From NCBI RefSeq assembly GCF_015644585.1, contig NZ_JADOBI010000017.1, positions 1 through 64,000 of the forward strand: a DNA stretch of 64,000 nucleotides, in the 5' to 3' direction. The notes beneath the pieces were generated by a model. That model was given only the letters and a program-made list of their open reading frames with translations. It was not told where the DNA came from and did not search any database. The translations under genes and the position numbers were made by a program. This stretch comes from Rahnella laticis (GTDB lineage: Bacteria > Pseudomonadota > Gammaproteobacteria > Enterobacterales > Enterobacteriaceae). Below are positions 1 to 64,000 of the stretch, one piece after another (the first letter of the stretch is position 1; every line of letters begins with the position of its first letter).

Positions 1-65
1 GAAACGCCGTAGCGCCGATGGTAGTGTGGGGTCTCCCCATGCGAGAGTAGGGAACTGCCAGGCAT
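1..65 (+). rRNA. rrf: 5S ribosomal RNA, 3' part (5' end outside window)
   Basis: The first 65 bases match the 3' half of enterobacterial 5S rRNA, ending in the conserved GCCAGGCAT that pairs with the missing 5' end. The gene enters from the left edge, so roughly 55 bases are missing. It is the distal gene of an rRNA operon. A terminator follows within 12 bases. In E. coli rrnE sits in the same place, shortly upstream of metA, so this is probably its counterpart. Confidence 0.96.
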
Positions 66-76
66 CAAATAAGTGG

Positions 77-106
77 AAAGCCCTGTACTGACGTACAGGG
101 CTTTTT
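77..106 (+). terminator. rRNA operon intrinsic terminator
   Basis: A perfect 12-bp stem (AAAGCCCTGTAC pairing with GTACAGGGCTTT) closes a TGAC loop and is followed by further T residues. It lies 11 bases after the 5S end, as expected for the end of an rRNA operon. Confidence 0.93.
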
Positions 107-250
107 GCTATGGGAAATTTGGGGAGATTCTTAGCCACACCCTCTGTACTTGCCCTCCTGTCTTACCCTTTTTATCACTCATTGCTTTGCGTTTTCTCTG
201 TTATATAACCAGATCATCTAATTTAATAACCGAAGCTGAAACATTTTCAC

Positions 251-280
251 TTACCGTTTGCAGACTCGACATCTTAGATA
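251..280 (+). promoter_or_regulatory. possible metA sigma-70 promoter
   Basis: TTACCG (251-256) and TAGATA (275-280) are separated by 18 bases and lie about 65 bases upstream of the metA start. The match to sigma-70 consensus is only moderate. The position, just upstream of the Met boxes, is the main support. Confidence 0.35.
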
Positions 281-295
281 AAAACCGCTATCTTC

Positions 296-327
296 GGCTA
301 TCTAGAAGTCTAAACGTATAAATGGAT
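296..327 (+). promoter_or_regulatory. tandem MetJ boxes in the metA leader
   Basis: Four adjacent 8-mers compare with the Met box AGACGTCT. AGAAGTCT (304-311) matches 7 of 8 bases, AAACGTAT (312-319) matches 6 of 8, and the flanking 8-mers match 4 of 8. The leader is nearly the same as the E. coli metA leader, including the TCTAAACGTATAA core. MetJ with S-adenosylmethionine binds such tandem boxes cooperatively, so metA is expected to be repressed by methionine sufficiency. Confidence 0.7.
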
Positions 328-344
328 GTAGTGAGGAAGTAGCT

Positions 345-1274
345 ATGCCGATCCGGGTTCCAGATGAGTTACCAGCCGTAAATTTCCTGCGCAATGAGAA
401 TGTGTTTGTGATGACTTCATCACGTGCAAAAACTCAGGAAATTCGTCCTTTGAAAGTGCTGGTACTCAACCTGATGCCAAAAAAAATTGAGACCGAAAAT
501 CAGTTTTTACGGCTGCTTTCTAACTCTCCTTTACAGATTGATGTGCAGCTTTTGCGCATTGATAGCCGTGAATCTAAAAACACCCCGGCTGAACACCTGA
601 ATAACTTTTACTGTGATTTCGAAGACATCCAGCATGACAACTATGATGGCCTGATTGTCACCGGCGCTCCTTTGGGCTTAGTGGATTTCTGTGATGTTGC
701 TTACTGGCCAGAGATTGAGCGCGTTATCCACTGGGCGAAAGAACATGTCACGTCGACATTGTTCGTGTGTTGGGCGGTGCAGGCTGCGTTGAATGTGCTT
801 TATGATTTGCCGAAGATGACGCGCGAAACCAAGCTTTCAGGCGTTTATCCTCACCAGACATCACAGCCGCTGGCTTTGCTGACCCGTGGATTTGATGAAA
901 CATTCCTGGCTCCTCATTCGCGCTACGCTGATTTCCCTGCGGACATCCTGCGTCAGCATACCGATCTGGATATTTTCGCTGAATCTGACGAAGCCGGTGC
1001 CTATTTGTTCGCAACGAAAGATAAGCGTATGGCCTTCGTTACGGGTCATCCCGAATATGATGCCGGTACGCTGGCCGGAGAATATCTACGTGATGTCGCA
1101 GCCGGTTTATCGCCTGAAATGCCTTATAATTACTTCCCGCAAGATAATGCAGAGCTATCGCCTAAAGCGACCTGGCGTAGTCACGGGCATCTGCTGTTTA
1201 CCAACTGGCTTAACTACTATGTTTATCAGATCACGCCATTCGATCTGCGCCAGATGAACCCAACCCTGGAATAA
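345..1274 (+). CDS. metA: homoserine O-succinyltransferase
   Basis: This enzyme makes O-succinyl-L-homoserine from homoserine and succinyl-CoA, the first committed step of methionine synthesis, in the cytoplasm. The 309-residue protein has the usual family length. The nucleophile is Cys142 in [11 protein letters not shown], and the HPEYD motif near residue 235 supplies the catalytic His and Glu. The start follows GTGAGGAA at a good distance and begins [11 protein letters not shown], as in other MetA proteins. Tandem Met boxes lie just upstream. The gene is monocistronic, with a hairpin 16 bases after the stop. It sits between an rRNA operon and aceB, as in E. coli. Confidence 0.97.
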
Positions 1275-1289
1275 TTGCCTTCATGATTT

Positions 1290-1320
1290 GCAGACGATCC
1301 CTGCGCGATCGTCTGCTTCT
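1290..1320 (+). terminator. metA terminator-like hairpin
   Basis: A perfect 10-bp stem, GCAGACGATC with GATCGTCTGC, closes a 7-base loop and is followed by the T-rich TTCTGTTT. It lies 16 bases after the metA stop. The interrupted T tract makes it a moderate terminator. Confidence 0.7.
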
Positions 1321-1458
1321 GTTTGCCTCTAACGTCTTCCTCGCAACTGACTACCCAATCCTCAATCCCAAAAAAATCGAAATAGTTTCTTGTTTTCTGA
1401 TATTTTTTTACGTTTCTATCTCACTGATTAAACGCTATTAATTCATTAAATAAAAATA

Positions 1459-1489
1459 AAATGGAAATCGTTTTTGATTTTATGAAAAT
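1459..1489 (+). promoter_or_regulatory. IclR operator of the aceBAK operon
   Basis: The AT-rich 368-base gap between metA and aceB contains ATGGAAATCG followed by TTTTTGATTTTATG. This is nearly identical to the IclR-binding segment upstream of E. coli aceB. It lies about 155 bases upstream of aceB, and iclR itself is encoded at the end of the same operon. Repression of aceBAK by IclR during growth without acetate is therefore expected. The rest of the gap is AT-rich leader with no convincing ORF. Confidence 0.75.
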
Positions 1490-1642
1490 CCTGATTACGC
1501 TTAAATCTATCGGGCAATAAATGACCATCGATAAATACCCACAGGATCTTTCCCGGTATCGCTGGTTTATTTTCTACCGTATCAGCATCTGCTTAGTGAG
1601 GCGGTCTGGCAGATTTAAGTCGAAAAATCAGGAGAGTTAGCG

Positions 1643-3241
1643 ATGTCAGAGCAAATTACGCGCAGTCAGCTTGGTTTTACACGCCGTTTTGGTGAAAACG
1701 AAACACATATTCTGACTGAAGAAGCAGTGGATTTTTTGTCTGAGCTGGTCGTGCGCTTTACCCCGCTGCGTAACCGCTTGCTGACAGAACGTGTCGCAGT
1801 GCAGAGAAAAATTGATGACGGTACTTTACCGAATTTCATTTCGGAAACTGATTCCATAAAAAAATCAGGGTGGAAAATTCGGGGCATTCCGGAAGATTTA
1901 AGAGATCGCCGCGTAGAAATCACCGGACCCGTAGAACGCAAAATGGTGATTAACGCGCTTAATGCCAATGTGAAAGTCTTTATGGCGGATTTTGAAGATT
2001 CCCTGGCTCCTGACTGGCAAAAAGTCATCGAAGGGCAGATCAACTTACGTGATGCGGTTAACGGTACGATAAGTTACACCAATGAGTTAGGTAAAATTTA
2101 CCAGCTCAAACCTGATCCAGCCGTGTTGATCTGCCGCGTCCGTGGCCTGCACTTGCCCGAAAAACATGTGACCTGGCAGGGAGAAGCCGTTCCCGGTTCA
2201 TTGTTTGATTTTGCTCTGTATTTCTTCCATAACCATCGCGCGTTACTGGCAAAAGGCAGCGGCCCTTATTTCTATCTGCCAAAAATGCAGTCTTATCAGG
2301 AAGCGGACTGGTGGAGTCAGGTCTTCAGCTTTGCGGAGGACTACGCCGGATTATCCCGTGGCACCATCAAAGCCACCGTTCTGATTGAAACTCTGCCTGC
2401 CGTATTCCAGATGGACGAAATTCTTTACCACCTGCGCGACCATATCGTCGGGCTGAATTGTGGCCGCTGGGATTACATCTTCAGCTATATCAAAACGTTG
2501 AAGAGTCATGCTGACCGGGTTTTGCCCGATCGCCAGTCAGTTACCATGACGCAGCCATTCCTCAACGCGTACTCACGGCTTCTCATCAAAACCTGCCACC
2601 GCCGCGGCGCATTTGCGATGGGGGGAATGGCGGCATTTATCCCGAGCAAAGATGTTAAACGCAACGAATGGGTGCTGAACAAGGTAAGAACGGACAAAGA
2701 GCTGGAAGCGACCAACGGGCATGACGGCACCTGGATAGCACATCCGGGGCTGGCTGATACCGTGCTGGAAGTCTTCGATAAAGCGCTCGGTTCCCGCTCC
2801 AACCAGCTGGACGTATTACGCGAAGACGATGCTGATATTACAGCGGCACGACTGCTGGAGCCTTGTTCCGGCGAACGTACTGAAGAGGGTATGCGTGCCA
2901 ATATCCGCGTCGCCGTGCAGTACATCGAAGCGTGGATCTCCGGTAATGGCTGCGTACCTATTTACGGGCTGATGGAAGATGCCGCTACCGCCGAGATTTC
3001 CCGAACCTCAATCTGGCAATGGATCCATCACGGCAAAACGCTCAGCGACGGTCAGCTGGTCACCAAGCCTTTGTTTCGCCGCATGCTGAATGAAGAAATG
3101 CTGGTGATACAACAGGAGTTAGGCGAACAACGTTTCAGCGCCGGGCGTTTCACGCAGGCCGCCACATTAATGGAAAAAATTACCACGCAGGATGAGTTAA
3201 TCGACTTCCTGACCCTGGCGGGCTATCAGCTGCTGGCCTGA
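1643..3241 (+). CDS. aceB: malate synthase A
   Basis: Malate synthase condenses glyoxylate with acetyl-CoA to malate, the second step of the glyoxylate shunt used on acetate and fatty acids. The 532-residue protein matches the short A-type enzyme (533 in E. coli) rather than the longer G type. Recognisable blocks are [14 protein letters not shown], the active-site [11 protein letters not shown] near 112-122, and the late segment [18 protein letters not shown]. The start has AGGAGAG seven bases upstream. aceA follows 40 bases later. A conserved IclR operator lies upstream. Confidence 0.97.
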
Positions 3242-3281
3242 TTCTTCTTACCCTACACATAAAAAGACCGGAGCATTTGCC

Positions 3282-4604
3282 ATGAAAACAACTCGTACTC
3301 AGCAAATTCAGCAGCTTGAAGAAACCTGGAATCAGCCACGCTGGAAGGGGATTACCCGCCCTTATACGGCCGCCGAAGTCATCAGCCTGCGCGGCTCGGT
3401 GAACCCGGAATGTACTCTGGCTCAGCACGGCGCTGCCCGTCTGTGGAATTTACTGCACGGCGCGTCCCGTAAGGGATATGTGAATTGCCTGGGCGCGCTC
3501 ACCGGCGGGCAGGCATTGCAGCAGGCAAAAGCCGGGATTGAGGCGATTTATCTGTCTGGCTGGCAGGTTGCCGCCGATGCGAATACCGCATCCAGTATGT
3601 ATCCCGATCAGTCGTTATATCCGGTGAATTCTGTACCGGAAGTGGTGGCCCGTATTAACAATACCTTCCGCCGTGCCGATCAGATTCAATGGGCAAATAA
3701 TATTGAACCGGGTCAGCAAGGCTATACCGATTATTTCCTGCCGATAGTTGCCGACGCAGAGGCCGGTTTTGGCGGCGTGCTGAATGCGTTTGAACTGATG
3801 AAATCAATGATTGAAGCCGGTGCGGCAGCGGTGCATTTCGAGGACCAGCTTGCTGCGGTGAAAAAATGCGGACACATGGGAGGCAAGGTGCTGGTACCTA
3901 CTCAGGAGGCAGTTCAAAAGCTGGTGTCTGCGCGTCTGGCTGCTGATGTACTTGGCGTGCCGACCTTGCTGGTGGCCCGTACCGACGCCGACGCCGCTGA
4001 TTTGCTGACATCCGATTGCGATCCTTATGATAGCCAGTTCATTACCGGCGAGAGAACGCATGAAGGTTTTTACCGCACACATGCTGGCATTGAACAGGCG
4101 ATCAGCCGCGGGCTGGCTTACGCGCCGTATGCTGACGTTGTCTGGTGTGAAACATCGACGCCGGATTTGAAACTTGCACAGCGTTTTGCTGAGGCGATTC
4201 ACGCGAAATTCCCGGGCAAATTGCTGGCCTATAACTGCTCACCGTCGTTTAACTGGAAGAAGAATCTGGATGATAAAACGATTGCCAGCTTCCAGGATCA
4301 GCTGGCGGCGATGGGCTATCAGTACCAGTTCATCACGCTGGCGGGCATACACAGCATGTGGTTCAACATGTTCGATCTTGCTCATGCGTATGCGCAGGGC
4401 GAGGGGATGAAGCATTACGTCGAAAAAGTGCAGGAACCTGAATTTGCGGCGATCGGCCGCGGATACACTTTTGCTTCACATCAGCAGGAAGTGGGCACCG
4501 GGTATTTCGACAAAGTGACGAACATCATTCAGGGCGGACGCTCATCGGTAACCGCGTTAACCGGTTCGACCGAAGAACAGCAATTCTCCCCGACATCCCA
4601 CTGA
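3282..4604 (+). CDS. aceA: isocitrate lyase
   Basis: This enzyme splits isocitrate into succinate and glyoxylate, the entry step of the glyoxylate bypass. The 440-residue protein (434 in E. coli) carries the isocitrate lyase signature KKCGHMGGK at residues 194-202, with catalytic Cys196. The upstream [10 protein letters not shown] segment contributes magnesium and substrate ligands. It is the second gene of aceBAK and is followed by a strong hairpin before aceK. The extreme C terminus ([17 protein letters not shown]) extends slightly past the E. coli protein. Confidence 0.97.
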
Positions 4605-4609
4605 TCTGA

Positions 4610-4630
4610 CCCGGCGCAAGCCGGGTTTTT
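4610..4630 (+). terminator. aceA-aceK intercistronic hairpin with T tract
   Basis: CCCGGC and GCCGGG form a 6-bp stem around a GCAA tetraloop, followed immediately by five Ts. This looks like an intrinsic terminator. Sitting inside the operon, it should reduce read-through so that AceK is made in far smaller amounts than AceA. E. coli also has a polar intercistronic structure here. Confidence 0.8.
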
Positions 4631-4650
4631 CCTCTGACGGAGCCGACATT

Positions 4651-6363
4651 ATGCGCATCGAGCTGTTGATTGCTCAGACTATTTTGCAAGGGTTCGATGC
4701 ACAGTATGGCCGGTTTCTGGAGGTGACTTCAGAAGCTCAGCAACGTTTCGAGCGTGCCAACTGGCCGGCGGTGCAGGCGGCCATGAAACAGCGAATTCAT
4801 CTTTATGACCACCATGTCGGATTGGTTGTCTCTCAGCTCAAATGCATCACGGGTCAGCACTTTTACGATGCTGCATTTCTGGTCCGCATAAAAAACTGTT
4901 ACGCCGGATTGTTGCCTGACTATCCCCGGGCAGAAATCGCCGAAAGTTTCTTTAATTCAGTCTATTGCCGGATTTTCAAACACCGTGAACTCACGACAGA
5001 TAAGCTTTTTATTTTTAGCGAACAGCCAGTCCACCGGCCACAGAACTGCGCCCGGCCACTCGCCCGGCAATATCCTGTGAAAGGAAATCTGGTCGCCACA
5101 CTGAGCCGGGTTCTCTACGATCTGCCGATGCGTTTAGCGTGGGAGAATGGGCCGCGTGATATTGATTACATCAGTACAGCGTTGCAGCAGAGATTCCCCA
5201 GTGATGCGGTATCAGAGGCGGTAATTGAGATCTCCACTGAAGTTTTCTACCGCAATAAGGCGGCGTGGATTATTGGAAAAATCAGGATGGGTCAGCAGGT
5301 TTTCCCGCTGTTATTGCCGGTACATCAAAGCCATCAGCGCGAATTGTTTGTGGATGCGTGTCTGACAGAGGGAAATGATGCCAGCATCGTTTTCGGCTTC
5401 GCGCGTTCCTATTTTATGGTTTACGCCCCGCAACCGGGCGCGCTGGTGGAATGGTTACGGGAGATATTACCGGCCAAAACGACGGCTGAACTTTACAGCG
5501 CGATTGGCTGCCAGAAGCATGCGAAAACCGAATGTTATCGTGAGCATTTACGCTTTATGGCGCAAACCGACGAGTCTTTTATTATTGCGCCGGGCGTCAA
5601 AGGTATGGTCATGCTGGTCTTTACCTTGCCGGGAAGTGACCGCGTTTTCAAAGTCATTAAAGACCGTTTCGCCCCGCAAAAGGAGGTGACCGAAGCGCAG
5701 GTTATGGCCTGTTACCAGCTGGTCAAAGAGCACGACCGCGTAGGGCGGATGGCTGATACCCAGGAATTTGAGCATTTTGTTCTGGCTAAGAAAAACATTA
5801 GTCCGGAGTTAATGGCAGAGCTACAACGTGAAGTCCCGGCGAAGATTGAAGATCTGGGCGACAGTATTGCCCTGAAGCATTTGTATATCGAACGGCGTAT
5901 GACGCCGCTGAATTTATATCTGGAACAGGCGGATGATCAGCAGCTGCATGACGTTATTGAAGAATACGGCAACGCGATTAAACAACTTGCGGCAGCGAAC
6001 ATCTTTCCCGGCGATATGTTGTTTAAAAACTTTGGCGTAACCCGTCATGGTCGTGTCGTATTTTATGATTACGACGAAATCTGTTACATGACGGAAGTGA
6101 ATTTCCGCGATATTCCTGCCGCGCGTTACCCTGAGGATGAACTGGCCAGCGAGCCCTGGTACAGCATTGCACCGGGGGATGTTTTTCCTGAAGAATTTCG
6201 CCATTTCCTGTGCAGCGACAAGCGTGTCCGGCAGTTCTTCGAAGCGGCACACAATGACCTGTTTTGTGCCGATTACTGGCGCGGTTTGCAAACACGGATC
6301 CGCGAAGGGCACGTCGAGGACGTCTTCGCATATCGTCGCAGCCAGCGTTTCAGCCGCCGTTAA
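4651..6363 (+). CDS. aceK: isocitrate dehydrogenase kinase/phosphatase
   Basis: AceK reversibly phosphorylates isocitrate dehydrogenase, which sets the branch between the TCA cycle and the glyoxylate shunt. The 570-residue protein (578 in E. coli) has the regulatory N-terminal region and a kinase-like C-terminal half. [21 protein letters not shown] forms the nucleotide loop, and [10 protein letters not shown] followed by [11 protein letters not shown] carries the Asn and Asp ligands. The start is preceded by ACGGAG. It is the last gene of aceBAK, behind an internal hairpin, and converges on iclR. Confidence 0.96.
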
Positions 6364-6370
6364 GTCTTAT

Positions 6371-6393
6371 GCTCCCGCCATCCGTGCGGGAGC
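6371..6393. terminator. hairpin between convergent aceK and iclR
   Basis: GCTCCCGC and GCGGGAGC form a perfect 8-bp stem with a 7-base loop between the two convergent stop codons. There is no T tract on either strand, so termination strength is uncertain. Confidence 0.5.
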
Positions 6394-6403
6394 TGCTCCT
6401 CAA

Positions 6404-7246
6404 TTAATGTTTCCCGCCGCCATAAGCCTGCGTAATTTCTTTTGCTGCATGGATCACCAGCGCGCCCAGTTCTGTCACTCGATCGTCTGTTATCCGTGAA
6501 ACCGGGCCTGAAATGGAAATAGCGGCGTAAGCATCGTTATGCTCATCGTAAATGCAGGTCGCCACGCAGCGCAGGCCTAGCGCATGTTCTTCATCATCAA
6601 AGGCATAACCGCGTTTGCGCGTATCGGCCAGCTCCTGTTTCAGGTTTGCCGGAGACGTCTTGGTCAGTGGCGTGTAGCTGTGCAAACCAATTTTGTGCAG
6701 AAGTTTCGCCAGGCGCTCTTCCGGCAGGGTGGAAAGAAATGCCTTACCCGCGCCGGAAGCGTGCATCGGCAGTTTTCCGCCAATCGGCGCTGACATCCGC
6801 ATCAGCGCATTGCACTGCACCTGATCGATGATGATCGCCTGATAATCACTGTGATCCAGTACGGCCAGATTGACGGTTTCACCCGACTCTTCCATCAGAC
6901 GGCGCAGCATCGGGTGCACCATCGCGAGTAAATTACGGCTTTGCAGAAAACTGCTGCCGACTACGAACGCATGCGAGCCGATGGTCCACAGACCCAAATC
7001 GCCGACCTGCCGGACAAAACCCTGTTGCTGCATCGTGGTCAGCAAACGGTGAGTGGTGGAATTCGGTAAACCTGCCTGCTGAGCCAGATCCGTCAGCGCA
7101 ACGCTGCCCTGAGCTTCAGCGATATATTCCAGCAACTTAAGGCCACGCGTGAGGGACTGAACCTGTCCGGTGGCGGCGCTGCCTGTTGTCGCAGCGGTTT
7201 TTGTTTTCTTAGCACGCTTGGCCGGAGTCAATGCGGACGTTGCCAT
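6404..7246 (-). CDS. iclR: acetate operon repressor IclR
   Basis: IclR represses aceBAK. The N-terminal winged helix-turn-helix includes LTDLAQQAGLPNSTTHRLLTTMQQQGFV. The C-terminal GAF-like effector domain carries the IclR signature around AFDDEEHALGLRCVATCIYDE. I chose the ATG at 7246, which gives 280 residues, because AAGGAA stands 8 bases upstream and the protein then begins close to the E. coli start. An upstream in-frame ATG at 7294 has no good ribosome site. The N-terminal 20 residues are Ala/Lys/Thr-rich. The gene is divergent from metH and convergent with aceK, as in E. coli. Confidence 0.95.
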   Translation of the reverse strand: MATSALTPAKRAKKTKTAATTGSAATGQVQSLTRGLKLLEYIAEAQGSVALTDLAQQAGLPNSTTHRLLTTMQQQGFVRQVGDLGLWTIGSHAFVVGSSFLQSRNLLAMVHPMLRRLMEESGETVNLAVLDHSDYQAIIIDQVQCNALMRMSAPIGGKLPMHASGAGKAFLSTLPEERLAKLLHKIGLHSYTPLTKTSPANLKQELADTRKRGYAFDDEEHALGLRCVATCIYDEHNDAYAAISISGPVSRITDDRVTELGALVIHAAKEITQAYGGGKH

Positions 7247-7511
7247 AAGCCTGTTCCTTGTAAGATGCGCCAAACGCTGGCGAAGAAAAGTCATTTTTGG
7301 AATTGGTTTTCGTTTTTACAGTATGGATCGCAACCTGCCTTTGCGCTCATCCGATGTGTTGCACAGCATTTGCGGGATGCCTTCCTGAATTGAAAAAGTC
7401 TCATGTCACCGCGGCCTTTTGCCTTCTGAAGGTATGCTAGGATGTTGACCATAATTTCCGGCGTATGAATGAACAATTTGCCGGGTGTGCGTGGTGGGTG
7501 ATGAGGTGAAA

Positions 7512-10500
7512 GTGACTAATCGGGTTGAAGCGCTACATAAGCAACTGGCACAGCGCATTTTGGTGCTGGACGGCGGCATGGGAACCATGATCCAGAGCTA
7601 CCGTCTTGAAGAAGAAGATTATCGCGGCGAGCGCTTTGCCGACTGGGAAAGCGATCTTAAAGGTAATAACGATCTTCTGGTCCTGAGCAACCCCGAAGTG
7701 ATCATCGAGATTCATAACGGTTATCTTGCCGCTGGCGCAGATATTCTCGAAACCAACACCTTTAACTCCACGACCATCGCGATGGCCGACTACCACATGG
7801 AGTCGCTTTCCGCGGAAATTAACTATGAAGCGGCTCGTCTGGCGCGGATCTGCGCCGATGAATGGACTGCACGCACGCCGGATAAACCGCGTTATGTGGC
7901 CGGTGTTTTAGGCCCGACCAACCGCACGGCTTCGATCTCTCCGGATGTTAACGATCCGGCTTTCCGTAATGTCTCTTTCGACCAACTGGTCGAAGCGTAC
8001 CGCGAATCCACCCGGGCGCTGATTAAAGGCGGTGCCGATCTGATCATGATCGAAACCGTTTTCGACACACTCAACGCCAAAGCCGCGACGTTTGCGGTGG
8101 AAACCGAATTTGAAGCGCTGGGTATCGTACTACCGGTAATGGTTTCCGGCACGATCACCGACGCCTCTGGCCGTACGTTGTCAGGCCAGACAACCGAAGC
8201 GTTTTATAACTCGCTGCGTCACGTTAAGCCGCTCACATTCGGCCTGAACTGCGCACTGGGGCCGGACGAATTACGCCAGTATGTCGCCGAATTATCGCGT
8301 ATTGCTGAATGTTATGTCACCGCGCACCCGAATGCGGGCTTACCGAACGCCTTTGGTGAGTACGATCTTGAAGCCAAAGAAATGGCGGAGCACATCAGCG
8401 AATGGGCGCGCTCGGGCTTCCTGAATATCGTCGGCGGCTGCTGTGGTACCACGCCGGCGCACATTGCTGCGATGGTGAAAGCGGTTGAAGGTGTGCCCCC
8501 GCGTCAGCTGCCGGTTATTCCCGTTGCCTGCCGTCTGGCGGGGCTGGAACCGCTGACTATCGATGCACAAACCCTCTTTGTGAACGTGGGTGAGCGTACC
8601 AACGTCACCGGTTCTGCGCGTTTCAAACGCCTGATTAAAGAAGAAAAATATGCCGAAGCGCTGGCAGTGGCCCGTCAGCAGGTGGAAAGCGGCGCGCAGA
8701 TTATCGACATCAACATGGATGAAGGGATGCTCGACGCTGAAGCGGCGATGGTGCGCTTCCTGAATCTGATTGCCGGTGAACCGGATATTGCCCGCGTGCC
8801 GATCATGATTGACTCCTCCAAGTGGGATGTCATCGAAAAAGGTCTGAAATGTATCCAGGGCAAAGGCATTGTTAACTCCATCTCGATGAAAGAAGGGGAA
8901 GAAGCTTTCCTTCACCATGCCCGGATTGTGCGACGTTACGGCGCGGCCGTGGTGGTCATGGCTTTTGATGAAACCGGACAGGCAGATACCCGTGCCCGTA
9001 AAATCGAAATCTGCCGCCGCGCCTATAAATTACTGACAGAAAAAGTCGGCTTCCCGCCGGAAGATATTATCTTTGACCCGAATATCTTCGCGGTCGCCAC
9101 GGGGATTGATGAGCACAATAACTACGCCGTCGACTTCATCGAGGCCTGTGCAGATATCAAATCAGAATTGCCGCATGCGATGATCTCGGGCGGCGTTTCC
9201 AACGTTTCCTTCTCCTTCCGCGGCAATGAGCCGGTGCGCGAAGCCATTCACGCCGTATTCCTGTATCACGCGATCCGCAACGGCATGGATATGGGCATTG
9301 TTAATGCCGGTCAGTTGGCTATTTACGATGACTTACCGGCTGAACTGCGCGATGCCGTTGAAGATGTGATTCTGAACCGCCGTGAAGACGGTACAGAACG
9401 CCTGTTGGAGCTGGCGGAAAAATACCGTGGAAGCAAAGACGACGGCGAAGCCAACAAACAGCAGGCCGAATGGCGTGGCTGGGATGTTAAAAAACGCCTC
9501 GAATATTCCCTGATCAAAGGCATTACCGAATTCATCGAGCTGGACACCGAAGAGTGCCGCCAGCAGGCCGTTCGCCCGATTGAAGTGATTGAAGGGCCGC
9601 TGATGGATGGTATGAACGTCGTCGGGGACCTTTTCGGTGCCGGCAAAATGTTCCTGCCGCAAGTGGTGAAATCCGCGCGTGTAATGAAGCAGGCGGTGGC
9701 TTATCTCGAACCTTACATCGAAGCCAGCAAGGAGAAAGGCCAGACAAACGGCAAAATCCTGCTCGCGACGGTGAAAGGCGATGTTCATGACATCGGCAAA
9801 AATATCGTGGGTGTGGTGCTGCAATGTAATAACTACGAGATTATCGATCTCGGGGTTATGGTGCCGACCGACAAAATATTGAAAACAGCCATCGAAGAAA
9901 ACGTCGATATCATCGGCCTTTCCGGCCTCATCACGCCGTCGCTGGACGAAATGGTCAACGTGGCAAAAGAGATGGAGCGCCGCGGGTTTACGATGCCGCT
10001 GCTTATCGGCGGTGCCACCACATCTAAGGCGCATACCGCGGTTAAAATCGAGCAGAACTACAGCGGCGCGACGTGTTACGTACAAAACGCCTCGCGTTCT
10101 GTCGGCGTAGTTTCGGCTCTGTTATCCGCTGAACAGCGTGACGCTTTTATCGGGCGAACCCGCAAAGAATACGAAACTGTGCGGATCCAGCATGGCCGCA
10201 AAAAGCCCCGGACGCCGCCGGTCAGCCTTGAAGTGGCGCGCGACAATGCTACGACGATTGACTGGGAAAATTATACGCCGCCGGTCGCGCATCGTTTGGG
10301 TATCCAGAAAGTGGAAGCCAGCATCGAAACGCTGCGTAATTACATCGACTGGACGCCATTCTTCATGACCTGGTCGCTGGCAGGCAAATACCCGCGAATT
10401 CTGGAAGATGAAGTCGTTGGCGAAGAAGCCAAACGCCTGTTCAAGGATGCTAACGATCTGCTCGATAAGCTTTCCGCTGAAAAATTACTGAATCCGCGCG

Positions 10501-11195
10501 GTGTAGTCGGCTTATTCCCGGCGAACCGCAAAGGCGACGATATCGAAATTTACAGCGACGAACGTCGTGATGAAGTGCTGGTGGTCAGCCACCATTTGCG
10601 TCAGCAAACCGAAAAAACGGACTTCGCGAACTATTGCCTGGCCGATTTTGTTGCGCCGAAATCCAGCGGCAAAAAAGATTACATGGGCGCATTTGCCGTG
10701 ACCGGCGGGCTGGAGGAGGACGCGCTGGCCGAGGCGTACGACAGGCAGCACGACGATTACAACAAAATCATGATCAAAGCGCTGGCAGACCGTCTGGCAG
10801 AAGCCTTTGCAGAATACCTGCATGAAAAAGTGCGTAAGGTTTACTGGGGTTTTGCCGCCAACGAGAACCTGAGTAACGAAGAACTTATTCGTGAAAATTA
10901 TCAGGGGATCCGCCCGGCACCGGGTTATCCGGCGTGTCCTGAACACACTGAAAAAGGGCAAATCTGGAAACTGCTGGATGTTGAGGCTAACACCGGTATG
11001 CAACTGACCGAATCCTTTGCAATGTGGCCGGGCGCGGCTGTCTCGGGCTGGTATTTCAGCCATCCCGACAGCAAATATTTCGCCGTCGCACAAATCCAGC
11101 GCGATCAGGTTGAGGATTACGCGGCTCGTAAGAATATGCCCGTCGCCGAAGTCGAACGCTGGCTGGCGCCTAACTTAGGTTACGACGCCGACTAA
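7512..11195 (+). CDS. metH: cobalamin-dependent methionine synthase
   Basis: MetH transfers a methyl group from 5-methyltetrahydrofolate through cobalamin to homocysteine. All four modules are present. The homocysteine domain runs to about 325 (zinc ligands in LNCALG and GGCCGTTP). The pterin domain is about 355-620 ([13 protein letters not shown]). The cobalamin module, about 650-890, has the lower-ligand motif DVHDIGKN. The reactivation domain forms the C terminus ([20 protein letters not shown]). I chose GTG at 7512: GAGG lies 5 bases upstream, and the resulting 1227 residues equal the E. coli length. A GTG nine codons earlier is in frame. The cell therefore must make or import B12. Confidence 0.97.
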
Positions 11196-11244
11196 TTCCC
11201 CCGTCATGCTTTCAGCTGACTCTGCGCTGGCGATTCTCATGAAC

Positions 11245-11280
11245 CCCGGCCACTGACTTCATCAGGTGGCCGGGATTTAT
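11245..11280 (+). terminator. metH terminator
   Basis: CCCGGCCAC pairs with GTGGCCGGG, with an additional TGA/TCA inner stem, and ATTTATTTC follows. It lies between the convergent metH and the GntR-family gene. Confidence 0.75.
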
Positions 11281-11281
11281 T

Positions 11282-11992
11282 TCAATTCACTTCCACATCA
11301 ATATGCAGTGCGTCATAACGCCAGTATTCCAAATCGCAGTCGATGACCCGGTCGTTCTGGTCCCGGTTGGTGCGCGTGATAAATAACGCCGGGCTGCCGG
11401 AGGCGACTTTCAGCGCGTGCGACGCTTCTTTTGTCAGCAGCGTCGGCACCATATCAAACCGTACGCGCCCGTAATGAATATCGTAACGCGATGCATACAG
11501 ATCGGTCAGGGAAGACGTTAAATCTGCATCAAGAATGTCACTGAAATACAACGGGTTGAGGTAATGCTCGACATAAAGTACCGGGCGTTTATCGATATAG
11601 CGTAACCGGCGGATGCAGATCACATTACTGGCGGAGGGCAGCAATAATTTCTGGCAAACGGTATCGCTGGCGATGCAGTGTCTGGCGTCGATGACCTCCG
11701 TCTGAGCGCTGCGCCCCTGATCTTTTGCCATTGCGTGAAAATGGCTGCGCTGCAACGGGTTATAAATAATGCGCGGTGGCGAAACAAACCAGCCCCGGCG
11801 CACTTCACGATAAATCAGCCCCTGCGCTTCCAGATGGCCTAACGCTTCACGCAGCGTAATGCGGGTCGTGGAAAACTGTTCACTCAACGCGCGCTCAGAA
11901 GGCAGCCTTCCCTCGGCAGAAAATGCCCCGGCCGCAATACTTTCGCTCAATGCCTTGCAGATAACGGCAAGGGTGGTCTGCGATTCATTCAT
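11282..11992 (-). CDS. GntR-family (HutC/UTRA) regulator of the adjacent operon
   Basis: The 236-residue protein has an N-terminal GntR winged helix (LPSERALSEQFSTTRITLREALGHLEAQGLIYR, about 28-60) and a C-terminal UTRA ligand domain (about 90-230), including RLRYIDKRPVLYVEHYLNP. This is the HutC/PhnF/PhnR architecture. It is transcribed away from the transport operon starting at 12197. The shared gap contains an 11/12 match to the HutC-type operator TGGTCTAGACCA. Repression of that operon until a phosphorus-containing ligand binds is the likely role. It resembles PhnR of aminoethylphosphonate systems, but orthology is not established. Confidence 0.85.
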   Translation of the reverse strand: MNESQTTLAVICKALSESIAAGAFSAEGRLPSERALSEQFSTTRITLREALGHLEAQGLIYREVRRGWFVSPPRIIYNPLQRSHFHAMAKDQGRSAQTEVIDARHCIASDTVCQKLLLPSASNVICIRRLRYIDKRPVLYVEHYLNPLYFSDILDADLTSSLTDLYASRYDIHYGRVRFDMVPTLLTKEASHALKVASGSPALFITRTNRDQNDRVIDCDLEYWRYDALHIDVEVN

Positions 11993-12101
11993 CGGTCAGC
12001 AAGCCTCATTTCAGTGCGTTTTTGCACCAATCCGACTCCGCATTGCATAAATTATGTGCGCTTGTTAACAGCGATAAGCTTAAAACTGCTGCTTTTTCAC
12101 G

Positions 12102-12119
12102 CTGACATATAATTATCAC
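12102..12119 (+). promoter_or_regulatory. Pho box (PhoB binding site)
   Basis: CTGACATATAATTATCAC matches the 18-base Pho box CTGTCATAWAWCTGTCAY at 15 positions, including both 11-base-spaced half-sites in large part. TAGATT (12130-12135), 10 bases downstream, is a plausible -10 at the spacing usual for PhoB-activated promoters. The operon downstream encodes organophosphorus uptake and hydrolysis functions, which agrees with phosphate-starvation control. Confidence 0.7.
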
Positions 12120-12146
12120 AATTGATCGTTAGATTGGCTTGGTTCT

Positions 12147-12164
12147 TGCTGGACTAGACCAGCA
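12147..12164 (+). promoter_or_regulatory. HutC-type operator, probable site of the divergent GntR regulator
   Basis: TGCTGG and CCAGCA form a perfect inverted repeat around ACTAGA. The core TGGACTAGACCA differs at one base from TGGTCTAGACCA, the operator bound by HutC-subfamily regulators such as NagR/DasR and similar to PhnF sites. It lies just downstream of the presumed -10, where a bound repressor would block transcription. Confidence 0.7.
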
Positions 12165-12196
12165 TTTCACACACACTATCATCTGGAGCATCCGTT

Positions 12197-13255
12197 ATGA
12201 AACAGTTGTTCGCTTCTGTGTTAACCAGCGCGCTTGTCCTCTCCGCATCATCGGCTTTTGCCGCTGAACCTCCTGCTGAACTCCTGAAAGCGGCACAAGC
12301 CGAAGGCACGGTAAACAGCGTCGGTATGCCTGATGACTGGGCTAACTGGAAAGATACCTGGAATGATTTGAGCACCAAATACGGCCTGAAACACAGTGAT
12401 ACCGATATGAGTTCTGCGCAGGAAATCGCGAAATTCCTCGCTGAAAAAGATAATGCCAGTGCGGATATTGGTGATGTGGGTGCTGCATTCGGTCCGGTAG
12501 CGGTTCAGAAAGGCGTCACACAGCCTTATAAACCGACCACCTGGGATCAGGTGCCAGACTGGGCCAAAGACAAAGACGGGATGTGGGCACTCGCTTACAC
12601 CGGAACCATCGCGTTCATTATTGATAAGTCTCAGGTCAAAGATGCACCACATAGCTGGGCTGATTTGCTGAAGGGCAAATACAAAGTCACCATCGGTGAT
12701 GTCAGCACCGCTGCGCAGGCAGCAAACGGTGTTCTGGCCGCTACATACGCAATGGGCGGTAATGAGCAGAACCTGAAACCGGGTCTCGAATACTTCGGTA
12801 AGCTGGCGAAAGCAGGGCGTCTGAGCCTGACTAACCCGGTTATTGCTTCTCTGGAAAAAGGTGAAGTGCAAGTTGGCGTGGTCTGGGACTTCAACGGTCT
12901 GAACTATCGCGACAAAATCGACAAAACCCGCTTCGACGTGGTTATCCCTTCTGACGGTTCTATCACCTCGGGTTACACCACCATTATCAACAAATTCGGC
13001 AAACACCCGAATGCCGCCAAACTGGCGCGTGAATACATCTTCTCCGATGCCGGTCAGATCAACCTGGCGCGTGGCTATGCCCGTCCAATCCGTGCTGATC
13101 ACATCACTCTGCCAGACGACGTGAAAGCCAAACTGCTGCCATCCAGTGAATATAAAAATGCTCACCCGATTGCCGATCCGGCTGCATGGGATAAGAGCGC
13201 TAAAACGCTCCCTCGCCTGTGGCAGGAAAACGTCATGATCAACATGCAGCAATAA
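12197..13255 (+). CDS. periplasmic ABC-transporter substrate-binding protein
   Basis: The 352-residue protein begins with a clear signal peptide (MKQLFASVLTSALVLSASSAFA, cut before AEPP). It has a type-2 periplasmic-binding fold of the iron/spermidine/aminoethylphosphonate group. It is the first gene of a complete uptake operon, behind a Pho box and a HutC-type operator, and has TGGAGC ahead of its ATG. The next gene starts 80 bases later. The ligand is not evident from sequence; operon content suggests a phosphate ester, phosphodiester or phosphonate. Relation to PhnS of Salmonella is possible but unproven. Confidence 0.85.
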   Translation: MKQLFASVLTSALVLSASSAFAAEPPAELLKAAQAEGTVNSVGMPDDWANWKDTWNDLSTKYGLKHSDTDMSSAQEIAKFLAEKDNASADIGDVGAAFGPVAVQKGVTQPYKPTTWDQVPDWAKDKDGMWALAYTGTIAFIIDKSQVKDAPHSWADLLKGKYKVTIGDVSTAAQAANGVLAATYAMGGNEQNLKPGLEYFGKLAKAGRLSLTNPVIASLEKGEVQVGVVWDFNGLNYRDKIDKTRFDVVIPSDGSITSGYTTIINKFGKHPNAAKLAREYIFSDAGQINLARGYARPIRADHITLPDDVKAKLLPSSEYKNAHPIADPAAWDKSAKTLPRLWQENVMINMQQ

Positions 13256-13335
13256 TTTCCTGAATTAAAAAATAGAAAAACCGGGCAGCGAAAGCATTGA
13301 TTAATTACAACACCTGCAAGAAAGGCAAAAGTGTA

Positions 13336-14133
13336 ATGAAGAGCATTCTGGTAGTACTCGACGGCCTCAATTATCAGGTCGCCCAAGACGCAATGGGATA
13401 TTTACAGGCGCAATGTGCCGCAGGGCGCGGGCGTTTGTATCAACTGGAATGCGAACTGCCTTCGCTGTCCCGGCCGCTTTACGAATGCATTCTCACCGGC
13501 ATCACGCCGGTAGAAAGCGGCATCGTTCATAACCACGTTGACCGTTTATCGACTCAACGCAGTATTTTTCATTATGCCCGCGACGCCGGTCTGACGACGG
13601 CTGCTGCGGCCTATCACTGGGTCAGCGAGCTGTATAACCGCACGCCGTTTGATCCGCCGCGCGACCGCCATACCAGCGATGAATCCCTGGCTATTCAGCA
13701 CGGCCATTTTTATTACGATGATGCTTATCCTGATTCGCATTTATTCGACGATGCGGAAAGTCTGCGCCGTCGCCACGACCCGGATTTCCTGCTTATCCAC
13801 CCGATGAACATTGATGATGCGGGCCACAAATTCGGGCTTTCGACGCCGCAATACCGCAACAAAGCGCGCACAGCGGATGGCATTCTTTCGCACTATTTGG
13901 GCGACTGGCTGGAAGCAGGTTATCAGGTGATTGTTACCGCCGACCACGGAATGAACGATGACCGCAGTCACGGCGGGATTTTGCCGGAGGAGCGTCAGGT
14001 GCCGCTGTTTGTCTTCGGTAGTGCGTTCAGCATGAAAGACGCCGAACCCCTGCAAACTGAGCTGTGCGGCACGGTTTGTCAGATCCTCAATATTGCCCAC
14101 GATAAGCCACACTGCGCGGCATTACTGGCCTGA
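13336..14133 (+). CDS. cytoplasmic alkaline-phosphatase-superfamily phosphodiesterase/hydrolase
   Basis: The 265-residue protein has the type I phosphodiesterase/nucleotide pyrophosphatase plan. VLDG (Asp9) is a metal ligand, the nucleophile is probably Ser45 in LPSLSRPLYE, and NIDDAGHKFG, TADHGMNDD and SHGG supply the other metal ligands. No signal peptide is present, so it should act in the cytoplasm on an imported substrate. I chose ATG 13336 (MKSILVVLDG) with AAAGG upstream rather than an in-frame codon at 13297. It is short for the family, with no large cap. The substrate is unknown; phosphonoacetate hydrolase belongs to the same superfamily but is much longer. Confidence 0.8.
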   Translation: MKSILVVLDGLNYQVAQDAMGYLQAQCAAGRGRLYQLECELPSLSRPLYECILTGITPVESGIVHNHVDRLSTQRSIFHYARDAGLTTAAAAYHWVSELYNRTPFDPPRDRHTSDESLAIQHGHFYYDDAYPDSHLFDDAESLRRRHDPDFLLIHPMNIDDAGHKFGLSTPQYRNKARTADGILSHYLGDWLEAGYQVIVTADHGMNDDRSHGGILPEERQVPLFVFGSAFSMKDAEPLQTELCGTVCQILNIAHDKPHCAALLA

Positions 14134-14159
14134 ACTCCCTCACTTTTAAAGGATCCCCG

Positions 14160-15002
14160 ATGAAAGGTAAGTGGATTGCGGCGCTGTTTATTTTGCCGTT
14201 TCTGGTGTTTTTCATCGCTTTCCAGCTGGCGCCGCTGGCCTGGATTGCGGTGAGCAGTTTTTACAGCGAAACCTATGAAGCCTGGGGGCTGGGTAATTAC
14301 ACCGACATTCTGACCTCTCCGTTTTATTTACAGGCCATGCGCATCTCGCTGGATATCTCAATCTGGTCGAGTTTGTACGGTTTGATTATTGCGTTAGTGG
14401 GCAGTTACTCACTTCGCCAGCTAGGCCCGACAAAGCTTCATGATTTCGTCATGTCCTTTACTAACATGACCAGCAACTTTGCAGGCGTGCCGCTGGCGTT
14501 TGCCTTCGTCATCCTGCTCGGTCTGAACGGATGCCTGACGTTATTGCTGCGTAAATATGGCCTGATGGAACATTTCGACCTGTATTCGAAAGACGGGCTG
14601 ATTGTGCTCTACACCTATTTCCAGATCCCGCTTGGCGTTTTGCTGATGTATCCGGCCTTTGATGCGTTGCGTGAAGACTGGCGCGAATCGGCTGCATTGC
14701 TGGGCGCGGGGCGCTGGAGTTACTGGCGACATATCGGTATCCCGGTTCTGTTCCCGGCGCTGCTGGGCACTTTCGTTATTTTGCTGGCCAATGCCCTCGG
14801 CGCGTATGCCACGGTGTACGCGCTGACCACCGGTAACTTCAACGTGGTGCCGGTTCGTATCGCCGCGCTGGTGTCGGGTGATATTTCCCTCGACCCGAAT
14901 ATAGGGAGCGCGCTGGCGATGTTGCTGGTGGTACTGATGGCGTTTATCACGCTGATTCATCAGTGGTTATTGCGCAAAAGTTATCTCAGTCAGCGTAGCT
15001 GA
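14160..15002 (+). CDS. ABC transporter permease (first of two)
   Basis: This 280-residue inner-membrane protein has about six hydrophobic segments. The EAA loop is in DALREDWRESAALLGAGRWSYWRHIGIPVLFPALL, where the ATPase docks. It resembles the AfuB/PotB/PhnU permease group. AAAGGA precedes the ATG, and it starts 26 bases after the hydrolase gene. A second permease follows, so the transporter is probably a heterodimer. The substrate is inferred only from the operon. Confidence 0.88.
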   Translation: MKGKWIAALFILPFLVFFIAFQLAPLAWIAVSSFYSETYEAWGLGNYTDILTSPFYLQAMRISLDISIWSSLYGLIIALVGSYSLRQLGPTKLHDFVMSFTNMTSNFAGVPLAFAFVILLGLNGCLTLLLRKYGLMEHFDLYSKDGLIVLYTYFQIPLGVLLMYPAFDALREDWRESAALLGAGRWSYWRHIGIPVLFPALLGTFVILLANALGAYATVYALTTGNFNVVPVRIAALVSGDISLDPNIGSALAMLLVVLMAFITLIHQWLLRKSYLSQRS

Positions 15003-15023
15003 TTGCTGAAAAAGGAACGTGAG

Positions 15024-15809
15024 ATGTCGCGATCTGAAGCGATTTACCACCGTGTGGTGATCTGGATTTTGTTGATTGTTTTGATGCTGCCGCTGCTGGC
15101 GACGCTGGTTTATGCGCTGGTGCTGGAATGGGGAGCCACGATTTTGCCGAGCGGTTTCACGCTCAAATGGCTGGTGGAGTTGTGGAGCGATCCGCGCTTC
15201 CTGATTGCGCTCTGGCACTCGCTGCTGGTCTGTTTCGGCACGCTTTTCCTGTCGCTGGTGCTGATCCTGCCGCTTATGTTTGTGATTGCTTACTATTTCC
15301 CTAAGCTCGATGCGCTGATGAATATTCTCATCCTGCTGCCGTTTGCCGTGCCGCCGGTCGTCTCATCCGTTGGCCTGATGCAGCTCTATTCTGGCGGGCC
15401 TCTCGCGCTGACCGGCACTCCGTGGATCCTGATCGGCTGTTACTTCACGATAGCGCTGCCGTTTATCTACCGTGCCATCTCCAACAACATGCAGGCGATA
15501 AACTTGCGTGACCTGATGGACGCCGCGCATCTGCTGGGCGCAAGCACCTGGAAAGCCGCGCTGCTGGTGGTATTACCGAACTTACGCAAGGGCGGAACCA
15601 TCGCCGTATTGCTGTCGTTTTCCTTCCTGATTGGGGAATTCGTTTTCGCCAACCTGCTGGCGGGCAGCCGTTACGAAACGGTTCAGGTTTATCTCTATAA
15701 CATGCGCAATGGCAGCGGCCATTTCACCAGCGCACTGGTTATCTCCTATTTCATGGTCGTCCTGATTTTCACCTGGGTGGCAAACATGCTGAACAAAGGA
15801 AAGAGCTGA
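15024..15809 (+). CDS. ABC transporter permease (second of two)
   Basis: The 261-residue protein has about six membrane segments and an EAA loop in DLMDAAHLLGASTWKAALLVVLPNL. I chose ATG 15024 (MSRSEAIYHRV), which has AAAGGA 7 bases upstream. An in-frame TTG at 15003 abuts the previous stop and lacks a ribosome site. The ATPase gene begins 2 bases after its stop, which indicates translational coupling. It resembles PotC/PhnV-type permeases. Confidence 0.88.
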   Translation: MSRSEAIYHRVVIWILLIVLMLPLLATLVYALVLEWGATILPSGFTLKWLVELWSDPRFLIALWHSLLVCFGTLFLSLVLILPLMFVIAYYFPKLDALMNILILLPFAVPPVVSSVGLMQLYSGGPLALTGTPWILIGCYFTIALPFIYRAISNNMQAINLRDLMDAAHLLGASTWKAALLVVLPNLRKGGTIAVLLSFSFLIGEFVFANLLAGSRYETVQVYLYNMRNGSGHFTSALVISYFMVVLIFTWVANMLNKGKS

Positions 15810-15811
15810 TT

Positions 15812-16804
15812 ATGTCGTATTTACAGGTCACTCAACTTAACAAGTCTTACGGCCCGACTCAGATTTTCAACAACATCGATTTCTCCGCAAAAGAGGGGGA
15901 ATTTGTGACGCTGCTGGGGCCAAGCGGCTGCGGGAAGTCTACGTTGCTGCGCTGTCTGGCCGGTCTGACATCCGTCGACAGTGGCAAAATTCTGATTCAG
16001 GGGCAGGACATCGTGCCGCTGCCACCGCAACAGCGCGGTATCGGCATGGTTTTTCAGAGCTATGCGCTTTTTCCTAATATGACGGTGGAAGCCAACGTCG
16101 CGTTCGGTCTGAAAATGCAGAAGATACCCGCTTCCGAAGTGCATCGCCGCGTGGGCGAAGTGCTCGAACTGGTGGAAATGAACGATTACGCCAAACGTTA
16201 CCCGCATCAGCTCTCCGGCGGTCAGTGTCAGCGTGTGGCGCTGGCGCGTTCGCTGGTAACACAGCCGCGTTTGCTATTGCTCGATGAACCGTTGTCTGCG
16301 CTGGATGCCCGGATCCGCAAGCATTTGCGCGAACAAATCCGCCGGATCCAGCGCGAAATGAACCTCACCGCCATTTTCGTGACACACGATCAGGAAGAAG
16401 CCCTGACTATGTCAGACCGGATTGTGCTGATGAACAAAGGACAAATCGTCCAAAATGCCGATGCCGAGACCTTGTATACTGAGCCGGTCGATGCTTTCGC
16501 CGCCGGTTTTATTGGCAGCTATAATTTGCTGAGTGCCGAACAGGCGCTGGCGCTGACAGGCCAGACGTACACTGGCCGTGTTGCCATTCGTCCGGAGTCC
16601 GTGACGATTTGCGCGGCCGGACAGGACATTCCGGCTAAAATTCTCAGCCACAGCCTGCTGGGCAATGTCGTGCGGTATCGCGTTTTAGCGCATGGCGTCG
16701 AGCTTTCTGTGGATGTCTTAAACCGTTCTGTGGCCTCACTTCGCGCCGATGGCAGCGATATTGGTCTACAGTTAGATCTTGTTACGTTACGGGAAGTTGC
16801 ATGA
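15812..16804 (+). CDS. ABC transporter ATP-binding protein
   Basis: The 330-residue nucleotide-binding subunit has Walker A GPSGCGKST at residues 36-44, a Q loop in VFQSYALF, signature LSGGQCQRVALARS near 134-147, Walker B LLLLDEP, and a switch His in FVTHDQEE. The C-terminal 100 residues look like a TOBE-type regulatory domain (GRVAIRPESVTI). The signature has Cys where Gln is usual (LSGGQCQRV). It belongs to the PotA/FbpC/PhnT group. The stop overlaps the next start by four bases (ATGA). Confidence 0.92.
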   Translation: MSYLQVTQLNKSYGPTQIFNNIDFSAKEGEFVTLLGPSGCGKSTLLRCLAGLTSVDSGKILIQGQDIVPLPPQQRGIGMVFQSYALFPNMTVEANVAFGLKMQKIPASEVHRRVGEVLELVEMNDYAKRYPHQLSGGQCQRVALARSLVTQPRLLLLDEPLSALDARIRKHLREQIRRIQREMNLTAIFVTHDQEEALTMSDRIVLMNKGQIVQNADAETLYTEPVDAFAAGFIGSYNLLSAEQALALTGQTYTGRVAIRPESVTICAAGQDIPAKILSHSLLGNVVRYRVLAHGVELSVDVLNRSVASLRADGSDIGLQLDLVTLREVA

Positions 16805-17457
16805 AACTGGCGCTGTTTGATCTCGATGAAACCCTGATTAGCGGCGACTGTTCCAGCTTGTGGTCAGCCTACATGGTGGCAAAAGGCTGGGTGGCTGATG
16901 AGCAGTCTTTCCTGCAACAAGATGCCGCACTGATGCAGCAATATGCGGTCGGCAAGATGGATATGCAGGAGTACATGCGTTGTACTCTGGTGCCGCTGAT
17001 TGATCGCCGTGAAAGTGACGTCGCGGCAATGGTCGAAAATTACATTCAGGATGTGATTGCTCCGCGTATTTATATGCAGGCGCGCGAGTGTCTGGCCGCT
17101 CATCGCGCTCAGGGCGACCGGACGGTGATTATTTCCGCGTCAGGCGAACATCTGGTAAGGCCGATTGCCCGTTTCCTTGGTGTTGATGAAACACTGGCGA
17201 TTGGTGTTGAAATACAAGACGGGCGCTTTACCGGTGCCACGCAGGGGACGATGACCTATCGCGAAGGCAAAGTTTCGCGGTTGCTGCATCTCATCAATCA
17301 GGACGAAACCCTGTTACAAGAAGCCAGTTTCTATTCGGATTCTCACAATGACCTGCCGTTACTGACCCGCGTGGGGCAGCCGGTGGCAGTGAATCCGGAC
17401 GCTGTCCTGCTCCAGCACGCCCGGCAGGCAGGATGGCCGATTTATGCCTGGCGTTAA
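16801..17457 (+). CDS. HAD-superfamily IB phosphatase
   Basis: The 218-residue cytoplasmic protein has all HAD motifs: FDLDET with Asp7 (nucleophile) and Asp9, SASGEH as motif II, a conserved Lys in REGKVSRL, and DSHNDLPLL with the final Asp. An inserted helical cap follows motif I, as in SerB-like subfamily IB phosphatases. It overlaps the ATPase gene by four bases and ends the operon. With the upstream hydrolase it could release inorganic phosphate from a monoester product of the imported compound. That order of reactions is inference. Confidence 0.85.
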   Translation: MKLALFDLDETLISGDCSSLWSAYMVAKGWVADEQSFLQQDAALMQQYAVGKMDMQEYMRCTLVPLIDRRESDVAAMVENYIQDVIAPRIYMQARECLAAHRAQGDRTVIISASGEHLVRPIARFLGVDETLAIGVEIQDGRFTGATQGTMTYREGKVSRLLHLINQDETLLQEASFYSDSHNDLPLLTRVGQPVAVNPDAVLLQHARQAGWPIYAWR

Positions 17458-17472
17458 GCCGGTATAAACCTG

Positions 17473-17510
17473 AATTTCCCCGCCCGGTTTCTGTGACGGG
17501 CGGGGAAATT
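17473..17510. terminator. bidirectional hairpin between convergent units
   Basis: AATTTCCCCGCCCG and CGGGCGGGGAAATT form a perfect 14-bp stem with a 10-base loop. It lies between the HAD phosphatase gene and the convergent autotransporter gene. The symmetrical AATTT/AAATT ends could serve both strands, though no long T tract follows. Confidence 0.7.
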
Positions 17511-17539
17511 CTTACCAGTACCGTTTTTTAAGCCGTTAA

Positions 17540-20500
17540 TTAAAAGCTGATTTTGATACCCGTTGTGACCTGCCAGTAATCAATCCCTTCTGCCTCAAGA
17601 CGTTTCTGATATTGCCCGCCGACACTCAGAGAGACATTGGGCATAAACGTATTTACCAGACCTACATCCAGCAGCGCCGTGCTTCCCGGCACACCCGTTG
17701 AGAAATCACTGCATTCGGCGCTATGCACATCACCAATGGCAACGGTTCCGTCATTACTGAAATCTTTAGTCAAACGCGTACTTGCGATAAACGCCCATTT
17801 TCCGGCTTTCAGGGTATCCCAGTCATACCGATACCTCAGGCCGATATGACCGGTAGGACGTACGATGTTGTCGTAATCGACATGAGCACCATCAACATCA
17901 TTAAAATCATCGACTTTCAGGTATTGAACTCCGGCGCCAATGAGAGGCGTGAGCTGATGCTGCCCAAAAGTGAACGGGTAGCCTAAATCCAGTGTGGTCC
18001 CAAAGGATTTGGCATTAATATCAGCCACATCGCCGCCACGAAGATCTGTGGAAACTGTGCCATCATATTTCGCGGCGTCCAGTTCCCATTCCGCCAGTAA
18101 ACCGTCGGTTTGTTTGTAAACGAGCAGCGTTGAAAGACCCCAGGCGGTGTAGTGCGTTTTGCTGTCACCATCTGCCGCATCTGGCGTGACGTCCAGCTCT
18201 GCGCGGGAAAGCCCGAAATTCAGCCCGAGAGACTGTCTTTCATCCTCACGCTGCAAGACCTTGCCGCCAAATAACCAGCCTTCCTGTTTTTGCTTATAGT
18301 CGTAACCGTAATCTTTAAAGCTCTGTCCGGAGTGATACGTATCTTCCCCGTTGAGATACTGGAAGAAAATGTTAACCCTTTTATCGTCGAGCAGAAGAGC
18401 CTGATCGTGGAAACTGGTGTTCAGGCGGTTGCTGTAACTGAGTAACGCCGACGGCAGGGACAAATATGAAGACACCTGTGGCGTCACCGCAGATCGGCTA
18501 TCGCTATTTTCAGGTGTCGGGGCTACTCCGTCGTCGTCGGGATCAGGAATGGGTGTTGTGTCACCGTCATCGGGATCAGGAATGGGCGTTGTGTCACCGT
18601 CATCGGGATCCGGAATGGGTGTTGTGCCACCGTCATCGGGATCAGGAATGGGCGTTGTGCCACCGTCGTCGGGATCAGGAATGGGATCGGCTGTCGGCTC
18701 GGTATTGTCGTTTTCACTGAGCATTCTGTTTTGCAGGCGATAGTCCCAGTACTGACCTCCGGAACCTGCAACGGCACGCTGATCTGCGGAGCTGCGACCC
18801 GGAGCAAAAGCGTAGAGCGTATAGGCATATGCGCCCCTTGCGACGTATTCTCCCGCCAGCGCAAAGGTATTTTTACCGGCATTCCCTCCAACCTGAATCA
18901 GGGAAATCCCTTCCTGATTATCCGCTACGCCATCGTTATCGCTGTCGGTGAATATCCCGCTGCCATCGGGTGTGACGGAGACCATGATCGGCTTGCCAGC
19001 CGAAATGACATCACCGTCAATGAGCAGCCGGTCGTACTGTAAATCATCAGGATTCAGCCGGGCTCGCAGGTTGATCACATCATTATCACCCGCGGACAGA
19101 TTTCCGTTAACCCGCATTGTCGCAGGGCTAATGCTGTCTGTGGCGGCCTGATCGTGATCATAATACGGAGCCAGCACGACATTATCTTTCATAATCAGAT
19201 CAGCGATGCTGGCATTGCCGGAAAATGAAGTGCCGTTTTCCAGTGTCAGCGTTGAAGTCAGCGAACCTTCCAGCACAAAATCGCCGTTCTTAACGGTCGT
19301 ACCGCCCGAAAACGTATTATCGCTGTACATCAGAAGTGTACCCCAGCCGTCTTTAATCAGGCTGCCGGTCCCTTCCAGTGCAGCGGTAATGATGGCGTTG
19401 GCAGCACCGACGGTGCTTTTATCGCTGGCGCTACCGGCAATAACGGACAATGTGGCGTTATCGCTTAGCATTACATTTCCGGCGAGCGTGCTGCGGCTGT
19501 GCATTTGTAATGTCGAATTTTCGCCCAGCGTAATATCAGATTCGAGCGTTCCATGTTCGCCCAAGGTGAGCAGTCCGCCCTGATTCAGTTTTAACGTGGC
19601 GATCTGATAAGTTTCGTCTATCCAGTCATTACTGAAGACAACGCCCCCCGCGTGAGGTGTTTGCTTTCCTGCGAGCGTCAGGCCGCCGTTGAGTACGGTG
19701 AGATCATTAAGATACGCGCCGCCGGTCAGGGAATAGTTGTTGGCGCTTTTCGTCGAATTCAAAATCACGTTCATTCCCGACGGGTTTTCGGGGGATCCCA
19801 GCTGGCCCATAAAGGTTTCGGATTTTGTATTCGCCAGCGTCAGCGTGGAACGGTCATCTGTGTTGGCATTGATGATGGTGGCACCGGCATCACTGTGATT
19901 GATGGTCGTGAAACTCATGTCATAACCGTTGAGATCCAGTACGCCGCCACGATAGCCAAAGAAAATCTGGTCGGAGGCAACCTGGCTTTCACCGCCCAGC
20001 CGTACCGTAGGGCGGCCACTTACAATCGTTACTGATGAAAATGCCTGATGGTGTCCCGCGCTGTCATCTTGCTGGGCAAGTACGACAGTTCCGTCGCCGA
20101 CGTTTAATGCGCCTAAGTTATCGCCCGTCGCGTTGACATACAGGGTACCAGCACCGACTTTATGCAGGCTGTCTCCCGCTACGCCTTTAACTTCCCAGTC
20201 GACGGTTTTGCTGGCGTCAACTTCAATTCCGCCGCCCATCCAGGTGTTTCCTGCACCTTCTGCGGAAACCACGCGATAGTCATTGGAGAACTGTAGTTTA
20301 CCCGCGCCCTGATTGATGCTGGCATCCAGCACGATCAGCCCGCCTTCGCCGTTAAAGCGCAAATCCTTCGAGGCATCCAGCGACGGATTGCGGACATCGG
20401 TCCCGACATTTCCGGCGATAATGTCCTCAATAGTAAGAATAAACTGCCCGGGTAAATCCGGGTCAGCGCCGTGCCATTTCCAGACGGAATCCCCCTGAAC

Positions 20501-21397
20501 GATATCGCCCACAGCGCCTGTGCCGGTCCAGTGAATATCGCCACTGGCGGCGACGTCAGTCACATCCGGATCGGTATTTTGGGCAAATATACTGTTAATG
20601 AAGTCGGTCTGAAGCGCTAATGCATTCGTTTTTGAGGTATGCGTCGCGCCATTTTCAACCAAGATCCCGGCGGTGAGAACTCCATACATTTTCCATTTCT
20701 TATCAACATTGTCATAAACCAAAATCTGGCTGCCACTGTCCCCGGAGCTACCGGCAATATCTAAAGGGGAGCTTGTATCATTGTTGATCCACGTGATGCC
20801 ATTTTGGGATATTTGAGAGGGTTTTAATGTCCCTGCACTTTTCCATGCGTAAGTGTTGGGTGTCAGTAAATTCAGATGCTGTCCTGTCGAATCAATCTGA
20901 TACTGATAGCCAGCACCCACACGAGCAAAATAGGTATAGCGTCCTGTATTTCTCTTATCGTAAACATCTGCGGGATCAACCATTTCGACCGGGGCGACTT
21001 CAGTAACGACTTTATTTAGACGCGCTGCGCTAAAATCTTCGGTGGGATGATTATTGTAATTAATAACAAGATAATCGTTGCTGTATTTTGCGCCGGTAGC
21101 AAAGTTGGTGTTTTCGTACCATCCGTTATGCTTAACGGTTGTGACATAGCTACTGGCGATGAGCGTGGTATAGCCGGTTTTCGCTGCGCTGGAAAAATCG
21201 GGGATAGAAAAAGGAAGGAATCCGGCAGAAGTGCCATCAATATTAAAGACTTCTACATTTTCTGCACCGGGTTTGTATTTCCCGAGGTTCTCGGCAAAAT
21301 CCCGATACTCCTGTACAGGAACATTTTCATTCATAACACCGGCTTCAGCACTAAATGTGCAAAGCGATATTACGCCAACCAATAAGTCGTACTTCAT
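17540..21397 (-). CDS. S6-family serine protease autotransporter
   Basis: The 1285-residue protein is a type Va autotransporter. After a short signal (MKYDLLVGVISLCTFSAEA), the passenger opens with an S6 peptidase domain whose triad is visible: His90 in VTTVKHNG, Asp121 in HPTEDFSAARLNK and Ser221 in GDSGS. A repetitive beta-helix stem follows to about 900. An acidic Pro-rich linker (about 910-965, PIPDPDDGGTT repeats) then precedes the C-terminal beta-barrel, which ends in the expected Phe (VTTGIKISF). AAGG precedes the ATG. Length and triad resemble SPATE/IgA-protease relatives, but the signal peptide lacks the long extended region typical of SPATEs. The substrate is unknown. Confidence 0.92.
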   Translation of the reverse strand: MKYDLLVGVISLCTFSAEAGVMNENVPVQEYRDFAENLGKYKPGAENVEVFNIDGTSAGFLPFSIPDFSSAAKTGYTTLIASSYVTTVKHNGWYENTNFATGAKYSNDYLVINYNNHPTEDFSAARLNKVVTEVAPVEMVDPADVYDKRNTGRYTYFARVGAGYQYQIDSTGQHLNLLTPNTYAWKSAGTLKPSQISQNGITWINNDTSSPLDIAGSSGDSGSQILVYDNVDKKWKMYGVLTAGILVENGATHTSKTNALALQTDFINSIFAQNTDPDVTDVAASGDIHWTGTGAVGDIVQGDSVWKWHGADPDLPGQFILTIEDIIAGNVGTDVRNPSLDASKDLRFNGEGGLIVLDASINQGAGKLQFSNDYRVVSAEGAGNTWMGGGIEVDASKTVDWEVKGVAGDSLHKVGAGTLYVNATGDNLGALNVGDGTVVLAQQDDSAGHHQAFSSVTIVSGRPTVRLGGESQVASDQIFFGYRGGVLDLNGYDMSFTTINHSDAGATIINANTDDRSTLTLANTKSETFMGQLGSPENPSGMNVILNSTKSANNYSLTGGAYLNDLTVLNGGLTLAGKQTPHAGGVVFSNDWIDETYQIATLKLNQGGLLTLGEHGTLESDITLGENSTLQMHSRSTLAGNVMLSDNATLSVIAGSASDKSTVGAANAIITAALEGTGSLIKDGWGTLLMYSDNTFSGGTTVKNGDFVLEGSLTSTLTLENGTSFSGNASIADLIMKDNVVLAPYYDHDQAATDSISPATMRVNGNLSAGDNDVINLRARLNPDDLQYDRLLIDGDVISAGKPIMVSVTPDGSGIFTDSDNDGVADNQEGISLIQVGGNAGKNTFALAGEYVARGAYAYTLYAFAPGRSSADQRAVAGSGGQYWDYRLQNRMLSENDNTEPTADPIPDPDDGGTTPIPDPDDGGTTPIPDPDDGDTTPIPDPDDGDTTPIPDPDDDGVAPTPENSDSRSAVTPQVSSYLSLPSALLSYSNRLNTSFHDQALLLDDKRVNIFFQYLNGEDTYHSGQSFKDYGYDYKQKQEGWLFGGKVLQREDERQSLGLNFGLSRAELDVTPDAADGDSKTHYTAWGLSTLLVYKQTDGLLAEWELDAAKYDGTVSTDLRGGDVADINAKSFGTTLDLGYPFTFGQHQLTPLIGAGVQYLKVDDFNDVDGAHVDYDNIVRPTGHIGLRYRYDWDTLKAGKWAFIASTRLTKDFSNDGTVAIGDVHSAECSDFSTGVPGSTALLDVGLVNTFMPNVSLSVGGQYQKRLEAEGIDYWQVTTGIKISF
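18539..18687 (-). repeat. 33-bp in-frame tandem repeat in the autotransporter linker
   Basis: Four complete 33-bp units and part of a fifth begin at 18539 (GATC at 18541, 18574, 18607, 18640, 18673). Each encodes the 11-residue unit PIPDPDDGGTT or a G/D variant. Units differ at only a few bases, so the array is recent and could change copy number without a frameshift. It encodes the acidic, proline-rich spacer between passenger and barrel. Confidence 0.93.
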
Positions 21398-21846
21398 AAT
21401 CCATTACCTTGAGTATTTAAGGGAACGTGATTTCCATCAATAAAAAGCTATTTATTAATGAGATATTTTGTTCCTGATAAAATTCACTCCCCGACTTATT
21501 TGTTCGAATAATTAATTTTTAAAGTTAATTTAATTAATTCATTGTGAAGTTAATTTCTGCGATATTTGCTGTTCGCAAAGCCAATCTGAGAAGTATTGTT
21601 CATTTAATTAGAAGGCGGGGGTTAATGTCTTCGCGCGGATTTTAAACAACAGTCTTTGTGTTAACAATTTCGCTGTTCTTAATATTAAATTTAGATTTGC
21701 TTAACTTTAAGCTTGTCGCTTCGTCATCCTGTGGCCTTCTAAGGCGCGTAGTCTACAGTTAAATCTGTTAGATTAAGAAGATACAATAAGCGGCAACATT
21801 CCGTTCACCAATGGTTTGTGCCAGGCATAACAGGAGTTCTGCGTTC
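21398..21846. other. AT-rich divergent intergenic region
   Basis: About 450 bases of very AT-rich DNA separate the autotransporter gene (minus) from the Na/Pi cotransporter gene (plus). It must carry both promoters, but I cannot pick out a convincing -35/-10 pair or operator. An imperfect dyad ACAGTTAAATCTGT lies near 21758. The AT bias is unlike neighbouring backbone gaps and would suit H-NS silencing. Confidence 0.5.
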
Positions 21847-23499
21847 GTGTTAACCCTTTTACACCTTCTGTCTGCTATATCGTTGTTAGTCTGGGGTACG
21901 CATATTGTGCGTACCGGCATCATGCGCGTTTTCGGCGCCAATCTGCGTCGTGTTCTGAGCAACAGTGTCGAGAAAAAACCGCTGGCGTTTGTGGCAGGTA
22001 TTGGCGTTACCGCGCTGGTGCAAAGCAGTAACGCCACCGCCTTGCTGGTGACGTCGTTCGTTTCTCAGGGACTGGTTGCGCTTGCGCCCGCGCTGGTGAT
22101 TATCCTCGGTGCCGACGTCGGGACCGCCGTGATGGCGCGCATTCTGACCTTTGATCTCTCCTGGCTTTCTCCGCTGCTGATTTTCGTCGGCGTGGCCTTT
22201 TTCCTCAGCCGTAAACAAACCCGAGCCGGGCAAATGGGGCGCGTCTGTATCGGGCTTGGCCTGATTTTACTGGCGCTGGAACTGATTGTGGCGGCGGCAA
22301 CGCCAATCATGCAGGCGTCCGGCGTTAAAGTGTTGTTCTCCTCGCTGACCGGCGACGTACTGCTCGATGCCCTGACCGGCGCGATTTTCGCCATTATCAG
22401 TTACTCCAGTCTGGCCGCCGTTTTGCTGACGGCAACCCTGGCCGCGACCGGGGTGATTTCTCTCAAAGTCTCGCTGTGTCTGGTCATCGGGGCCAATCTG
22501 GGTAGCGGCCTGCTGGCGATGATCAATGCCAGCAAAATGAATGCCGCAGGGCGTCGCGTGGCGCTCGGCAGCACGCTGTTTAAGCTGATTGGCTGCGTTA
22601 TCGTTCTGCCTTTCGTCGGGCCGCTTTCGACACAACTGGCGCGTCTGGGCATTCCGGACGAAGAGCTGGTGATCTATTTCCACATGTTCTACAACCTCAT
22701 CCGCTGTCTGGCGATGGTGCCGCTGACGACGCCGATGGCAAAAATTTGCCAGATGATGATTGCCGATGTACCGGAGGACGATCCGCGTCTGCGTCCGCGC
22801 CATCTGGATGTCAGCGCGATTGATACGCCGACACTGGCGCTGGCGAATGCGGCCCGTGAAACGCTGCGTATGGGCGATGTGGTGGAACACATGCTGATCC
22901 TCAACCGCGAAGTGATGCACGGGAAACTGGCGCAGGATCGCGAGGTTCGGCGTCTCGATGACGACGTGGATGTGCTGTATACCGCCATCAAACTTTATCT
23001 GGCGCAAATCAATAAAGAAGGGCTGGGCGAAGACGATTCACGCCGCTGGGCGGAAATCATCGAAATGGCGCTGAACCTGGAACAGGCGGGCGACATTATC
23101 GAGCGAATGACCGGGGATATCACCGCGAAATCCCACGCCACGCGCCGGGCTTTCTCGCCGGAAGGCTTGGTGGAACTTGAAGCGCTCCATGAAAAATTAC
23201 TGGATAACCTGCGTCTGAGTCTGGGCGTTTTCCTGTCGAACGACCTGACCAGCGCGCGCCGTTTGCGCCGTTCAAAGCATCGTTTCCGCATTCTCGACCG
23301 CCGGTATGCGCACGCACACGTTGACCGTCTGCATCAGCATAACGTGCAAAGTATCGAAACCAGTTCGCTGCATCTCGGGTTGCTGGGCGATATGAAACGT
23401 CTTAACTCGTTGTTCTGCGCGGTGGCGTATAACGTGCTGGATCAGGACGAGCAGGAAGATGAACAGCGTGAAAATAACGATGATATGAAGCGGGTATGA
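21847..23499 (+). CDS. yjbB: Na/Pi cotransporter family protein YjbB
   Basis: The protein is an inner-membrane phosphate transporter, reported in E. coli to export phosphate. The membrane half contains the two family repeats, GVTALVQSSNATALLVTSFV and YSSLAAVLLTATLA with GANLGSG. The C-terminal cytoplasmic region is a PhoU-like helical domain (from about 330). I chose GTG 21847 (MLTLLHLLSAISLLVWGTH), which has AGGAG 10 bases upstream and matches the E. coli start, giving 550 residues. An in-frame ATG at 21811 lacks a ribosome site. It follows the metH region as in E. coli. Confidence 0.93.
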   Translation: MLTLLHLLSAISLLVWGTHIVRTGIMRVFGANLRRVLSNSVEKKPLAFVAGIGVTALVQSSNATALLVTSFVSQGLVALAPALVIILGADVGTAVMARILTFDLSWLSPLLIFVGVAFFLSRKQTRAGQMGRVCIGLGLILLALELIVAAATPIMQASGVKVLFSSLTGDVLLDALTGAIFAIISYSSLAAVLLTATLAATGVISLKVSLCLVIGANLGSGLLAMINASKMNAAGRRVALGSTLFKLIGCVIVLPFVGPLSTQLARLGIPDEELVIYFHMFYNLIRCLAMVPLTTPMAKICQMMIADVPEDDPRLRPRHLDVSAIDTPTLALANAARETLRMGDVVEHMLILNREVMHGKLAQDREVRRLDDDVDVLYTAIKLYLAQINKEGLGEDDSRRWAEIIEMALNLEQAGDIIERMTGDITAKSHATRRAFSPEGLVELEALHEKLLDNLRLSLGVFLSNDLTSARRLRRSKHRFRILDRRYAHAHVDRLHQHNVQSIETSSLHLGLLGDMKRLNSLFCAVAYNVLDQDEQEDEQRENNDDMKRV

Positions 23500-23524
23500 G
23501 TTTCTGAATCGGGTGTAAACAATG

Positions 23525-23557
23525 AACCGGGCGCGAACGATGCGCCCGGTTTTTTTT
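23525..23557 (+). terminator. yjbB intrinsic terminator
   Basis: AACCGGGCGC and GCGCCCGGTT form a perfect 10-bp stem with a 7-base loop, followed by six more Ts. It lies between the convergent yjbB and panS-like genes. Confidence 0.95.
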
Positions 23558-23564
23558 GGGCGTA

Positions 23565-24482
23565 TCAGTCTTTTTTAACCGGTTTACCGGACCAGTAACC
23601 GGCCAGCAAAGAACCGGAAAGGTTGTGCCAGACCGAGAACAGCGCGCCCGGCAAAGCCGCCAGCGGCGTGAAGTAAATTTTCCCCAGCGTGGCGGCTAAA
23701 CCTGAGTTTTGCATTCCGACTTCCATCGCCAGCGTGCGGCAGGTGGTCTCGTCAAACCCGAACAATTTCCCGCCCCAGTAACCGCTCAGCAGGCCGATGC
23801 CGTTGTGCAGGATCACCGCCACAATCACGATAAGCCCTACAGAACCGATAAAGCCCTGACTGCCCGCAACGACGGCGCTGATGATTGCCACGATACACAC
23901 CATGGAAAACAGCGGCAGCAGCGGCTCAATGCGTTTCACCGTTTTGGTAAACAGATGATGAATAATCAGGCCCGCTAAAATCGGGATCACCACAATCTGC
24001 AGGATGCTCAGCAGCATGCCTTCCACATCCACTTTAATGTGCGTATCGACATAAAGACGCGTCAGCAGCGGCGTGGCAAAAACACCGACCAGCGTGGAGA
24101 CAGCGGAGATGGTCACAGAAAGCGCGACATCGCCTTTTGCCAGATAAATCATCACATTGGACGCGGTTCCGCTGGCGACGCTGCCGACCAGAATCATACC
24201 AGCAGATAGATCCGGCGGCATATGGAACAGTTTTGCCAGCACCCAGGCCGCCAGCGGCATGACCAGATAATGCAGGAATGTTGCTGCTGCGACCGGCGCG
24301 GGGCGGGCCAGCACGCGTTTGAAATCACCGAATTCCAGCGTGACGCCCATCGCGAACATAATCAGCATCAGCAGGGTAGAAACGTGAGGCCCGATGGGGG
24401 TGAAAGTGCCGGGCGAATAGTACGCCGCGACCGACAACAGCACGGCCCACAGCGGGAACAGGCGGGTTATTTTGGCTAACAT
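23565..24482 (-). CDS. panS: bile acid:sodium symporter family transporter, PanS-like
   Basis: The 305-residue protein has about ten membrane segments and BASS-family motifs: [40 protein letters not shown], and [16 protein letters not shown], the sodium-site crossing helix. It resembles PanS of Salmonella, a ketopantoate/pantoate importer. The specific substrate is inferred from overall resemblance. The gene lies between yjbB and lysC; E. coli has other genes here. TTGAGGATG-like context precedes the ATG. Confidence 0.8.
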
Positions 24483-24526
24483 GTTGAGGATGATCCTTGT
24501 CTTTGTTGTTTTGCAAAAGTACAGAT

Positions 24527-24557
24527 AAAAAAAAGACCGGGCACAAGGCCCGGTCTT
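24527..24557 (-). terminator. lysC intrinsic terminator
   Basis: Read on the minus strand, AAGACCGGGC pairs with GCCCGGTCTT around a 5-base loop and runs into a T tract (the A run at 24527-24534 on the plus strand). It lies 21 bases after the lysC stop. Confidence 0.92.
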
Positions 24558-24577
24558 CTCAGATACCGCGCCCGATA

Positions 24578-25966
24578 TTATTCGAATAGGTTGCGGTGTA
24601 GAGTTTTTACGACCTGATCGGCATCACTGCCCGGCACCAGGAAGCACAGGTTGTAGCTGCTTGCACCGTAGCAAATCATGCGGATATTGAACGGATCCAG
24701 CACGCCGAAGACTTCTTTGCCGACGCCACAGGCCTGCGATAATTTGTTGCCGATAATCGCCACCAGCGCCAGGTTTTCTTCCACTTCCACGCGGCACAGC
24801 GAGGAAAGTTCGGTCAGCAGTGACGTAGTCAGCAGGCTGGCGTCTGACGAAGTGGAACCGGTGGTGTCGAGCGTCAGCGCTACGCTGACTTCTGATGTGG
24901 TGATCAGATCCACAGAAATATTGTGGCGCGCCAGAATGCCAAACACGTCGGCGAGGAAACCGCGTGAATGGAGCATGCTCAGGCTGTGCAACGTCACCAG
25001 CGTTTGTCGGCGGCGCAGTGCAATTGCGCGGAACAATGGCGGGTTTTCAGTGTTGTCACACACTAACGTGCCGCCGCCTGACGGATCTTTGCTGGAACCG
25101 ACAAACACCGGAATACCGCGACGTACCGCAGGCAGTAATGTTGCCGGATGCAGCACTTTGGCACCGAACGTCGCCATTTCAGCCGCTTCTTCAAATGCAA
25201 TGTGATCAATGCGTTTCGCCGCAGGCACCAGACGCGGATCAGTGGTGTAAATGCCCGGTACGTCCGTCCAGATATCCACGCGGACAGCGCCCAGCGCTTC
25301 GCCCAGCAAGGCCGCTGTATAGTCGCTGCCGCCACGGCCCAGCGTGGTGGTACGGCCTTTTCCTTCCGAACCGATAAAGCCCTGGGTAATCACCAGCGCG
25401 TCCTGTAAACGCGGCTGCAATTGCTGAAGCGTCAGGTCTGTCAGCGCCTGAGTATCCGGCTCTGCACGGCCAAAATGGTCGTTGGTGTGCATCACTTTAC
25501 GCACGTCGAACCATTCCACCGGCACATTGCGCTGGCGGACGATTTCAACAAACAGAAGCGTGGACATCAGCTCGCCGTGGCTCACCAGTTCGTCGGTCAG
25601 CGCCGTGGACGTTGCGAGGCTCGCAGCTTCGGACAGCATGGCGATATTTTCCAGCATGCGGCCGATTTCTTCACGGATCACAGCCGGATTATCGAGGCGG
25701 TCAATAATGGCGTTTTGAATGCGGCGGATTTCATCAAGCAGGAACACCCGGCGTTCAGTTTCTTTGCCTGTGGCCAGCTCGACTAATAAATTGGTGACGC
25801 CCGCGGAGGCGGAGAGAACGACCAGACGAACTTCAGGGCGCGCAAGAACGATGTCTGCGCTGCGGTTCATGGCGTCGAAATCCGCTACGCTGGTACCGCC
25901 AAATTTGGCGACGATGACGTTGCCCAAAGGCTGCGGACTGGCGTTGCGGGATGCTGCGTAATTCAT
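24578..25966 (-). CDS. lysC: lysine-sensitive aspartokinase III
   Basis: Aspartokinase phosphorylates aspartate, the first step to lysine, threonine and methionine. The kinase domain opens with [12 protein letters not shown] (about 19-30) and includes [16 protein letters not shown]. Two C-terminal ACT domains provide lysine feedback inhibition ([17 protein letters not shown]). The ATG at 25966 has GAGG 7 bases upstream. It gives 462 residues, with a 13-residue N-terminal extension over the E. coli enzyme. A further in-frame ATG at 26014 is inside the leader and lacks a ribosome site. A full lysine riboswitch and a consensus promoter lie upstream. Confidence 0.96.
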
Positions 25967-26079
25967 GTAAAACCTCGTGTCAGGGTCGTCATACCAGACG
26001 GCCATCGATTCCATAATTCTATAAGAATTGGCACAAGGGGAGGGCGGATAACGGGAGCAGGCGTAGAGATGCTACGATA

Positions 26080-26270
26080 CACCCAGAAGCGCTCCACCTT
26101 GTCGACATCCTCACGGATGCCCGGTGACAACCCAGGGGATTCAGCCCCTGTAGCCGATCTTATGCCTGCCGAAGGCTTCAGACCTCGGCGTCGCTCCCCC
26201 TGATGTACCCTCGCAGGATTTCGGTTCCTCCGATACACTTCCTGGGCGACGCGCCTCTTCTGGCTCACGC
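26080..26270 (-). promoter_or_regulatory. lysine riboswitch (L box) of lysC
   Basis: On the minus strand the leader begins CCAGAAGAGGCGCG (P1 5' strand) and closes with CTTCTGGGTG; P1 pairs 26257-26263 with 26083-26089. Between them are landmarks of the L box: AGGGGGAGCGACGCCGAGGT, GGCTACAGGGGCTGAATC and CCCTGGGTTGTCACCGG. The order and spacing match the E. coli lysC leader. A hairpin GTAGCATCTCTAC follows the aptamer. Lysine binding is expected to reduce lysC expression. Just 5' of the aptamer, CTCACGCG and CGCGTGAG (26264-26288) form another stem. Confidence 0.95.
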
Positions 26271-26299
26271 GTCAAACGCGCGCGTGAGTTAGGTGCTTA

Positions 26300-26328
26300 G
26301 GAATAACGGGTTCTCGCCTTTCTGTCAA
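26300..26328 (-). promoter_or_regulatory. lysC sigma-70 promoter
   Basis: On the minus strand TTGACA (26328-26323) and TATTCC (26305-26300) are separated by exactly 17 bases. Transcription would begin near 26293, just upstream of the riboswitch. Confidence 0.8.
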
Positions 26329-26499
26329 CGGCAACAGGGCGCTAACGCCACATTTTGAACGATTGTCATCTAATATTGTTCTCTGTCATTGTGATTCAAC
26401 AGATCTGACCTATCGCAAGAAAAGGCATCTCATCTCGGGAACTACAGGTTACAATCGGGACAGTTACCTCATATTTATTCTCAGCCTAAGAGCATTGCT

Positions 26500-28146
26500 A
26501 TGAAAAATATCAATCCAACTCAGACCGCTGCCTGGCAAGCCCTGCAGCAGCATTTCGACACGATGAAAGATGTGCAGATTAGCCATCTGTTTGCTGAAGA
26601 TGGTGATCGTTTCTCCAAGTTCTCTGCCACTTTTGAAGACCAGATGCTGGTCGACTTCTCTAAAAACCGTATTACGACAGAGACGCTGGACAAACTGCAG
26701 GCGCTGGCCAAAGAAACTGACCTTCAGGGCGCCATCAAATCGATGTTCTCTGGCGAGAAGATCAACCGTACGGAAGACCGCGCCGTTCTGCACGTTGCCC
26801 TGCGTAACCGCAGCAACACGCCAATCGTCGTGGATGGCAAAGATGTAATGCCGGAAGTGAATGCCGTTCTGGCGAAAATCAAAGGTTTCACCGAACGTGT
26901 TATCGGTGGCGACTGGAAAGGTTACACCGGCAAAGCGATTACGGATGTGGTGAACATCGGTATCGGCGGTTCAGACCTCGGCCCGTTTATGGTGACCGAA
27001 GCGCTGCGTCCGTACAAAAATCACCTGAATATGCATTTCGTCTCCAACGTTGATGGCACGCACATCGCCGAAACGCTGAAAGACCTGTCTCCGGAAACCA
27101 CGTTGTTCCTGGTGGCATCAAAAACCTTCACCACGCAGGAAACCATGACCAACGCCCACAGCGCGCGCGACTGGTTCCTGAAAACCGCTGGTGACAACAA
27201 GCACGTGGCGAAACACTTCGCTGCGCTGTCTACCAACGGTAAAGCGGTCAGCGAATTTGGTATCGACACCGACAACATGTTCGAATTCTGGGACTGGGTC
27301 GGCGGCCGTTATTCACTGTGGTCCGCGATTGGCCTGTCCATCGCGCTGTCCATCGGTTTCGAAAACTTCGAACAGTTGCTGAGCGGCGCTCACGCGATGG
27401 ATAAACACTTCGCGAATACCCCGGCTGAGAAAAACCTGCCGGTTCTGCTGGCGCTGATTGGTATCTGGTACAACGATTTCTACGGCACTGAAACCGAAGC
27501 TATCCTGCCATACGATCAGTACATGCACCGTTTTGCGGCGTACTTCCAGCAAGGCAACATGGAATCCAACGGTAAATTCGTTGACCGTAACGGCAATCCG
27601 GTGGATTACCAGACTGGCCCGATCATCTGGGGCGAGCCGGGTACCAACGGCCAGCACGCGTTCTATCAGCTGATTCACCAGGGCACCAAAATCGTTCCTT
27701 GTGACTTCATCGCGCCTGCGGTCAGCCACAACGCACTGAGCGATCACCACGCGAAACTGCTGTCTAACTTCTTTGCACAAACTGAAGCGCTGGCATTCGG
27801 TAAATCTCTGGAAGTCGTCGAGAAAGAATTCGCCGATCAGGGTAAAAAACCGGAAGACGTCAAACACGTCGCGCCGTTCAAAGTGTTCGAAGGTAACCGT
27901 CCGACCAACTCCATCCTGCTGCGCGAAATCACGCCATACAGCCTGGGTGCGTTGATCGCGATGTACGAGCACAAAATCTTCACGCAGGGCGCTATCCTGA
28001 ACATCTATACCTTCGACCAATGGGGTGTGGAACTGGGTAAACAGCTGGCGAACCGTATTCTTCCTGAACTGGAAGGCAGCGAAGATGTGACCGGCCACGA
28101 CAGCTCGACCAATGGCCTGATTAACCGCTTCAAAAACTGGCGCTAA
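26500..28146 (+). CDS. pgi: glucose-6-phosphate isomerase
   Basis: This cytoplasmic enzyme interconverts glucose 6-phosphate and fructose 6-phosphate. The 548-residue protein is collinear with E. coli Pgi (549). It carries both family signatures, the [17 protein letters not shown] phosphate-binding segment and the C-terminal [15 protein letters not shown] block with its catalytic Lys. TACAAT at 26450-26455 is a candidate -10, but I see no good -35. The gene is divergent from lysC. An ERIC element starts directly at its stop codon, with the terminator beyond it. Confidence 0.98.
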
Positions 28147-28271
28147 TCCCTCGTCATCCTTCAGGCTGTTTCAGCGTTGGCTGCGTGAACTCACCCCGGT
28201 CACTTACTTATGTAAGCTCCCGGGGCTTCGTTTCCTTGCCGCCTTGATCCAGCCCGAATGATTTAGAGGGA
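28147..28271. repeat. ERIC element 1 (after pgi)
   Basis: This 125-base imperfect palindrome contains both ERIC cores: CTCACCCCGGTCACTTACTT and ATGTAAGCTCCCGGGGCTTC, which correspond to the sites of the ERIC2 and ERIC1R primers. Its ends, TCCCTCGTCATCC and GATTTAGAGGGA, are complementary. It begins immediately after the pgi TAA and precedes the pgi terminator, so it should be transcribed as a long hairpin in the pgi 3' UTR. A second copy is at 42180. Confidence 0.92.
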
Positions 28272-28292
28272 CAGGTCGAAATATTTCTAAAT

Positions 28293-28326
28293 AAAAGGGT
28301 TAGCCTCAACGGGCTGGCCCTTTTTT
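28293..28326 (+). terminator. pgi intrinsic terminator
   Basis: AAAAGGGTTAGCC pairs with GGCTGGCCCTTTT (two U-G pairs in the middle) around a 6-base loop and is followed by more Ts. It lies 147 bases after pgi because the ERIC element intervenes. Confidence 0.88.
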
Positions 28327-28382
28327 AATGCCGCTTTTCCGGCACAGACTCTGTGGTATTCTGCGGGTATTCATAACAAAAG

Positions 28383-28398
28383 TGGGATGTAGATCACA
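28383..28398 (+). promoter_or_regulatory. CRP site overlapping the psiE start
   Basis: TGGGATGTAGATCACA matches the CRP consensus TGTGA-N6-TCACA at 9 of 10 positions, and its last base is the A of the psiE ATG. In E. coli psiE is repressed by cAMP-CRP and activated by PhoB; a site this far downstream fits repression. I found no convincing Pho box here, only a GGTATTC direct repeat spaced 11 bases at 28355 and 28366. Confidence 0.55.
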
Positions 28399-28805
28399 TG
28401 GCAGGATCAAAACGTGCGACGATGGTTTCCGTCATCATGCAGCGAATTTTGAACGTTTTCTTATTGGGGCTGGCAGTCATTCTGATGATCTTTATCGGGC
28501 GCGAAACCTACCATCTGGCGATGGTTTTGTTCGTCAATAACGATCAGTCTTCATCGTATCTGCTGATAGAGGGCATCGTGATTTACTTCCTCTATTTCGA
28601 ATTTATTGCGCTGATCATTAAGTACTTTTCGTCGGGCTATCACTTCCCGCTGCGTTACTTTATTTATATCGGCATCACGGCGATTATCCGCCTGATTATC
28701 GTCGACCATAAAAGTCCTTACGACACACTGGTTTACGCCTGCGCCATCCTTGTCCTCGTCGTGACACTTTACCTCGCCAACGGCGAACGTCTGCGTCGTG
28801 AATAA
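28398..28805 (+). CDS. psiE: phosphate-starvation-inducible protein PsiE
   Basis: The 135-residue inner-membrane protein (136 in E. coli) has about four hydrophobic segments. It shares the family blocks [45 protein letters not shown], which I list as one region at about 60-105. The biochemical role of PsiE is not known. Its gene lies between pgi and ubiC in E. coli as well, although E. coli has extra genes in between that are absent here. A CRP site overlaps the start. A 13-bp hairpin follows the stop. Confidence 0.92.
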
Positions 28806-28817
28806 ATGAGGCGATTA

Positions 28818-28851
28818 CTGCCTTGCATTCATGCGTTAGAATGCGAGGCAG
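28818..28851 (+). terminator. psiE-ubiC 13-bp hairpin
   Basis: CTGCCTTGCATTC pairs with GAATGCGAGGCAG (one T-G pair) around an 8-base loop. It begins 12 bases after the psiE stop. The following ATAATTAATT is AT-rich but not a T tract, so it may be a weak terminator, a processing site or part of the ubiC leader. Confidence 0.55.
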
Positions 28852-28860
28852 ATAATTAAT

Positions 28861-28880
28861 TGGAGGTATGAATACCTCCA
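28861..28880 (+). promoter_or_regulatory. perfect inverted repeat over the upstream ubiC ribosome site
   Basis: TGGAGGTAT and ATACCTCCA are perfect inverted repeats separated by GA. The left arm contains the strong Shine-Dalgarno GGAGGT together with an ATG at 28868, in frame with ubiC. In RNA the repeat would fold and hide both, leaving the start at 28895 with GGAG at 28885. It could be a translational switch or a DNA operator. Confidence 0.5.
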
Positions 28881-28894
28881 TGATGGAGCCGTTG

Positions 28895-29434
28895 ATGTCT
28901 GATTCCCATTCCCCTGAACAACTCCCGATCCATTGGTTTCAAGATCCGAATGACGTGCCAGCGGATGTTGCTGACTGGCTGATGGAAATGGGATCCATGA
29001 CCCGCCGGTTTGAAAAACAGGGTGTTACCGTCACCGTGAAACCGAAAAATGAATGTTTTGTGCGTCGTGATGAGCTGGGTGAAAGCGAAGCGCAGCAGCT
29101 GCCGGAAAGTGCCCGTTATTGGGTTCGCGAAGTGATCCTGTTTGGCGATGCCGAACCCTGGCTGCTCGGACGCACCGTGATCCCGGAAGAAACGCTAACC
29201 GGGCCGGATCTGGCGCTGGTTGATTTGGGCACGGTGCCGCTGGGCCGGTATCTGTTTAGCGGCAACAATCTGACCCGTGATTACATCCATCTGGGACAAT
29301 TAAATACTGAGCAGGGCAGTTTATGGGCGCGTCGCTCGCGGCTTTGCCTGTCGGATAAGCCCCTGCTTCTGACAGAAATTTTTCTGCCAGACTCGCCGGT
29401 TCACCGCCCTGAGGGCAAAGTGGGCCAGGCATGA
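28895..29434 (+). CDS. ubiC: chorismate pyruvate-lyase
   Basis: UbiC converts chorismate to 4-hydroxybenzoate and pyruvate, the first step of ubiquinone synthesis. The 179-residue form has family features such as [47 protein letters not shown] and [23 protein letters not shown]; the paired Arg and Glu residues bind substrate. I chose ATG 28895 because GGAG lies 6 bases upstream. An in-frame ATG at 28868 has a stronger but hairpin-covered site and would add 9 residues. Its stop overlaps the upstream in-frame ATG of ubiA, indicating coupling. Confidence 0.93.
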
Positions 29435-29463
29435 GTCAAACTAATCCACAAGGAGAACAGAGA

Positions 29464-30342
29464 GTGTCGGGAAGTATGACTCAGGGCACCTGGCGGGATT
29501 ACTGCCGCCTGATGCGCATTGATAAGCCGATAGGTTCCTTGCTGCTGTTGTGGCCGACGCTTTGGGCGTTGTGGCTGGCCCGTGAGGGCGCGCCTTCTGC
29601 CAAAATTTTGCTGGTCTTCGTGCTGGGCGTTTTCTTCATGCGCGCGGCGGGTTGTGTGGTGAATGACTACGCGGACCGTAAATTCGACGGACACGTAAAG
29701 CGCACCGCCAACCGTCCGCTTCCAAGCGGTGCGATCACCGGGAAACAGGCAAAAATCTTGTTTGTCGGCCTGGTGCTGGTGTCCTTCCTGCTGGTTCTGA
29801 CGCTGAACCGGATGACCATTTTGCTGTCTCTCGCGGGGCTGGCGCTGGCCTGGGTTTACCCGTTCATTAAGCGGGTCAGCAACCTGCCGCAGTTTGTGCT
29901 GGGCGCGGCGTTTGGCTGGGCAATTCCGATGGGGTACGCCGCCGTCAGCGGGACGTTGCCTTTGAGTTGCTGGCTGATGTTCATCGCGAACATTTGCTGG
30001 ACGGTGGCTTACGATACGCAATACGCGATGGTCGATCGTGATGATGATTTAAAGATTGGCGTGAAATCTACGGCGATTTTATTTGGTCGTTTTGACACGC
30101 TGATTATCGGCCTGTTGCAGCTGGCAACGCTGGTTCTGATGGGCATTATCGGACACCTTTCTCAGCTTGGCGCGCCGTTCTGGTGGTCATTAGTACTGGC
30201 CGCTGCGCTGTTTGTTCACCAGCAAAAGCTGATTGCCAAACGTGAGCGTGATGCCTGCTTCCTGGCTTTTCGCCAGAATAACTACGTCGGGCTGGTGCTG
30301 TTCCTTGGCATCCTGATGAGTTTATCTGCTTTCAGCTTCTGA
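29464..30342 (+). CDS. ubiA: 4-hydroxybenzoate octaprenyltransferase
   Basis: This inner-membrane enzyme attaches the polyprenyl tail to 4-hydroxybenzoate in ubiquinone synthesis. The aspartate motifs [15 protein letters not shown] and [12 protein letters not shown] bind prenyl diphosphate through magnesium, and about eight to nine membrane segments are evident. I chose GTG 29464 with AAGGAG 8 bases upstream, giving 292 residues (290 in E. coli). An in-frame ATG at 29431 overlaps the ubiC stop and would add 11 residues. It is the second gene of ubiCA and ends at a strong bidirectional terminator. Confidence 0.95.
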
Positions 30343-30356
30343 GCCTTTCAGGCAAT

Positions 30357-30392
30357 AAAAACGCCCGGTCTTTTTATAAGCTCGGGCGTTTT
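30357..30392. terminator. bidirectional terminator between ubiA and plsB
   Basis: AAAACGCCCG and CGGGCGTTTT form a 10-bp stem, with A and T runs on its two sides, so either strand yields a hairpin with a U tract. It lies between convergent stop codons. Confidence 0.9.
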
Positions 30393-30427
30393 GCTTTAAG
30401 GCGTTATCGCAATGATTTTAACGTCAA

Positions 30428-32908
30428 TCAGTGGTCGGTATCGCGCACGTCCATCTTCGGCTCAGCCGGAGGTTCGGTCGCCTGAGGCAGCTCAGAAGGC
30501 ATACCGGCGCTTTCGATGGTGAGTTTAATATCCGGCGTCATCAGGTCGCTGAGCATGTTGTAAATCTCACGCGTCTGTTCCTGAATCGCATCGCCGCTGT
30601 CGCTGATATACCCTTCAGCGCGCAGTGTGCCGACCAGCGTGGAAAACACCGCTTTGTCGAAGAATTCAGGGGCATTAATGCCGTGCAGCACGGATAAACG
30701 CTGCGCCATAATCCGGCTCTCTTTTTCCAGCGCACCGCGGTTGATGCTTGGATTATTGGTGAGCAGGGAGAACGTAATCGCGTAGCGTTGCAGCGTTTCG
30801 CGGACACCCGCCGCCAGCAGTTGCAGCGTGCGGATACGCGCCGGGTTCAGCGTCAGCTCGTCGTCTTCCAGATGAATGATTTGCTGACGGGCCAGTTCCA
30901 GCGTCAGAATATCCAGCACGTGCGGAAGTTCCGATTTATCGAAATGCATAAACAGTTCAGCTTTCAGCATCGGATAAATCAGCTCGACCTGACGCAGCAA
31001 TTCAGCACGACTCACATGGCGGTGGTGCATCACGATGCTTGAAATCAGCGACGGCAGAACCAGCATATGGTGGATGTTGTTGCGGTAATACGTCATCAGC
31101 ACCGCTTGTTCGCGCGGCAGAACGATGATGTCGCCGATATTGTCTTTCTCGACCTGGAACTTGTTCATGTTCAGGGCGTGATCGAGCAACTGGTCGGCAG
31201 TCAGATCCGGCACCGTCGAATCGGCGTTATACGGCACATTGCGCAGTAATTGCAGATAACAATCAATCTGCTCAGTCAGTTGTTCGCGGGTCAGTGAACG
31301 CTGACGCGATGCCAGCAGCGCGGTACAACACAGGTTCATGGCGTTTGCCGCCGCTGAGTTGTTGATGCGCACCATAATCTGTTCTGCCAGATCCTGAACC
31401 GTTGGCGTCAGCCAGCTCGGACGTTGCGCTTCGATAGGATCGATCGCTTCACGCCAGGTTGGTACGTTCTGGTTCAGATACGTGGTCAGATGCAACGGTT
31501 CACCAAAGTTCACATAACCCTGGCCGAGGTTACGCAGTTTGCGTAAACCGTTGAGCATCTGGGTCAGGCTTTCTTTCTCTTTGGTCGCACCGCGCAATTC
31601 TTTCGCGTAGGTCCCCACTTCCATGACGTGTTCGTAACCGATGTAAATCGGCACTAACGTAATCGGACGTGAACCGCCGCGCAGCATGGCCTGAATAGTC
31701 ATCGCCAGCGTGCCGGTTTTCGGCTCCAGTAAACGCCCGGTACGCGAACGGCCACCTTCCACGAAATATTCCACGGAATAACCACGGCTGAACAGTTCGC
31801 CGAGATATTCACGGAATACCGTCGAATACAGCTTGTTGCCTTTGAACGTACGGCGGATGAAGAACGCACCCAGACGGCGGAAAATCGGGCCAGCGGGCCA
31901 GAAATTCAGGTTGATACCGGCCGCAATGTGCGGAGGAACCAGCCCCTGGTGATAAAGCACGTAGGACAGTAACAGGTAATCCATGTGGCTACGGTGGCAG
32001 GGCACATAAACGATTTCCTGCCCGTCCAGCGCCAGCTGACGCACACGTTCCGCATTATTGACGTTGATGCCTTTATACAGGCGGTTCCACGTCCAGCTCA
32101 GCACGCGATCAGAAAGGCGCACGGCTTCATACGAGAAGTTAGCCGCAATCTCTTCCATCAGCGCGATGGCGTTTTGCTGGGCTTTTTCGTGTGAAATCTT
32201 CTTACTGCGCGCTTCATCTTCAATGGCTTTTTCGATGGCCTTGGACGCCAGCAGCTTATTGAACAAATCCTGTCGCGCTGGCAAACGCGGGCCAACTGCC
32301 GCCAGACGCTGGCGGGAGAAGTGCATACGCGCCACGCGTGCCAGTTTCTGGGCGATGGTTTTGTCGGTTCCGTGCTCAGTCGCCATATAGCGCAGAGAAA
32401 CGGTATTGGAAAAACGGACAAAACTGTCGCGGCCCAGCCACAGCACGGCGAAGAATTTCTGGATCCCGTTCAGCACGCGCAGATGCGGCGTATCGTGGCC
32501 TTCGCGGCCTGGCGCACGGCCAAACATGACCGACACGGGCAGCATCTGAATGTCTAAATCCGGGTTATTACGGTGCAAATCCAGGTAATCGTGGAACAGC
32601 TTTACCGATTCCTGCTTTGGCGTGTAATAAGAGAAAACGCGCGGGCCTTCGGCAATAAACACATGGCTCGGCAGCAGCGTTCCGTCGATTTCCAGCGGAA
32701 TAAGGGGATCAGGCAGATTTTGCGCCAGACACTGCGCGCGCAATGTCAGCAAATCGGCTTTGGAGTTATAAGGCAATACGTACAGAATTGGCCGGGTCGG
32801 GTCTAAGTGCAACTCGGTAACCGGATCTGAAGGTATGACCTTGCTCTTTACCAGCAATGAGAGTGGTAAATTCAATAATGTGTAATAAAGTCTACGCCAA
32901 CCTGACAT
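30428..32908 (-). CDS. plsB: glycerol-3-phosphate 1-O-acyltransferase
   Basis: PlsB acylates glycerol 3-phosphate at position 1, the first step of phospholipid synthesis, at the inner membrane. The 826-residue protein (E. coli about 807) carries the acyltransferase boxes: HRSHMD (His305 to Asp310, the HX4D pair), [21 protein letters not shown] and [11 protein letters not shown]. The C-terminal tail is rich in Pro and Glu ([14 protein letters not shown]). It is divergent from dgkA across 138 bases. This is the usual plsB-dgkA-lexA neighbourhood. Confidence 0.97.
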
Positions 32909-33046
32909 AAAAACGTGAAGCCTCTTGTTAGCAATTTCGCCGCAAGGATACCAGAAAGCTCAGACGAGATCTGTGGTGATGAGATACCATTAAACCGCTA
33001 AAATGCGCAAAACCCGCAGGACAATATTTCAAGGATCAGTAACAGA

Positions 33047-33415
33047 ATGGCGAACCAAGTCACTGGATTTACCCGCATCTATAAAGCCGCAGGCTATTCC
33101 TGGAAAGGCCTGAAGGCCGCATGGCAAAATGAAGCCGCTTTCCGGCAGGAGGCCAGCGTTGCTATCCCGCTAATTTTATTATCTTTCTGGCTGGATGTAA
33201 GCAGTATAGAACGTATCCTGCTGATTGGCTCTGTCGTGCTGGTGTGTGTGACTGAACTGCTTAACAGCGCCATTGAATCCGCGATTGACCGAATCGGGCC
33301 TGAGTTTCACGTCCTGTCCGGGCGTGCGAAAGATATTGGCTCCGCCGCCGTACTTCTGACCATCATATTGGCGATTTTTGTCTGGGTCAGCATCTTTTGG
33401 CCGCGATGGTTCTGA
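33047..33415 (+). CDS. dgkA: diacylglycerol kinase
   Basis: DgkA phosphorylates diacylglycerol to phosphatidate, recycling lipid left from membrane-derived oligosaccharide synthesis. The 122 residues equal the E. coli length. It has an amphipathic N terminus (WQNEAAFRQE with active-site Glu), three membrane helices, and the signature ELLNSAIE at residues 70-77 with catalytic Glu. It is divergent from plsB and 119 bases upstream of lexA. Confidence 0.97.
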   Translation: MANQVTGFTRIYKAAGYSWKGLKAAWQNEAAFRQEASVAIPLILLSFWLDVSSIERILLIGSVVLVCVTELLNSAIESAIDRIGPEFHVLSGRAKDIGSAAVLLTIILAIFVWVSIFWPRWF

Positions 33416-33489
33416 TTTGGAATCTGCATTCCAGGAATTGTCGTTATGCCCTGTTTTTATTCAATCTTAGGTTTTCATTGACCGTTTAG

Positions 33490-33526
33490 CTGTATATACT
33501 CACAGCTAGACTGTATAAACAACCAG
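33490..33526 (+). promoter_or_regulatory. two LexA (SOS) boxes upstream of lexA
   Basis: CTGTATATACTCACAG (33490-33505) is a perfect CTGT-N8-ACAG box. CTGTATAAACAACCAG (33511-33526) is a second box with one changed base. The pair is spaced as in the E. coli lexA operator and ends 8 bases before the start codon. TATACT (33495-33500), inside the first box, is a plausible -10. LexA therefore represses its own gene. Confidence 0.95.
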
Positions 33527-33534
33527 GGGGCGGA

Positions 33535-34143
33535 ATGAAAGCTTTAACGACCAGACAACAAGAGGTCTACGACCTTATTCGCGATCATATCTCCACCACC
33601 GGTATGCCACCGACCCGCGCAGAGATTGCATCCCGTCTGGGGTTCCGTTCCCCGAACGCGGCGGAAGAACACCTGAAAGCGCTGGCGCGTAAAGGCGTTA
33701 TCGAGATCGTTTCCGGTGCTTCGCGCGGTATTCGTCTGCTGATGGAAGAAGAAGAAGGTTTACCGCTGATTGGCCGCGTTGCCGCCGGTGAACCGCTGCT
33801 GGCTCAGCAGCACATCGAAGGACATTATCAGGTCGATCCGGCCATGTTTAAACCGAGTGCAGATTTCCTGCTGCGCGTCAGCGGGATGTCGATGCGTGAT
33901 ATCGGTATTCTGGATGGCGACCTGCTGGCAGTACACAAAACGCAGGACGTCCGTAACGGGCAAGTTGTCGTTGCGCGTATTGATGATGAAGTCACGGTTA
34001 AACGCCTGAAGAAACAGGGCAGTGTTGTTCAGCTGTTGCCTGAAAACAGCGAATTCCAACCGATTGTGGTTGATTTGCGTGAACAGAATTTCAGCATTGA
34101 AGGTCTGGCGGTTGGCGTTATCCGCAACGGCGACTGGATCTAA
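33535..34143 (+). CDS. lexA: SOS repressor LexA
   Basis: LexA represses SOS genes and cleaves itself when RecA filaments form. The 202-residue protein has the usual length. It has a winged helix-turn-helix at 1-70 ([26 protein letters not shown]), the Ala84-Gly85 cleavage site in RVAAGEP, and the catalytic dyad Ser119 (SGMSM) and Lys156. GGGGG precedes the ATG. Two SOS boxes control it. In E. coli dinF follows in the same operon; here it does not. Confidence 0.98.
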
Positions 34144-34532
34144 TCTGCGCTTAAGCTTTACGTTACAGGTGCGTTGGCCGCCTCTGACGCGCCTGTAAAA
34201 TCACTATCTCATCGCCCTGTTTTGGGGCGTTGTTGTTTTAAGCATTGCTCAAAAACTCTTTCGATAAAATCCTCTTTCTTACGTGTTATTCGCTGCGTTC
34301 CTGTTCAGACCAAATGTCGGATTTGCACTCTTTGTGCCCTGAATTACCGGCCTTTTTCAGTCAGACAGATTTCAATTCCACGTTATTTCCTGCTTTGGAT
34401 TAATCCTAATAGTGGTTTTTATCCCTGTTTTGGGAAGACGAATCCGCATTCTCTACTAAGCTTTGAAGTGTTAAGGACGGGCTGCCAACAAACGTGCAGC
34501 TCCACAACCCAAGGTAACAGGAGATATTTATT
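34144..34532 (+). other. lexA-yjbJ intergenic region lacking dinF
   Basis: This 389-base stretch holds a hairpin at 34163-34198 (TTACAGGTGCGT pairing with ACGCGCCTGTAA, one G-T pair), probably ending the lexA transcript although no T tract follows. The remainder is leader for yjbJ. A 120-codon open frame across it is Cys- and Ser-rich, without family resemblance or a ribosome site, and looks spurious. No trace of dinF is visible. Confidence 0.5.
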
Positions 34533-34742
34533 ATGAATAAGGACCAAGCCGACGGTAACTGGAAGCAGTTCAAAGGGAAAGTGAAAGAACAGTGGGGTAA
34601 GCTGACTGATGACGACCTGACAGTCGTTGAAGGTAAACGTGATCAGCTGGTAGGTAAGATTCAGGAGCGTTATGGCTATCAGAAGGATCAGGCCGAGAAA
34701 GAGCTCAAGGATTGGGAATCTAAAAACAAATATCACTGGTAA
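34533..34742 (+). CDS. yjbJ: CsbD-family stress protein YjbJ
   Basis: The 69-residue, highly charged, all-helical protein has the CsbD pattern: MNKDQADGNWKQFKGKVKEQWGKLTDDDL, then EGKRDQLVGKIQERYG and a Lys/Glu-rich tail ending KNKYHW. Family members are abundant small cytoplasmic proteins in stationary phase or osmotic stress; the molecular role is unknown. CAGGAG precedes the ATG. It is monocistronic, between lexA and zur as in E. coli. Confidence 0.93.
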   Translation: MNKDQADGNWKQFKGKVKEQWGKLTDDDLTVVEGKRDQLVGKIQERYGYQKDQAEKELKDWESKNKYHW

Positions 34743-34770
34743 CACGCGACTCCCCCTCGCGTATCAGTGA

Positions 34771-34818
34771 CGTATCCTGAGTTATTGCTGCTCCTACCCG
34801 GAACACTTTCAGGATACG
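34771..34818 (+). terminator. possible yjbJ 3' hairpin
   Basis: CGTATCCTGA and TCAGGATACG are perfect 10-base inverted repeats separated by 28 bases, starting 29 bases after the yjbJ stop. There is no T tract. It may terminate or stabilise the yjbJ transcript. Confidence 0.35.
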
Positions 34819-34936
34819 GGTACAAGGATGTACCCAACCTTCAATATCTTCCTTCTACACCTTAAATTATCCGTTATGCTGCGTTAAAACCCTTCCGCTT
34901 TACGCCTTTTGAAACCCATCAAAAACACCTGATATA

Positions 34937-35446
34937 TCAACGTTTTTTCACCACAATGCTGTGGTCGTGTTCGCAATGATCGTGACTGTCGCAGGTTTCA
35001 ACAACTTTGCATTCGGCACATAAGCCATGCGCTTCAACGACCGAATGACGCAACTCAAAGCCGGATTCAAGCGCCAGTTTCGCCAGACGTTCTTCAATAC
35101 CGTCTGTGGTTTTTTCCGTGACCAGCCCGCAGCGGTCACAGATAAACAGTGCAGAAGTGTGGCTTGGCTCTTCGAAATGATGGCAAAGCACATAGCTGTT
35201 TGCCGATTCAACCCGATGAATAAACCCTTGTTCCAGCAGGAAATCCAGCGCCCGGTAAACCGTTGGCGGTTTGGCCTGTGGCTCGCTGACCCGCAGCAGA
35301 TCCAGCAAGTCATAGGCGCTGATCGCACCGGGTTGTTGCGCCATCAGTCGCAAAACTTCCAGCCGCTGCGGTGTAAGACGAACATTGCGCTGCTGGCAAA
35401 GTTCTTCAGCTTGTGAAAGTAATTTTTCCGGATTATTCAGGGTCAT
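34937..35446 (-). CDS. zur: zinc uptake regulator Zur
   Basis: Zur is the Fur-family zinc sensor that represses high-affinity zinc uptake. The 169-residue protein has an N-terminal winged helix (RNVRLTPQRLEVLRLM, PPTVYRALDFLLEQGF). The structural zinc-site cysteines are in FICDRCG and GLCAECK, and sensor His residues lie in HHFEEPSHTS. The C terminus is His-rich (CDSHDHCEHDHS). I chose the ATG at 35446 (MTLNNPEKLLSQ), which matches the E. coli length; an in-frame ATG at 35491 lacks a ribosome site. The ribosome site at 35446 is itself weak. Confidence 0.95.
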   Translation of the reverse strand: MTLNNPEKLLSQAEELCQQRNVRLTPQRLEVLRLMAQQPGAISAYDLLDLLRVSEPQAKPPTVYRALDFLLEQGFIHRVESANSYVLCHHFEEPSHTSALFICDRCGLVTEKTTDGIEERLAKLALESGFELRHSVVEAHGLCAECKVVETCDSHDHCEHDHSIVVKKR

Positions 35447-35612
35447 AGCAACATTCTCTGAGCGCAGATTGGGATAAATAGGCCACATCATGCAGCCATT
35501 CTTAATTTTATCATGCTTCAGCCAGATCGACGAATTATGCGCCGCTCAGTTGTGAGGTTACACGGGAGCAAAGTCGCTAAACCGGGCAAGATGCCGAATC
35601 TTTGTTCTGTGG

Positions 35613-35618
35613 TATAAT
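35613..35618 (+). promoter_or_regulatory. dusA extended -10 promoter element
   Basis: TATAAT is preceded directly by TGG, giving an extended -10 (TGnTATAAT), about 70 bases upstream of dusA. No good -35 is visible, as is common for this promoter class. Confidence 0.6.
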
Positions 35619-35630
35619 CAGCGATTAACT

Positions 35631-35656
35631 TCCCTCTGGCCGCCGTGCCGGAGGGA
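35631..35656 (+). other. stable hairpin in the dusA 5' leader
   Basis: TCCCTCTGGC pairs with GCCGGAGGGA (one T-G pair) around a CGCCGT loop. It begins near the predicted transcription start and ends 32 bases before dusA. It could stabilise the mRNA 5' end or affect translation. Confidence 0.5.
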
Positions 35657-35688
35657 GCGCCACGAACCCCTCAGCGAATGTCAGGCCG

Positions 35689-36732
35689 ATGTCAGAAACT
35701 CAACACGCAATGCCCCGAAACGCCATGCCCACAACCCAGCCATATTCCGCTCAGCGTTTTTCCGTTGCGCCGATGCTTGACTGGACCGACCGCCACTGTC
35801 GCCATTTCCATCGCCTGATGACCGGCCAGACGTTGCTGTATACCGAAATGGTCACTACCGGCGCGATTATTCATGGCAAAGGTGATTATCTGGGCTTTGG
35901 CAGTGAAGAACATCCGGTGTCTTTGCAGCTGGGCGGCAGCAATCCGGCCGATCTGGCGCACTGCGCGAAGCTGGCAGAAGAACGTGGCTATGACGAGATC
36001 AACCTGAACGTCGGTTGCCCGTCAGATCGCGTGCAGAACGGTATGTTCGGTGCCTGCCTGATGGGGCAGGCGTCGCTGGTGGCGGATTGCATTAAAGCGA
36101 TGCGCGATGTGGTGTCGATTCCGGTCACCGTCAAAACCCGCATCGGGATTGACGATCAGGACAGCTACGAATTTCTCTGCGAGTTCATCCGACAGGTGTC
36201 TGAAAACGGCGGCTGCGATACCTTTATCATTCATGCCCGTAAAGCCTGGCTTTCCGGCCTGAGCCCGAAAGAAAACCGTGAAATTCCGCCGCTGGATTAC
36301 CCGCGTGTTTATCAGCTCAAGCGTGATTTCTCCCATCTGACGATGGCGATTAACGGCGGCATTAAAACGCTGGAAGAAGCCAAAACGCATCTGCAACACA
36401 TGGACGGCGTGATGGTAGGCCGCGAAGCCTATCAGAATCCGGGCATGTTGCTGAGCGTAGATCAGGCACTGTTCGGTTCGCAGGCACCGGTGAAAACCGG
36501 GCCGGAGATCATCCGCGCGCTGTATCCGTACATCGAAGCCGAGCTGAGCAAAGGCACTTATCTGGGTCATATTACCCGCCATATTCTGGGTCTGTTCCAG
36601 GGTGTGCCGGGTGCGCGTCAGTTCCGCCGTCATCTCAGCGAAAACGCACACAAAGCGGGCGCGGGCATTGACGTCGTTGAGCAGGCGCTCTCGATGGTCA
36701 GCCAGCCGCAGGAAGCGCCGGTTCAGGCGTAA
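35689..36732 (+). CDS. dusA: tRNA-dihydrouridine(20/20a) synthase
   Basis: DusA uses FMN and NADPH to reduce uridines 20 and 20a of tRNA. The 347-residue protein begins its TIM barrel at [15 protein letters not shown]. It has [10 protein letters not shown], the signature [20 protein letters not shown] with the catalytic Cys, and [16 protein letters not shown]. The start is uncertain: ATG 35689 is used, but ATG 35725 ([12 protein letters not shown]) would give 335 residues, closer to the E. coli protein. It is divergent from zur, as in E. coli. Confidence 0.95.
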
Positions 36733-36785
36733 GCGTCTTCAAAATCGACGTGAGCAAATTCACTACCAGTTAGTCAGATTCACTA

Positions 36786-36818
36786 TTTTTTCGCAGGCCG
36801 TTTGCGCCTGCGAAAAAA
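36786..36818 (+). other. 13-bp inverted repeat between dusA and pspG
   Basis: TTTTTTCGCAGGC and GCCTGCGAAAAAA are perfect inverted repeats around a 7-base loop. The T and A runs are inside the stem and reversed relative to an intrinsic terminator, so on either strand the U tract would be 5'. It lies 40-70 bases upstream of the pspG sigma-54 promoter, the region where PspF would bind. Confidence 0.55.
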
Positions 36819-36857
36819 TTTCCCCTGTTAAATCAGTTAATTATTTCCCCTCTCACT

Positions 36858-36874
36858 CTGGCACGCTTCTTGTA
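36858..36874 (+). promoter_or_regulatory. pspG sigma-54 promoter
   Basis: CTGGCACGCTTCTTGTA matches the -24/-12 consensus YTGGCACG-N4-TTGCA with one changed base (TTGTA) and correct 12-base GG-to-G(C/T) spacing. In E. coli pspG is transcribed from a sigma-54 promoter activated by PspF, so control is conserved. Confidence 0.9.
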
Positions 36875-36935
36875 ATAGCTTCATCGTGTTTTGACATTAC
36901 GTCTTACTGCACACTGGCTTATTAAGGAGCACCCG

Positions 36936-37172
36936 ATGCTGGAAATTCTTTTCGTGCTTGGTTTTTTCTTTATGCTGATGCTGACCGGCATTTCCCTGCT
37001 GGGCATGGTGGCGGCGCTGATCGTGGCATTTGGTCTGATGATGTTGGGCGGCTTCTTTGTGATTGTTATTAAAATGTTGCCGTGGCTAGTTTTAGCGGTC
37101 GTCGCCGTCTGGATTTACCGGACATTTATCCGGCCTGACGAACCAAAATATCGCCGTCGCCGCCTGCCATAA
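36936..37172 (+). CDS. pspG: phage shock protein G
   Basis: PspG is a small inner-membrane effector of the phage-shock (envelope stress) response. The 78-residue protein starts MLEILFVLGFFFMLMLTG and has two to three hydrophobic stretches followed by a short basic tail (PKYRRRRLP); E. coli PspG has 80 residues. I chose the ATG at 36936 with AAGGAG upstream, not an in-frame start at 36891 that would fall within the 5' leader. A sigma-54 promoter lies 62 bases upstream. Confidence 0.95.
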   Translation: MLEILFVLGFFFMLMLTGISLLGMVAALIVAFGLMMLGGFFVIVIKMLPWLVLAVVAVWIYRTFIRPDEPKYRRRRLP

Positions 37173-37279
37173 AAGAGTCGGACGATGAGCGATTTTCATA
37201 ACTTCATGAAATAGAAAAGGTTGATGGCGGCGTTTTGAGCACAAAAAAATGTAAACGTTACATCTATAACTTTTACTTA

Positions 37280-37295
37280 TGTGCTAGCGATCACA
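37280..37295 (+). promoter_or_regulatory. CRP site in the pspG-qor gap
   Basis: TGTGCTAGCGATCACA matches TGTGA-N6-TCACA at 9 of 10 conserved bases. About 30 bases upstream lies ATGTAAACGTTACAT (37249-37263), a near-perfect palindrome of the kind bound by LacI-family repressors. No protein gene begins downstream on this strand, so the sites imply control of a noncoding transcript or a lost gene. Confidence 0.6.
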
Positions 37296-37299
37296 AGCT

Positions 37300-37544
37300 G
37301 GATCAGAATGTGCGGTCGAAATGCATAAATCATATTTTTTAACATGGGTGACTGTTAGGATGGAATTCATACGTGGTCAGCAGGCCGCAAAATGAATTCA
37401 TCAAGTCCGGTGAGGCACACAATAGTCACACAAGTGACACCGCCCTCCGGATTTACCCGGCAGTACCCTACAGCAGTACCCGTCTGAACTCAGAGGTTGT
37501 CTGTATCAGGCAGTAAAAAAGGCTTCCTTCTGGAAGCCTTTTTT
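37300..37544 (+). ncRNA. candidate small RNA between pspG and qor
   Basis: The 379-base gap contains no credible ORF but has a CRP site (37280-37295), a LacI-type palindrome, internal stems and a very strong terminator at its plus-strand end. One stem is GTCAC-ACAA-GTGAC (37426-37439), enclosed by CCGGTG and CACCG. The qor gene on the other strand also ends here, so the terminator alone could serve qor. The combination of activator site, foldable sequence and terminator suggests a CRP-regulated small RNA of roughly 200-245 bases. The 5' end is not determined, and I do not recognise a known sRNA family. Confidence 0.4.
37515..37544. terminator. bidirectional terminator downstream of qor
   Basis: AAAAAAGGCTTCC and GGAAGCCTTTTTT form a perfect 13-bp stem around TTCT. 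The A and T runs make it functional on both strands: for qor on the minus strand and for any transcript from the pspG-qor gap on the plus strand. Confidence 0.92.
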
Positions 37545-37551
37545 GCGTCTG

Positions 37552-38541
37552 TTACTTGCCCGGGATCAGCAGGCTTGAGCCTTGTGTGATGCGGCTTTCC
37601 AGCGTTTCGTGGGCGCGTTTAGCTTCGGAGAGCGGGAATTTCTGCGCGTCGCTGACGTCGACTTTTATCGCGCCGCTGGCGATAAGTGAAAACAGCTCGC
37701 CGCTGGCCTGCGCCAGTTCTTCGCGATTGGTTACGTAGCCATTAAGCGAGGGGCGCGTGACGAACAGCGAACCTTTCTGATTCAGGATCGCCAGATCCAC
37801 ACCTTTCACCGGCCCGGACGCATTCCCAAAGCTGACCAGCAAACCGCGGCGCTTCAGGCTGTTCAGGGATTTTTCGAAGGTGTCTTTGCCGACAGAATCG
37901 TAAACCACCCCGACTTTTTCGCCGTTGGTCAGTTCGGCCACGCGGGTGGCGATATCTTCTTTCTGATAGTTAATCGTCGCCCAGGCACCGGCTTCTTTGG
38001 CGCGGGCGGCTTTTTCATCAGAACCAACAGTCCCGATCAGTTTTACGCCCAGTGCTTTTGCCCACTGGCTGGCAATCAGCCCGACACCGCCTGCGGCAGC
38101 GTGGAACAAAATGGTTTCGCCCGCCTGCACTTCATACGTCTGGCGCAGTAAATAGTAAACCGTCAGCCCTTTCAGGAACGACGCCGCCGCCTGTTCAAAG
38201 CTGATGGCATCCGGCAGCAGGGCGATTTTCTCCTGCGGTACGTTATGGATTTCGCTGTAAGCGCCGAGCGCGGACTGCGCATACACCACGCGGTCGCCCG
38301 GTTTGATGCCGGTCACGTCGCTGCCGATTTTGGTGACAACGCCAGCCGCTTCGGTGCCCAAACCGGCCGGGAAACTGGCTGGTGGATACAAACCGCTGCG
38401 CACATAGGTATCGATGTAGTTAATGCCAATGGCTTTGTTCTCAACCTGAACTTCACCGGCCTTGGGTTCTTGTGGCTGATAATCAACGTATTGCAGAACG
38501 TCAGGTGTACCTGTTTCAGAAAACTGGATGCGCTTTGCCAT
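37552..38541 (-). CDS. qorA: NADPH:quinone reductase QorA
   Basis: The 329-residue medium-chain dehydrogenase/reductase belongs to the zeta-crystallin group, which reduces quinones one electron at a time with NADPH and lacks zinc. The Rossmann motif AAAGGVGLIASQWAKALG lies near 145-162, and the quinone oxidoreductase segment around NYIDTYVRSGLYP is near 40-52. GAGGG precedes the ATG. The gene is divergent from dnaB and ends at a strong terminator, in the E. coli order. Confidence 0.95.
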   Translation of the reverse strand: MAKRIQFSETGTPDVLQYVDYQPQEPKAGEVQVENKAIGINYIDTYVRSGLYPPASFPAGLGTEAAGVVTKIGSDVTGIKPGDRVVYAQSALGAYSEIHNVPQEKIALLPDAISFEQAAASFLKGLTVYYLLRQTYEVQAGETILFHAAAGGVGLIASQWAKALGVKLIGTVGSDEKAARAKEAGAWATINYQKEDIATRVAELTNGEKVGVVYDSVGKDTFEKSLNSLKRRGLLVSFGNASGPVKGVDLAILNQKGSLFVTRPSLNGYVTNREELAQASGELFSLIASGAIKVDVSDAQKFPLSEAKRAHETLESRITQGSSLLIPGK

Positions 38542-38734
38542 GTTTTTCCCTCGTGATGGAGTCTGATTTCAACCCTAGGCTAAATGGCCGGCACAATCCA
38601 GATTTTAGGCACAGCCGGTTAATACCCTTTTGAAATGAGACATGACAACCTATACTAACGCGCACGTTGCGCTTCTGATTTTCGGAAGTCCGACGCTCAT
38701 AAAACAGGCGCTTACAGCAGGAACAAATCCACAG

Positions 38735-40141
38735 ATGGCAGCAAAAAAACCGACCAATCAACAGAACGAAACCCGCGATCGTCAGATGGAAGGCCTGAAG
38801 CTTCCGCCGCATTCGCTGGAGGCTGAGCAATCCGTTCTGGGCGGGCTGATGCTGGACAACGAACGCTGGGATAACGTCGCGGAGCGCGTGGTCAGCAATG
38901 ACTTCTTCAGCCGTCCGCATCGCCTGATTTTCACCGAAATGCAGCGTTTGCTGGAAATGAGCAAACCGATCGACCTGATTACGCTGTCCGAATCGCTCGA
39001 ACAAAAAGGTGATTTAGACTCGGTCGGCGGTTTCGCTTATCTGGCAGAACTCTCTAAAAACACCCCAAGTGCGGCAAACATCGGCGCTTATGCCGATATC
39101 GTGCGCGAACGTGCCGTTGTGCGTGAAATGATTTCCGTTGCCAACGAAATCGCCGACGCCGGTTATGATCCGCAAGGTCGCAGCAGCGAAGACCTGCTCG
39201 ATTTAGCCGAGTCCCGCGTATTCCAGATTGCCGAAAGCCGCGCCAGTAAAGACGAAGGCCCGAAAAGCATCGACCGCATTCTGGAAAGCACGGTGTCCCG
39301 TATCGAAGAACTGTTCCAGCGCCCGCACGATGGCGTGACGGGCGTATCGACCGGTTATGCGGATCTCGATAAGAAAACCGCCGGTCTGCAAAAATCTGAC
39401 CTGATTATTGTGGCGGCGCGTCCGTCGATGGGTAAAACCACGTTTGCGATGAACCTCGCCGAAAACGCCGCGATGATGCAGGATAAACCGGTCTTAATCT
39501 TCAGTCTGGAGATGCCCGGCGACCAGATCATGATGCGTATGCTGGCGTCGCTTTCCCGCGTCGACCAGACCAAAATCCGTACCGGCCAGCTCGACGATGA
39601 AGACTGGGCGCGTATTTCCAGCACCATGGGGATTTTGCTCGAAAAACGTAACATGTATATCGATGATTCCTCCGGCCTGACGCCAACTGAAGTCCGTTCC
39701 CGCGCACGCCGTATTTTCCGCGAACACGGCGGTCTGAGCCTGATCATGATCGACTACTTACAGCTGATGCGTGTTCCGGCGCTGTCCGATAACCGTACGC
39801 TGGAAATCGCCGAAATCTCCCGCTCGCTCAAAGCGCTGGCGAAAGAATTGCAGGTGCCGGTGGTGGCGTTGTCGCAGCTGAACCGAAGCCTGGAGCAACG
39901 CGCCGACAAACGGCCGGTCAACTCCGACTTGCGTGAATCTGGTTCCATCGAGCAGGACGCCGACTTAATCATGTTCATCTATCGTGACGAGGTTTATCAC
40001 GATAACAGTGAAGAAAAAGGCATCGCGCAGATCATCCTCGGTAAGCAACGTAACGGCCCGATCGGGACCGTTCGCCTGACGTTTAACGGGCAGTGGTCGC
40101 GGTTTGATAACTATGGCGGCCCGCAATACGACGAAGACTAA
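38735..40141 (+). CDS. dnaB: replicative DNA helicase DnaB
   Basis: DnaB is the hexameric 5'-3' helicase of the replication fork. The N-terminal collar domain begins [23 protein letters not shown]. The RecA-like motor has Walker A in [11 protein letters not shown], Walker B in [10 protein letters not shown], and the arginine-finger region near [21 protein letters not shown] chose ATG 38735 ([11 protein letters not shown]), giving 468 residues (471 in E. coli). The open frame extends 31 codons upstream without family similarity. Its ribosome site is weak. No intein is present. Confidence 0.97.
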
Positions 40142-40163
40142 CGTCTCAGGTTTTGACTTTATC

Positions 40164-40185
40164 CCTCCCCTTTCAGAAGGGGAGG
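40164..40185. repeat. short palindromic CCTCCCC/GGGGAGG repeat, copy 1
   Basis: CCTCCCC and GGGGAGG flank TTTCAGAA between dnaB and alr. A near copy with a TTCACA loop lies at 50327. The pair looks like a REP-type palindromic unit; GTCAGGTGGGG continues past this copy. Confidence 0.6.
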
Positions 40186-40248
40186 TCAGGTGGGGTTTGG
40201 TTCTCAACCCCGCTTTCGGAAACTCTCCATTTCATTAAAGGACTCAAA

Positions 40249-41328
40249 ATGAAAGCGGCTACGGCTGTCATTGATCGCCGCGCTCTGCGACACAATCTGC
40301 AACGGGTGCGTCATCTGGCGCCACAAAGTCGTCTCGTTGCGGTCGTGAAAGCAAACGCTTATGGGCACGGTTTACTGGAAACGGTTCACAGCTTGCAGGA
40401 TGCCGATTATTACGGCGTGTCCCGGCTCAGCGAGGCGTTATCGCTGCGTAAATCCGGCATTGTTAAACCCATTCTCCTGCTCGAAGGTTTCTTCTCACCG
40501 GATGAATTGCCGCTGCTGGTGGAACATCAGCTCGATACCGCCGTTCACAGCATCGAACAGCTCGACGCGCTGGAAAACGCGCAACTGGCGCGCCCGCTGA
40601 ATGTCTGGCTGAAACTCGACACCGGCATGCACCGTCTGGGCGTGAACCCGGCGCAGGCTGAGGCGTTTTATCAGCGTCTGAGCGCCTGCAAAAATGTTGT
40701 TCAGCCGGTCAATATGATGAGTCATTTCTGCCGTGCCGATGAGCCGGAAAGCGATGCTACGCCGAAGCAGCTGGCCTGTTTTAATGCGTTTGCCGCCGGT
40801 AAGCCGGGGCAAAAATCGATTGCCGCTTCCGGCGGGATCCTGCTCTGGCCGCAGTCGCATATGAGTCTGGTGCGTCCGGGGATTATCCTTTACGGCGTAT
40901 CGCCGCTGGAAACCGGAGACGCCAGCGATTTTGGCCTGCATCCGGCGATGACGCTGACCTCCAGCCTGATTGCGGTGCGCGAGCATTTCGCCGGTGAACC
41001 GGTCGGTTACGGCAGCACCTGGACCAGCGATCGTGACACCCGTCTGGGCGTGGTGGCGATGGGGTATGGCGACGGTTATCCGCGCAGTGCGCCGGGCGGA
41101 ACGCCGGTGCAGGTCAATGGCCGCATCGTGCCGCTGGTCGGACGCGTTTCGATGGACATGATCACGGTGGATTTAGGGCCGGACGCGACGGATAAAGTTG
41201 GCGATGAAGTCATCTTCTGGGGGCCAGCTCTGCCGGTTGAACGCGTTGCGCAGGCAACCGGCATCAGTGCGTATGAACTGGTCACGCAGCTCAGCGAAAG
41301 GGTTTGCCGCCAGTATATTGGCGACTGA
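40249..41328 (+). CDS. alr: biosynthetic alanine racemase
   Basis: Alr makes D-alanine for peptidoglycan with pyridoxal phosphate. The 359 residues equal the E. coli length. The PLP Lys34 lies in [12 protein letters not shown], and the second catalytic base is the Tyr in PVGYGSTW. The barrel continues to the C-terminal beta domain ([13 protein letters not shown]). I chose ATG 40249 with AAGGA 6 bases upstream; an in-frame ATG at 40153 lies in the palindromic leader. The gene follows dnaB as in E. coli. Confidence 0.97.
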
Positions 41329-41331
41329 CGT

Positions 41332-42111
41332 TTACTTCTTCACCGCCAGCCACTGGCTGACAATTTGCTGATATTCGCCGGTGGCTTTACTCAGGTGAAG
41401 CCACTGGTCGACATACATCTTCCAGCTAATATCATCACGCGGCAGCATGTAGGCTTTCTCGCCATATTGCAGCGGCTTTTTCGGGTTCACCGCACACAGT
41501 TTCGGATAGCGTTTCTGCTGATACAGCGCTTCGGACGCATCGGTAATCATCACGTCGGCTTTCTTATCCACCAGCTTCTGGAAAATCGTCACGTTATCGC
41601 TCAGCGTCAGCGTGCCTTTTGGCAGATGGCTGTGAACGAACGCTTCATTGGTGCCGCCCGCCGGTTCAATCAGGCGAACGGAGGATTTGTTCAGCTGCTC
41701 AACGGTCTGGTATTTCCGCACATCTTCGCAACGCACCAGCGGAATTTTCCCGTCCTGATCCAGCACATTGGCAAACCATGCTTTTTGCTGGCGTTTCAGC
41801 GTGACGGAAATACCGCCCATCGCGATATCACAATGCCCGGCGTTCATTTCATCCGGCAGCGATTTCCAGGTGACCGGCACCCAGGTTGGTTTTACGCCCA
41901 GACTGGCCGCCAGTGATTCCGCCATGGCAATATCAATGCCTTCGTACTGGCCGTCTTCTTTCAAAAAGGTGTACGGTTTGTAATCGCCGGTGGTACAGAC
42001 GTTCAGCGAGCCTTTTTGTAATACACGTTCAAGACGGGATGAGGTGGCGTCTGCTTGGGCCAGTGCGGGTATTGCGGCAAGAAATGCGAGAGGGTAGAGG
42101 ATTTTTTTCAT
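41332..42111 (-). CDS. periplasmic cyclohexadienyl dehydratase-like protein
   Basis: The 259-residue protein has a signal peptide (MKKILYPLAFLAAIPALAQA) and a type-2 periplasmic-binding fold. Motifs resemble the cyclohexadienyl dehydratase PheC of Pseudomonas more than amino-acid binding proteins: SRLERVLQKGSLNVCTTGDYKPYTF, GGTNEAF, DNVTIFQKLVDKKADVMITDASEA, and EKAYMLPRDD with YVDQWLHL. The Glu of TDASEA (Glu194) aligns with the PheC general acid as I recall it. If active, it would turn prephenate or arogenate into phenylpyruvate or phenylalanine in the periplasm. No permease or ATPase genes are adjacent. A binding-only function remains possible. Confidence 0.68.
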   Translation of the reverse strand: MKKILYPLAFLAAIPALAQADATSSRLERVLQKGSLNVCTTGDYKPYTFLKEDGQYEGIDIAMAESLAASLGVKPTWVPVTWKSLPDEMNAGHCDIAMGGISVTLKRQQKAWFANVLDQDGKIPLVRCEDVRKYQTVEQLNKSSVRLIEPAGGTNEAFVHSHLPKGTLTLSDNVTIFQKLVDKKADVMITDASEALYQQKRYPKLCAVNPKKPLQYGEKAYMLPRDDISWKMYVDQWLHLSKATGEYQQIVSQWLAVKK

Positions 42112-42179
42112 TATTCTTTCCTTGAGTTTAAATCACGCACAAGTATAAGAAAAAACAGCCGATAAGTAATTACCCGGTA

Positions 42180-42306
42180 TATACCCGTCATACTTCAAGC
42201 TGTTTATGCGTTGGCTGCACCCGCTCACCCCAGTCACTTACTCGAGTAAGCTCCCGGGGATTCACGGCTTTGCCGCCTTCAAACAACTTGAATTATTTTG
42301 GGTATA
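42180..42306. repeat. ERIC element 2
   Basis: A full 127-base ERIC palindrome runs from TATACCCGTCATACTTCAAG to its complementary end CTTGAATTATTTTGGGTATA. The cores CTCACCCCAGTCACTTACT and GAGTAAGCTCCCGGGGATTC are well preserved. It lies between the divergent dehydratase-like and Lrp-family genes, about 55 bases from the latter's start, and so occupies much of the shared promoter region. Confidence 0.95.
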
Positions 42307-42361
42307 GTCTTTGCAAAGTTAAATTACTATAAACAAAAATTAAAACGACAGGAAAGGTGCT

Positions 42362-42826
42362 ATGTACAGCGTTGATGATTACGACCTGAAAATTCTGACC
42401 TTATTACAAGCTAACGGAAGACTGACTAATCAGGAATTAAGCGAGCTGGTGGGATTGTCTGCATCACAATGCTCACGTCGCCGCATTGGTCTGGAACAGG
42501 CGCAGTTAATCCTCGGTTATCATGCACGCCTGGCTCCGGAAGCGCTCGGTCTGGGTATGATAGGTTTGATTGAAGTCAGACTTATCAACCATTTACCGGC
42601 GCAGGTTGACGCTTTCCACAGCATGCTCGGTGAAGTTGATGCCATCATCGACGCCTACAAAACCACCGGTGATGCAGATTATCTGCTGAAAGTCGCCGTC
42701 AAAGATTTGGCCGGTTTGAGCACATTGATCAGCCAAATCCTGTCTGTACACAAAAGTGTGGCGCACGTGAAAACCTCGGTTGTGCTTAACCGTTTAAAAG
42801 AAAACGGTCTTTTAACCTTAGCCTGA
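42362..42826 (+). CDS. Lrp/AsnC-family transcriptional regulator
   Basis: The 154-residue protein has the Lrp plan: an N-terminal helix-turn-helix (DYDLKILTLLQANGRLTNQELSELVGLSASQCSRRRIGLE, 6-45) and a C-terminal RAM domain (LGMIGLIEVRLINH to KTSVVLNRLKENG). Such proteins form octamers and respond to amino acids. It differs from Lrp and AsnC themselves. Position opposite the dehydratase-like gene suggests an aromatic amino-acid role, which is inference. AAAGG precedes the ATG. Confidence 0.9.
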   Translation: MYSVDDYDLKILTLLQANGRLTNQELSELVGLSASQCSRRRIGLEQAQLILGYHARLAPEALGLGMIGLIEVRLINHLPAQVDAFHSMLGEVDAIIDAYKTTGDADYLLKVAVKDLAGLSTLISQILSVHKSVAHVKTSVVLNRLKENGLLTLA

Positions 42827-42840
42827 TAAAAATAACGCCA

Positions 42841-42872
42841 GCGTAATAAATAAAACCCTCTGTTTATTACGC
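42841..42872 (+). terminator. hairpin after the Lrp-family gene
   Basis: GCGTAATAAATA pairs with TGTTTATTACGC (one T-G pair) around an 8-base loop, 14 bases after the stop. A T tract is lacking, so it is a weak candidate. The following 200 bases to the YitT gene are AT-rich promoter-like DNA without an ORF. Confidence 0.5.
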
Positions 42873-43090
42873 ACTATTATGGTGACTTATTTTGGTGCGA
42901 ATTCCCGTTTCTGGTGCATGAAAATGAATTAAAATGCGCAATCTGTGCATGTAAAGATTAATTAACGCGTCACAAAATCTTATTTTCGTTTTTTAATGCA
43001 AATTACGTGCGTAAATATTGCCTTAATTTCCCGTCTCCTTAATTATCACGAAAAGACTTTTGAGTATCTTTTTCCGGGGAAAGGGGAATT

Positions 43091-43723
43091 ATGGCAAGTT
43101 TAGACAATATTAAGCCCGTCGCTGAACAACCGCACAGCGGGCACACGCTGGTTGAAGATGCGCTGGCGATTATCATTGGTACGCTGATGGTCTCGTTTGG
43201 CGTGGTGATGCTGCGTCAGGTCGGCGCGCTGACCGGCGGAACGGCGGGGATGGCGTTTCTGGCGCATTATATTTCGCACGTCTCATTCGGTACGGCTTTC
43301 TTTATTATCAACTTACCGTTCTATTATTTATCCATCCGCCGCATGGGCTGGCAGTTCACGCTGAAAACATTTGCGGCGGTGGCGCTGGTCTCGGTGTTCT
43401 CTGATTTGCACCCGTTGTTCGTTCACTTCGATCATCTCCAACCTTTCTACGCCACGCTGTTTGCCAACGTCATCATGGGGATTGGCTTTATAGTCCTGTT
43501 CCGCCACAAAGCCAGCCTCGGCGGCGTGAATATTCTGGCGCTGTTCCTTCAGGATAAATACGGCATCCGCGCCGGTAAATTCCAGATGGGCGTTGACTGC
43601 TGCATCGTGCTGGCGTCGCTGTTTGTGGTCAGCGTTGAAATGCTGATCGCCTCCATTCTGGGCGCGGTAATCGTCAATCTGATTATCGCCATGAACCACC
43701 GGCCGGGGCGTTACAGCGTCTGA
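43091..43723 (+). CDS. YitT-family inner-membrane protein
   Basis: The 210-residue protein has about five to six hydrophobic segments and the YitT/DUF161 pattern GALTGGTAGMAFLAHYIS (a Gly-rich loop), followed by FRHKASLGGVNILALFLQDKYGIRAGKFQM. Function of the family is not established. AAGGGGAA precedes the ATG. It is monocistronic between a weak hairpin and a strong terminator. E. coli lacks this gene at the alr-tyrB position. Confidence 0.85.
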   Translation: MASLDNIKPVAEQPHSGHTLVEDALAIIIGTLMVSFGVVMLRQVGALTGGTAGMAFLAHYISHVSFGTAFFIINLPFYYLSIRRMGWQFTLKTFAAVALVSVFSDLHPLFVHFDHLQPFYATLFANVIMGIGFIVLFRHKASLGGVNILALFLQDKYGIRAGKFQMGVDCCIVLASLFVVSVEMLIASILGAVIVNLIIAMNHRPGRYSV

Positions 43724-43727
43724 CGCA

Positions 43728-43759
43728 AAAAAACGGCGCAGATTTCTGCACCGTTTTTT
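43728..43759. terminator. bidirectional terminator, YitT gene / dehydrogenase gene
   Basis: AAAAAACGG-C-GCAG pairs with CTGC-A-CCGTTTTTT around an ATTT loop, with A and T runs on both sides. It separates two convergent genes. Confidence 0.88.
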
Positions 43760-43788
43760 GCATTGTTTTTATGCCCGTCGTCGCCCTG

Positions 43789-44538
43789 TTATGCAGCGAA
43801 ACCGCCGTCGATGGTCAGGCTGGAACCGGTGATATATCCCGCTTCCGGGCCTGCCAGATACGCCACGAAACCGGCGATTTCACTGTCTTTACCGTAACGA
43901 TCCAGCGCCATAAAGCTCAGCATACCTTCTGCCATTTCGCCGTCAGCCGGGTTCATATCGGTATCCACCGGGCCGGGCTGCACGTTATTGACGGTAATGC
44001 CGCGCGGGCCTAAATCACGCGCCAGGCCTTTCGTCAGGCCGACGATCGCGGATTTGCTCATGGCGTACACCGCGCCGCCCTGGAACGGAATGCGATCCGC
44101 GTTGGTGCTGCCGATGGTGATGATGCGGCCGCCGTCCGGCATATGGCGCGCGGCCTGCTGGCTGGCAACAAAAACGCTGCGCACGTTAACTGCAATGGTG
44201 CGGTCGAAATCGTCGATGGTCAGCGCGTCCAGCTCGCCAAACGCCAGAATACCGGCGTTGTTGACCAGAATATCGATTTTACCGAAAGCCTGAGCGGCGT
44301 TGTCGATAGCGGAACGCACGCTGCTTTCATCGGCGCTGTCGGCTTTAATCGCAAGGGCTTTACCGCCGCTGGCTTCGATGGATTTCACCAGTGCCTGCGC
44401 TTTTTCGTCGGAAGAAACATAGGTGAAAGCGACGCTGGCACCGTCGTGGGCCAGGCGCTTAACGATAGCGGCACCGATGCCGCGTGATCCGCCCTGAACA
44501 AAAGCGGCTTTGCCTTGCAGTGATTCCTGAGTGGTCAT
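43789..44538 (-). CDS. SDR-family oxidoreductase
   Basis: The 249-residue classical short-chain dehydrogenase has the cofactor motif GGSRGIGAA near 16-24, NNAG, and the catalytic Ser and Tyr-x3-Lys in IGSTNADRIPFQGG and YAMSK. The C-terminal YITGSSLTIDGG is typical of FabG-like SDRs. The substrate is unknown. It is divergent from tyrB, and a perfect 17-base palindrome lies between the two genes. Confidence 0.92.
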   Translation of the reverse strand: MTTQESLQGKAAFVQGGSRGIGAAIVKRLAHDGASVAFTYVSSDEKAQALVKSIEASGGKALAIKADSADESSVRSAIDNAAQAFGKIDILVNNAGILAFGELDALTIDDFDRTIAVNVRSVFVASQQAARHMPDGGRIITIGSTNADRIPFQGGAVYAMSKSAIVGLTKGLARDLGPRGITVNNVQPGPVDTDMNPADGEMAEGMLSFMALDRYGKDSEIAGFVAYLAGPEAGYITGSSLTIDGGFAA

Positions 44539-44646
44539 TTTAAATGGCTCCGGTTCGAATGAGGTGACTGTTAGATCCTAGTCTATCTGGGCTGATTAGC
44601 TTCTCAGACGAACGGGCGGTTTTATATGCAATGGGTGCCCGAAAAT

Positions 44647-44663
44647 TGACAACAATGTTGTCA
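44647..44663. promoter_or_regulatory. perfect palindrome in the SDR/tyrB promoter region
   Basis: TGACAACA and TGTTGTCA are perfect 8-base inverted repeats about a single A. Only bases 44539-44765 separate the divergent genes. Preceded by T, the left arm forms TTGACA, a consensus -35. This looks like a repressor operator of the TetR or MarR type, but the cognate protein is not adjacent. It is not a TyrR box (TGTAAA-N6-TTTACA). Confidence 0.6.
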
Positions 44664-44765
44664 TCTTTTTTAACGAACTTTGATAGTCTGTGAAAGAGCA
44701 GCGATGCGCCGGTATGACTGGCGTGGATTGCCGCGCCACTCAACCAAACCAAGGAGATGTATACC

Positions 44766-45959
44766 GTGTTCCAACATGTTGATGCCTATGCCGGTGACCC
44801 GATTTTGTCGCTGATGGAAAGCTTTAAGACCGATCCAAGACAAGACAAAGTGAACCTGAGCATCGGTCTCTATTACGACGAGCAGGGTATTATCCCGCAA
44901 CTGGCTGCGGTGGAAAACGCAGAGCAACAGCTGAACGCCGGGCCACAGGCCGCCTCAGTGTATCTGCCGATGGAAGGCCTGCCAGCGTACCGCGCAGGCA
45001 TTCAGGAACTGCTGTTTGGCGCAGAACATCCGGCGCTGAAACAACAACGTATCGCCACCATTCAGACCGTTGGCGGTTCCGGCGCGCTGAAAGTGGGCGC
45101 TGACTTCCTGAAGTTTTATTTCCCGAATTCAGAAGTTTACGTGAGCGACCCGACCTGGGAAAACCACGTGGCGATTTTTGGTGGCGCAGGCTTCAAAGTG
45201 CACACCTATCCGTACTTTGACCCTGAAACGCTGGGCGTAAACTTTGAGGCGATGACTGACCGCCTGAAAACCCTGCCAGCGAAAAGCATCGTGCTGCTGC
45301 ATCCGTGCTGCCACAACCCGACAGGTTCTGACCTGACGCCGGCCCAGTGGGATCAGGTGATCGAAATTACGAAACAGCGCGAGCTGATCCCGTTCCTCGA
45401 CATCGCTTATCAGGGCTTTGGTGCAGGCATTGATGAAGATGCTTACGCGATCCGCGCGATGGCGTCTGCCGGTGTGAACTGCTTCGTCAGCAACTCCTTC
45501 TCGAAGATTTTCTCCCTGTACGGTGAACGCGTCGGCGGGTTGTCTGTGGTATGTGAAGACAGCGACGCCGCGGGCCGCGTACTGGGCCAGCTGAAAGCGA
45601 CCGTGCGCCGCAACTACTCCAGCCCGCCGAATTTCGGTGCGAAAGTGGTGGCGAAAGTCCTGAGCGACAGTGCGCTGAACGCGCAGTGGAAAGCCGAAGT
45701 AGAGAAAATGCGCACCCGTATTCTTGAAATGCGTCACACGCTGGTCGACAGCCTGAAAGTCGCCTTGCCGGGTCGTGATTTCAATTACCTGCTGCAACAG
45801 CGCGGGATGTTCAGCTACACCGGGTTCAGCGAAGAACAGGTTGTCCGTCTGCGTGAGGAATTCGGCGTTTACCTGATCCTCAGCGGTCGCGTGTGCATGG
45901 CCGGCCTGAATCACCATAACGTGAAACAGGTCGCCGAAGCCTTCGCTGCCGTGCAATAA
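44766..45959 (+). CDS. tyrB: aromatic amino-acid aminotransferase
   Basis: TyrB carries out the last transamination to tyrosine and phenylalanine, and also acts on aspartate and leucine, using PLP. The 397 residues equal the E. coli length. PLP Lys lies in [16 protein letters not shown] (near 247), with the conserved DPTWENH and HPCCHNPTG segments. I chose GTG 44766 ([12 protein letters not shown]), 9 bases after AAGGAG; an ATG at 44757 is only one base from that site. I see no TyrR box. A strong terminator follows. Confidence 0.96.
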
Positions 45960-45975
45960 CTCCCCGTTTTACACC

Positions 45976-46007
45976 AAAAGGGCTGACAGCGATGTCGGCC
46001 CTTTTTT
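45976..46007 (+). terminator. tyrB intrinsic terminator
   Basis: AAAAGGGC pairs with GCCCTTTT, with an inner GACA/TGTC stem and GCGA loop, followed by Ts. It lies 16 bases after tyrB. Confidence 0.93.
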
Positions 46008-46109
46008 GTATTTGCGATCTCATACCTTTCTTTTTCGCCATGTTGCTGCACACTAAATAGACGATTTCGGTAATGGAATCGTTCACCTCAGAGACGGAGA
46101 AAGGCAAAA

Positions 46110-46463
46110 ATGACCAGTCTGGAATTGCTCGACTACTGCATGGGAAAACCCGGAGCAGAGCAAAGTACGCAGAACCAATACGGTGCGAATCAGATAAAAG
46201 TGGGCGGCGTGATGTTCGCAATGTTCTGCGATTGTCAGGGATTTGAGGCGGTTTCGCTGAAAACCAGCCTCGAAATGGCCGGAAAGCTGCGGGCTGAACA
46301 CACCTGCATTCTTCCCGGCGAGAACCTCAATAAAGCGCACTGGAATACCGTCGTGCTTGACGGCAGTTTGCCGAACTCTCAGCTTTATTCCCTGATCGAC
46401 AGTTCCTACAAAATGGTCGTTTCCGCGTTGCCGGAGAATACCCGTCAGGAATTCGGCGTCTGA
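46110..46463 (+). CDS. yjbR: MmcQ/YjbR family protein
   Basis: The 117-residue protein matches E. coli YjbR (118): LLDYCMGKPGAEQS, QIKVGGVMFAM, VSLKTS, LNKAHWNTVVLDGSLPNSQLYSLIDSSY. The double-wing fold resembles DNA-binding modules, but the function is unknown. It lies between tyrB and uvrA, as in E. coli. Its last 19 bases overlap the 3' end of the convergent flavin-oxidase gene, so the two transcripts are antisense at their ends. Confidence 0.93.
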   Translation: MTSLELLDYCMGKPGAEQSTQNQYGANQIKVGGVMFAMFCDCQGFEAVSLKTSLEMAGKLRAEHTCILPGENLNKAHWNTVVLDGSLPNSQLYSLIDSSYKMVVSALPENTRQEFGV

Positions 46464-47365
46464 TCGCCGGGCCACTGGCCGGTGCCCAGTGTCGCAGGCG
46501 AATAATCAGGCGCTTCTCCGCGCCACGGCAACGCTGCGCGAAAGCGCCATACGCGGGTGATGTCCAGGCTCCAGTAACGTTCCGCACCTGAAGGACCGGG
46601 GATTTCCTCCGGCTGCCAGTGAATTTTGGTGTGCCCCTGTAAATGCAGAATATCGCCGCCGGCGAAATCGATAAACAGCAGCGCGGCGCGGGGCTCGGCC
46701 AGCAGATTTCCCAGCGTATTCATATACTGATTTCCCCGGTAGTCCGGCACCCACAGCCGGTTTCCCACCAGATGCGCAAACCCCGGCTGACCACCGCGAT
46801 GCGACACATCGGTTCCGCCATGCGCGTGGCTGGCGATGAAAAAAGTATCGGCACGCGCAATCAGCGCGCGGGCGTCTTCGTCCGGTTCCGTCATGTCTTC
46901 GCGTGCGGGCAATGGTTGGTCTACCGGAACGTCCGTCAGTTCGCGGATCTGAATATACTTCGGACAGTTGCCAAAACTTTGATCGATGAGGATCTCGATC
47001 CGGTTTTTGTCCATGCGGCCGATCCTGCCGTTTGCCCGGTTTCGTCTGCGGTTGGAGAAATCGATCCCCAGCGCGCCGACCTGTTTCCCCGGTTCCAGCG
47101 CGGCCTGCGCCGGATCGTCGGGACGTCGTGGCGCATTCACCCGCAGATGTTTGTCATCCGGCGCGCGAATAAAACCGGCGGGACCGGTCAGGATCGTCGC
47201 CACCGGCCAGTCATTTTCATCCAGCGTGGCGACAAACAGATAAGGCAGCGCGGCAAAAAACAACCGGTGCTGTTCCGGCATCGCCTCGCGTATTCCGTGC
47301 GCAGAAACATCGAACCCCGCCAGATCCTGCGCCAGGATTTCACCGGCATGGAATACGCTGTTCAT
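46445..47365 (-). CDS. pyridoxamine 5'-phosphate oxidase family flavoprotein
   Basis: The 306-residue protein has a split-barrel flavin-binding fold of the PNPOx group: LPYLFVATLDENDWPVATILTGPAGFI and FFIASHAHGGTDVSHRGGQPGF resemble FMN-contact regions of this family. An RRNRANGR motif lies between them. It is longer than true pyridoxamine oxidase. It begins 6 bases after a glutathione S-transferase gene, so the two form an operon. The substrate is unknown; a redox or xenobiotic role is inferred from the partner. Confidence 0.82.
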   Translation of the reverse strand: MNSVFHAGEILAQDLAGFDVSAHGIREAMPEQHRLFFAALPYLFVATLDENDWPVATILTGPAGFIRAPDDKHLRVNAPRRPDDPAQAALEPGKQVGALGIDFSNRRRNRANGRIGRMDKNRIEILIDQSFGNCPKYIQIRELTDVPVDQPLPAREDMTEPDEDARALIARADTFFIASHAHGGTDVSHRGGQPGFAHLVGNRLWVPDYRGNQYMNTLGNLLAEPRAALLFIDFAGGDILHLQGHTKIHWQPEEIPGPSGAERYWSLDITRVWRFRAALPWRGEAPDYSPATLGTGQWPGDQTPNS

Positions 47366-47371
47366 GGCGGC

Positions 47372-47992
47372 TTACAGCGCTCTTTCGGGCAACGGCGACG
47401 CAGGAAGCGGCGTGAAGCCCGGCAGATTTTCAATCCGTTTCAGCCAGCGGCGGATCGCCGGATAATCTTCCAGCGAAACACCGCCTTCCGGCGCCGCGGC
47501 GATGTAGCTGTAGCAGGCCAGATCGCCAATCGTGGCGCGGTCGGTCGCCAGAAACTCATGCACTTCAACATGCTTTTCCAGCTGCGGCAGGAATTTCGCC
47601 GTCAGCGCCAGCGCGTAGTCATAAGGTTCCGGTGCAGAAAATTGTTTCACCATCCGTGTTGAAGCCGGGCCAAAACGCACTTCACCGGCGGCGCGGGACA
47701 ACCATTTCTGCACTTCCGCTGCTTTCAGCGGATCTTCCGGCAGCCAGTGACTGTCTGGTGCGTAGCGTTTCACCAGATACACCAGAATGGCGTTGCTGTC
47801 GGTGATGACGTGTTCGCCATCGACTAAAACAGGCACCTGTTGCAACGGATTCAGGTGAGCAAATTCTTCGGTTTTGCGTTCGGCGGCACCGGCTTCTTTC
47901 AGCTCAAAAGGCAGATTGAGCATTTTAAGCAATAAGGTGACGCGGTGGCAGTGGCCGGAAAGCGGCGTGCCGAAAAGCTGGATGGCGGGCAT
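47372..47992 (-). CDS. glutathione S-transferase family protein
   Basis: The 206-residue protein has the thioredoxin-like N-terminal domain (AIQLFGTPLSGHCHRVTLLLKM) with the cis-Pro and Ser-Asn glutathione contacts in QVPVLVDGEHVITDSNAILVYL. The all-helical C-terminal domain carries the N-capping TIGDLACYSY. I chose ATG 47992 with AAGGAG upstream; an in-frame ATG at 48025 would add 11 residues. It is the first gene of a pair with the flavoprotein and is divergent from a LysR regulator. Confidence 0.92.
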   Translation of the reverse strand: MPAIQLFGTPLSGHCHRVTLLLKMLNLPFELKEAGAAERKTEEFAHLNPLQQVPVLVDGEHVITDSNAILVYLVKRYAPDSHWLPEDPLKAAEVQKWLSRAAGEVRFGPASTRMVKQFSAPEPYDYALALTAKFLPQLEKHVEVHEFLATDRATIGDLACYSYIAAAPEGGVSLEDYPAIRRWLKRIENLPGFTPLPASPLPERAL

Positions 47993-48093
47993 GGAATGTC
48001 TCCTTTGTCTGTGTCGTATAAACATTACTCTTGCGCGAAATGATTGTGATCCACGAAGATTGAAATTGAGTGTTTCACTTTGTGGAAGAATCT

Positions 48094-49023
48094 ATGGACC
48101 GTTTGGACGAAATGGCGATTTTTGTCGCTGTACTTCAGTATGGCAGCCTGGCGGAAGCCGCCCGTAAACTTCACCGTTCGCCGCCAGCAATCACGCGCGC
48201 GATTGCCTCGCTGGAACACCGCTTCGGTGCGCGACTGGTCGAGCGCACCACCCGCAGTCTGGCGCCGACAGAAGCGGGCGCACGTCTGGCTGAAAAAGCG
48301 CGTCTGTTGCTCAGCCACTATCAGGACGCCGTCGAAGACACCGCTGAAACCCAGCTGAGCGGCCTGTTGCGGCTGACTGCGCCGGTTCAGTTCGGGCGTA
48401 AACACGTTGCGCCGCTGGTGATGGAATTTCTCGAACAGAACCCGGACATGCAGATTGAGATGATGCTCAGCGACCGGAATCTGGACTTAATCGACGAAGG
48501 GCTGGATCTGGCGGTGCGTATCGGGCATCAGGAAGATTCGGGCAAAGTGGCGCGTAAAGTGGCCGACGTCACCCGCGTGCTGGTCGCCAGCCCGGCGTAT
48601 CTGGCGCAGCACGGCCTGCCGCAGCATCCGTCAGATCTTGCGACGCATCAGACCATCATGGGCACGCTGCGCACGCAAATCCGTGAATGGCGGTTCGGGC
48701 CGCATGAAGACGATCTGCGCGTCCGGCTTTCGCCGCGTTTGCTGCTCAATGATGTCGAATCCCAGTTGCTGGCGGTGCGAAGCGGACGCGGGATTGCGCG
48801 GTTGTTGTCGTATCAGGTGAGCGAAGATTTGCAGGCCGGAAGCATGGTCCGGCTGCTGACGGATTTTGAACCGCTGCCACTGCCGGTACAACTGGTCGCG
48901 CAACAGGTGCAGCAAATGCCACGCAAAGTCCGGACATTCTGGGATTTCGCCTTCCAGCGCCTGAGCGTGCTGCCGCAGCTACATCCTTTAAAGGGTGACG
49001 CGGGTCACGATCCTTTGTTGTAA
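48094..49023 (+). CDS. LysR-family regulator divergent from the GST operon
   Basis: The 309-residue protein opens with a LysR helix-turn-helix (MDRLDEMAIFVAVLQYGSLAEAARKLHRSPPAITRAIASLE). A type-2 binding-fold effector domain follows from about 90. I chose ATG 48094, the usual MDRLDxM start, with GGAAG upstream. The 101-base gap to the divergent GST gene suggests it regulates GST and the flavoprotein. The ligand is unknown. Confidence 0.92.
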   Translation: MDRLDEMAIFVAVLQYGSLAEAARKLHRSPPAITRAIASLEHRFGARLVERTTRSLAPTEAGARLAEKARLLLSHYQDAVEDTAETQLSGLLRLTAPVQFGRKHVAPLVMEFLEQNPDMQIEMMLSDRNLDLIDEGLDLAVRIGHQEDSGKVARKVADVTRVLVASPAYLAQHGLPQHPSDLATHQTIMGTLRTQIREWRFGPHEDDLRVRLSPRLLLNDVESQLLAVRSGRGIARLLSYQVSEDLQAGSMVRLLTDFEPLPLPVQLVAQQVQQMPRKVRTFWDFAFQRLSVLPQLHPLKGDAGHDPLL

Positions 49024-49059
49024 AAATAACCTACTCTGAGAGTTGTGCAAAAACAGTGA

Positions 49060-50295
<1,236 letters not shown>

Positions 50296-50326
50296 GGTTT
50301 AGCTGGAATGCGGATTGGTTTTAGCT

Positions 50327-50346
50327 CCTCCCCTTCACAGGGGAGG
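50327..50346. repeat. short palindromic CCTCCCC/GGGGAGG repeat, copy 2
   Basis: CCTCCCC and GGGGAGG flank TTCACA. It matches the element at 40164. Here it stands between the convergent esterase and uvrA genes, 12 bases from the uvrA stop, and may act as a terminator hairpin. Confidence 0.6.
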
Positions 50347-50358
50347 AAGCCAAAAACA

Positions 50359-53214
50359 TTAAGCTGTTTTCTTCGCCTGCTGGCTGTGGCGTTCGAGCAG
50401 CGGTTTCAGGAAGCGTGCGGTGTGCGATTCTTTGCATTCCGCGACGGTTTCCGGTGTCCCGGCAACCAGAATCTGGCCGCCGCCTGCACCGCCTTCCGGC
50501 CCCAGATCGACAATCCAGTCCGCGGTTTTAATCACGTCCAGATTGTGTTCAATCACCACAATGGTATTGCCCTGATCGCGCAACTGATGCAGCACTTCCA
50601 GCAATTGCTGGATGTCGGCAAAGTGCAGACCGGTGGTCGGTTCGTCGAGAATATACAGCGTCTGGCCGGTGCCGCGTTTGGAAAGCTCACGCGCCAGTTT
50701 CACACGCTGCGCTTCACCGCCGGACAGCGTGGTCGCTGACTGGCCGAGGCTGATATACGTCAGGCCGACGTCGATTAACGTCTGCAATTTACGCGCAAGG
50801 GCAGGGACCGCGTCGAAGAAATCACGGGCTTCTTCAATCGTCATTTCCAGCACTTCGTGAATGCTCTTGCCTTTGTATTTAATTTCCAGCGTTTCGCGGT
50901 TATAGCGTTTGCCTTTGCACTGATCGCACGGCACATAAATATCCGGCAGGAAGTGCATTTCGACTTTGATTACGCCATCGCCCTGACAGGCTTCACAGCG
51001 CCCGCCTTTGACGTTGAAACTGAAACGCCCTGGCGTATAGCCTCGTGAACGTGATTCCGGCACACCGGCAAACAGTTCGCGAACCGGCGTGAAAATGCCG
51101 GTGTACGTCGCCGGGTTAGAGCGCGGCGTTCGGCCAATCGGGCTCTGGTCGATGTCGATCACTTTATCGAAATGCCCCAGACCTTCGATTTCACGGTATG
51201 GCGCAGCTTCGGCGATGGTCGCGCCGTTCAGTTCGCGCTGTGCCAGCGGGAACAACGTGTCGTTAATGAGCGTCGATTTGCCTGAGCCGGACACGCCGGT
51301 GATGCAGGTGAACAGGCCCACCGGCAGCGTCAGCGTGACATCTTTCAGATTGTTGCCTTTCGCGCCGGACAGTTTCAGCACTTTCGTTGCGTCCGCAGGC
51401 ACACGCTGCGCAGGCACAGAAATTTCACGTTTACCGCTGAGGAACTGGCCGGTCAGCGATTCTTCGTTCGCCATGATGTCTTCTGCGGTGCCTTCTGCAA
51501 CCACTTCACCGCCGTGGACGCCAGCGCCAGGGCCGATATCGATAATATGGTCTGCTGCGCGGATTGCGTCTTCGTCGTGTTCTACCACGATGACCGTATT
51601 GCCGAGATCACGCAGGTGGATCAGGGTTTCCAGCAGACGTTCGTTGTCGCGCTGATGCAGGCCGATGGACGGTTCGTCCAGCACGTACATCACGCCTACC
51701 AGACCGGCACCAATCTGGCTCGCCAGACGGATACGCTGGGCTTCCCCGCCGGACAGCGTTTCGGCAGAACGGGACAGCGAAAGATAATTCAGGCCGACGT
51801 TCACCAGGAATTTCAGGCGATCGCCGATTTCTTTCAGCACTTTCTCAGCGATTTTTGCGCGCTGGCCGCTGAGTTTCATGTTGCGGAAGAAATCCATCGC
51901 ATGGCCGATGCTGAAATCAGAGATTTCCGGCAGCGTGGTTTCTTCGACAAACACGTTACGCGCTTCTTCGCGCAGACGCGTGCCTTTACAGGATGTACAA
52001 GGGCGGTTGCTGATGTATTTCGACAGTTCTTCGCGCACGGCGCTGGATTCCGTTTCTTTATAACGGCGTTCCATGTTGTGCAGCACACCTTCGAACGGAT
52101 GGCGACGGATTGATGTGTCACCGCGATCGTTGATGTATTTGAATTCAATAGAGGTTTTGCCGGAACCGTGCAGGATTGCATGACGCACGTCGCTGCTCAG
52201 TTCGTTAAACGGCGCTTCCACATCGAAATCGTAATGCTCGCCCAGTGAGCGCAGCATCTGGAAATAATAGAAGTTACGGCGATCCCAGCCGCGGATTGCG
52301 CCACCGGCCAGGGAAAGCTCAGGGTTTTGCACCACGCGTTCCGGATCGAAGAACTGCTGCACGCCCAAACCATCGCAGGTCGGGCAGGCACCGGCCGGGT
52401 TGTTGAACGAGAACATCCGTGGTTCGAGTTCGCGCATGCTGTAGCCACACACCGGACAGGCGAAGTTGGCAGAGAACAGCATTTCGTCCGCTTTCGGGTC
52501 ATCCATATCGGCGACCACTGCGGTACCGCCGGACAATTCCAGCGCGGTTTCGAAGGATTCCGCGAGGCGCTGCGCCAGATCATCACGCACTTTAAAGCGG
52601 TCAACGACCACTTCGATGGTGTGTTTTTTCTGCAATTCCAGCTTCGGCGGATCCGACAAATCACAAACTTCGCCGTCGATACGCGCACGGATATAGCCTT
52701 GTGATGCCAGATTTTCCAGCGTTTTGGTGTGCTCGCCTTTACGGTCTTTCACGATCGTTGCGAGCAGCATCAGGCGCTGGCCTTCCGGCTGCGCGAGTAC
52801 GTTATCCACCATCTGGCTGACGGTCTGCGCGGACAACGGAATATTGTGATCCGGGCAGCGCGGCTCGCCCACGCGGGCAAACAGCAGACGCAGGTAGTCG
52901 TGGATTTCGGTAATCGTCCCGACGGTGGAACGCGGGTTATGTGATGTTGATTTTTGCTCAATCGAAATCGCCGGAGACAGACCTTCAATATGGTCGACGT
53001 CCGGTTTTTCCATTAAGGATAAAAATTGGCGTGCATAGGCAGACAGCGACTCGACGTAGCGGCGCTGGCCTTCGGCGTACAGCGTATCGAACGCCAGAGA
53101 GGACTTGCCTGAACCGGATAAGCCGGTGACAACAATCAGTTTGTCGCGCGGGATAATCAGGTTGATATTCTTGAGATTATGGGTGCGTGCGCCCCGAACT
53201 TCGATCTTATCCAT
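50359..53214 (-). CDS. uvrA: excinuclease ABC subunit A
   Basis: UvrA recognises DNA lesions with UvrB in nucleotide excision repair. The 951-residue protein (940 in E. coli) has two ABC ATPase modules. The first Walker A is [14 protein letters not shown] (near 30) and the second [14 protein letters not shown] (near 640). Signatures LSGGEAQRI and [15 protein letters not shown] follow. Zinc-finger cysteines are seen in CPVCGY...CPTCDG, and CEACQGDG...CDQCKG in the second module. The C terminus is Lys/Gln-rich ([11 protein letters not shown]). It is divergent from ssb with a shared SOS box. Confidence 0.98.
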
Positions 53215-53356
53215 TCATCATTCCCGGATTAACTTGATAGCTCACCGTGCCGGTGACCGTCGGAAAGTGTGGCATCGCGCCGGTCAGCGAATCAGGCACA
53301 GAGAAGAACGTAACGCGCAATTATGACACAAATCACAGCCCATGCCACCCCAAAAC

Positions 53357-53372
53357 CTGAATGTATATCCAG
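53357..53372. promoter_or_regulatory. LexA (SOS) box between uvrA and ssb
   Basis: On the minus strand CTGGATATACATTCAG corresponds to the E. coli uvrA box CTGTATATTCATTCAG and keeps the CTG...CAG ends, with deviations from CTGT-N8-ACAG in both arms. It lies 143 bases upstream of uvrA. The 326-base gap otherwise holds the ssb promoter region and nothing else I can identify. Confidence 0.8.
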
Positions 53373-53463
53373 TACTCGATGTAACAGTGGAGTGTTTACT
53401 GAACATTCTGGAAAGAATGCCACAACGTTTTACATCCGTGGTACGAAGGTAGCGTTTTGTGGT

Positions 53464-53469
53464 TATAAT
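53464..53469 (+). promoter_or_regulatory. ssb -10 element
   Basis: A consensus TATAAT lies 72 bases upstream of ssb. No good -35 is visible 16-18 bases before it. Confidence 0.5.
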
Positions 53470-53540
53470 GTCGCGAAGTGAGTCCCCTCACACCCAACAC
53501 TGTGGTTTCAGCCACGACATACATCATCAGGAGAATCCAC

Positions 53541-54086
53541 ATGGCCAGCAGAGGCGTAAACAAAGTTATTCTCGTCGGTAATCTCGGACAAGATCCAGAA
53601 ATCCGCTACATGCCAAACGGCGGCGCCGTTGCCAACATGACGCTGGCAACCTCCGAAAGCTGGCGTGACAAAGCCACCGGCGAGCAGAAAGAGAAAACAG
53701 AATGGCACCGCGTTGTGCTGTTCGGCAAATTAGCCGAAGTTGCCGGTGAATACCTGAAAAAGGGTTCACAGGTTTACATCGAAGGTGCACTGCAAACCCG
53801 TAAATGGACCGATCAGGCTGGCGTAGAAAAATACACCACCGAAGTCGTTGTTAACGTAGGCGGCACCATGCAGATGCTCGGTGGCCGTACCGGCGGCGGC
53901 GCACCAGCGGGTGGCGGTCAGGCATCAGCAGGCGGCGGCCAGCAAGGCGGTTGGGGTCAGCCTCAGCAGCCACAAGGCGGCAACCAGTTCAGCGGCGGCC
54001 AGCAGGCTCGTCCGGCTGCGCAAAACAACGCGCCAGCACAGAGCAACGAACCTCCAATGGATTTCGACGACGACATCCCGTTCTGA
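53541..54086 (+). CDS. ssb: single-stranded DNA-binding protein
   Basis: SSB coats single-stranded DNA in replication, recombination and repair. The 181-residue protein has the OB fold ([28 protein letters not shown] to about 115) and a Gly/Gln/Pro-rich linker. The acidic tip MDFDDDIPF recruits partner proteins. I chose ATG 53541 with AGGAG upstream, matching E. coli (178 residues). The gene is divergent from uvrA. A strong terminator follows. Confidence 0.98.
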
Positions 54087-54119
54087 TTCTGTGCCTTCGG
54101 GCATCGATGTCAGTACAAC

Positions 54120-54143
54120 AAAAAGCCCCTCGCGGGGCTTTTT
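54120..54143 (+). terminator. ssb intrinsic terminator
   Basis: AAAAAGCCCC and GGGGCTTTTT form a perfect stem around a TCGC loop, 33 bases after the ssb stop. The A run also makes it functional for the convergent amidohydrolase gene. Confidence 0.94.
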
Positions 54144-54172
54144 GCTTTTCTGCGCCAGGCAATCTCTGGCCC

Positions 54173-55591
54173 TTACACTTTCTCTACCGCGCCAAACACC
54201 AGCCTTCCCTGATGGAATGTCGCTTTTACGTCGGACACCCGCGCGACGGCTTCGGCTGAACAGCTGGCATCGACCAGGATCATTTCGGCGTTGTCGTTGA
54301 GTGCGGGCCACTGGCGTTTCCCGGCGTCGTCGAGCGGCAGGATATTGCCGGTGGCGATGGCGAGGGAGCGCGTCAGGCCGAATTCGTCGGAGTTGCCGTA
54401 GAGCTGGGCGTACAGACTGGCTTTTTCCAGCATGCTGCCGGTGCCGAACGGTGACCAGTGGTCGATCACGCTGTCGGTGCCGGTCATGACGAAGACGCCT
54501 TTCTGGCTCAGCTGCGGCAGCGGCATGTTCAGTTTGCCGAGCGGAATGGTGGAGGCCACGGTGAACTGCTGTTCGGACAGCCCGTTGATGACTTCATCCA
54601 GCTCCGCGCCCTGCATCATCGCCAGCGCAAAACCGTGGCTGAGTGTCACTTTGCCTTTCAGTTGCGGATTTTTCTCCACGGTCAGAATCATGTATTTCAC
54701 TGCGGCGATCACGGCAGGCGTCGTTTCGTGCAGATGAATATCCACGCCTTTATTCGTATCGAGCGCAATCTGGAACATCGCGTCCAGCGACTTTTCCATT
54801 GCGCCGTCAACGTTGGTCGGATCCAGCCCGCCGACGTACTGCACACCCATTTGCATCGCTTCGCGCATCAGGCCGTCCACTTTCGAATGCAACAAACCGT
54901 GTTGAGGAAACGCCACAATCTCACAACTGAAATCCTGCTGATGTTTTTCCAGCGCGATTTTCAGATGTTCGAGGCTTTTCAGGCCGCTGACCGGGTCGAT
55001 ATTGCAATGGCTGCGCGCCACGGTGGTGCCTTTGGAATGCAGCAACCCGATGATCGCTTCGGCGTGTTCGACCGACGTCGGCAGCAGTTTCGGGATCAGC
55101 ACCTGCTCGCGGGCAATCATATCCATGATGGTTTTGCCTTTACGCGGGCGCGGCGCTTCCCATTTGCCGCCGTAAAAGGTTTTGTCGAGGTGGATGTGCA
55201 TGTCGCGCGTGGCGGGCAGAAGAAGCAGCCCTTTAGCGTCAAAGGCCGGTAACGTGCTGGCCGGGGCGTCTTTTGCAGGCAGAATCGCCACAATTTTGCC
55301 GTTATTAATCTCGAGATTGTACAGGCCGGTTTGCGTACCAGTCACCATGTCGCCTTCGCGCTCGAAACCTTCTTCCAGCCGGACATTACGCAGCTGGTAG
55401 TGCGTGGCAGAAATCGTTGTCGCCTGACGGGGATCGTCACAGGTTTCAATGTTCTGACCGGCGCGGACGGTAGACGCCGACGCCATGCCGGAGGCCAGCA
55501 GGGCACCTGTGGCCGTGACTTTTGCGCTGTTTGAGAGAAAGTTTCTGCGGCTTTGTTGCTGAGGGTTTTGCACGTCGAATTCCTTATTCAT
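54173..55591 (-). CDS. Tat-exported amidohydrolase (cytosine-deaminase-like)
   Basis: The 472-residue protein has a twin-arginine signal (SRRNFLSNSAKVTATGALLASG, Arg15-Arg16), so it should be exported folded to the periplasm. The mature part is a metal-dependent amidohydrolase barrel: metal ligands are in RDMHIHLDKTF (His-x-His), SHCNIDP, DIHLHETTP and TLSHGFAL, with the Asp in TGTDSVIDHWSPFG. It resembles CodA-type deaminases and isopropylammelide hydrolases. The neighbouring urate hydroxylase makes a purine or pyrimidine substrate plausible but unproven. It is convergent with ssb. Periplasmic location is unusual for this group. Confidence 0.82.
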   Translation of the reverse strand: MNKEFDVQNPQQQSRRNFLSNSAKVTATGALLASGMASASTVRAGQNIETCDDPRQATTISATHYQLRNVRLEEGFEREGDMVTGTQTGLYNLEINNGKIVAILPAKDAPASTLPAFDAKGLLLLPATRDMHIHLDKTFYGGKWEAPRPRKGKTIMDMIAREQVLIPKLLPTSVEHAEAIIGLLHSKGTTVARSHCNIDPVSGLKSLEHLKIALEKHQQDFSCEIVAFPQHGLLHSKVDGLMREAMQMGVQYVGGLDPTNVDGAMEKSLDAMFQIALDTNKGVDIHLHETTPAVIAAVKYMILTVEKNPQLKGKVTLSHGFALAMMQGAELDEVINGLSEQQFTVASTIPLGKLNMPLPQLSQKGVFVMTGTDSVIDHWSPFGTGSMLEKASLYAQLYGNSDEFGLTRSLAIATGNILPLDDAGKRQWPALNDNAEMILVDASCSAEAVARVSDVKATFHQGRLVFGAVEKV

Positions 55592-55654
55592 GATGCTCAG
55601 AGGATGCTGCTTTTCTCTTCACCCTAAAAGATCTCTCCGGTTCCGGCTGCGATA

Positions 55655-55679
55655 TTTCCCACTGCCTGTCAGTGGGAAA
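55655..55679 (-). terminator. hairpin after the hpxO-linked LysR gene
   Basis: TTTCCCACTG and CAGTGGGAAA form a perfect 10-bp stem around CCTGT, 8 bases beyond the LysR stop codon. No T tract follows on the minus strand. Confidence 0.55.
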
Positions 55680-55687
55680 CGCAATGC

Positions 55688-56542
55688 TCAGCTGAGCTGG
55701 CAAAACTCGCGCAATTTTCCCGCCAGCGCGATTTGCGCCGCCGTGGCGTCCGGGCGGTAAAACAGCGCCAGCTCGACGTTATCCACGGTGGGTAAGCCGC
55801 TTTCTGCGCCGAGAATACGGTGTTCCGGCGTGACACAGCTGGCGGGCAGAAGCGTGATGCCCAGCCCGGCGGCGCTTGCGGCGACCAGCGCAGCGAGGCT
55901 GGCGCTGCTGTAACTGATACGCCAGCTGCGCCCGATGGCGTCCAGCGCCTGGCACAATTCTTCGCGATACAAACCGTTGAGCGGGAACAGCACCAGCGGC
56001 ACCGGGTCGCGCTCAAAAGCCGGAAACCCGGCGCTGTCGAGCCACAGCATCGGCTCGGGGCGCGACGCATTGGCTTTCTCGCCGGTCAGCTGTTTCACCA
56101 GAATAATATCCAGCATGTCCTGCTGCCACGCGCGGCGCAGTTCGTGGCTCAGGCCGCTGGTGACATCCAGCCGGATATGCGGATGTTCGCGGCAAAACTG
56201 CGCCAGCAAAGACGTGGTGGCAGCCGCAAAATCTTCCGGCACGCCAAGACGCACAATGCCGTCCGGCCACTGATCGCTCAGCGCGTCGTGCGCCTCGCCG
56301 TTAAGCGCGATAATTCGCCGCGCATAGCCGAGCAGCCGCTCGCCTTCTTCGGTGAGCTGAACCTGATGCGACGTGCGCTCGAGCAAGGGTTTACCCAGCG
56401 CTTCTTCGAGCCGCCGGACCTGCTGGCTCACCGTCGATTGCGAAAGATAAACGCGGTCGGCGGCGCGGGTAAAACTGCCGGTTTCGCAAACGGCCACAAA
56501 ACTGAGCAACTGTTGCGGGCTGAACATGGGATAGCGATTCAT
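55688..56542 (-). CDS. LysR-family regulator divergent from hpxO
   Basis: The 284-residue protein has the LysR helix-turn-helix (FSPQQLLSFVAVCETGSFTRAADRVYLSQSTVSQQVRRLEE) and effector domain. I placed the start at 56542 (MNRYPMFSPQQ). The open frame continues upstream another 209 codons, but that part is antisense to the hpxO leader and start and has no family resemblance. It faces hpxO across a gap with several symmetric sequences, so it probably regulates hpxO. It could be the counterpart of HpxR of Klebsiella. Confidence 0.88.
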   Translation of the reverse strand: MNRYPMFSPQQLLSFVAVCETGSFTRAADRVYLSQSTVSQQVRRLEEALGKPLLERTSHQVQLTEEGERLLGYARRIIALNGEAHDALSDQWPDGIVRLGVPEDFAAATTSLLAQFCREHPHIRLDVTSGLSHELRRAWQQDMLDIILVKQLTGEKANASRPEPMLWLDSAGFPAFERDPVPLVLFPLNGLYREELCQALDAIGRSWRISYSSASLAALVAASAAGLGITLLPASCVTPEHRILGAESGLPTVDNVELALFYRPDATAAQIALAGKLREFCQLS

Positions 56543-56640
56543 TTCATCACTACTTCTGGTTGTGGTATTTGAAATCTGAATAGTCAGAAGAGTATCAACC
56601 TTCGCGCTCACGCACCAGACTGGCTTGTTGCGCTCCGTTT

Positions 56641-56668
56641 GCGCTAAAAGAGTGCCTTGTTTTAGCGC
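56641..56668. promoter_or_regulatory. inverted repeat in the LysR/hpxO gap
   Basis: GCGCTAAAA and TTTTAGCGC are perfect 9-base inverted repeats with a 10-base spacer. TTGCGCT also occurs just upstream (56634-56640 region) as a direct repeat. The size and spacing suit a LysR recognition site. Confidence 0.5.
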
Positions 56669-56708
56669 ATTCAGGCCGGACTTCGGCGGGTATTTATTTG
56701 CCTTAAGA

Positions 56709-56718
56709 TTGTATACAA
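56709..56718. promoter_or_regulatory. TTGTATACAA palindrome upstream of hpxO
   Basis: This 10-base perfect palindrome lies 70 bases upstream of hpxO. It has the form of sites bound by FCD-type GntR regulators. Klebsiella hpx genes are under both LysR and GntR regulators, but the regulator here is unknown. Confidence 0.4.
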
Positions 56719-56788
56719 GGCTTATTGCGCAAATCCGCTTTCTGGTACAGAAATTGCTTTTTCCTTGTGAGACTTCAAGGAGAAAAAT

Positions 56789-57946
56789 ATGAAAGCGATC
56801 GTGATTGGTGGCGGTATTGGCGGAGCATGTGCGGCGATTGCGCTCAAGCGTTTTGGCATCGAAACGGCGGTATACGAGGCGGTGAAAGAGATCAAACCGG
56901 TGGGCGCGGCGATTTCTATCTGGCCGAACGGCGTGAAATGTCTTAATTATCTCGGGATGAAAGAACCATTGCGCAAGCTGGGCGGGCAGATGCGTTTTAT
57001 GGCCTACAAAGATTATCAGCAGGGCCAGACGATGACGCGCTTCTCGATGGATCCGCTGATTCAGAGCGTCGGTGAGCAGCCGTATCCGGTGGCGCGCGCG
57101 GAGCTTCAGTCGATGCTGCTCGATACCTATGGCCGCGACGAGGTGCAGTTTGGCAAACGCGTTACGCACGTTGAGGAATCCGCAGACAGCGTCACTGCCT
57201 GGTTTGACGATGGGTCATCAGCGACAGGCGATGTGCTGATTGCCGCCGATGGCACGCATTCTGTGATCCGTCAGCACGTTCTGGGCTACGCCACCGAGCG
57301 CCGTTATGCCGGTTACGTTAACTGGAACGGGCTGGTGGAAATTGATGAAAGTATCGCGCCTGCCGATCAGTGGACGACGTTCGTCGGCGAAGGCAAACGC
57401 GTTTCGCTGATGCCGGTAAGCGACAACCGTTTCTACTTTTTCTTTGACGTTCCGCTGCCCAAAGGCCTGCCGGAAGATCGCGCCACGGTGCGCGACGATT
57501 TACAGCGCTACTTTGCAGGCTGGGCAGAACCGGTGCAGAAACTCATCAGCCTGATTAATCCTGACACCACCAACCGGATTGAAATCCACGATATCGAACC
57601 GTTTATGCAACTGGTGAAAGGGCGGATTGCGCTGCTGGGCGACTCCGGCCACAGCACGACGCCAGATATCGGACAGGGCGGCTGCGCGGCAATGGAAGAC
57701 GCCGTGGTGCTGGCCAATGTGTTGCAAACCAACTCGTTAGGTATTGAAGACGCACTGCTGCGCTATCAGGAAAAGCGGGCGTATCGCGTGAAAGATCTGG
57801 TGCTGAAAGCACGTAAGCGCTGCGACGTGACGCACGGTAAAGACATGGCGGTCACCGGCCAGTGGTATGAGGATCTAAAAACAGAAACCGGCGAACGTAT
57901 TCTTTCCGGCATGTGCGAAACCATTCTGGGTGGCCCGCTGGAATGA
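56789..57946 (+). CDS. hpxO: FAD-dependent urate hydroxylase
   Basis: HpxO oxidises urate to 5-hydroxyisourate with FAD, NADH and oxygen in purine catabolism. The 385-residue protein matches Klebsiella HpxO along its length: VIGGGIGGACAAIALKRFGI (FAD), YEAVKEIKPVGAAIS, RYAGYVNWNGLVEID, ALLGDSGHSTTPDIGQGG and KARKRCDVTHGKDM. AAGGAG precedes the ATG. Genes for the next steps (hydroxyisourate hydrolase, OHCU decarboxylase) and for making urate are not beside it here. Confidence 0.93.
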   Translation: MKAIVIGGGIGGACAAIALKRFGIETAVYEAVKEIKPVGAAISIWPNGVKCLNYLGMKEPLRKLGGQMRFMAYKDYQQGQTMTRFSMDPLIQSVGEQPYPVARAELQSMLLDTYGRDEVQFGKRVTHVEESADSVTAWFDDGSSATGDVLIAADGTHSVIRQHVLGYATERRYAGYVNWNGLVEIDESIAPADQWTTFVGEGKRVSLMPVSDNRFYFFFDVPLPKGLPEDRATVRDDLQRYFAGWAEPVQKLISLINPDTTNRIEIHDIEPFMQLVKGRIALLGDSGHSTTPDIGQGGCAAMEDAVVLANVLQTNSLGIEDALLRYQEKRAYRVKDLVLKARKRCDVTHGKDMAVTGQWYEDLKTETGERILSGMCETILGGPLE

Positions 57947-58088
57947 CCTGACGCCGGACGTTGTTGTCCGTTTTTTCAGAAACAGACTTTTACATATCCT
58001 TAAAGTTTCCTGTGGTTTTGCCGAAAATAGCATCAGAAGGATCAGGGTATCCTCTGGCGCTATGGCGCAAAACAAGGGAACTATCAGG

Positions 58089-59660
58089 ATGACAATCATT
58101 TCTGCGACAGGCAATCAGTCAGCCACTACGCTGCTGGCCGCCACCAAAACCACGGCAACCGTGACCGCCGTTGCCAGCCAGCAAGCGGCGGCGACGCAAT
58201 CGACTTCTGTTACGATCGGGCAGGCGACCAGCAGCACGCCGGTTTACGCCATCACCAAACCGGCGCTGGTGTGGGAAAATGCATCTGCCGATCTTATCTC
58301 GTCGAAGCTGGCGGGAAATTTCAGTTCTGCGGGCAATGCAGCGCGTTTTGCCGGGCTGGGTGCGGCGCTGCTGGAGCGCTTTACCACGGATGCGGGCAGT
58401 TATTCGCAATCTGTCTTAAAGCAGACGGCGGGTCCGGCTTCCTCCGTCAGCAGCGCGCAATCGCAACTTCATACCAAAGCGGATAACCAGATCACCCTGA
58501 GCGTAAAAACGGCCAGCGGTGCGCTGGTGGATATTACGCTGGGCAGCGATGCCGACGGTCTGGGCGTGCAGGTGAACGTCACCAAAGGCACGCTCAGTGA
58601 TGCCGATCGCACGGCGCTGGCCGGCCTGGCCGACGGTTTTCAGAAAGCCATCGACGGGCTGACCGCGCAACCGCCAAAGCTTGATCTGAGCGGGTTAACA
58701 AAATTCGATACCTCAGTGCTGTCTTCCGTTGATTTGCATGCCACGCTGGGCACCAAAAACAACGTTCAGACACTGGATTTCCACGCCGACGCCAGCACGC
58801 GTTCGGTGAAATCTACCGGCGAGCTGGGCACGGTGGATATCAGCGTGGACATGAGTAAACGCGCGCTTCTCGGTACCGACTCACAGCAGAAACAGGCGCT
58901 GAATCAGTATCTGAAACAGTTCAGCAGTGCGGGAACGCGGGGCAATGCCGACTCTTCGCTGATGGACATGTTCAAAGACGCATTTACCGCGCTTAACAGC
59001 AATTACGGCGCGTCGGCGACTACGTACAAAAGCAGCGGACCAGAACCGGTTCACTTCTCGCTGACCAAAACCGACAAAAACATGATGTCCGGGCTGGCCG
59101 ATTTCACGGCGTCAGTCACGCAGACGCCAACGGATAAAACCAACCCGATGCGCCCTGACGAAGTGGATACTTTCTCTTATCAGGTTTCGCAGGCCAGTAC
59201 GATCACCGGCGACAGCACGCAGAACCGCAATATCACGCAAAAGCAGCAGTCGCATCTGGTCGCGAGCTTCCACCAGTCACTAACGCCGGGGCTGAAGCTG
59301 AATCTGACCAGTGACCGGGATTCGCAGAATTATCTCTACTATCAGATTGATGACAAAGCCGAAAGCACGACGTCGGTGCAGTACCACAAAGGGGCGCTGG
59401 TGAGCGCGTCTGTGGATCAGTCGGCCAGCACCTCAACGCATATTCAGAAGTATGTGAAAGGCTGGCTGGAATCCGACACAACGACGCCGGTGGAAACATC
59501 AAAAACCACGGATTTGCTCGGCAAGCTGCAATCCGCATGGCAAAACGATGCGCCGCGCATGTCGTTCCGGGATTATCTGGCGCATCAGTCTCTGCCGGAT
59601 CTCAGCGGTCTGGTATTGCTGGAATCGGACCCGGTGCAGCTGAAAAATACGCCGGCCTGA
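58089..59660 (+). CDS. unrecognised Cys-free Ser/Thr-rich protein
   Basis: I do not recognise this 523-residue protein. It has no Cys, no clear signal peptide or membrane segment, and a Ser/Thr/Ala-rich N terminus (MTIISATGNQSATTLLAATKTT). Predicted features are alternating beta-like stretches (QITLSVKTASGALVDITLGSDADGLGVQVNV, VDLHATLGTKNNVQTLDFHADAS) and a short acidic end. The start is uncertain: ATG 58062 or 57930 are in frame, and none has a strong ribosome site. Composition resembles proteins exported by type I or III routes or flagellar accessory proteins, but that is speculation. A hairpin follows the stop. Confidence 0.7.
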   Translation: MTIISATGNQSATTLLAATKTTATVTAVASQQAAATQSTSVTIGQATSSTPVYAITKPALVWENASADLISSKLAGNFSSAGNAARFAGLGAALLERFTTDAGSYSQSVLKQTAGPASSVSSAQSQLHTKADNQITLSVKTASGALVDITLGSDADGLGVQVNVTKGTLSDADRTALAGLADGFQKAIDGLTAQPPKLDLSGLTKFDTSVLSSVDLHATLGTKNNVQTLDFHADASTRSVKSTGELGTVDISVDMSKRALLGTDSQQKQALNQYLKQFSSAGTRGNADSSLMDMFKDAFTALNSNYGASATTYKSSGPEPVHFSLTKTDKNMMSGLADFTASVTQTPTDKTNPMRPDEVDTFSYQVSQASTITGDSTQNRNITQKQQSHLVASFHQSLTPGLKLNLTSDRDSQNYLYYQIDDKAESTTSVQYHKGALVSASVDQSASTSTHIQKYVKGWLESDTTTPVETSKTTDLLGKLQSAWQNDAPRMSFRDYLAHQSLPDLSGLVLLESDPVQLKNTPA

Positions 59661-59677
59661 ATCTGAGTCACTCAAAA

Positions 59678-59701
59678 TAACAGCCTCGCAGGAGGCTGTT
59701 A
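59678..59701. terminator. hairpin between two convergent unknown genes
   Basis: TAACAGCCTC and GAGGCTGTTA form a perfect 10-bp stem around GCAG, between the convergent stops at 59660 and 59712. T tracts are short. Confidence 0.7.
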
Positions 59702-59711
59702 CGCTTTCTGC

Positions 59712-60197
59712 TTACATCTCAAATTTCGTTCCCTGCACGGTGATTTCTGCAAATTGCAGATGGTGCATGAACTCGCGCAAAATCAGCAACGTGGCCGCGA
59801 AATCATTGCCGTCCGGCAGCCCTTCAAAGTGCGCAGGACGTCCGTTAATCACCAGAGCCAGCCGGTCAAATGTCCGTTCGACGGCGTCGAGCGACAGCGT
59901 CATCACCTCGTTTTCTGCCACACCGGCAATGCGTGCCAGCGCGCGGATATCGTTGTCCGTGCTGAACAGCGCCGCGCCAGCGGGAATATCGTGCCGGATA
60001 CGAATAATTTCATCTTCCACCACCATAATGGCAGTTTCCATTTCGTCCGGCGTGGGCGGCGTGTGGCGGAAATAGCCCACAGACGTCAGCTGTGAGCCCA
60101 GCGTCAGCGGCAAAATCTTGTCTTCAGCCGCGGAATTTCTGACGACAATTTGCGTCTCTTCGTGGCCGATATGCAGTAATACAGCGGGTGTGGTCAT
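59712..60197 (-). CDS. unrecognised 161-residue protein
   Basis: I do not recognise this protein. It starts MTTPAVLLHIGHEETQIVVRNSAAEDKILPLTLG, a beta-beta pattern loosely like phosphate-binding strands of the actin/ASKHA fold, followed by acidic helices (PDEMETAIMVVEDEIIRIR; DIRALARIAG). It has no signal peptide, membrane segment or Cys. Codon usage and third-position GC look normal for the neighbourhood, and the ATG has GGGAGAA upstream, so it is probably a real gene. It is divergent from the aldehyde dehydrogenase gene. Confidence 0.72.
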   Translation of the reverse strand: MTTPAVLLHIGHEETQIVVRNSAAEDKILPLTLGSQLTSVGYFRHTPPTPDEMETAIMVVEDEIIRIRHDIPAGAALFSTDNDIRALARIAGVAENEVMTLSLDAVERTFDRLALVINGRPAHFEGLPDGNDFAATLLILREFMHHLQFAEITVQGTKFEM

Positions 60198-60327
60198 CGG
60201 TTTCTCCCAATCGATAGATTTCTAACATACTCCCGGCCAGCAGGATCAGGCAATCCTCAGGCAGTATTGGTCTATCTCCCTTTCACCCGCCGGTCTTAGC
60301 ATGAAGACTCACAAACCGGAGGCATTC

Positions 60328-61749
60328 ATGAAACAGATTAATCAAATCTATATTAACGGCGAGTTCGTCACCCCGCACGGCACCGAAGTGATGGACCTGA
60401 TCAACCCGGTGACTGAACAGGTCGCGGCGCAGGTTCGTCTGGCCGATGAAACTGATACCCGCCAGGCGATTGCTGCCGCAAAAGCGGCTTACGTTGATTT
60501 CTCACGGACCAGCAAAGCGCAGCGCATTCAGTATTTACAGCAACTGCACGATGCTGTGCTGGCGCGCGCAGACGCGCTGGAAGCGGTGATGAGCGCCGAA
60601 TATGGCGGCTCGCTGGCGATGGTGCGCGGCACCGTAGCGCGGGCGTCCGGCGCATTTTTGCAGGCGATAAAGCTGCTCAGCGAGTATGAATTTGTCCGCC
60701 AGATTGGCAGGGCGAAAGTGGTGATGGAACCGCTGGGCGTCGTCGGGTTGATCACGCCGTGGAACGCCAACTACGGTTTCATCTGCAACAAAATGGCGAC
60801 CGCGCTGGCGGCGGGCAGCACCGTGGTGATCAAGCCCAGCGAGCTGAGCGCGGGCCAGACGCAGTTGCTGACAGAGTGCCTGCACGCCGCAGGTTTACCG
60901 GCGGGCGTATTTAATATTGTCACCGGACGCGGCGACGTGGTAGGCGCAGAAATTACCCGTCACCCTGATATCGCGAAAATCTCCTTTACCGGTTCGACGG
61001 CGGTGGGCAAAGCGATTGCCCGTGGCGCGGTGGACACCCTGAAACGCGTGACGCTGGAACTCGGCGGCAAATCGCCTAACATTCTTCTGCCGGATGCTGA
61101 TCTCGAAAAAGCCATTCCGCTGGCGCTGGCGGTTGGCACGATGAATAACGGCCAGGCATGCATCGCCGGTACCCGCTTGCTGGTGCCGGAAGAACGGCTG
61201 GAAGAAGTGAAAGCGCATCTGGTGCGCGCGGTGGCGAACGTCAAAGTGGGCGACCCGCAGCAGGCGGATACGCAAATCGGCCCGCTGGTGACGGCAAAAC
61301 AGTATGACCGCGTGCAGAATTATATCCGTCTCGGCGTTGAAGAAGGCGCGGAGCTGGTGTGCGGCGGCGAAGGGCGGCCGGACGGGTTGAGCCACGGTTA
61401 TTTTGTGAAACCGACGGTGTTTGCGAACGTCACGCCGCAGATGACCATCGCCCGCGAAGAGATTTTCGGGCCGGTGATTTCGGTGCTGACCTACCGCAGC
61501 GTTGAGGAAGCGGTCAGCATGGCGAACGACACGGTTTATGGCTTGCAGGCTTATGTCAGCGGCGAAGATCGCCAGCAGGCGCGCAGCGTGGCGTCGCAAA
61601 TTATCGCCGGGCGGGTGTTCGTCAACGGGATGTACGACGTGCCGGACGCGCCGTTTGGCGGCTTCAAACAGTCCGGTCTGGGCCGTGAATTTGGAACTTA
61701 CGGGCTGGAAGCGTATCTTGAGCCGAAAACCCTGATCGACGATGAGTGA
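60328..61749 (+). CDS. NAD(P)-dependent aldehyde dehydrogenase
   Basis: The 473-residue enzyme has all aldehyde dehydrogenase landmarks: ITPWNANYGFICNKMATALAAGSTVVIKPSE (cofactor site), FTGSTAVGKAI, the general base Glu in LELGGKSPNI, and nucleophile Cys in NNGQACIAGTR. The C terminus has PFGGFKQSGLGRE. I chose ATG 60328 with GGAGG 7 bases upstream over an in-frame ATG at 60301. The substrate is unknown. An AraC regulator follows, its likely start 7 bases after the stop. Confidence 0.93.
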   Translation: MKQINQIYINGEFVTPHGTEVMDLINPVTEQVAAQVRLADETDTRQAIAAAKAAYVDFSRTSKAQRIQYLQQLHDAVLARADALEAVMSAEYGGSLAMVRGTVARASGAFLQAIKLLSEYEFVRQIGRAKVVMEPLGVVGLITPWNANYGFICNKMATALAAGSTVVIKPSELSAGQTQLLTECLHAAGLPAGVFNIVTGRGDVVGAEITRHPDIAKISFTGSTAVGKAIARGAVDTLKRVTLELGGKSPNILLPDADLEKAIPLALAVGTMNNGQACIAGTRLLVPEERLEEVKAHLVRAVANVKVGDPQQADTQIGPLVTAKQYDRVQNYIRLGVEEGAELVCGGEGRPDGLSHGYFVKPTVFANVTPQMTIAREEIFGPVISVLTYRSVEEAVSMANDTVYGLQAYVSGEDRQQARSVASQIIAGRVFVNGMYDVPDAPFGGFKQSGLGREFGTYGLEAYLEPKTLIDDE

Positions 61750-61756
61750 GGATGGT

Positions 61757-62662
61757 ATGACCCCCCTGACGTCCCTGAGTGCGCGCGTTTTGCGCGCCTT
61801 TTCAGCCCTGCCGCCGGATGAAAATTCCTGTCCGACGGCGCTGCCGTGGCTGTCATTTATCCGTTTCACGCATCCGACGGCGCTCAATAAAGGCATGCTT
61901 TCTCCGTCGATGTGCCTGATTTTACAGGGCCAGAAAAAAGTGCTGATCGGCGCGGAGGTGGTGGAATACGGTGCGGGCAGTTATCTGCTTTCGGCGATTG
62001 ATATGCCGGTTTCCGGGCAGGTGACGCAGGCGACGGAAGAGACGCCGTATCTGGGGATCCGTATCGATCTGGATCTGAAAGAAATGGCCGATCTGATGAT
62101 CGACATGCAGCTCGATCCGCTCCCGGCTGCGCGATCCGGCGGCGTCACGTATGTGGCAAAATCCGATGACTGTCTGGCAGACGCCTTTTTGCGTCTGGTC
62201 GCCATGCTGAATATTCCGCAGGATTTACAGGCGCTCGGGCAACTGGTGAAAAAAGAGATTTTCTACCGGCTGATCACCGCACCGGAAGGCGGCCATTTTT
62301 ATCAGCATTTGCTGTCGTATTATCAGGGGAAAGGCGTGAGCGAGGCGATTGTGTGGATCAAAGCCAATTTCGCGCACCCGCTGCGGATGGATGAACTGGC
62401 AAAAATTGTCGGAATGAGCGTCTCGAATCTGCATCACCGTTTCAAGGCGCTGACGGTCATGAGCCCGCTGCAATACCAGAAACAGATCCGTTTACTGGAA
62501 GCGCGCCGCCTGCTGCTGAGCGGCAATATCGACGCGGCGACCGCGGCATTTCGCGTGGGCTACGAAAGCCCGTCGCAGTTTAACCGGGAATACCGTCGCT
62601 CGTTTGGCGCGCCGCCGTTGCAGGATATCGGCCAGCTCAGACAGCAGGGTGTAACGCTGTAG
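61757..62662 (+). CDS. AraC-family regulator
   Basis: The 301-residue protein has an AraC-type N-terminal ligand domain of the AraC_N group (LSFIRFTHPTALNKGMLSPSMCLILQGQKKVLIG) and two C-terminal helix-turn-helices (MDELAKIVGMSVSNLHHRFKALTVMSPLQYQKQIRL; AAFRVGYESPSQFNREYRRSFG). I chose ATG 61757, which has GAGG 6 bases upstream; ATG 61742 in frame overlaps the dehydrogenase stop. It is probably co-transcribed with, and regulates, the aldehyde dehydrogenase. Its 3' end overlaps the convergent LysR gene by 26 bases. Confidence 0.92.
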   Translation: MTPLTSLSARVLRAFSALPPDENSCPTALPWLSFIRFTHPTALNKGMLSPSMCLILQGQKKVLIGAEVVEYGAGSYLLSAIDMPVSGQVTQATEETPYLGIRIDLDLKEMADLMIDMQLDPLPAARSGGVTYVAKSDDCLADAFLRLVAMLNIPQDLQALGQLVKKEIFYRLITAPEGGHFYQHLLSYYQGKGVSEAIVWIKANFAHPLRMDELAKIVGMSVSNLHHRFKALTVMSPLQYQKQIRLLEARRLLLSGNIDAATAAFRVGYESPSQFNREYRRSFGAPPLQDIGQLRQQGVTL

Positions 62663-63560
62663 TGTGCGGCGGGCTGCGCCGCGCAAACTCCTTCACCATC
62701 CAGTCAATAAACACCCGCACGCGGGGCGAAAGCTGACGGTTACGCGGATAAAGCAGCGCCACCGGCAACGCACCGACCGGGAAATCCGCCAGAATTTGCA
62801 CCAGCGTGCCCTGCGCCAGATCGTCGGTTAATCCGTAATGCGGTACCTGCATAATGCCCATTCCGCGCCGCGCCGCTTCCTTCATACTTTCCGCACCGTT
62901 GACCGACAAACTGGTCGGCAACATCACTTCCCGCGCTTTCCCGTTCTGATGAAAAATCAGCGGCAACAGGCCGCCGGTCGCGCTTGAACGGTAGCCAATC
63001 ATCCGGTGATTAACGAGATCGTCCGGCGTTTCCGGTATACCAAAACGCGCAAGATACGCCGGGCTGGCGCAGGTGATTTCCGACAGCGTTCCCAGCGGGC
63101 GCGCCACCATATCGCTGTCTTTCAGTTCGCCCGCGCGGATCACGCAGTCGATACCTTCACGAACCAGATCGACGAACCGGTCGCCTTCGCTCAGATAAAA
63201 TTCGATCTCAGGATATTGCGCCAGAAAATCCGGCAGGCCGGGCAAAAGAAAATGCCGCGCCAGTGAACCGTGGACGTCCACCCGCAACAACCCTTTGGGC
63301 TGTGCACCGGCGAAATCCATCTCGGCATCTTCCACGTCGGCCAGAATGCGCAGACAGCGCTGATAATACGCCTCGCCGTCCAGCGTCGGGCTGACATGGC
63401 GGGTGGTGCGTTGCAGCAAACGAACCTTCAGCCGCACTTCGAGTTGCTTAATGGCGTCGGTCACCGTCGAACGTTTCAGGTTCAGATCCTGCGCGGCCTG
63501 CGTAAAACTGCGCAGCTCTACCACGCGGGTAAACAACCGCATACTGTCGAGTTTATCCAT
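62637..63560 (-). CDS. LysR-family regulator divergent from an SDR gene
   Basis: The 307-residue protein has a LysR helix-turn-helix (MDKLDSMRLFTRVVELRSFTQAAQDLNLKRSTVTDAIKQLE) and an effector domain of the type common in LysR proteins beside short-chain dehydrogenase genes. I chose ATG 63560 with AAAAGG upstream; an in-frame ATG at 63620 would add 20 residues with no family match. The SDR gene begins 112 bases away on the other strand and is the probable target. Confidence 0.93.
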   Translation of the reverse strand: MDKLDSMRLFTRVVELRSFTQAAQDLNLKRSTVTDAIKQLEVRLKVRLLQRTTRHVSPTLDGEAYYQRCLRILADVEDAEMDFAGAQPKGLLRVDVHGSLARHFLLPGLPDFLAQYPEIEFYLSEGDRFVDLVREGIDCVIRAGELKDSDMVARPLGTLSEITCASPAYLARFGIPETPDDLVNHRMIGYRSSATGGLLPLIFHQNGKAREVMLPTSLSVNGAESMKEAARRGMGIMQVPHYGLTDDLAQGTLVQILADFPVGALPVALLYPRNRQLSPRVRVFIDWMVKEFARRSPPHTTALHPAV

Positions 63561-63672
63561 GATTGTTCGCCTTTTCCGGATAGTGATAACGAATATCGGG
63601 TAATTATCCGGCAGCGTCAATCCACTACTCTTTATCTGTCACCATACTTCAACAGACCCTGAGGAAAACATC

Positions 63673-64000
63673 ATGACTTCTCCGACTCAAAATCCGACCC
63701 AAAATAAAGTCGCGCTGGTCACCGGCGCATCACGCGGTATCGGCGCGGCCATCGCGGAGCGCCTGGCGCTGGACGGTTTCACGGTTATCGTGAACTATTC
63801 ACGCGGAGAGGCGCAAGCCGACGCGGTGGTGAGTAAAATTGAACAGGCAGGTGGAAAGGCCATCGCCGCGCAGGCCGATGTCAGTGATGGCGCCGCGGTC
63901 AGCCGTATGTTTGCAAGCGCACAGCAGGCCTTTGGCGGTGTGGATGTGCTGGTGAATAACGCCGGGATCATGACGCTTTCCTCTATCGCCGACACCGACG
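63673..64000 (+). CDS. SDR-family oxidoreductase, 5' part (cut by window end)
   Basis: The first 109 codons of a classical short-chain dehydrogenase are present: cofactor motif VTGASRGIGAAIAERL near 18-33 and VLVNNAGIMTLSSIADTD at the end. The catalytic Ser-Tyr-Lys lie beyond the window. GAGGAAAA precedes the ATG. The gene is divergent from a LysR regulator. It is not the same gene as the SDR at 43789, although it shares the fold. Confidence 0.92.
   Translation, partial: MTSPTQNPTQNKVALVTGASRGIGAAIAERLALDGFTVIVNYSRGEAQADAVVSKIEQAGGKAIAAQADVSDGAAVSRMFASAQQAFGGVDVLVNNAGIMTLSSIADTD

Follow-up and report, generated by a model that had tools for sequence, protein, structure and literature searches.

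A predicted phosphate-starvation operon of Rahnella laticis that may scavenge small phosphodiesters

Our study describes a candidate organophosphorus uptake operon from Rahnella laticis, which lies at positions 11282-17457 of the 64,000-nucleotide stretch of DNA analyzed (the window). Of the seven genes found here, one encodes a GntR/UTRA regulator that faces a six-gene operon for a binding protein, a hydrolase, two permeases, an ATPase and a HAD phosphatase (Table 1). The earlier note on this DNA had described this arrangement, and the coordinates, gene order, strands and Pfam domains (GntR+UTRA, SBP_bac_6, Phosphodiest PF01663, BPD_transp_1 twice, ABC_tran and HAD) confirm it. By eye, metH precedes the locus in the window and an autotransporter-like gene follows it. 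The most likely start of the hydrolase is the ATG at 13336; a TTG is also present at 13297.

Table 1. Genes and predicted control sites of the locus, with positions in the window.
Feature	Position	Strand	Basis
GntR/UTRA regulator; nearest named family PhnR	11282..11992	-	PF00392 + PF07702; TIGR03337 PhnR 269.9 bits, cut-off 296.75
Pho box, predicted PhoB site	12102..12119	+	CTGACATATAATTATCAC; 15/18 vs consensus
Predicted operator palindrome of GntR regulator	12147..12164	.	TGCTGGACTAGACCAGCA; core TGGNCTAGNCCA
Periplasmic binding protein (SBP_bac_6)	12197..13255	+	PF13343; solved homologue 5t1p, E 5e-156
Compact cytoplasmic NPP-type phosphodiesterase (predicted), 265 aa	13336..14133	+	PF01663
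ABC permease 1	14160..15002	+	PF00528
ABC permease 2	15024..15809	+	PF00528; PhnV 82.9 bits, cut-off 358.7
ABC ATPase	15812..16804	+	PF00005; PhnT2 377.1 bits, cut-off 457.7
HAD-IB phosphatase, optional member	16801..17457	+	PF12710; TIGR01490 173.4 bits, cut-off 98.3

Control through a Pho box, also proposed in that note, is borne out by the site itself and by its conservation: an equally good match arose in 0 of 50 letter shuffles, and a Pho box of at least 13/18 lies 80-125 bp before the start of the binding-protein gene in 79 of the 88 distinct upstream regions, vs 0.76% of letter shuffles. Judged by this conserved upstream element, a predicted PhoB site, the operon apparently belongs to the Pho regulon. 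The palindrome beyond the Pho box is an 18-mer unique in the genome. Its core is exact in 83 of the 88 distinct regions (0.03% of shuffles) and present with at most one mismatch in all 88 (0.89% of shuffles). We predict that it is the operator which the GntR regulator would bind and repress. The next best site found in the same genome has two mismatches and falls within a reading frame that looks, by eye, glycosidase-like.

A homology survey of the operon's conservation, as the earlier note had suggested, reveals widespread relatives with the six-gene set conserved, in Enterobacterales, Pseudomonas, Vibrio and Halomonas and on Enterococcus faecium plasmids. The binding protein is 56-85% identical to five homologues, one of them from an E. 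faecium plasmid. The regulator turned up in 76 of the 80 named loci; three of the other four are short contigs ending nearby, and one (L052, Erwinia persicina) is a decayed locus. The HAD phosphatase is found by tblastn in 63 of the 80, and 16 of the 17 loci in which it was not found retain transporter and hydrolase; the hydrolase-HAD pair is also retained alongside a Dpp-type transporter. Among 5,426 E. coli genomes there was no place with 80% coverage of a 4-kb query, and the 25 matches listed are pieces of the ATPase. In Serratia (L043) and in L052, metH borders the locus on one side and a Na/Pi-cotransporter-like gene on the other (by eye), and the flanks in Dickeya (L039) differ from these. 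The recurrent flanking clusters (L044-L099) hold no choline, betaine or phosphonate gene by eye, and ten flanking genes from five further loci gave no clue. A class-V aminotransferase near one homologue (L128) was rejected as PhnW; its best model is the SufS family, and all models listed scored under their cut-offs.

The earlier view that the operon resembles the phnSTUV 2-aminoethylphosphonate systems in transport only, and that PhnW/PhnX-type enzymes are missing, holds on both points. The regulator is PhnR-like, scoring not far under the PhnR cut-off, and the binding protein and ATPase come from families related to those of PhnSTUV. All four transport models nevertheless fall far under their cut-offs: the binding protein scores 68.0 and 60.4 against the PhnS models (cut-offs 310 and 395.3), the permeases 28.8 against PhnU (283.45) and well short of PhnV (Table 1), and the ATPase 294.5 against PhnT (499.15). 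Unlike the PhnSTUV/PhnR systems, the operon has two phosphoesterases in place of PhnW and PhnX, and genome-wide there is no PhnX-level match (best 46.6 bits, cut-off 220). In Ugp/UgpQ and in agrocinopine (Acc) uptake a phosphodiester is imported and then cleaved in the cytoplasm, the same scheme as proposed here, although the binding-protein and diesterase families differ.

The first phosphoesterase scores 62.1 against PF01663 (type I phosphodiesterase/NPP; gathering score 23). Asp9, Asp160, His164, Asp203, His204, His212, Ser45 and Asn66, the two-metal set and nucleophile, are kept in 17 of 17 homologues compared, with the roles assigned by alignment to NPPs and from family motifs. The enzyme had been described as very short for its family and without a signal peptide, and both statements stand: it compares with 342 positions in the Pfam model and 383-429 residues in the solved NPP/PhnA relatives listed, and there is no space for a signal peptide because the predicted metal ligand Asp9 falls within the first 11 residues. 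NPP diesterases are its best matches in the fold comparison, and the top Foldseek match by E-value is the catalytic domain of a colistin-resistance enzyme (6bne, which we take to be a phosphoethanolamine transferase; TMq 0.59). As modeled, the hydrolase amounts to a pared-down NPP-type core whose nucleophile is a serine, and this predicted fold fits the earlier guess of a phosphodiester substrate. Arg46 and Arg111 are invariant in the eight sequences of its own subfamily compared, and could reflect an anionic substrate. Assignment as the phosphonoacetate hydrolase PhnA was rejected on a TIGR02335 score of 20 bits (cut-off 407.55), and the Foldseek rank also speaks against it; PhnA is not among the 50 matches in the VIA list, which alone rules nothing out.

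The second phosphoesterase belongs to the HAD-IB family (Table 1), and its DLDET sequence, presumably the HAD motif, likewise leaves no space for a signal peptide because it falls within the first 11 residues. The HAD class also includes PHOSPHO1. Histidinol phosphatase was rejected as an identity both for this protein (NF052360, 219.4 vs a cut-off of 280) and for an E. faecium PHP protein, which has such families among its nearest models with their cut-offs missed; the nearness of these models to both proteins is a hint of a small phosphomonoester.

In the portion of PMC5082522 available, phosphate depletion elicits a response from probable P. putida homologues, which in two cases depends on PhoBR, and the GntR, binding-protein and ATPase genes of the P. 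putida BIRD-1 PhnD3 locus carry tags n, n+1 and n+5, a spacing that matches the order here. The same portion lists PhnD3 in cells as unaffected by PhoBR (2.69 vs 2.31) and reports that its exoproteome level dropped. The accessible text of PMC1892558 terms C. jejuni Cj0728-Cj0734 phosphate-regulated, and that of PMC7176700 lists cj0727-cj0732 among operons without assigned function. The PhnD3 locus, judged by its tag order, and Cj0728-Cj0734 are probably this same operon. The solved homologue 5t1p is presumably the binding protein of C. jejuni. Its probable P. putida counterpart has been given two labels, iron-transport and phosphonate-binding. No substrate assignment for the operon was found in the literature searched, in which subscription journals are thinly covered. 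Phosphate-starvation control, import and two-step cytoplasmic hydrolysis, as first proposed from this locus, gain support from conservation and from the proteomics of probable homologues in the available part of PMC5082522.

Exact matches to the regulator site in 59 Pseudomonas-family genomes number 25, of which 22 lie at the operon (14) or at pchP, the gene for phosphorylcholine phosphatase (8); the others are three strays (L164-L166) with no related gene noticed. Since reversing the pattern as a control gives 85 matches across these genomes, it is the positions of the 25 sites that count, not their number. Ten of the 18 pchP genes have no exact site, and four of those genomes (genus g357) have the hydrolase and no exact site anywhere. 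Two tmpA-tmpB operons (L198 and L200) have a gene for a sister hydrolase directly adjoining. TmpA and TmpB oxidize 2-(trimethylammonio)ethylphosphonate, the phosphonate analogue of phosphocholine; the operon described here lacks them. The tmpAB-linked homologues share 34-37% identity with our hydrolase, lack Arg46 and Arg111 and form a separate subfamily, and a hydrolase homologue occurs in 9 of 289 genomes, adjoining a tmpB-like gene in only one of the nine. By association, the operator at pchP, the hydrolase-HAD pair beside a Dpp-type transporter and the tmpAB-linked sisters point to a choline or ethanolamine head group. A vertebrate pathway hypothesis in the available text of PMC7872340 has ENPP6 as glycerophosphocholine diesterase followed by PHOSPHO1 as phosphocholine/phosphoethanolamine phosphatase. 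Our hydrolase shares the NPP fold, retains equivalents of the Ser71 nucleophile and Tyr75, is accompanied by a second phosphatase and would work similarly if the model below holds; unlike ENPP6 it is compact and cytoplasmic, and the other three choline-pocket residues are replaced (Tyr72 by Arg46, Tyr188 by His155 and Glu190 by Met157).

We propose, with a probability of about one half, that this is an organophosphorus scavenging operon under two locks, which imports glycerophosphocholine or glycerophosphoethanolamine for cleavage by a diesterase and then a phosphatase. Under phosphate starvation PhoB would activate the operon at the Pho box, while the GntR repressor, on the palindrome just downstream, would keep it off until a substrate-related inducer appears. 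The binding protein and ABC importer would carry the small phosphodiester, most likely one of these deacylated phospholipid head groups, into the cytoplasm, where the short NPP-type enzyme would release phosphocholine or phosphoethanolamine. From these, choline or ethanolamine and phosphate would be freed by the HAD phosphatase, a role that some other phosphatase of the cell would take where the HAD gene is missing. Comparison gave us the gene content, the two control sites, the conservation, and the predicted enzyme fold and residues; we infer that the regulator binds this palindrome and represses, which way transport runs, both cleavage reactions, and the identity of inducer and substrate. 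The choice of substrate is weakened by the three replaced ENPP6 pocket residues, by the different subfamily and missing arginines of the tmpAB-linked homologues, by the single tmpB-like pairing, by the pchP genes without an exact site and by the absence of a choline-catabolism gene among the flanking genes examined; the two-lock control is weakened by the listing of PhnD3 as unaffected by PhoBR in cells in the available part of PMC5082522.

With architecture and regulation unchanged, the substrate might instead be another small phosphodiester, such as glycerophosphoserine, glycerophosphoglycerol or a sugar phosphodiester, the pchP site being a side recruitment. The NPP-type fold speaks for this, the two conserved arginines suit an extra anionic group and the ENPP6 pocket is not kept; the concentration of exact operator sites at the operon or pchP argues the other way, and we consider this reading possible but unlikely. 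Import of a 2-aminoethylphosphonate-type compound or its ester, from which the hydrolase would release a phosphonate for a genomic C-P lyase, is more doubtful: it accords with the PhnR-like regulator, the PhnT2-like ATPase, the sister hydrolases in tmpA-tmpB operons, the name PhnD3 and a PhnJ match elsewhere in the genome (495 bits), but the usual companion of the hydrolase is a HAD-IB phosphatase and not a C-P cleaving enzyme, and neither PhnX nor PhnA is matched at its cut-off. Direct import of a phosphomonoester (phosphocholine or phosphoethanolamine), which would make the two enzymes alternative phosphatases, seems improbable, since the fold best matches NPP diesterases and the hydrolase is retained where the HAD protein is missing. 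In favor of this reading, the HAD protein was not found in 17 of the 80 loci, PchP is a monoesterase, and solved structures distantly related to the binding protein include 6wce, which binds pyridoxal phosphate, and 4r72, an iron transporter component by its deposition and presumably the hexose-phosphate binder AfuA. That the operon is an iron or polyamine transporter beside hydrolases by chance is most improbable, for although the binding protein and ATPase match ferric/polyamine transporters, under cut-offs, the Pho box, PhnR-like regulator and hydrolase are conserved jointly.

Bacteria of soil, plants and the gut commonly carry the operon. If the head-group model is right, it explains how many starved bacteria draw their phosphorus from the head groups of lipids; the proposed substrate class, the two predicted control sites and the second regulon gene, pchP, make the function of the operon testable. 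More speculatively, and with the odds against it, the hydrolase may be the founder of a clade, in bacteria, of soluble diesterases for choline head groups that serves two parallel routes, one passing ester-linked phosphocholine to the HAD phosphatase as a cytoplasmic counterpart of ENPP6-PHOSPHO1, the other passing its phosphonate twin to TmpA-TmpB; esters of 2-(trimethylammonio)ethylphosphonate would then be an overlooked natural phosphorus source. The palindrome, the spread of the system, the pchP link and the printed homologues (PhnD3; Cj0728-Cj0734) are additions to the earlier note. In the records covered, annotations of the operon are generic, naming an ABC transporter and an alkaline phosphatase family protein.

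The earlier note had described a GntR/UTRA regulator facing a six-gene transport and hydrolase run under Pho-box control, and both parts of this description hold in the window; the architecture and regulation of the operon are very probably as we read them. A predicted Pho box (threshold at least 13/18, plus strand) lies 80-125 bp ahead of the start of the binding protein gene in 79 of 88 distinct upstream regions (96 in all), versus 0.76% of letter shuffles, and the 12-bp core of the palindrome, the predicted operator, is exact in 83 of the 88, with none of the 88 departing from it by more than one mismatch; both counts overstate independence because the upstream sequences are related, and shuffling letters is a mild control. 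Most Pseudomonas regions carry an additional minus-strand Pho box toward gntR. Directly downstream of the operon (17540-21397, minus strand) lies what appears by eye to be a large autotransporter-like protein that contains a GDSGS motif and the repeat PIPDPDDGGTT.

Features of the operon and of the tmpAB-linked hydrolase loci
Feature	Position	Strand	Remark
GntR/UTRA regulator	11282-11992	-	divergent from six-gene run
Pho box (predicted)	12102-12119		
Palindrome	12147-12164		downstream of Pho box; 12-bp core
Six-gene run: binding protein, short type-I phosphodiesterase, two permeases, ATPase, HAD-IB phosphatase	12197-17457	+	
LysR-tmpA-tmpB operon, then compact alkaline-phosphatase-superfamily hydrolase gene	L198:7299-9879		
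LysR-tmpA-tmpB operon, then compact alkaline-phosphatase-superfamily hydrolase gene	L200:7666-10276		

Pho-controlled import and hydrolysis of organic phosphorus is already a known kind of system, and among such systems this operon forms a variant set apart by a binding protein of its own, by the compactness of its NPP enzyme and by a phosphatase that is optional. It was probably noticed earlier in Pseudomonas putida and Campylobacter jejuni, in accounts whose passages on these genes name no substrate. In a phoBR mutant of P. putida BIRD-1 the GntR protein PPUBIRD1_3890 and the ABC ATPase PPUBIRD1_3895 were silenced, and the binding protein PPUBIRD1_3891 (PhnD3) was up on phosphate depletion, in cells also in the mutant (PMC5082522); judged by tag order rather than sequence, PPUBIRD1_3890-3895 is probably the same operon. 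C. jejuni Cj0728-Cj0734 have been termed phosphate-regulated (PMC1892558), and Cj0732 and PhoX were both elevated in chicken-juice biofilms (PMC11202532).

The first pointer to the substrate comes from family f12, which matches to named sequences suggest is Pseudomonadaceae. Across 59 f12 genomes the pattern TGGWCTAGWCCA is matched exactly at 25 sites, by coordinates 14 at the operon, eight at the phosphorylcholine phosphatase gene pchP and three elsewhere. Since the backward-read control gave 85 forward matches summed over the same genomes, the sites are unremarkable in number and remarkable in position: those at the operon are expected, as the pattern was derived there, while those 42-77 bp upstream of pchP are not. 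A GntR-type palindrome is seen just upstream of pchP at L162:4500 and at corresponding places in seven other f12 genomes. The gene, called by match to the solved phosphorylcholine phosphatase 4as2, occurs in 18 of the 59 genomes; sites precede it in 5/5 genomes of genus g181 and 3/4 of g220, with differing central bases, and the exact site is missing at pchP in the other 10, among them G579 with a one-mismatch 14-mer. This distribution looks like recruitment in two genera. The P. aeruginosa pchP product acts on phosphorylcholine and phosphorylethanolamine, and the known regulators of the gene are GbdR and NtrC (PMC3170909); our sites suggest that control extends beyond these two in the two f12 genera.

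Two further pointers come from other gene settings. At L140, in another family of the same class, hydrolase and HAD genes (60% and 42% identical) overlap by four bases and precede Dpp-type binding protein and transporter genes; the enzyme pair persists despite a transporter swap. At L198 (a Labrenzia plasmid) and L200, a sister hydrolase directly follows tmpA and tmpB, both above curated cut-offs of 400 and 300 (577.5 and 351.8 at L198; 560.5 and 340.7 at L200). Trimethylated aminoethylphosphonate is the C-P analogue of phosphocholine. High specificity of TmpA for this compound has been reported (PMC10574752), and these operons suggest its esters as natural substrates. Among 289 genomes of the G214 class, probably Alphaproteobacteria from matches to named sequences, TmpB-like genes, taken at E<=1e-40 with identities of 38-85% and perhaps including some of PhnZ type, occur in 20, a hydrolase homologue in nine, both in five and adjacent in one (Fisher p = 1e-4, phylogeny ignored). 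Other homologues in this class adjoin Dpp-type transporters, some beside an S15-type peptidase, and these neighbours point to a different substrate in that branch. In one genus (L130-L134) sister hydrolases adjoin both, a hint that the substrate may be a peptide-like compound or something else.

Taken together, the predicted operator sites at pchP, the L140 enzyme pair and the tmpAB-linked hydrolases speak for a head group of the choline or ethanolamine type, in the simplest case glycerophosphocholine or glycerophosphoethanolamine, a reading to which we give a probability of about 0.5. The compound would enter the cell intact, and the diesterase would cleave it before the HAD phosphatase acts on the product. 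A phosphonate ester is a possible substrate instead: the C-P lyase PhnJ is encoded elsewhere in the genome, in which a PhnX-level match was not found.

The hydrolase is single-copy in its own genome (5.73 Mb, 23 contigs searched) and occurs in 27/149 genomes of its family (the match rows including four fragments and one with an internal stop), 41/398 of the phylum (E<=1e-30) and 26/59 of f12. A named-genome scan confirmed 560 relatives, of which the best 80, all from gammaproteobacterial genera by title, were kept; the closest are Rahnella species, with hydrolase identity up to 97%. Within these best 80 the regulator is present in 76 and HAD in 63. Of the 17 loci lacking HAD, 16 retain the other genes: ten in Serratia, three in Lonsdalea, two in Dickeya and one in Erwinia psidii. 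In the remaining one, from Erwinia persicina (L052), the hydrolase stands alone, flanked by metH and a Na/Pi-cotransporter-like gene; the other operon genes were not found in the locus. A close relative has about 900 bases between binding protein and hydrolase genes (L004:2296-3207), against fewer than 300 in the named loci.

Plasmid records with the hydrolase number 198, 179 of them from Enterococcus. The one E. faecium region opened (L016) holds the binding protein, hydrolase, permeases, ATPase and a divergent PHP-domain gene, with no HAD match; identity to the window is highest for the binding protein (56%) and 38-47% for other parts. In the single P. aeruginosa plasmid inspected, the operon includes HAD, and gntR extends to the record start. 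The L016 transporter-hydrolase cluster is surrounded by IS elements.
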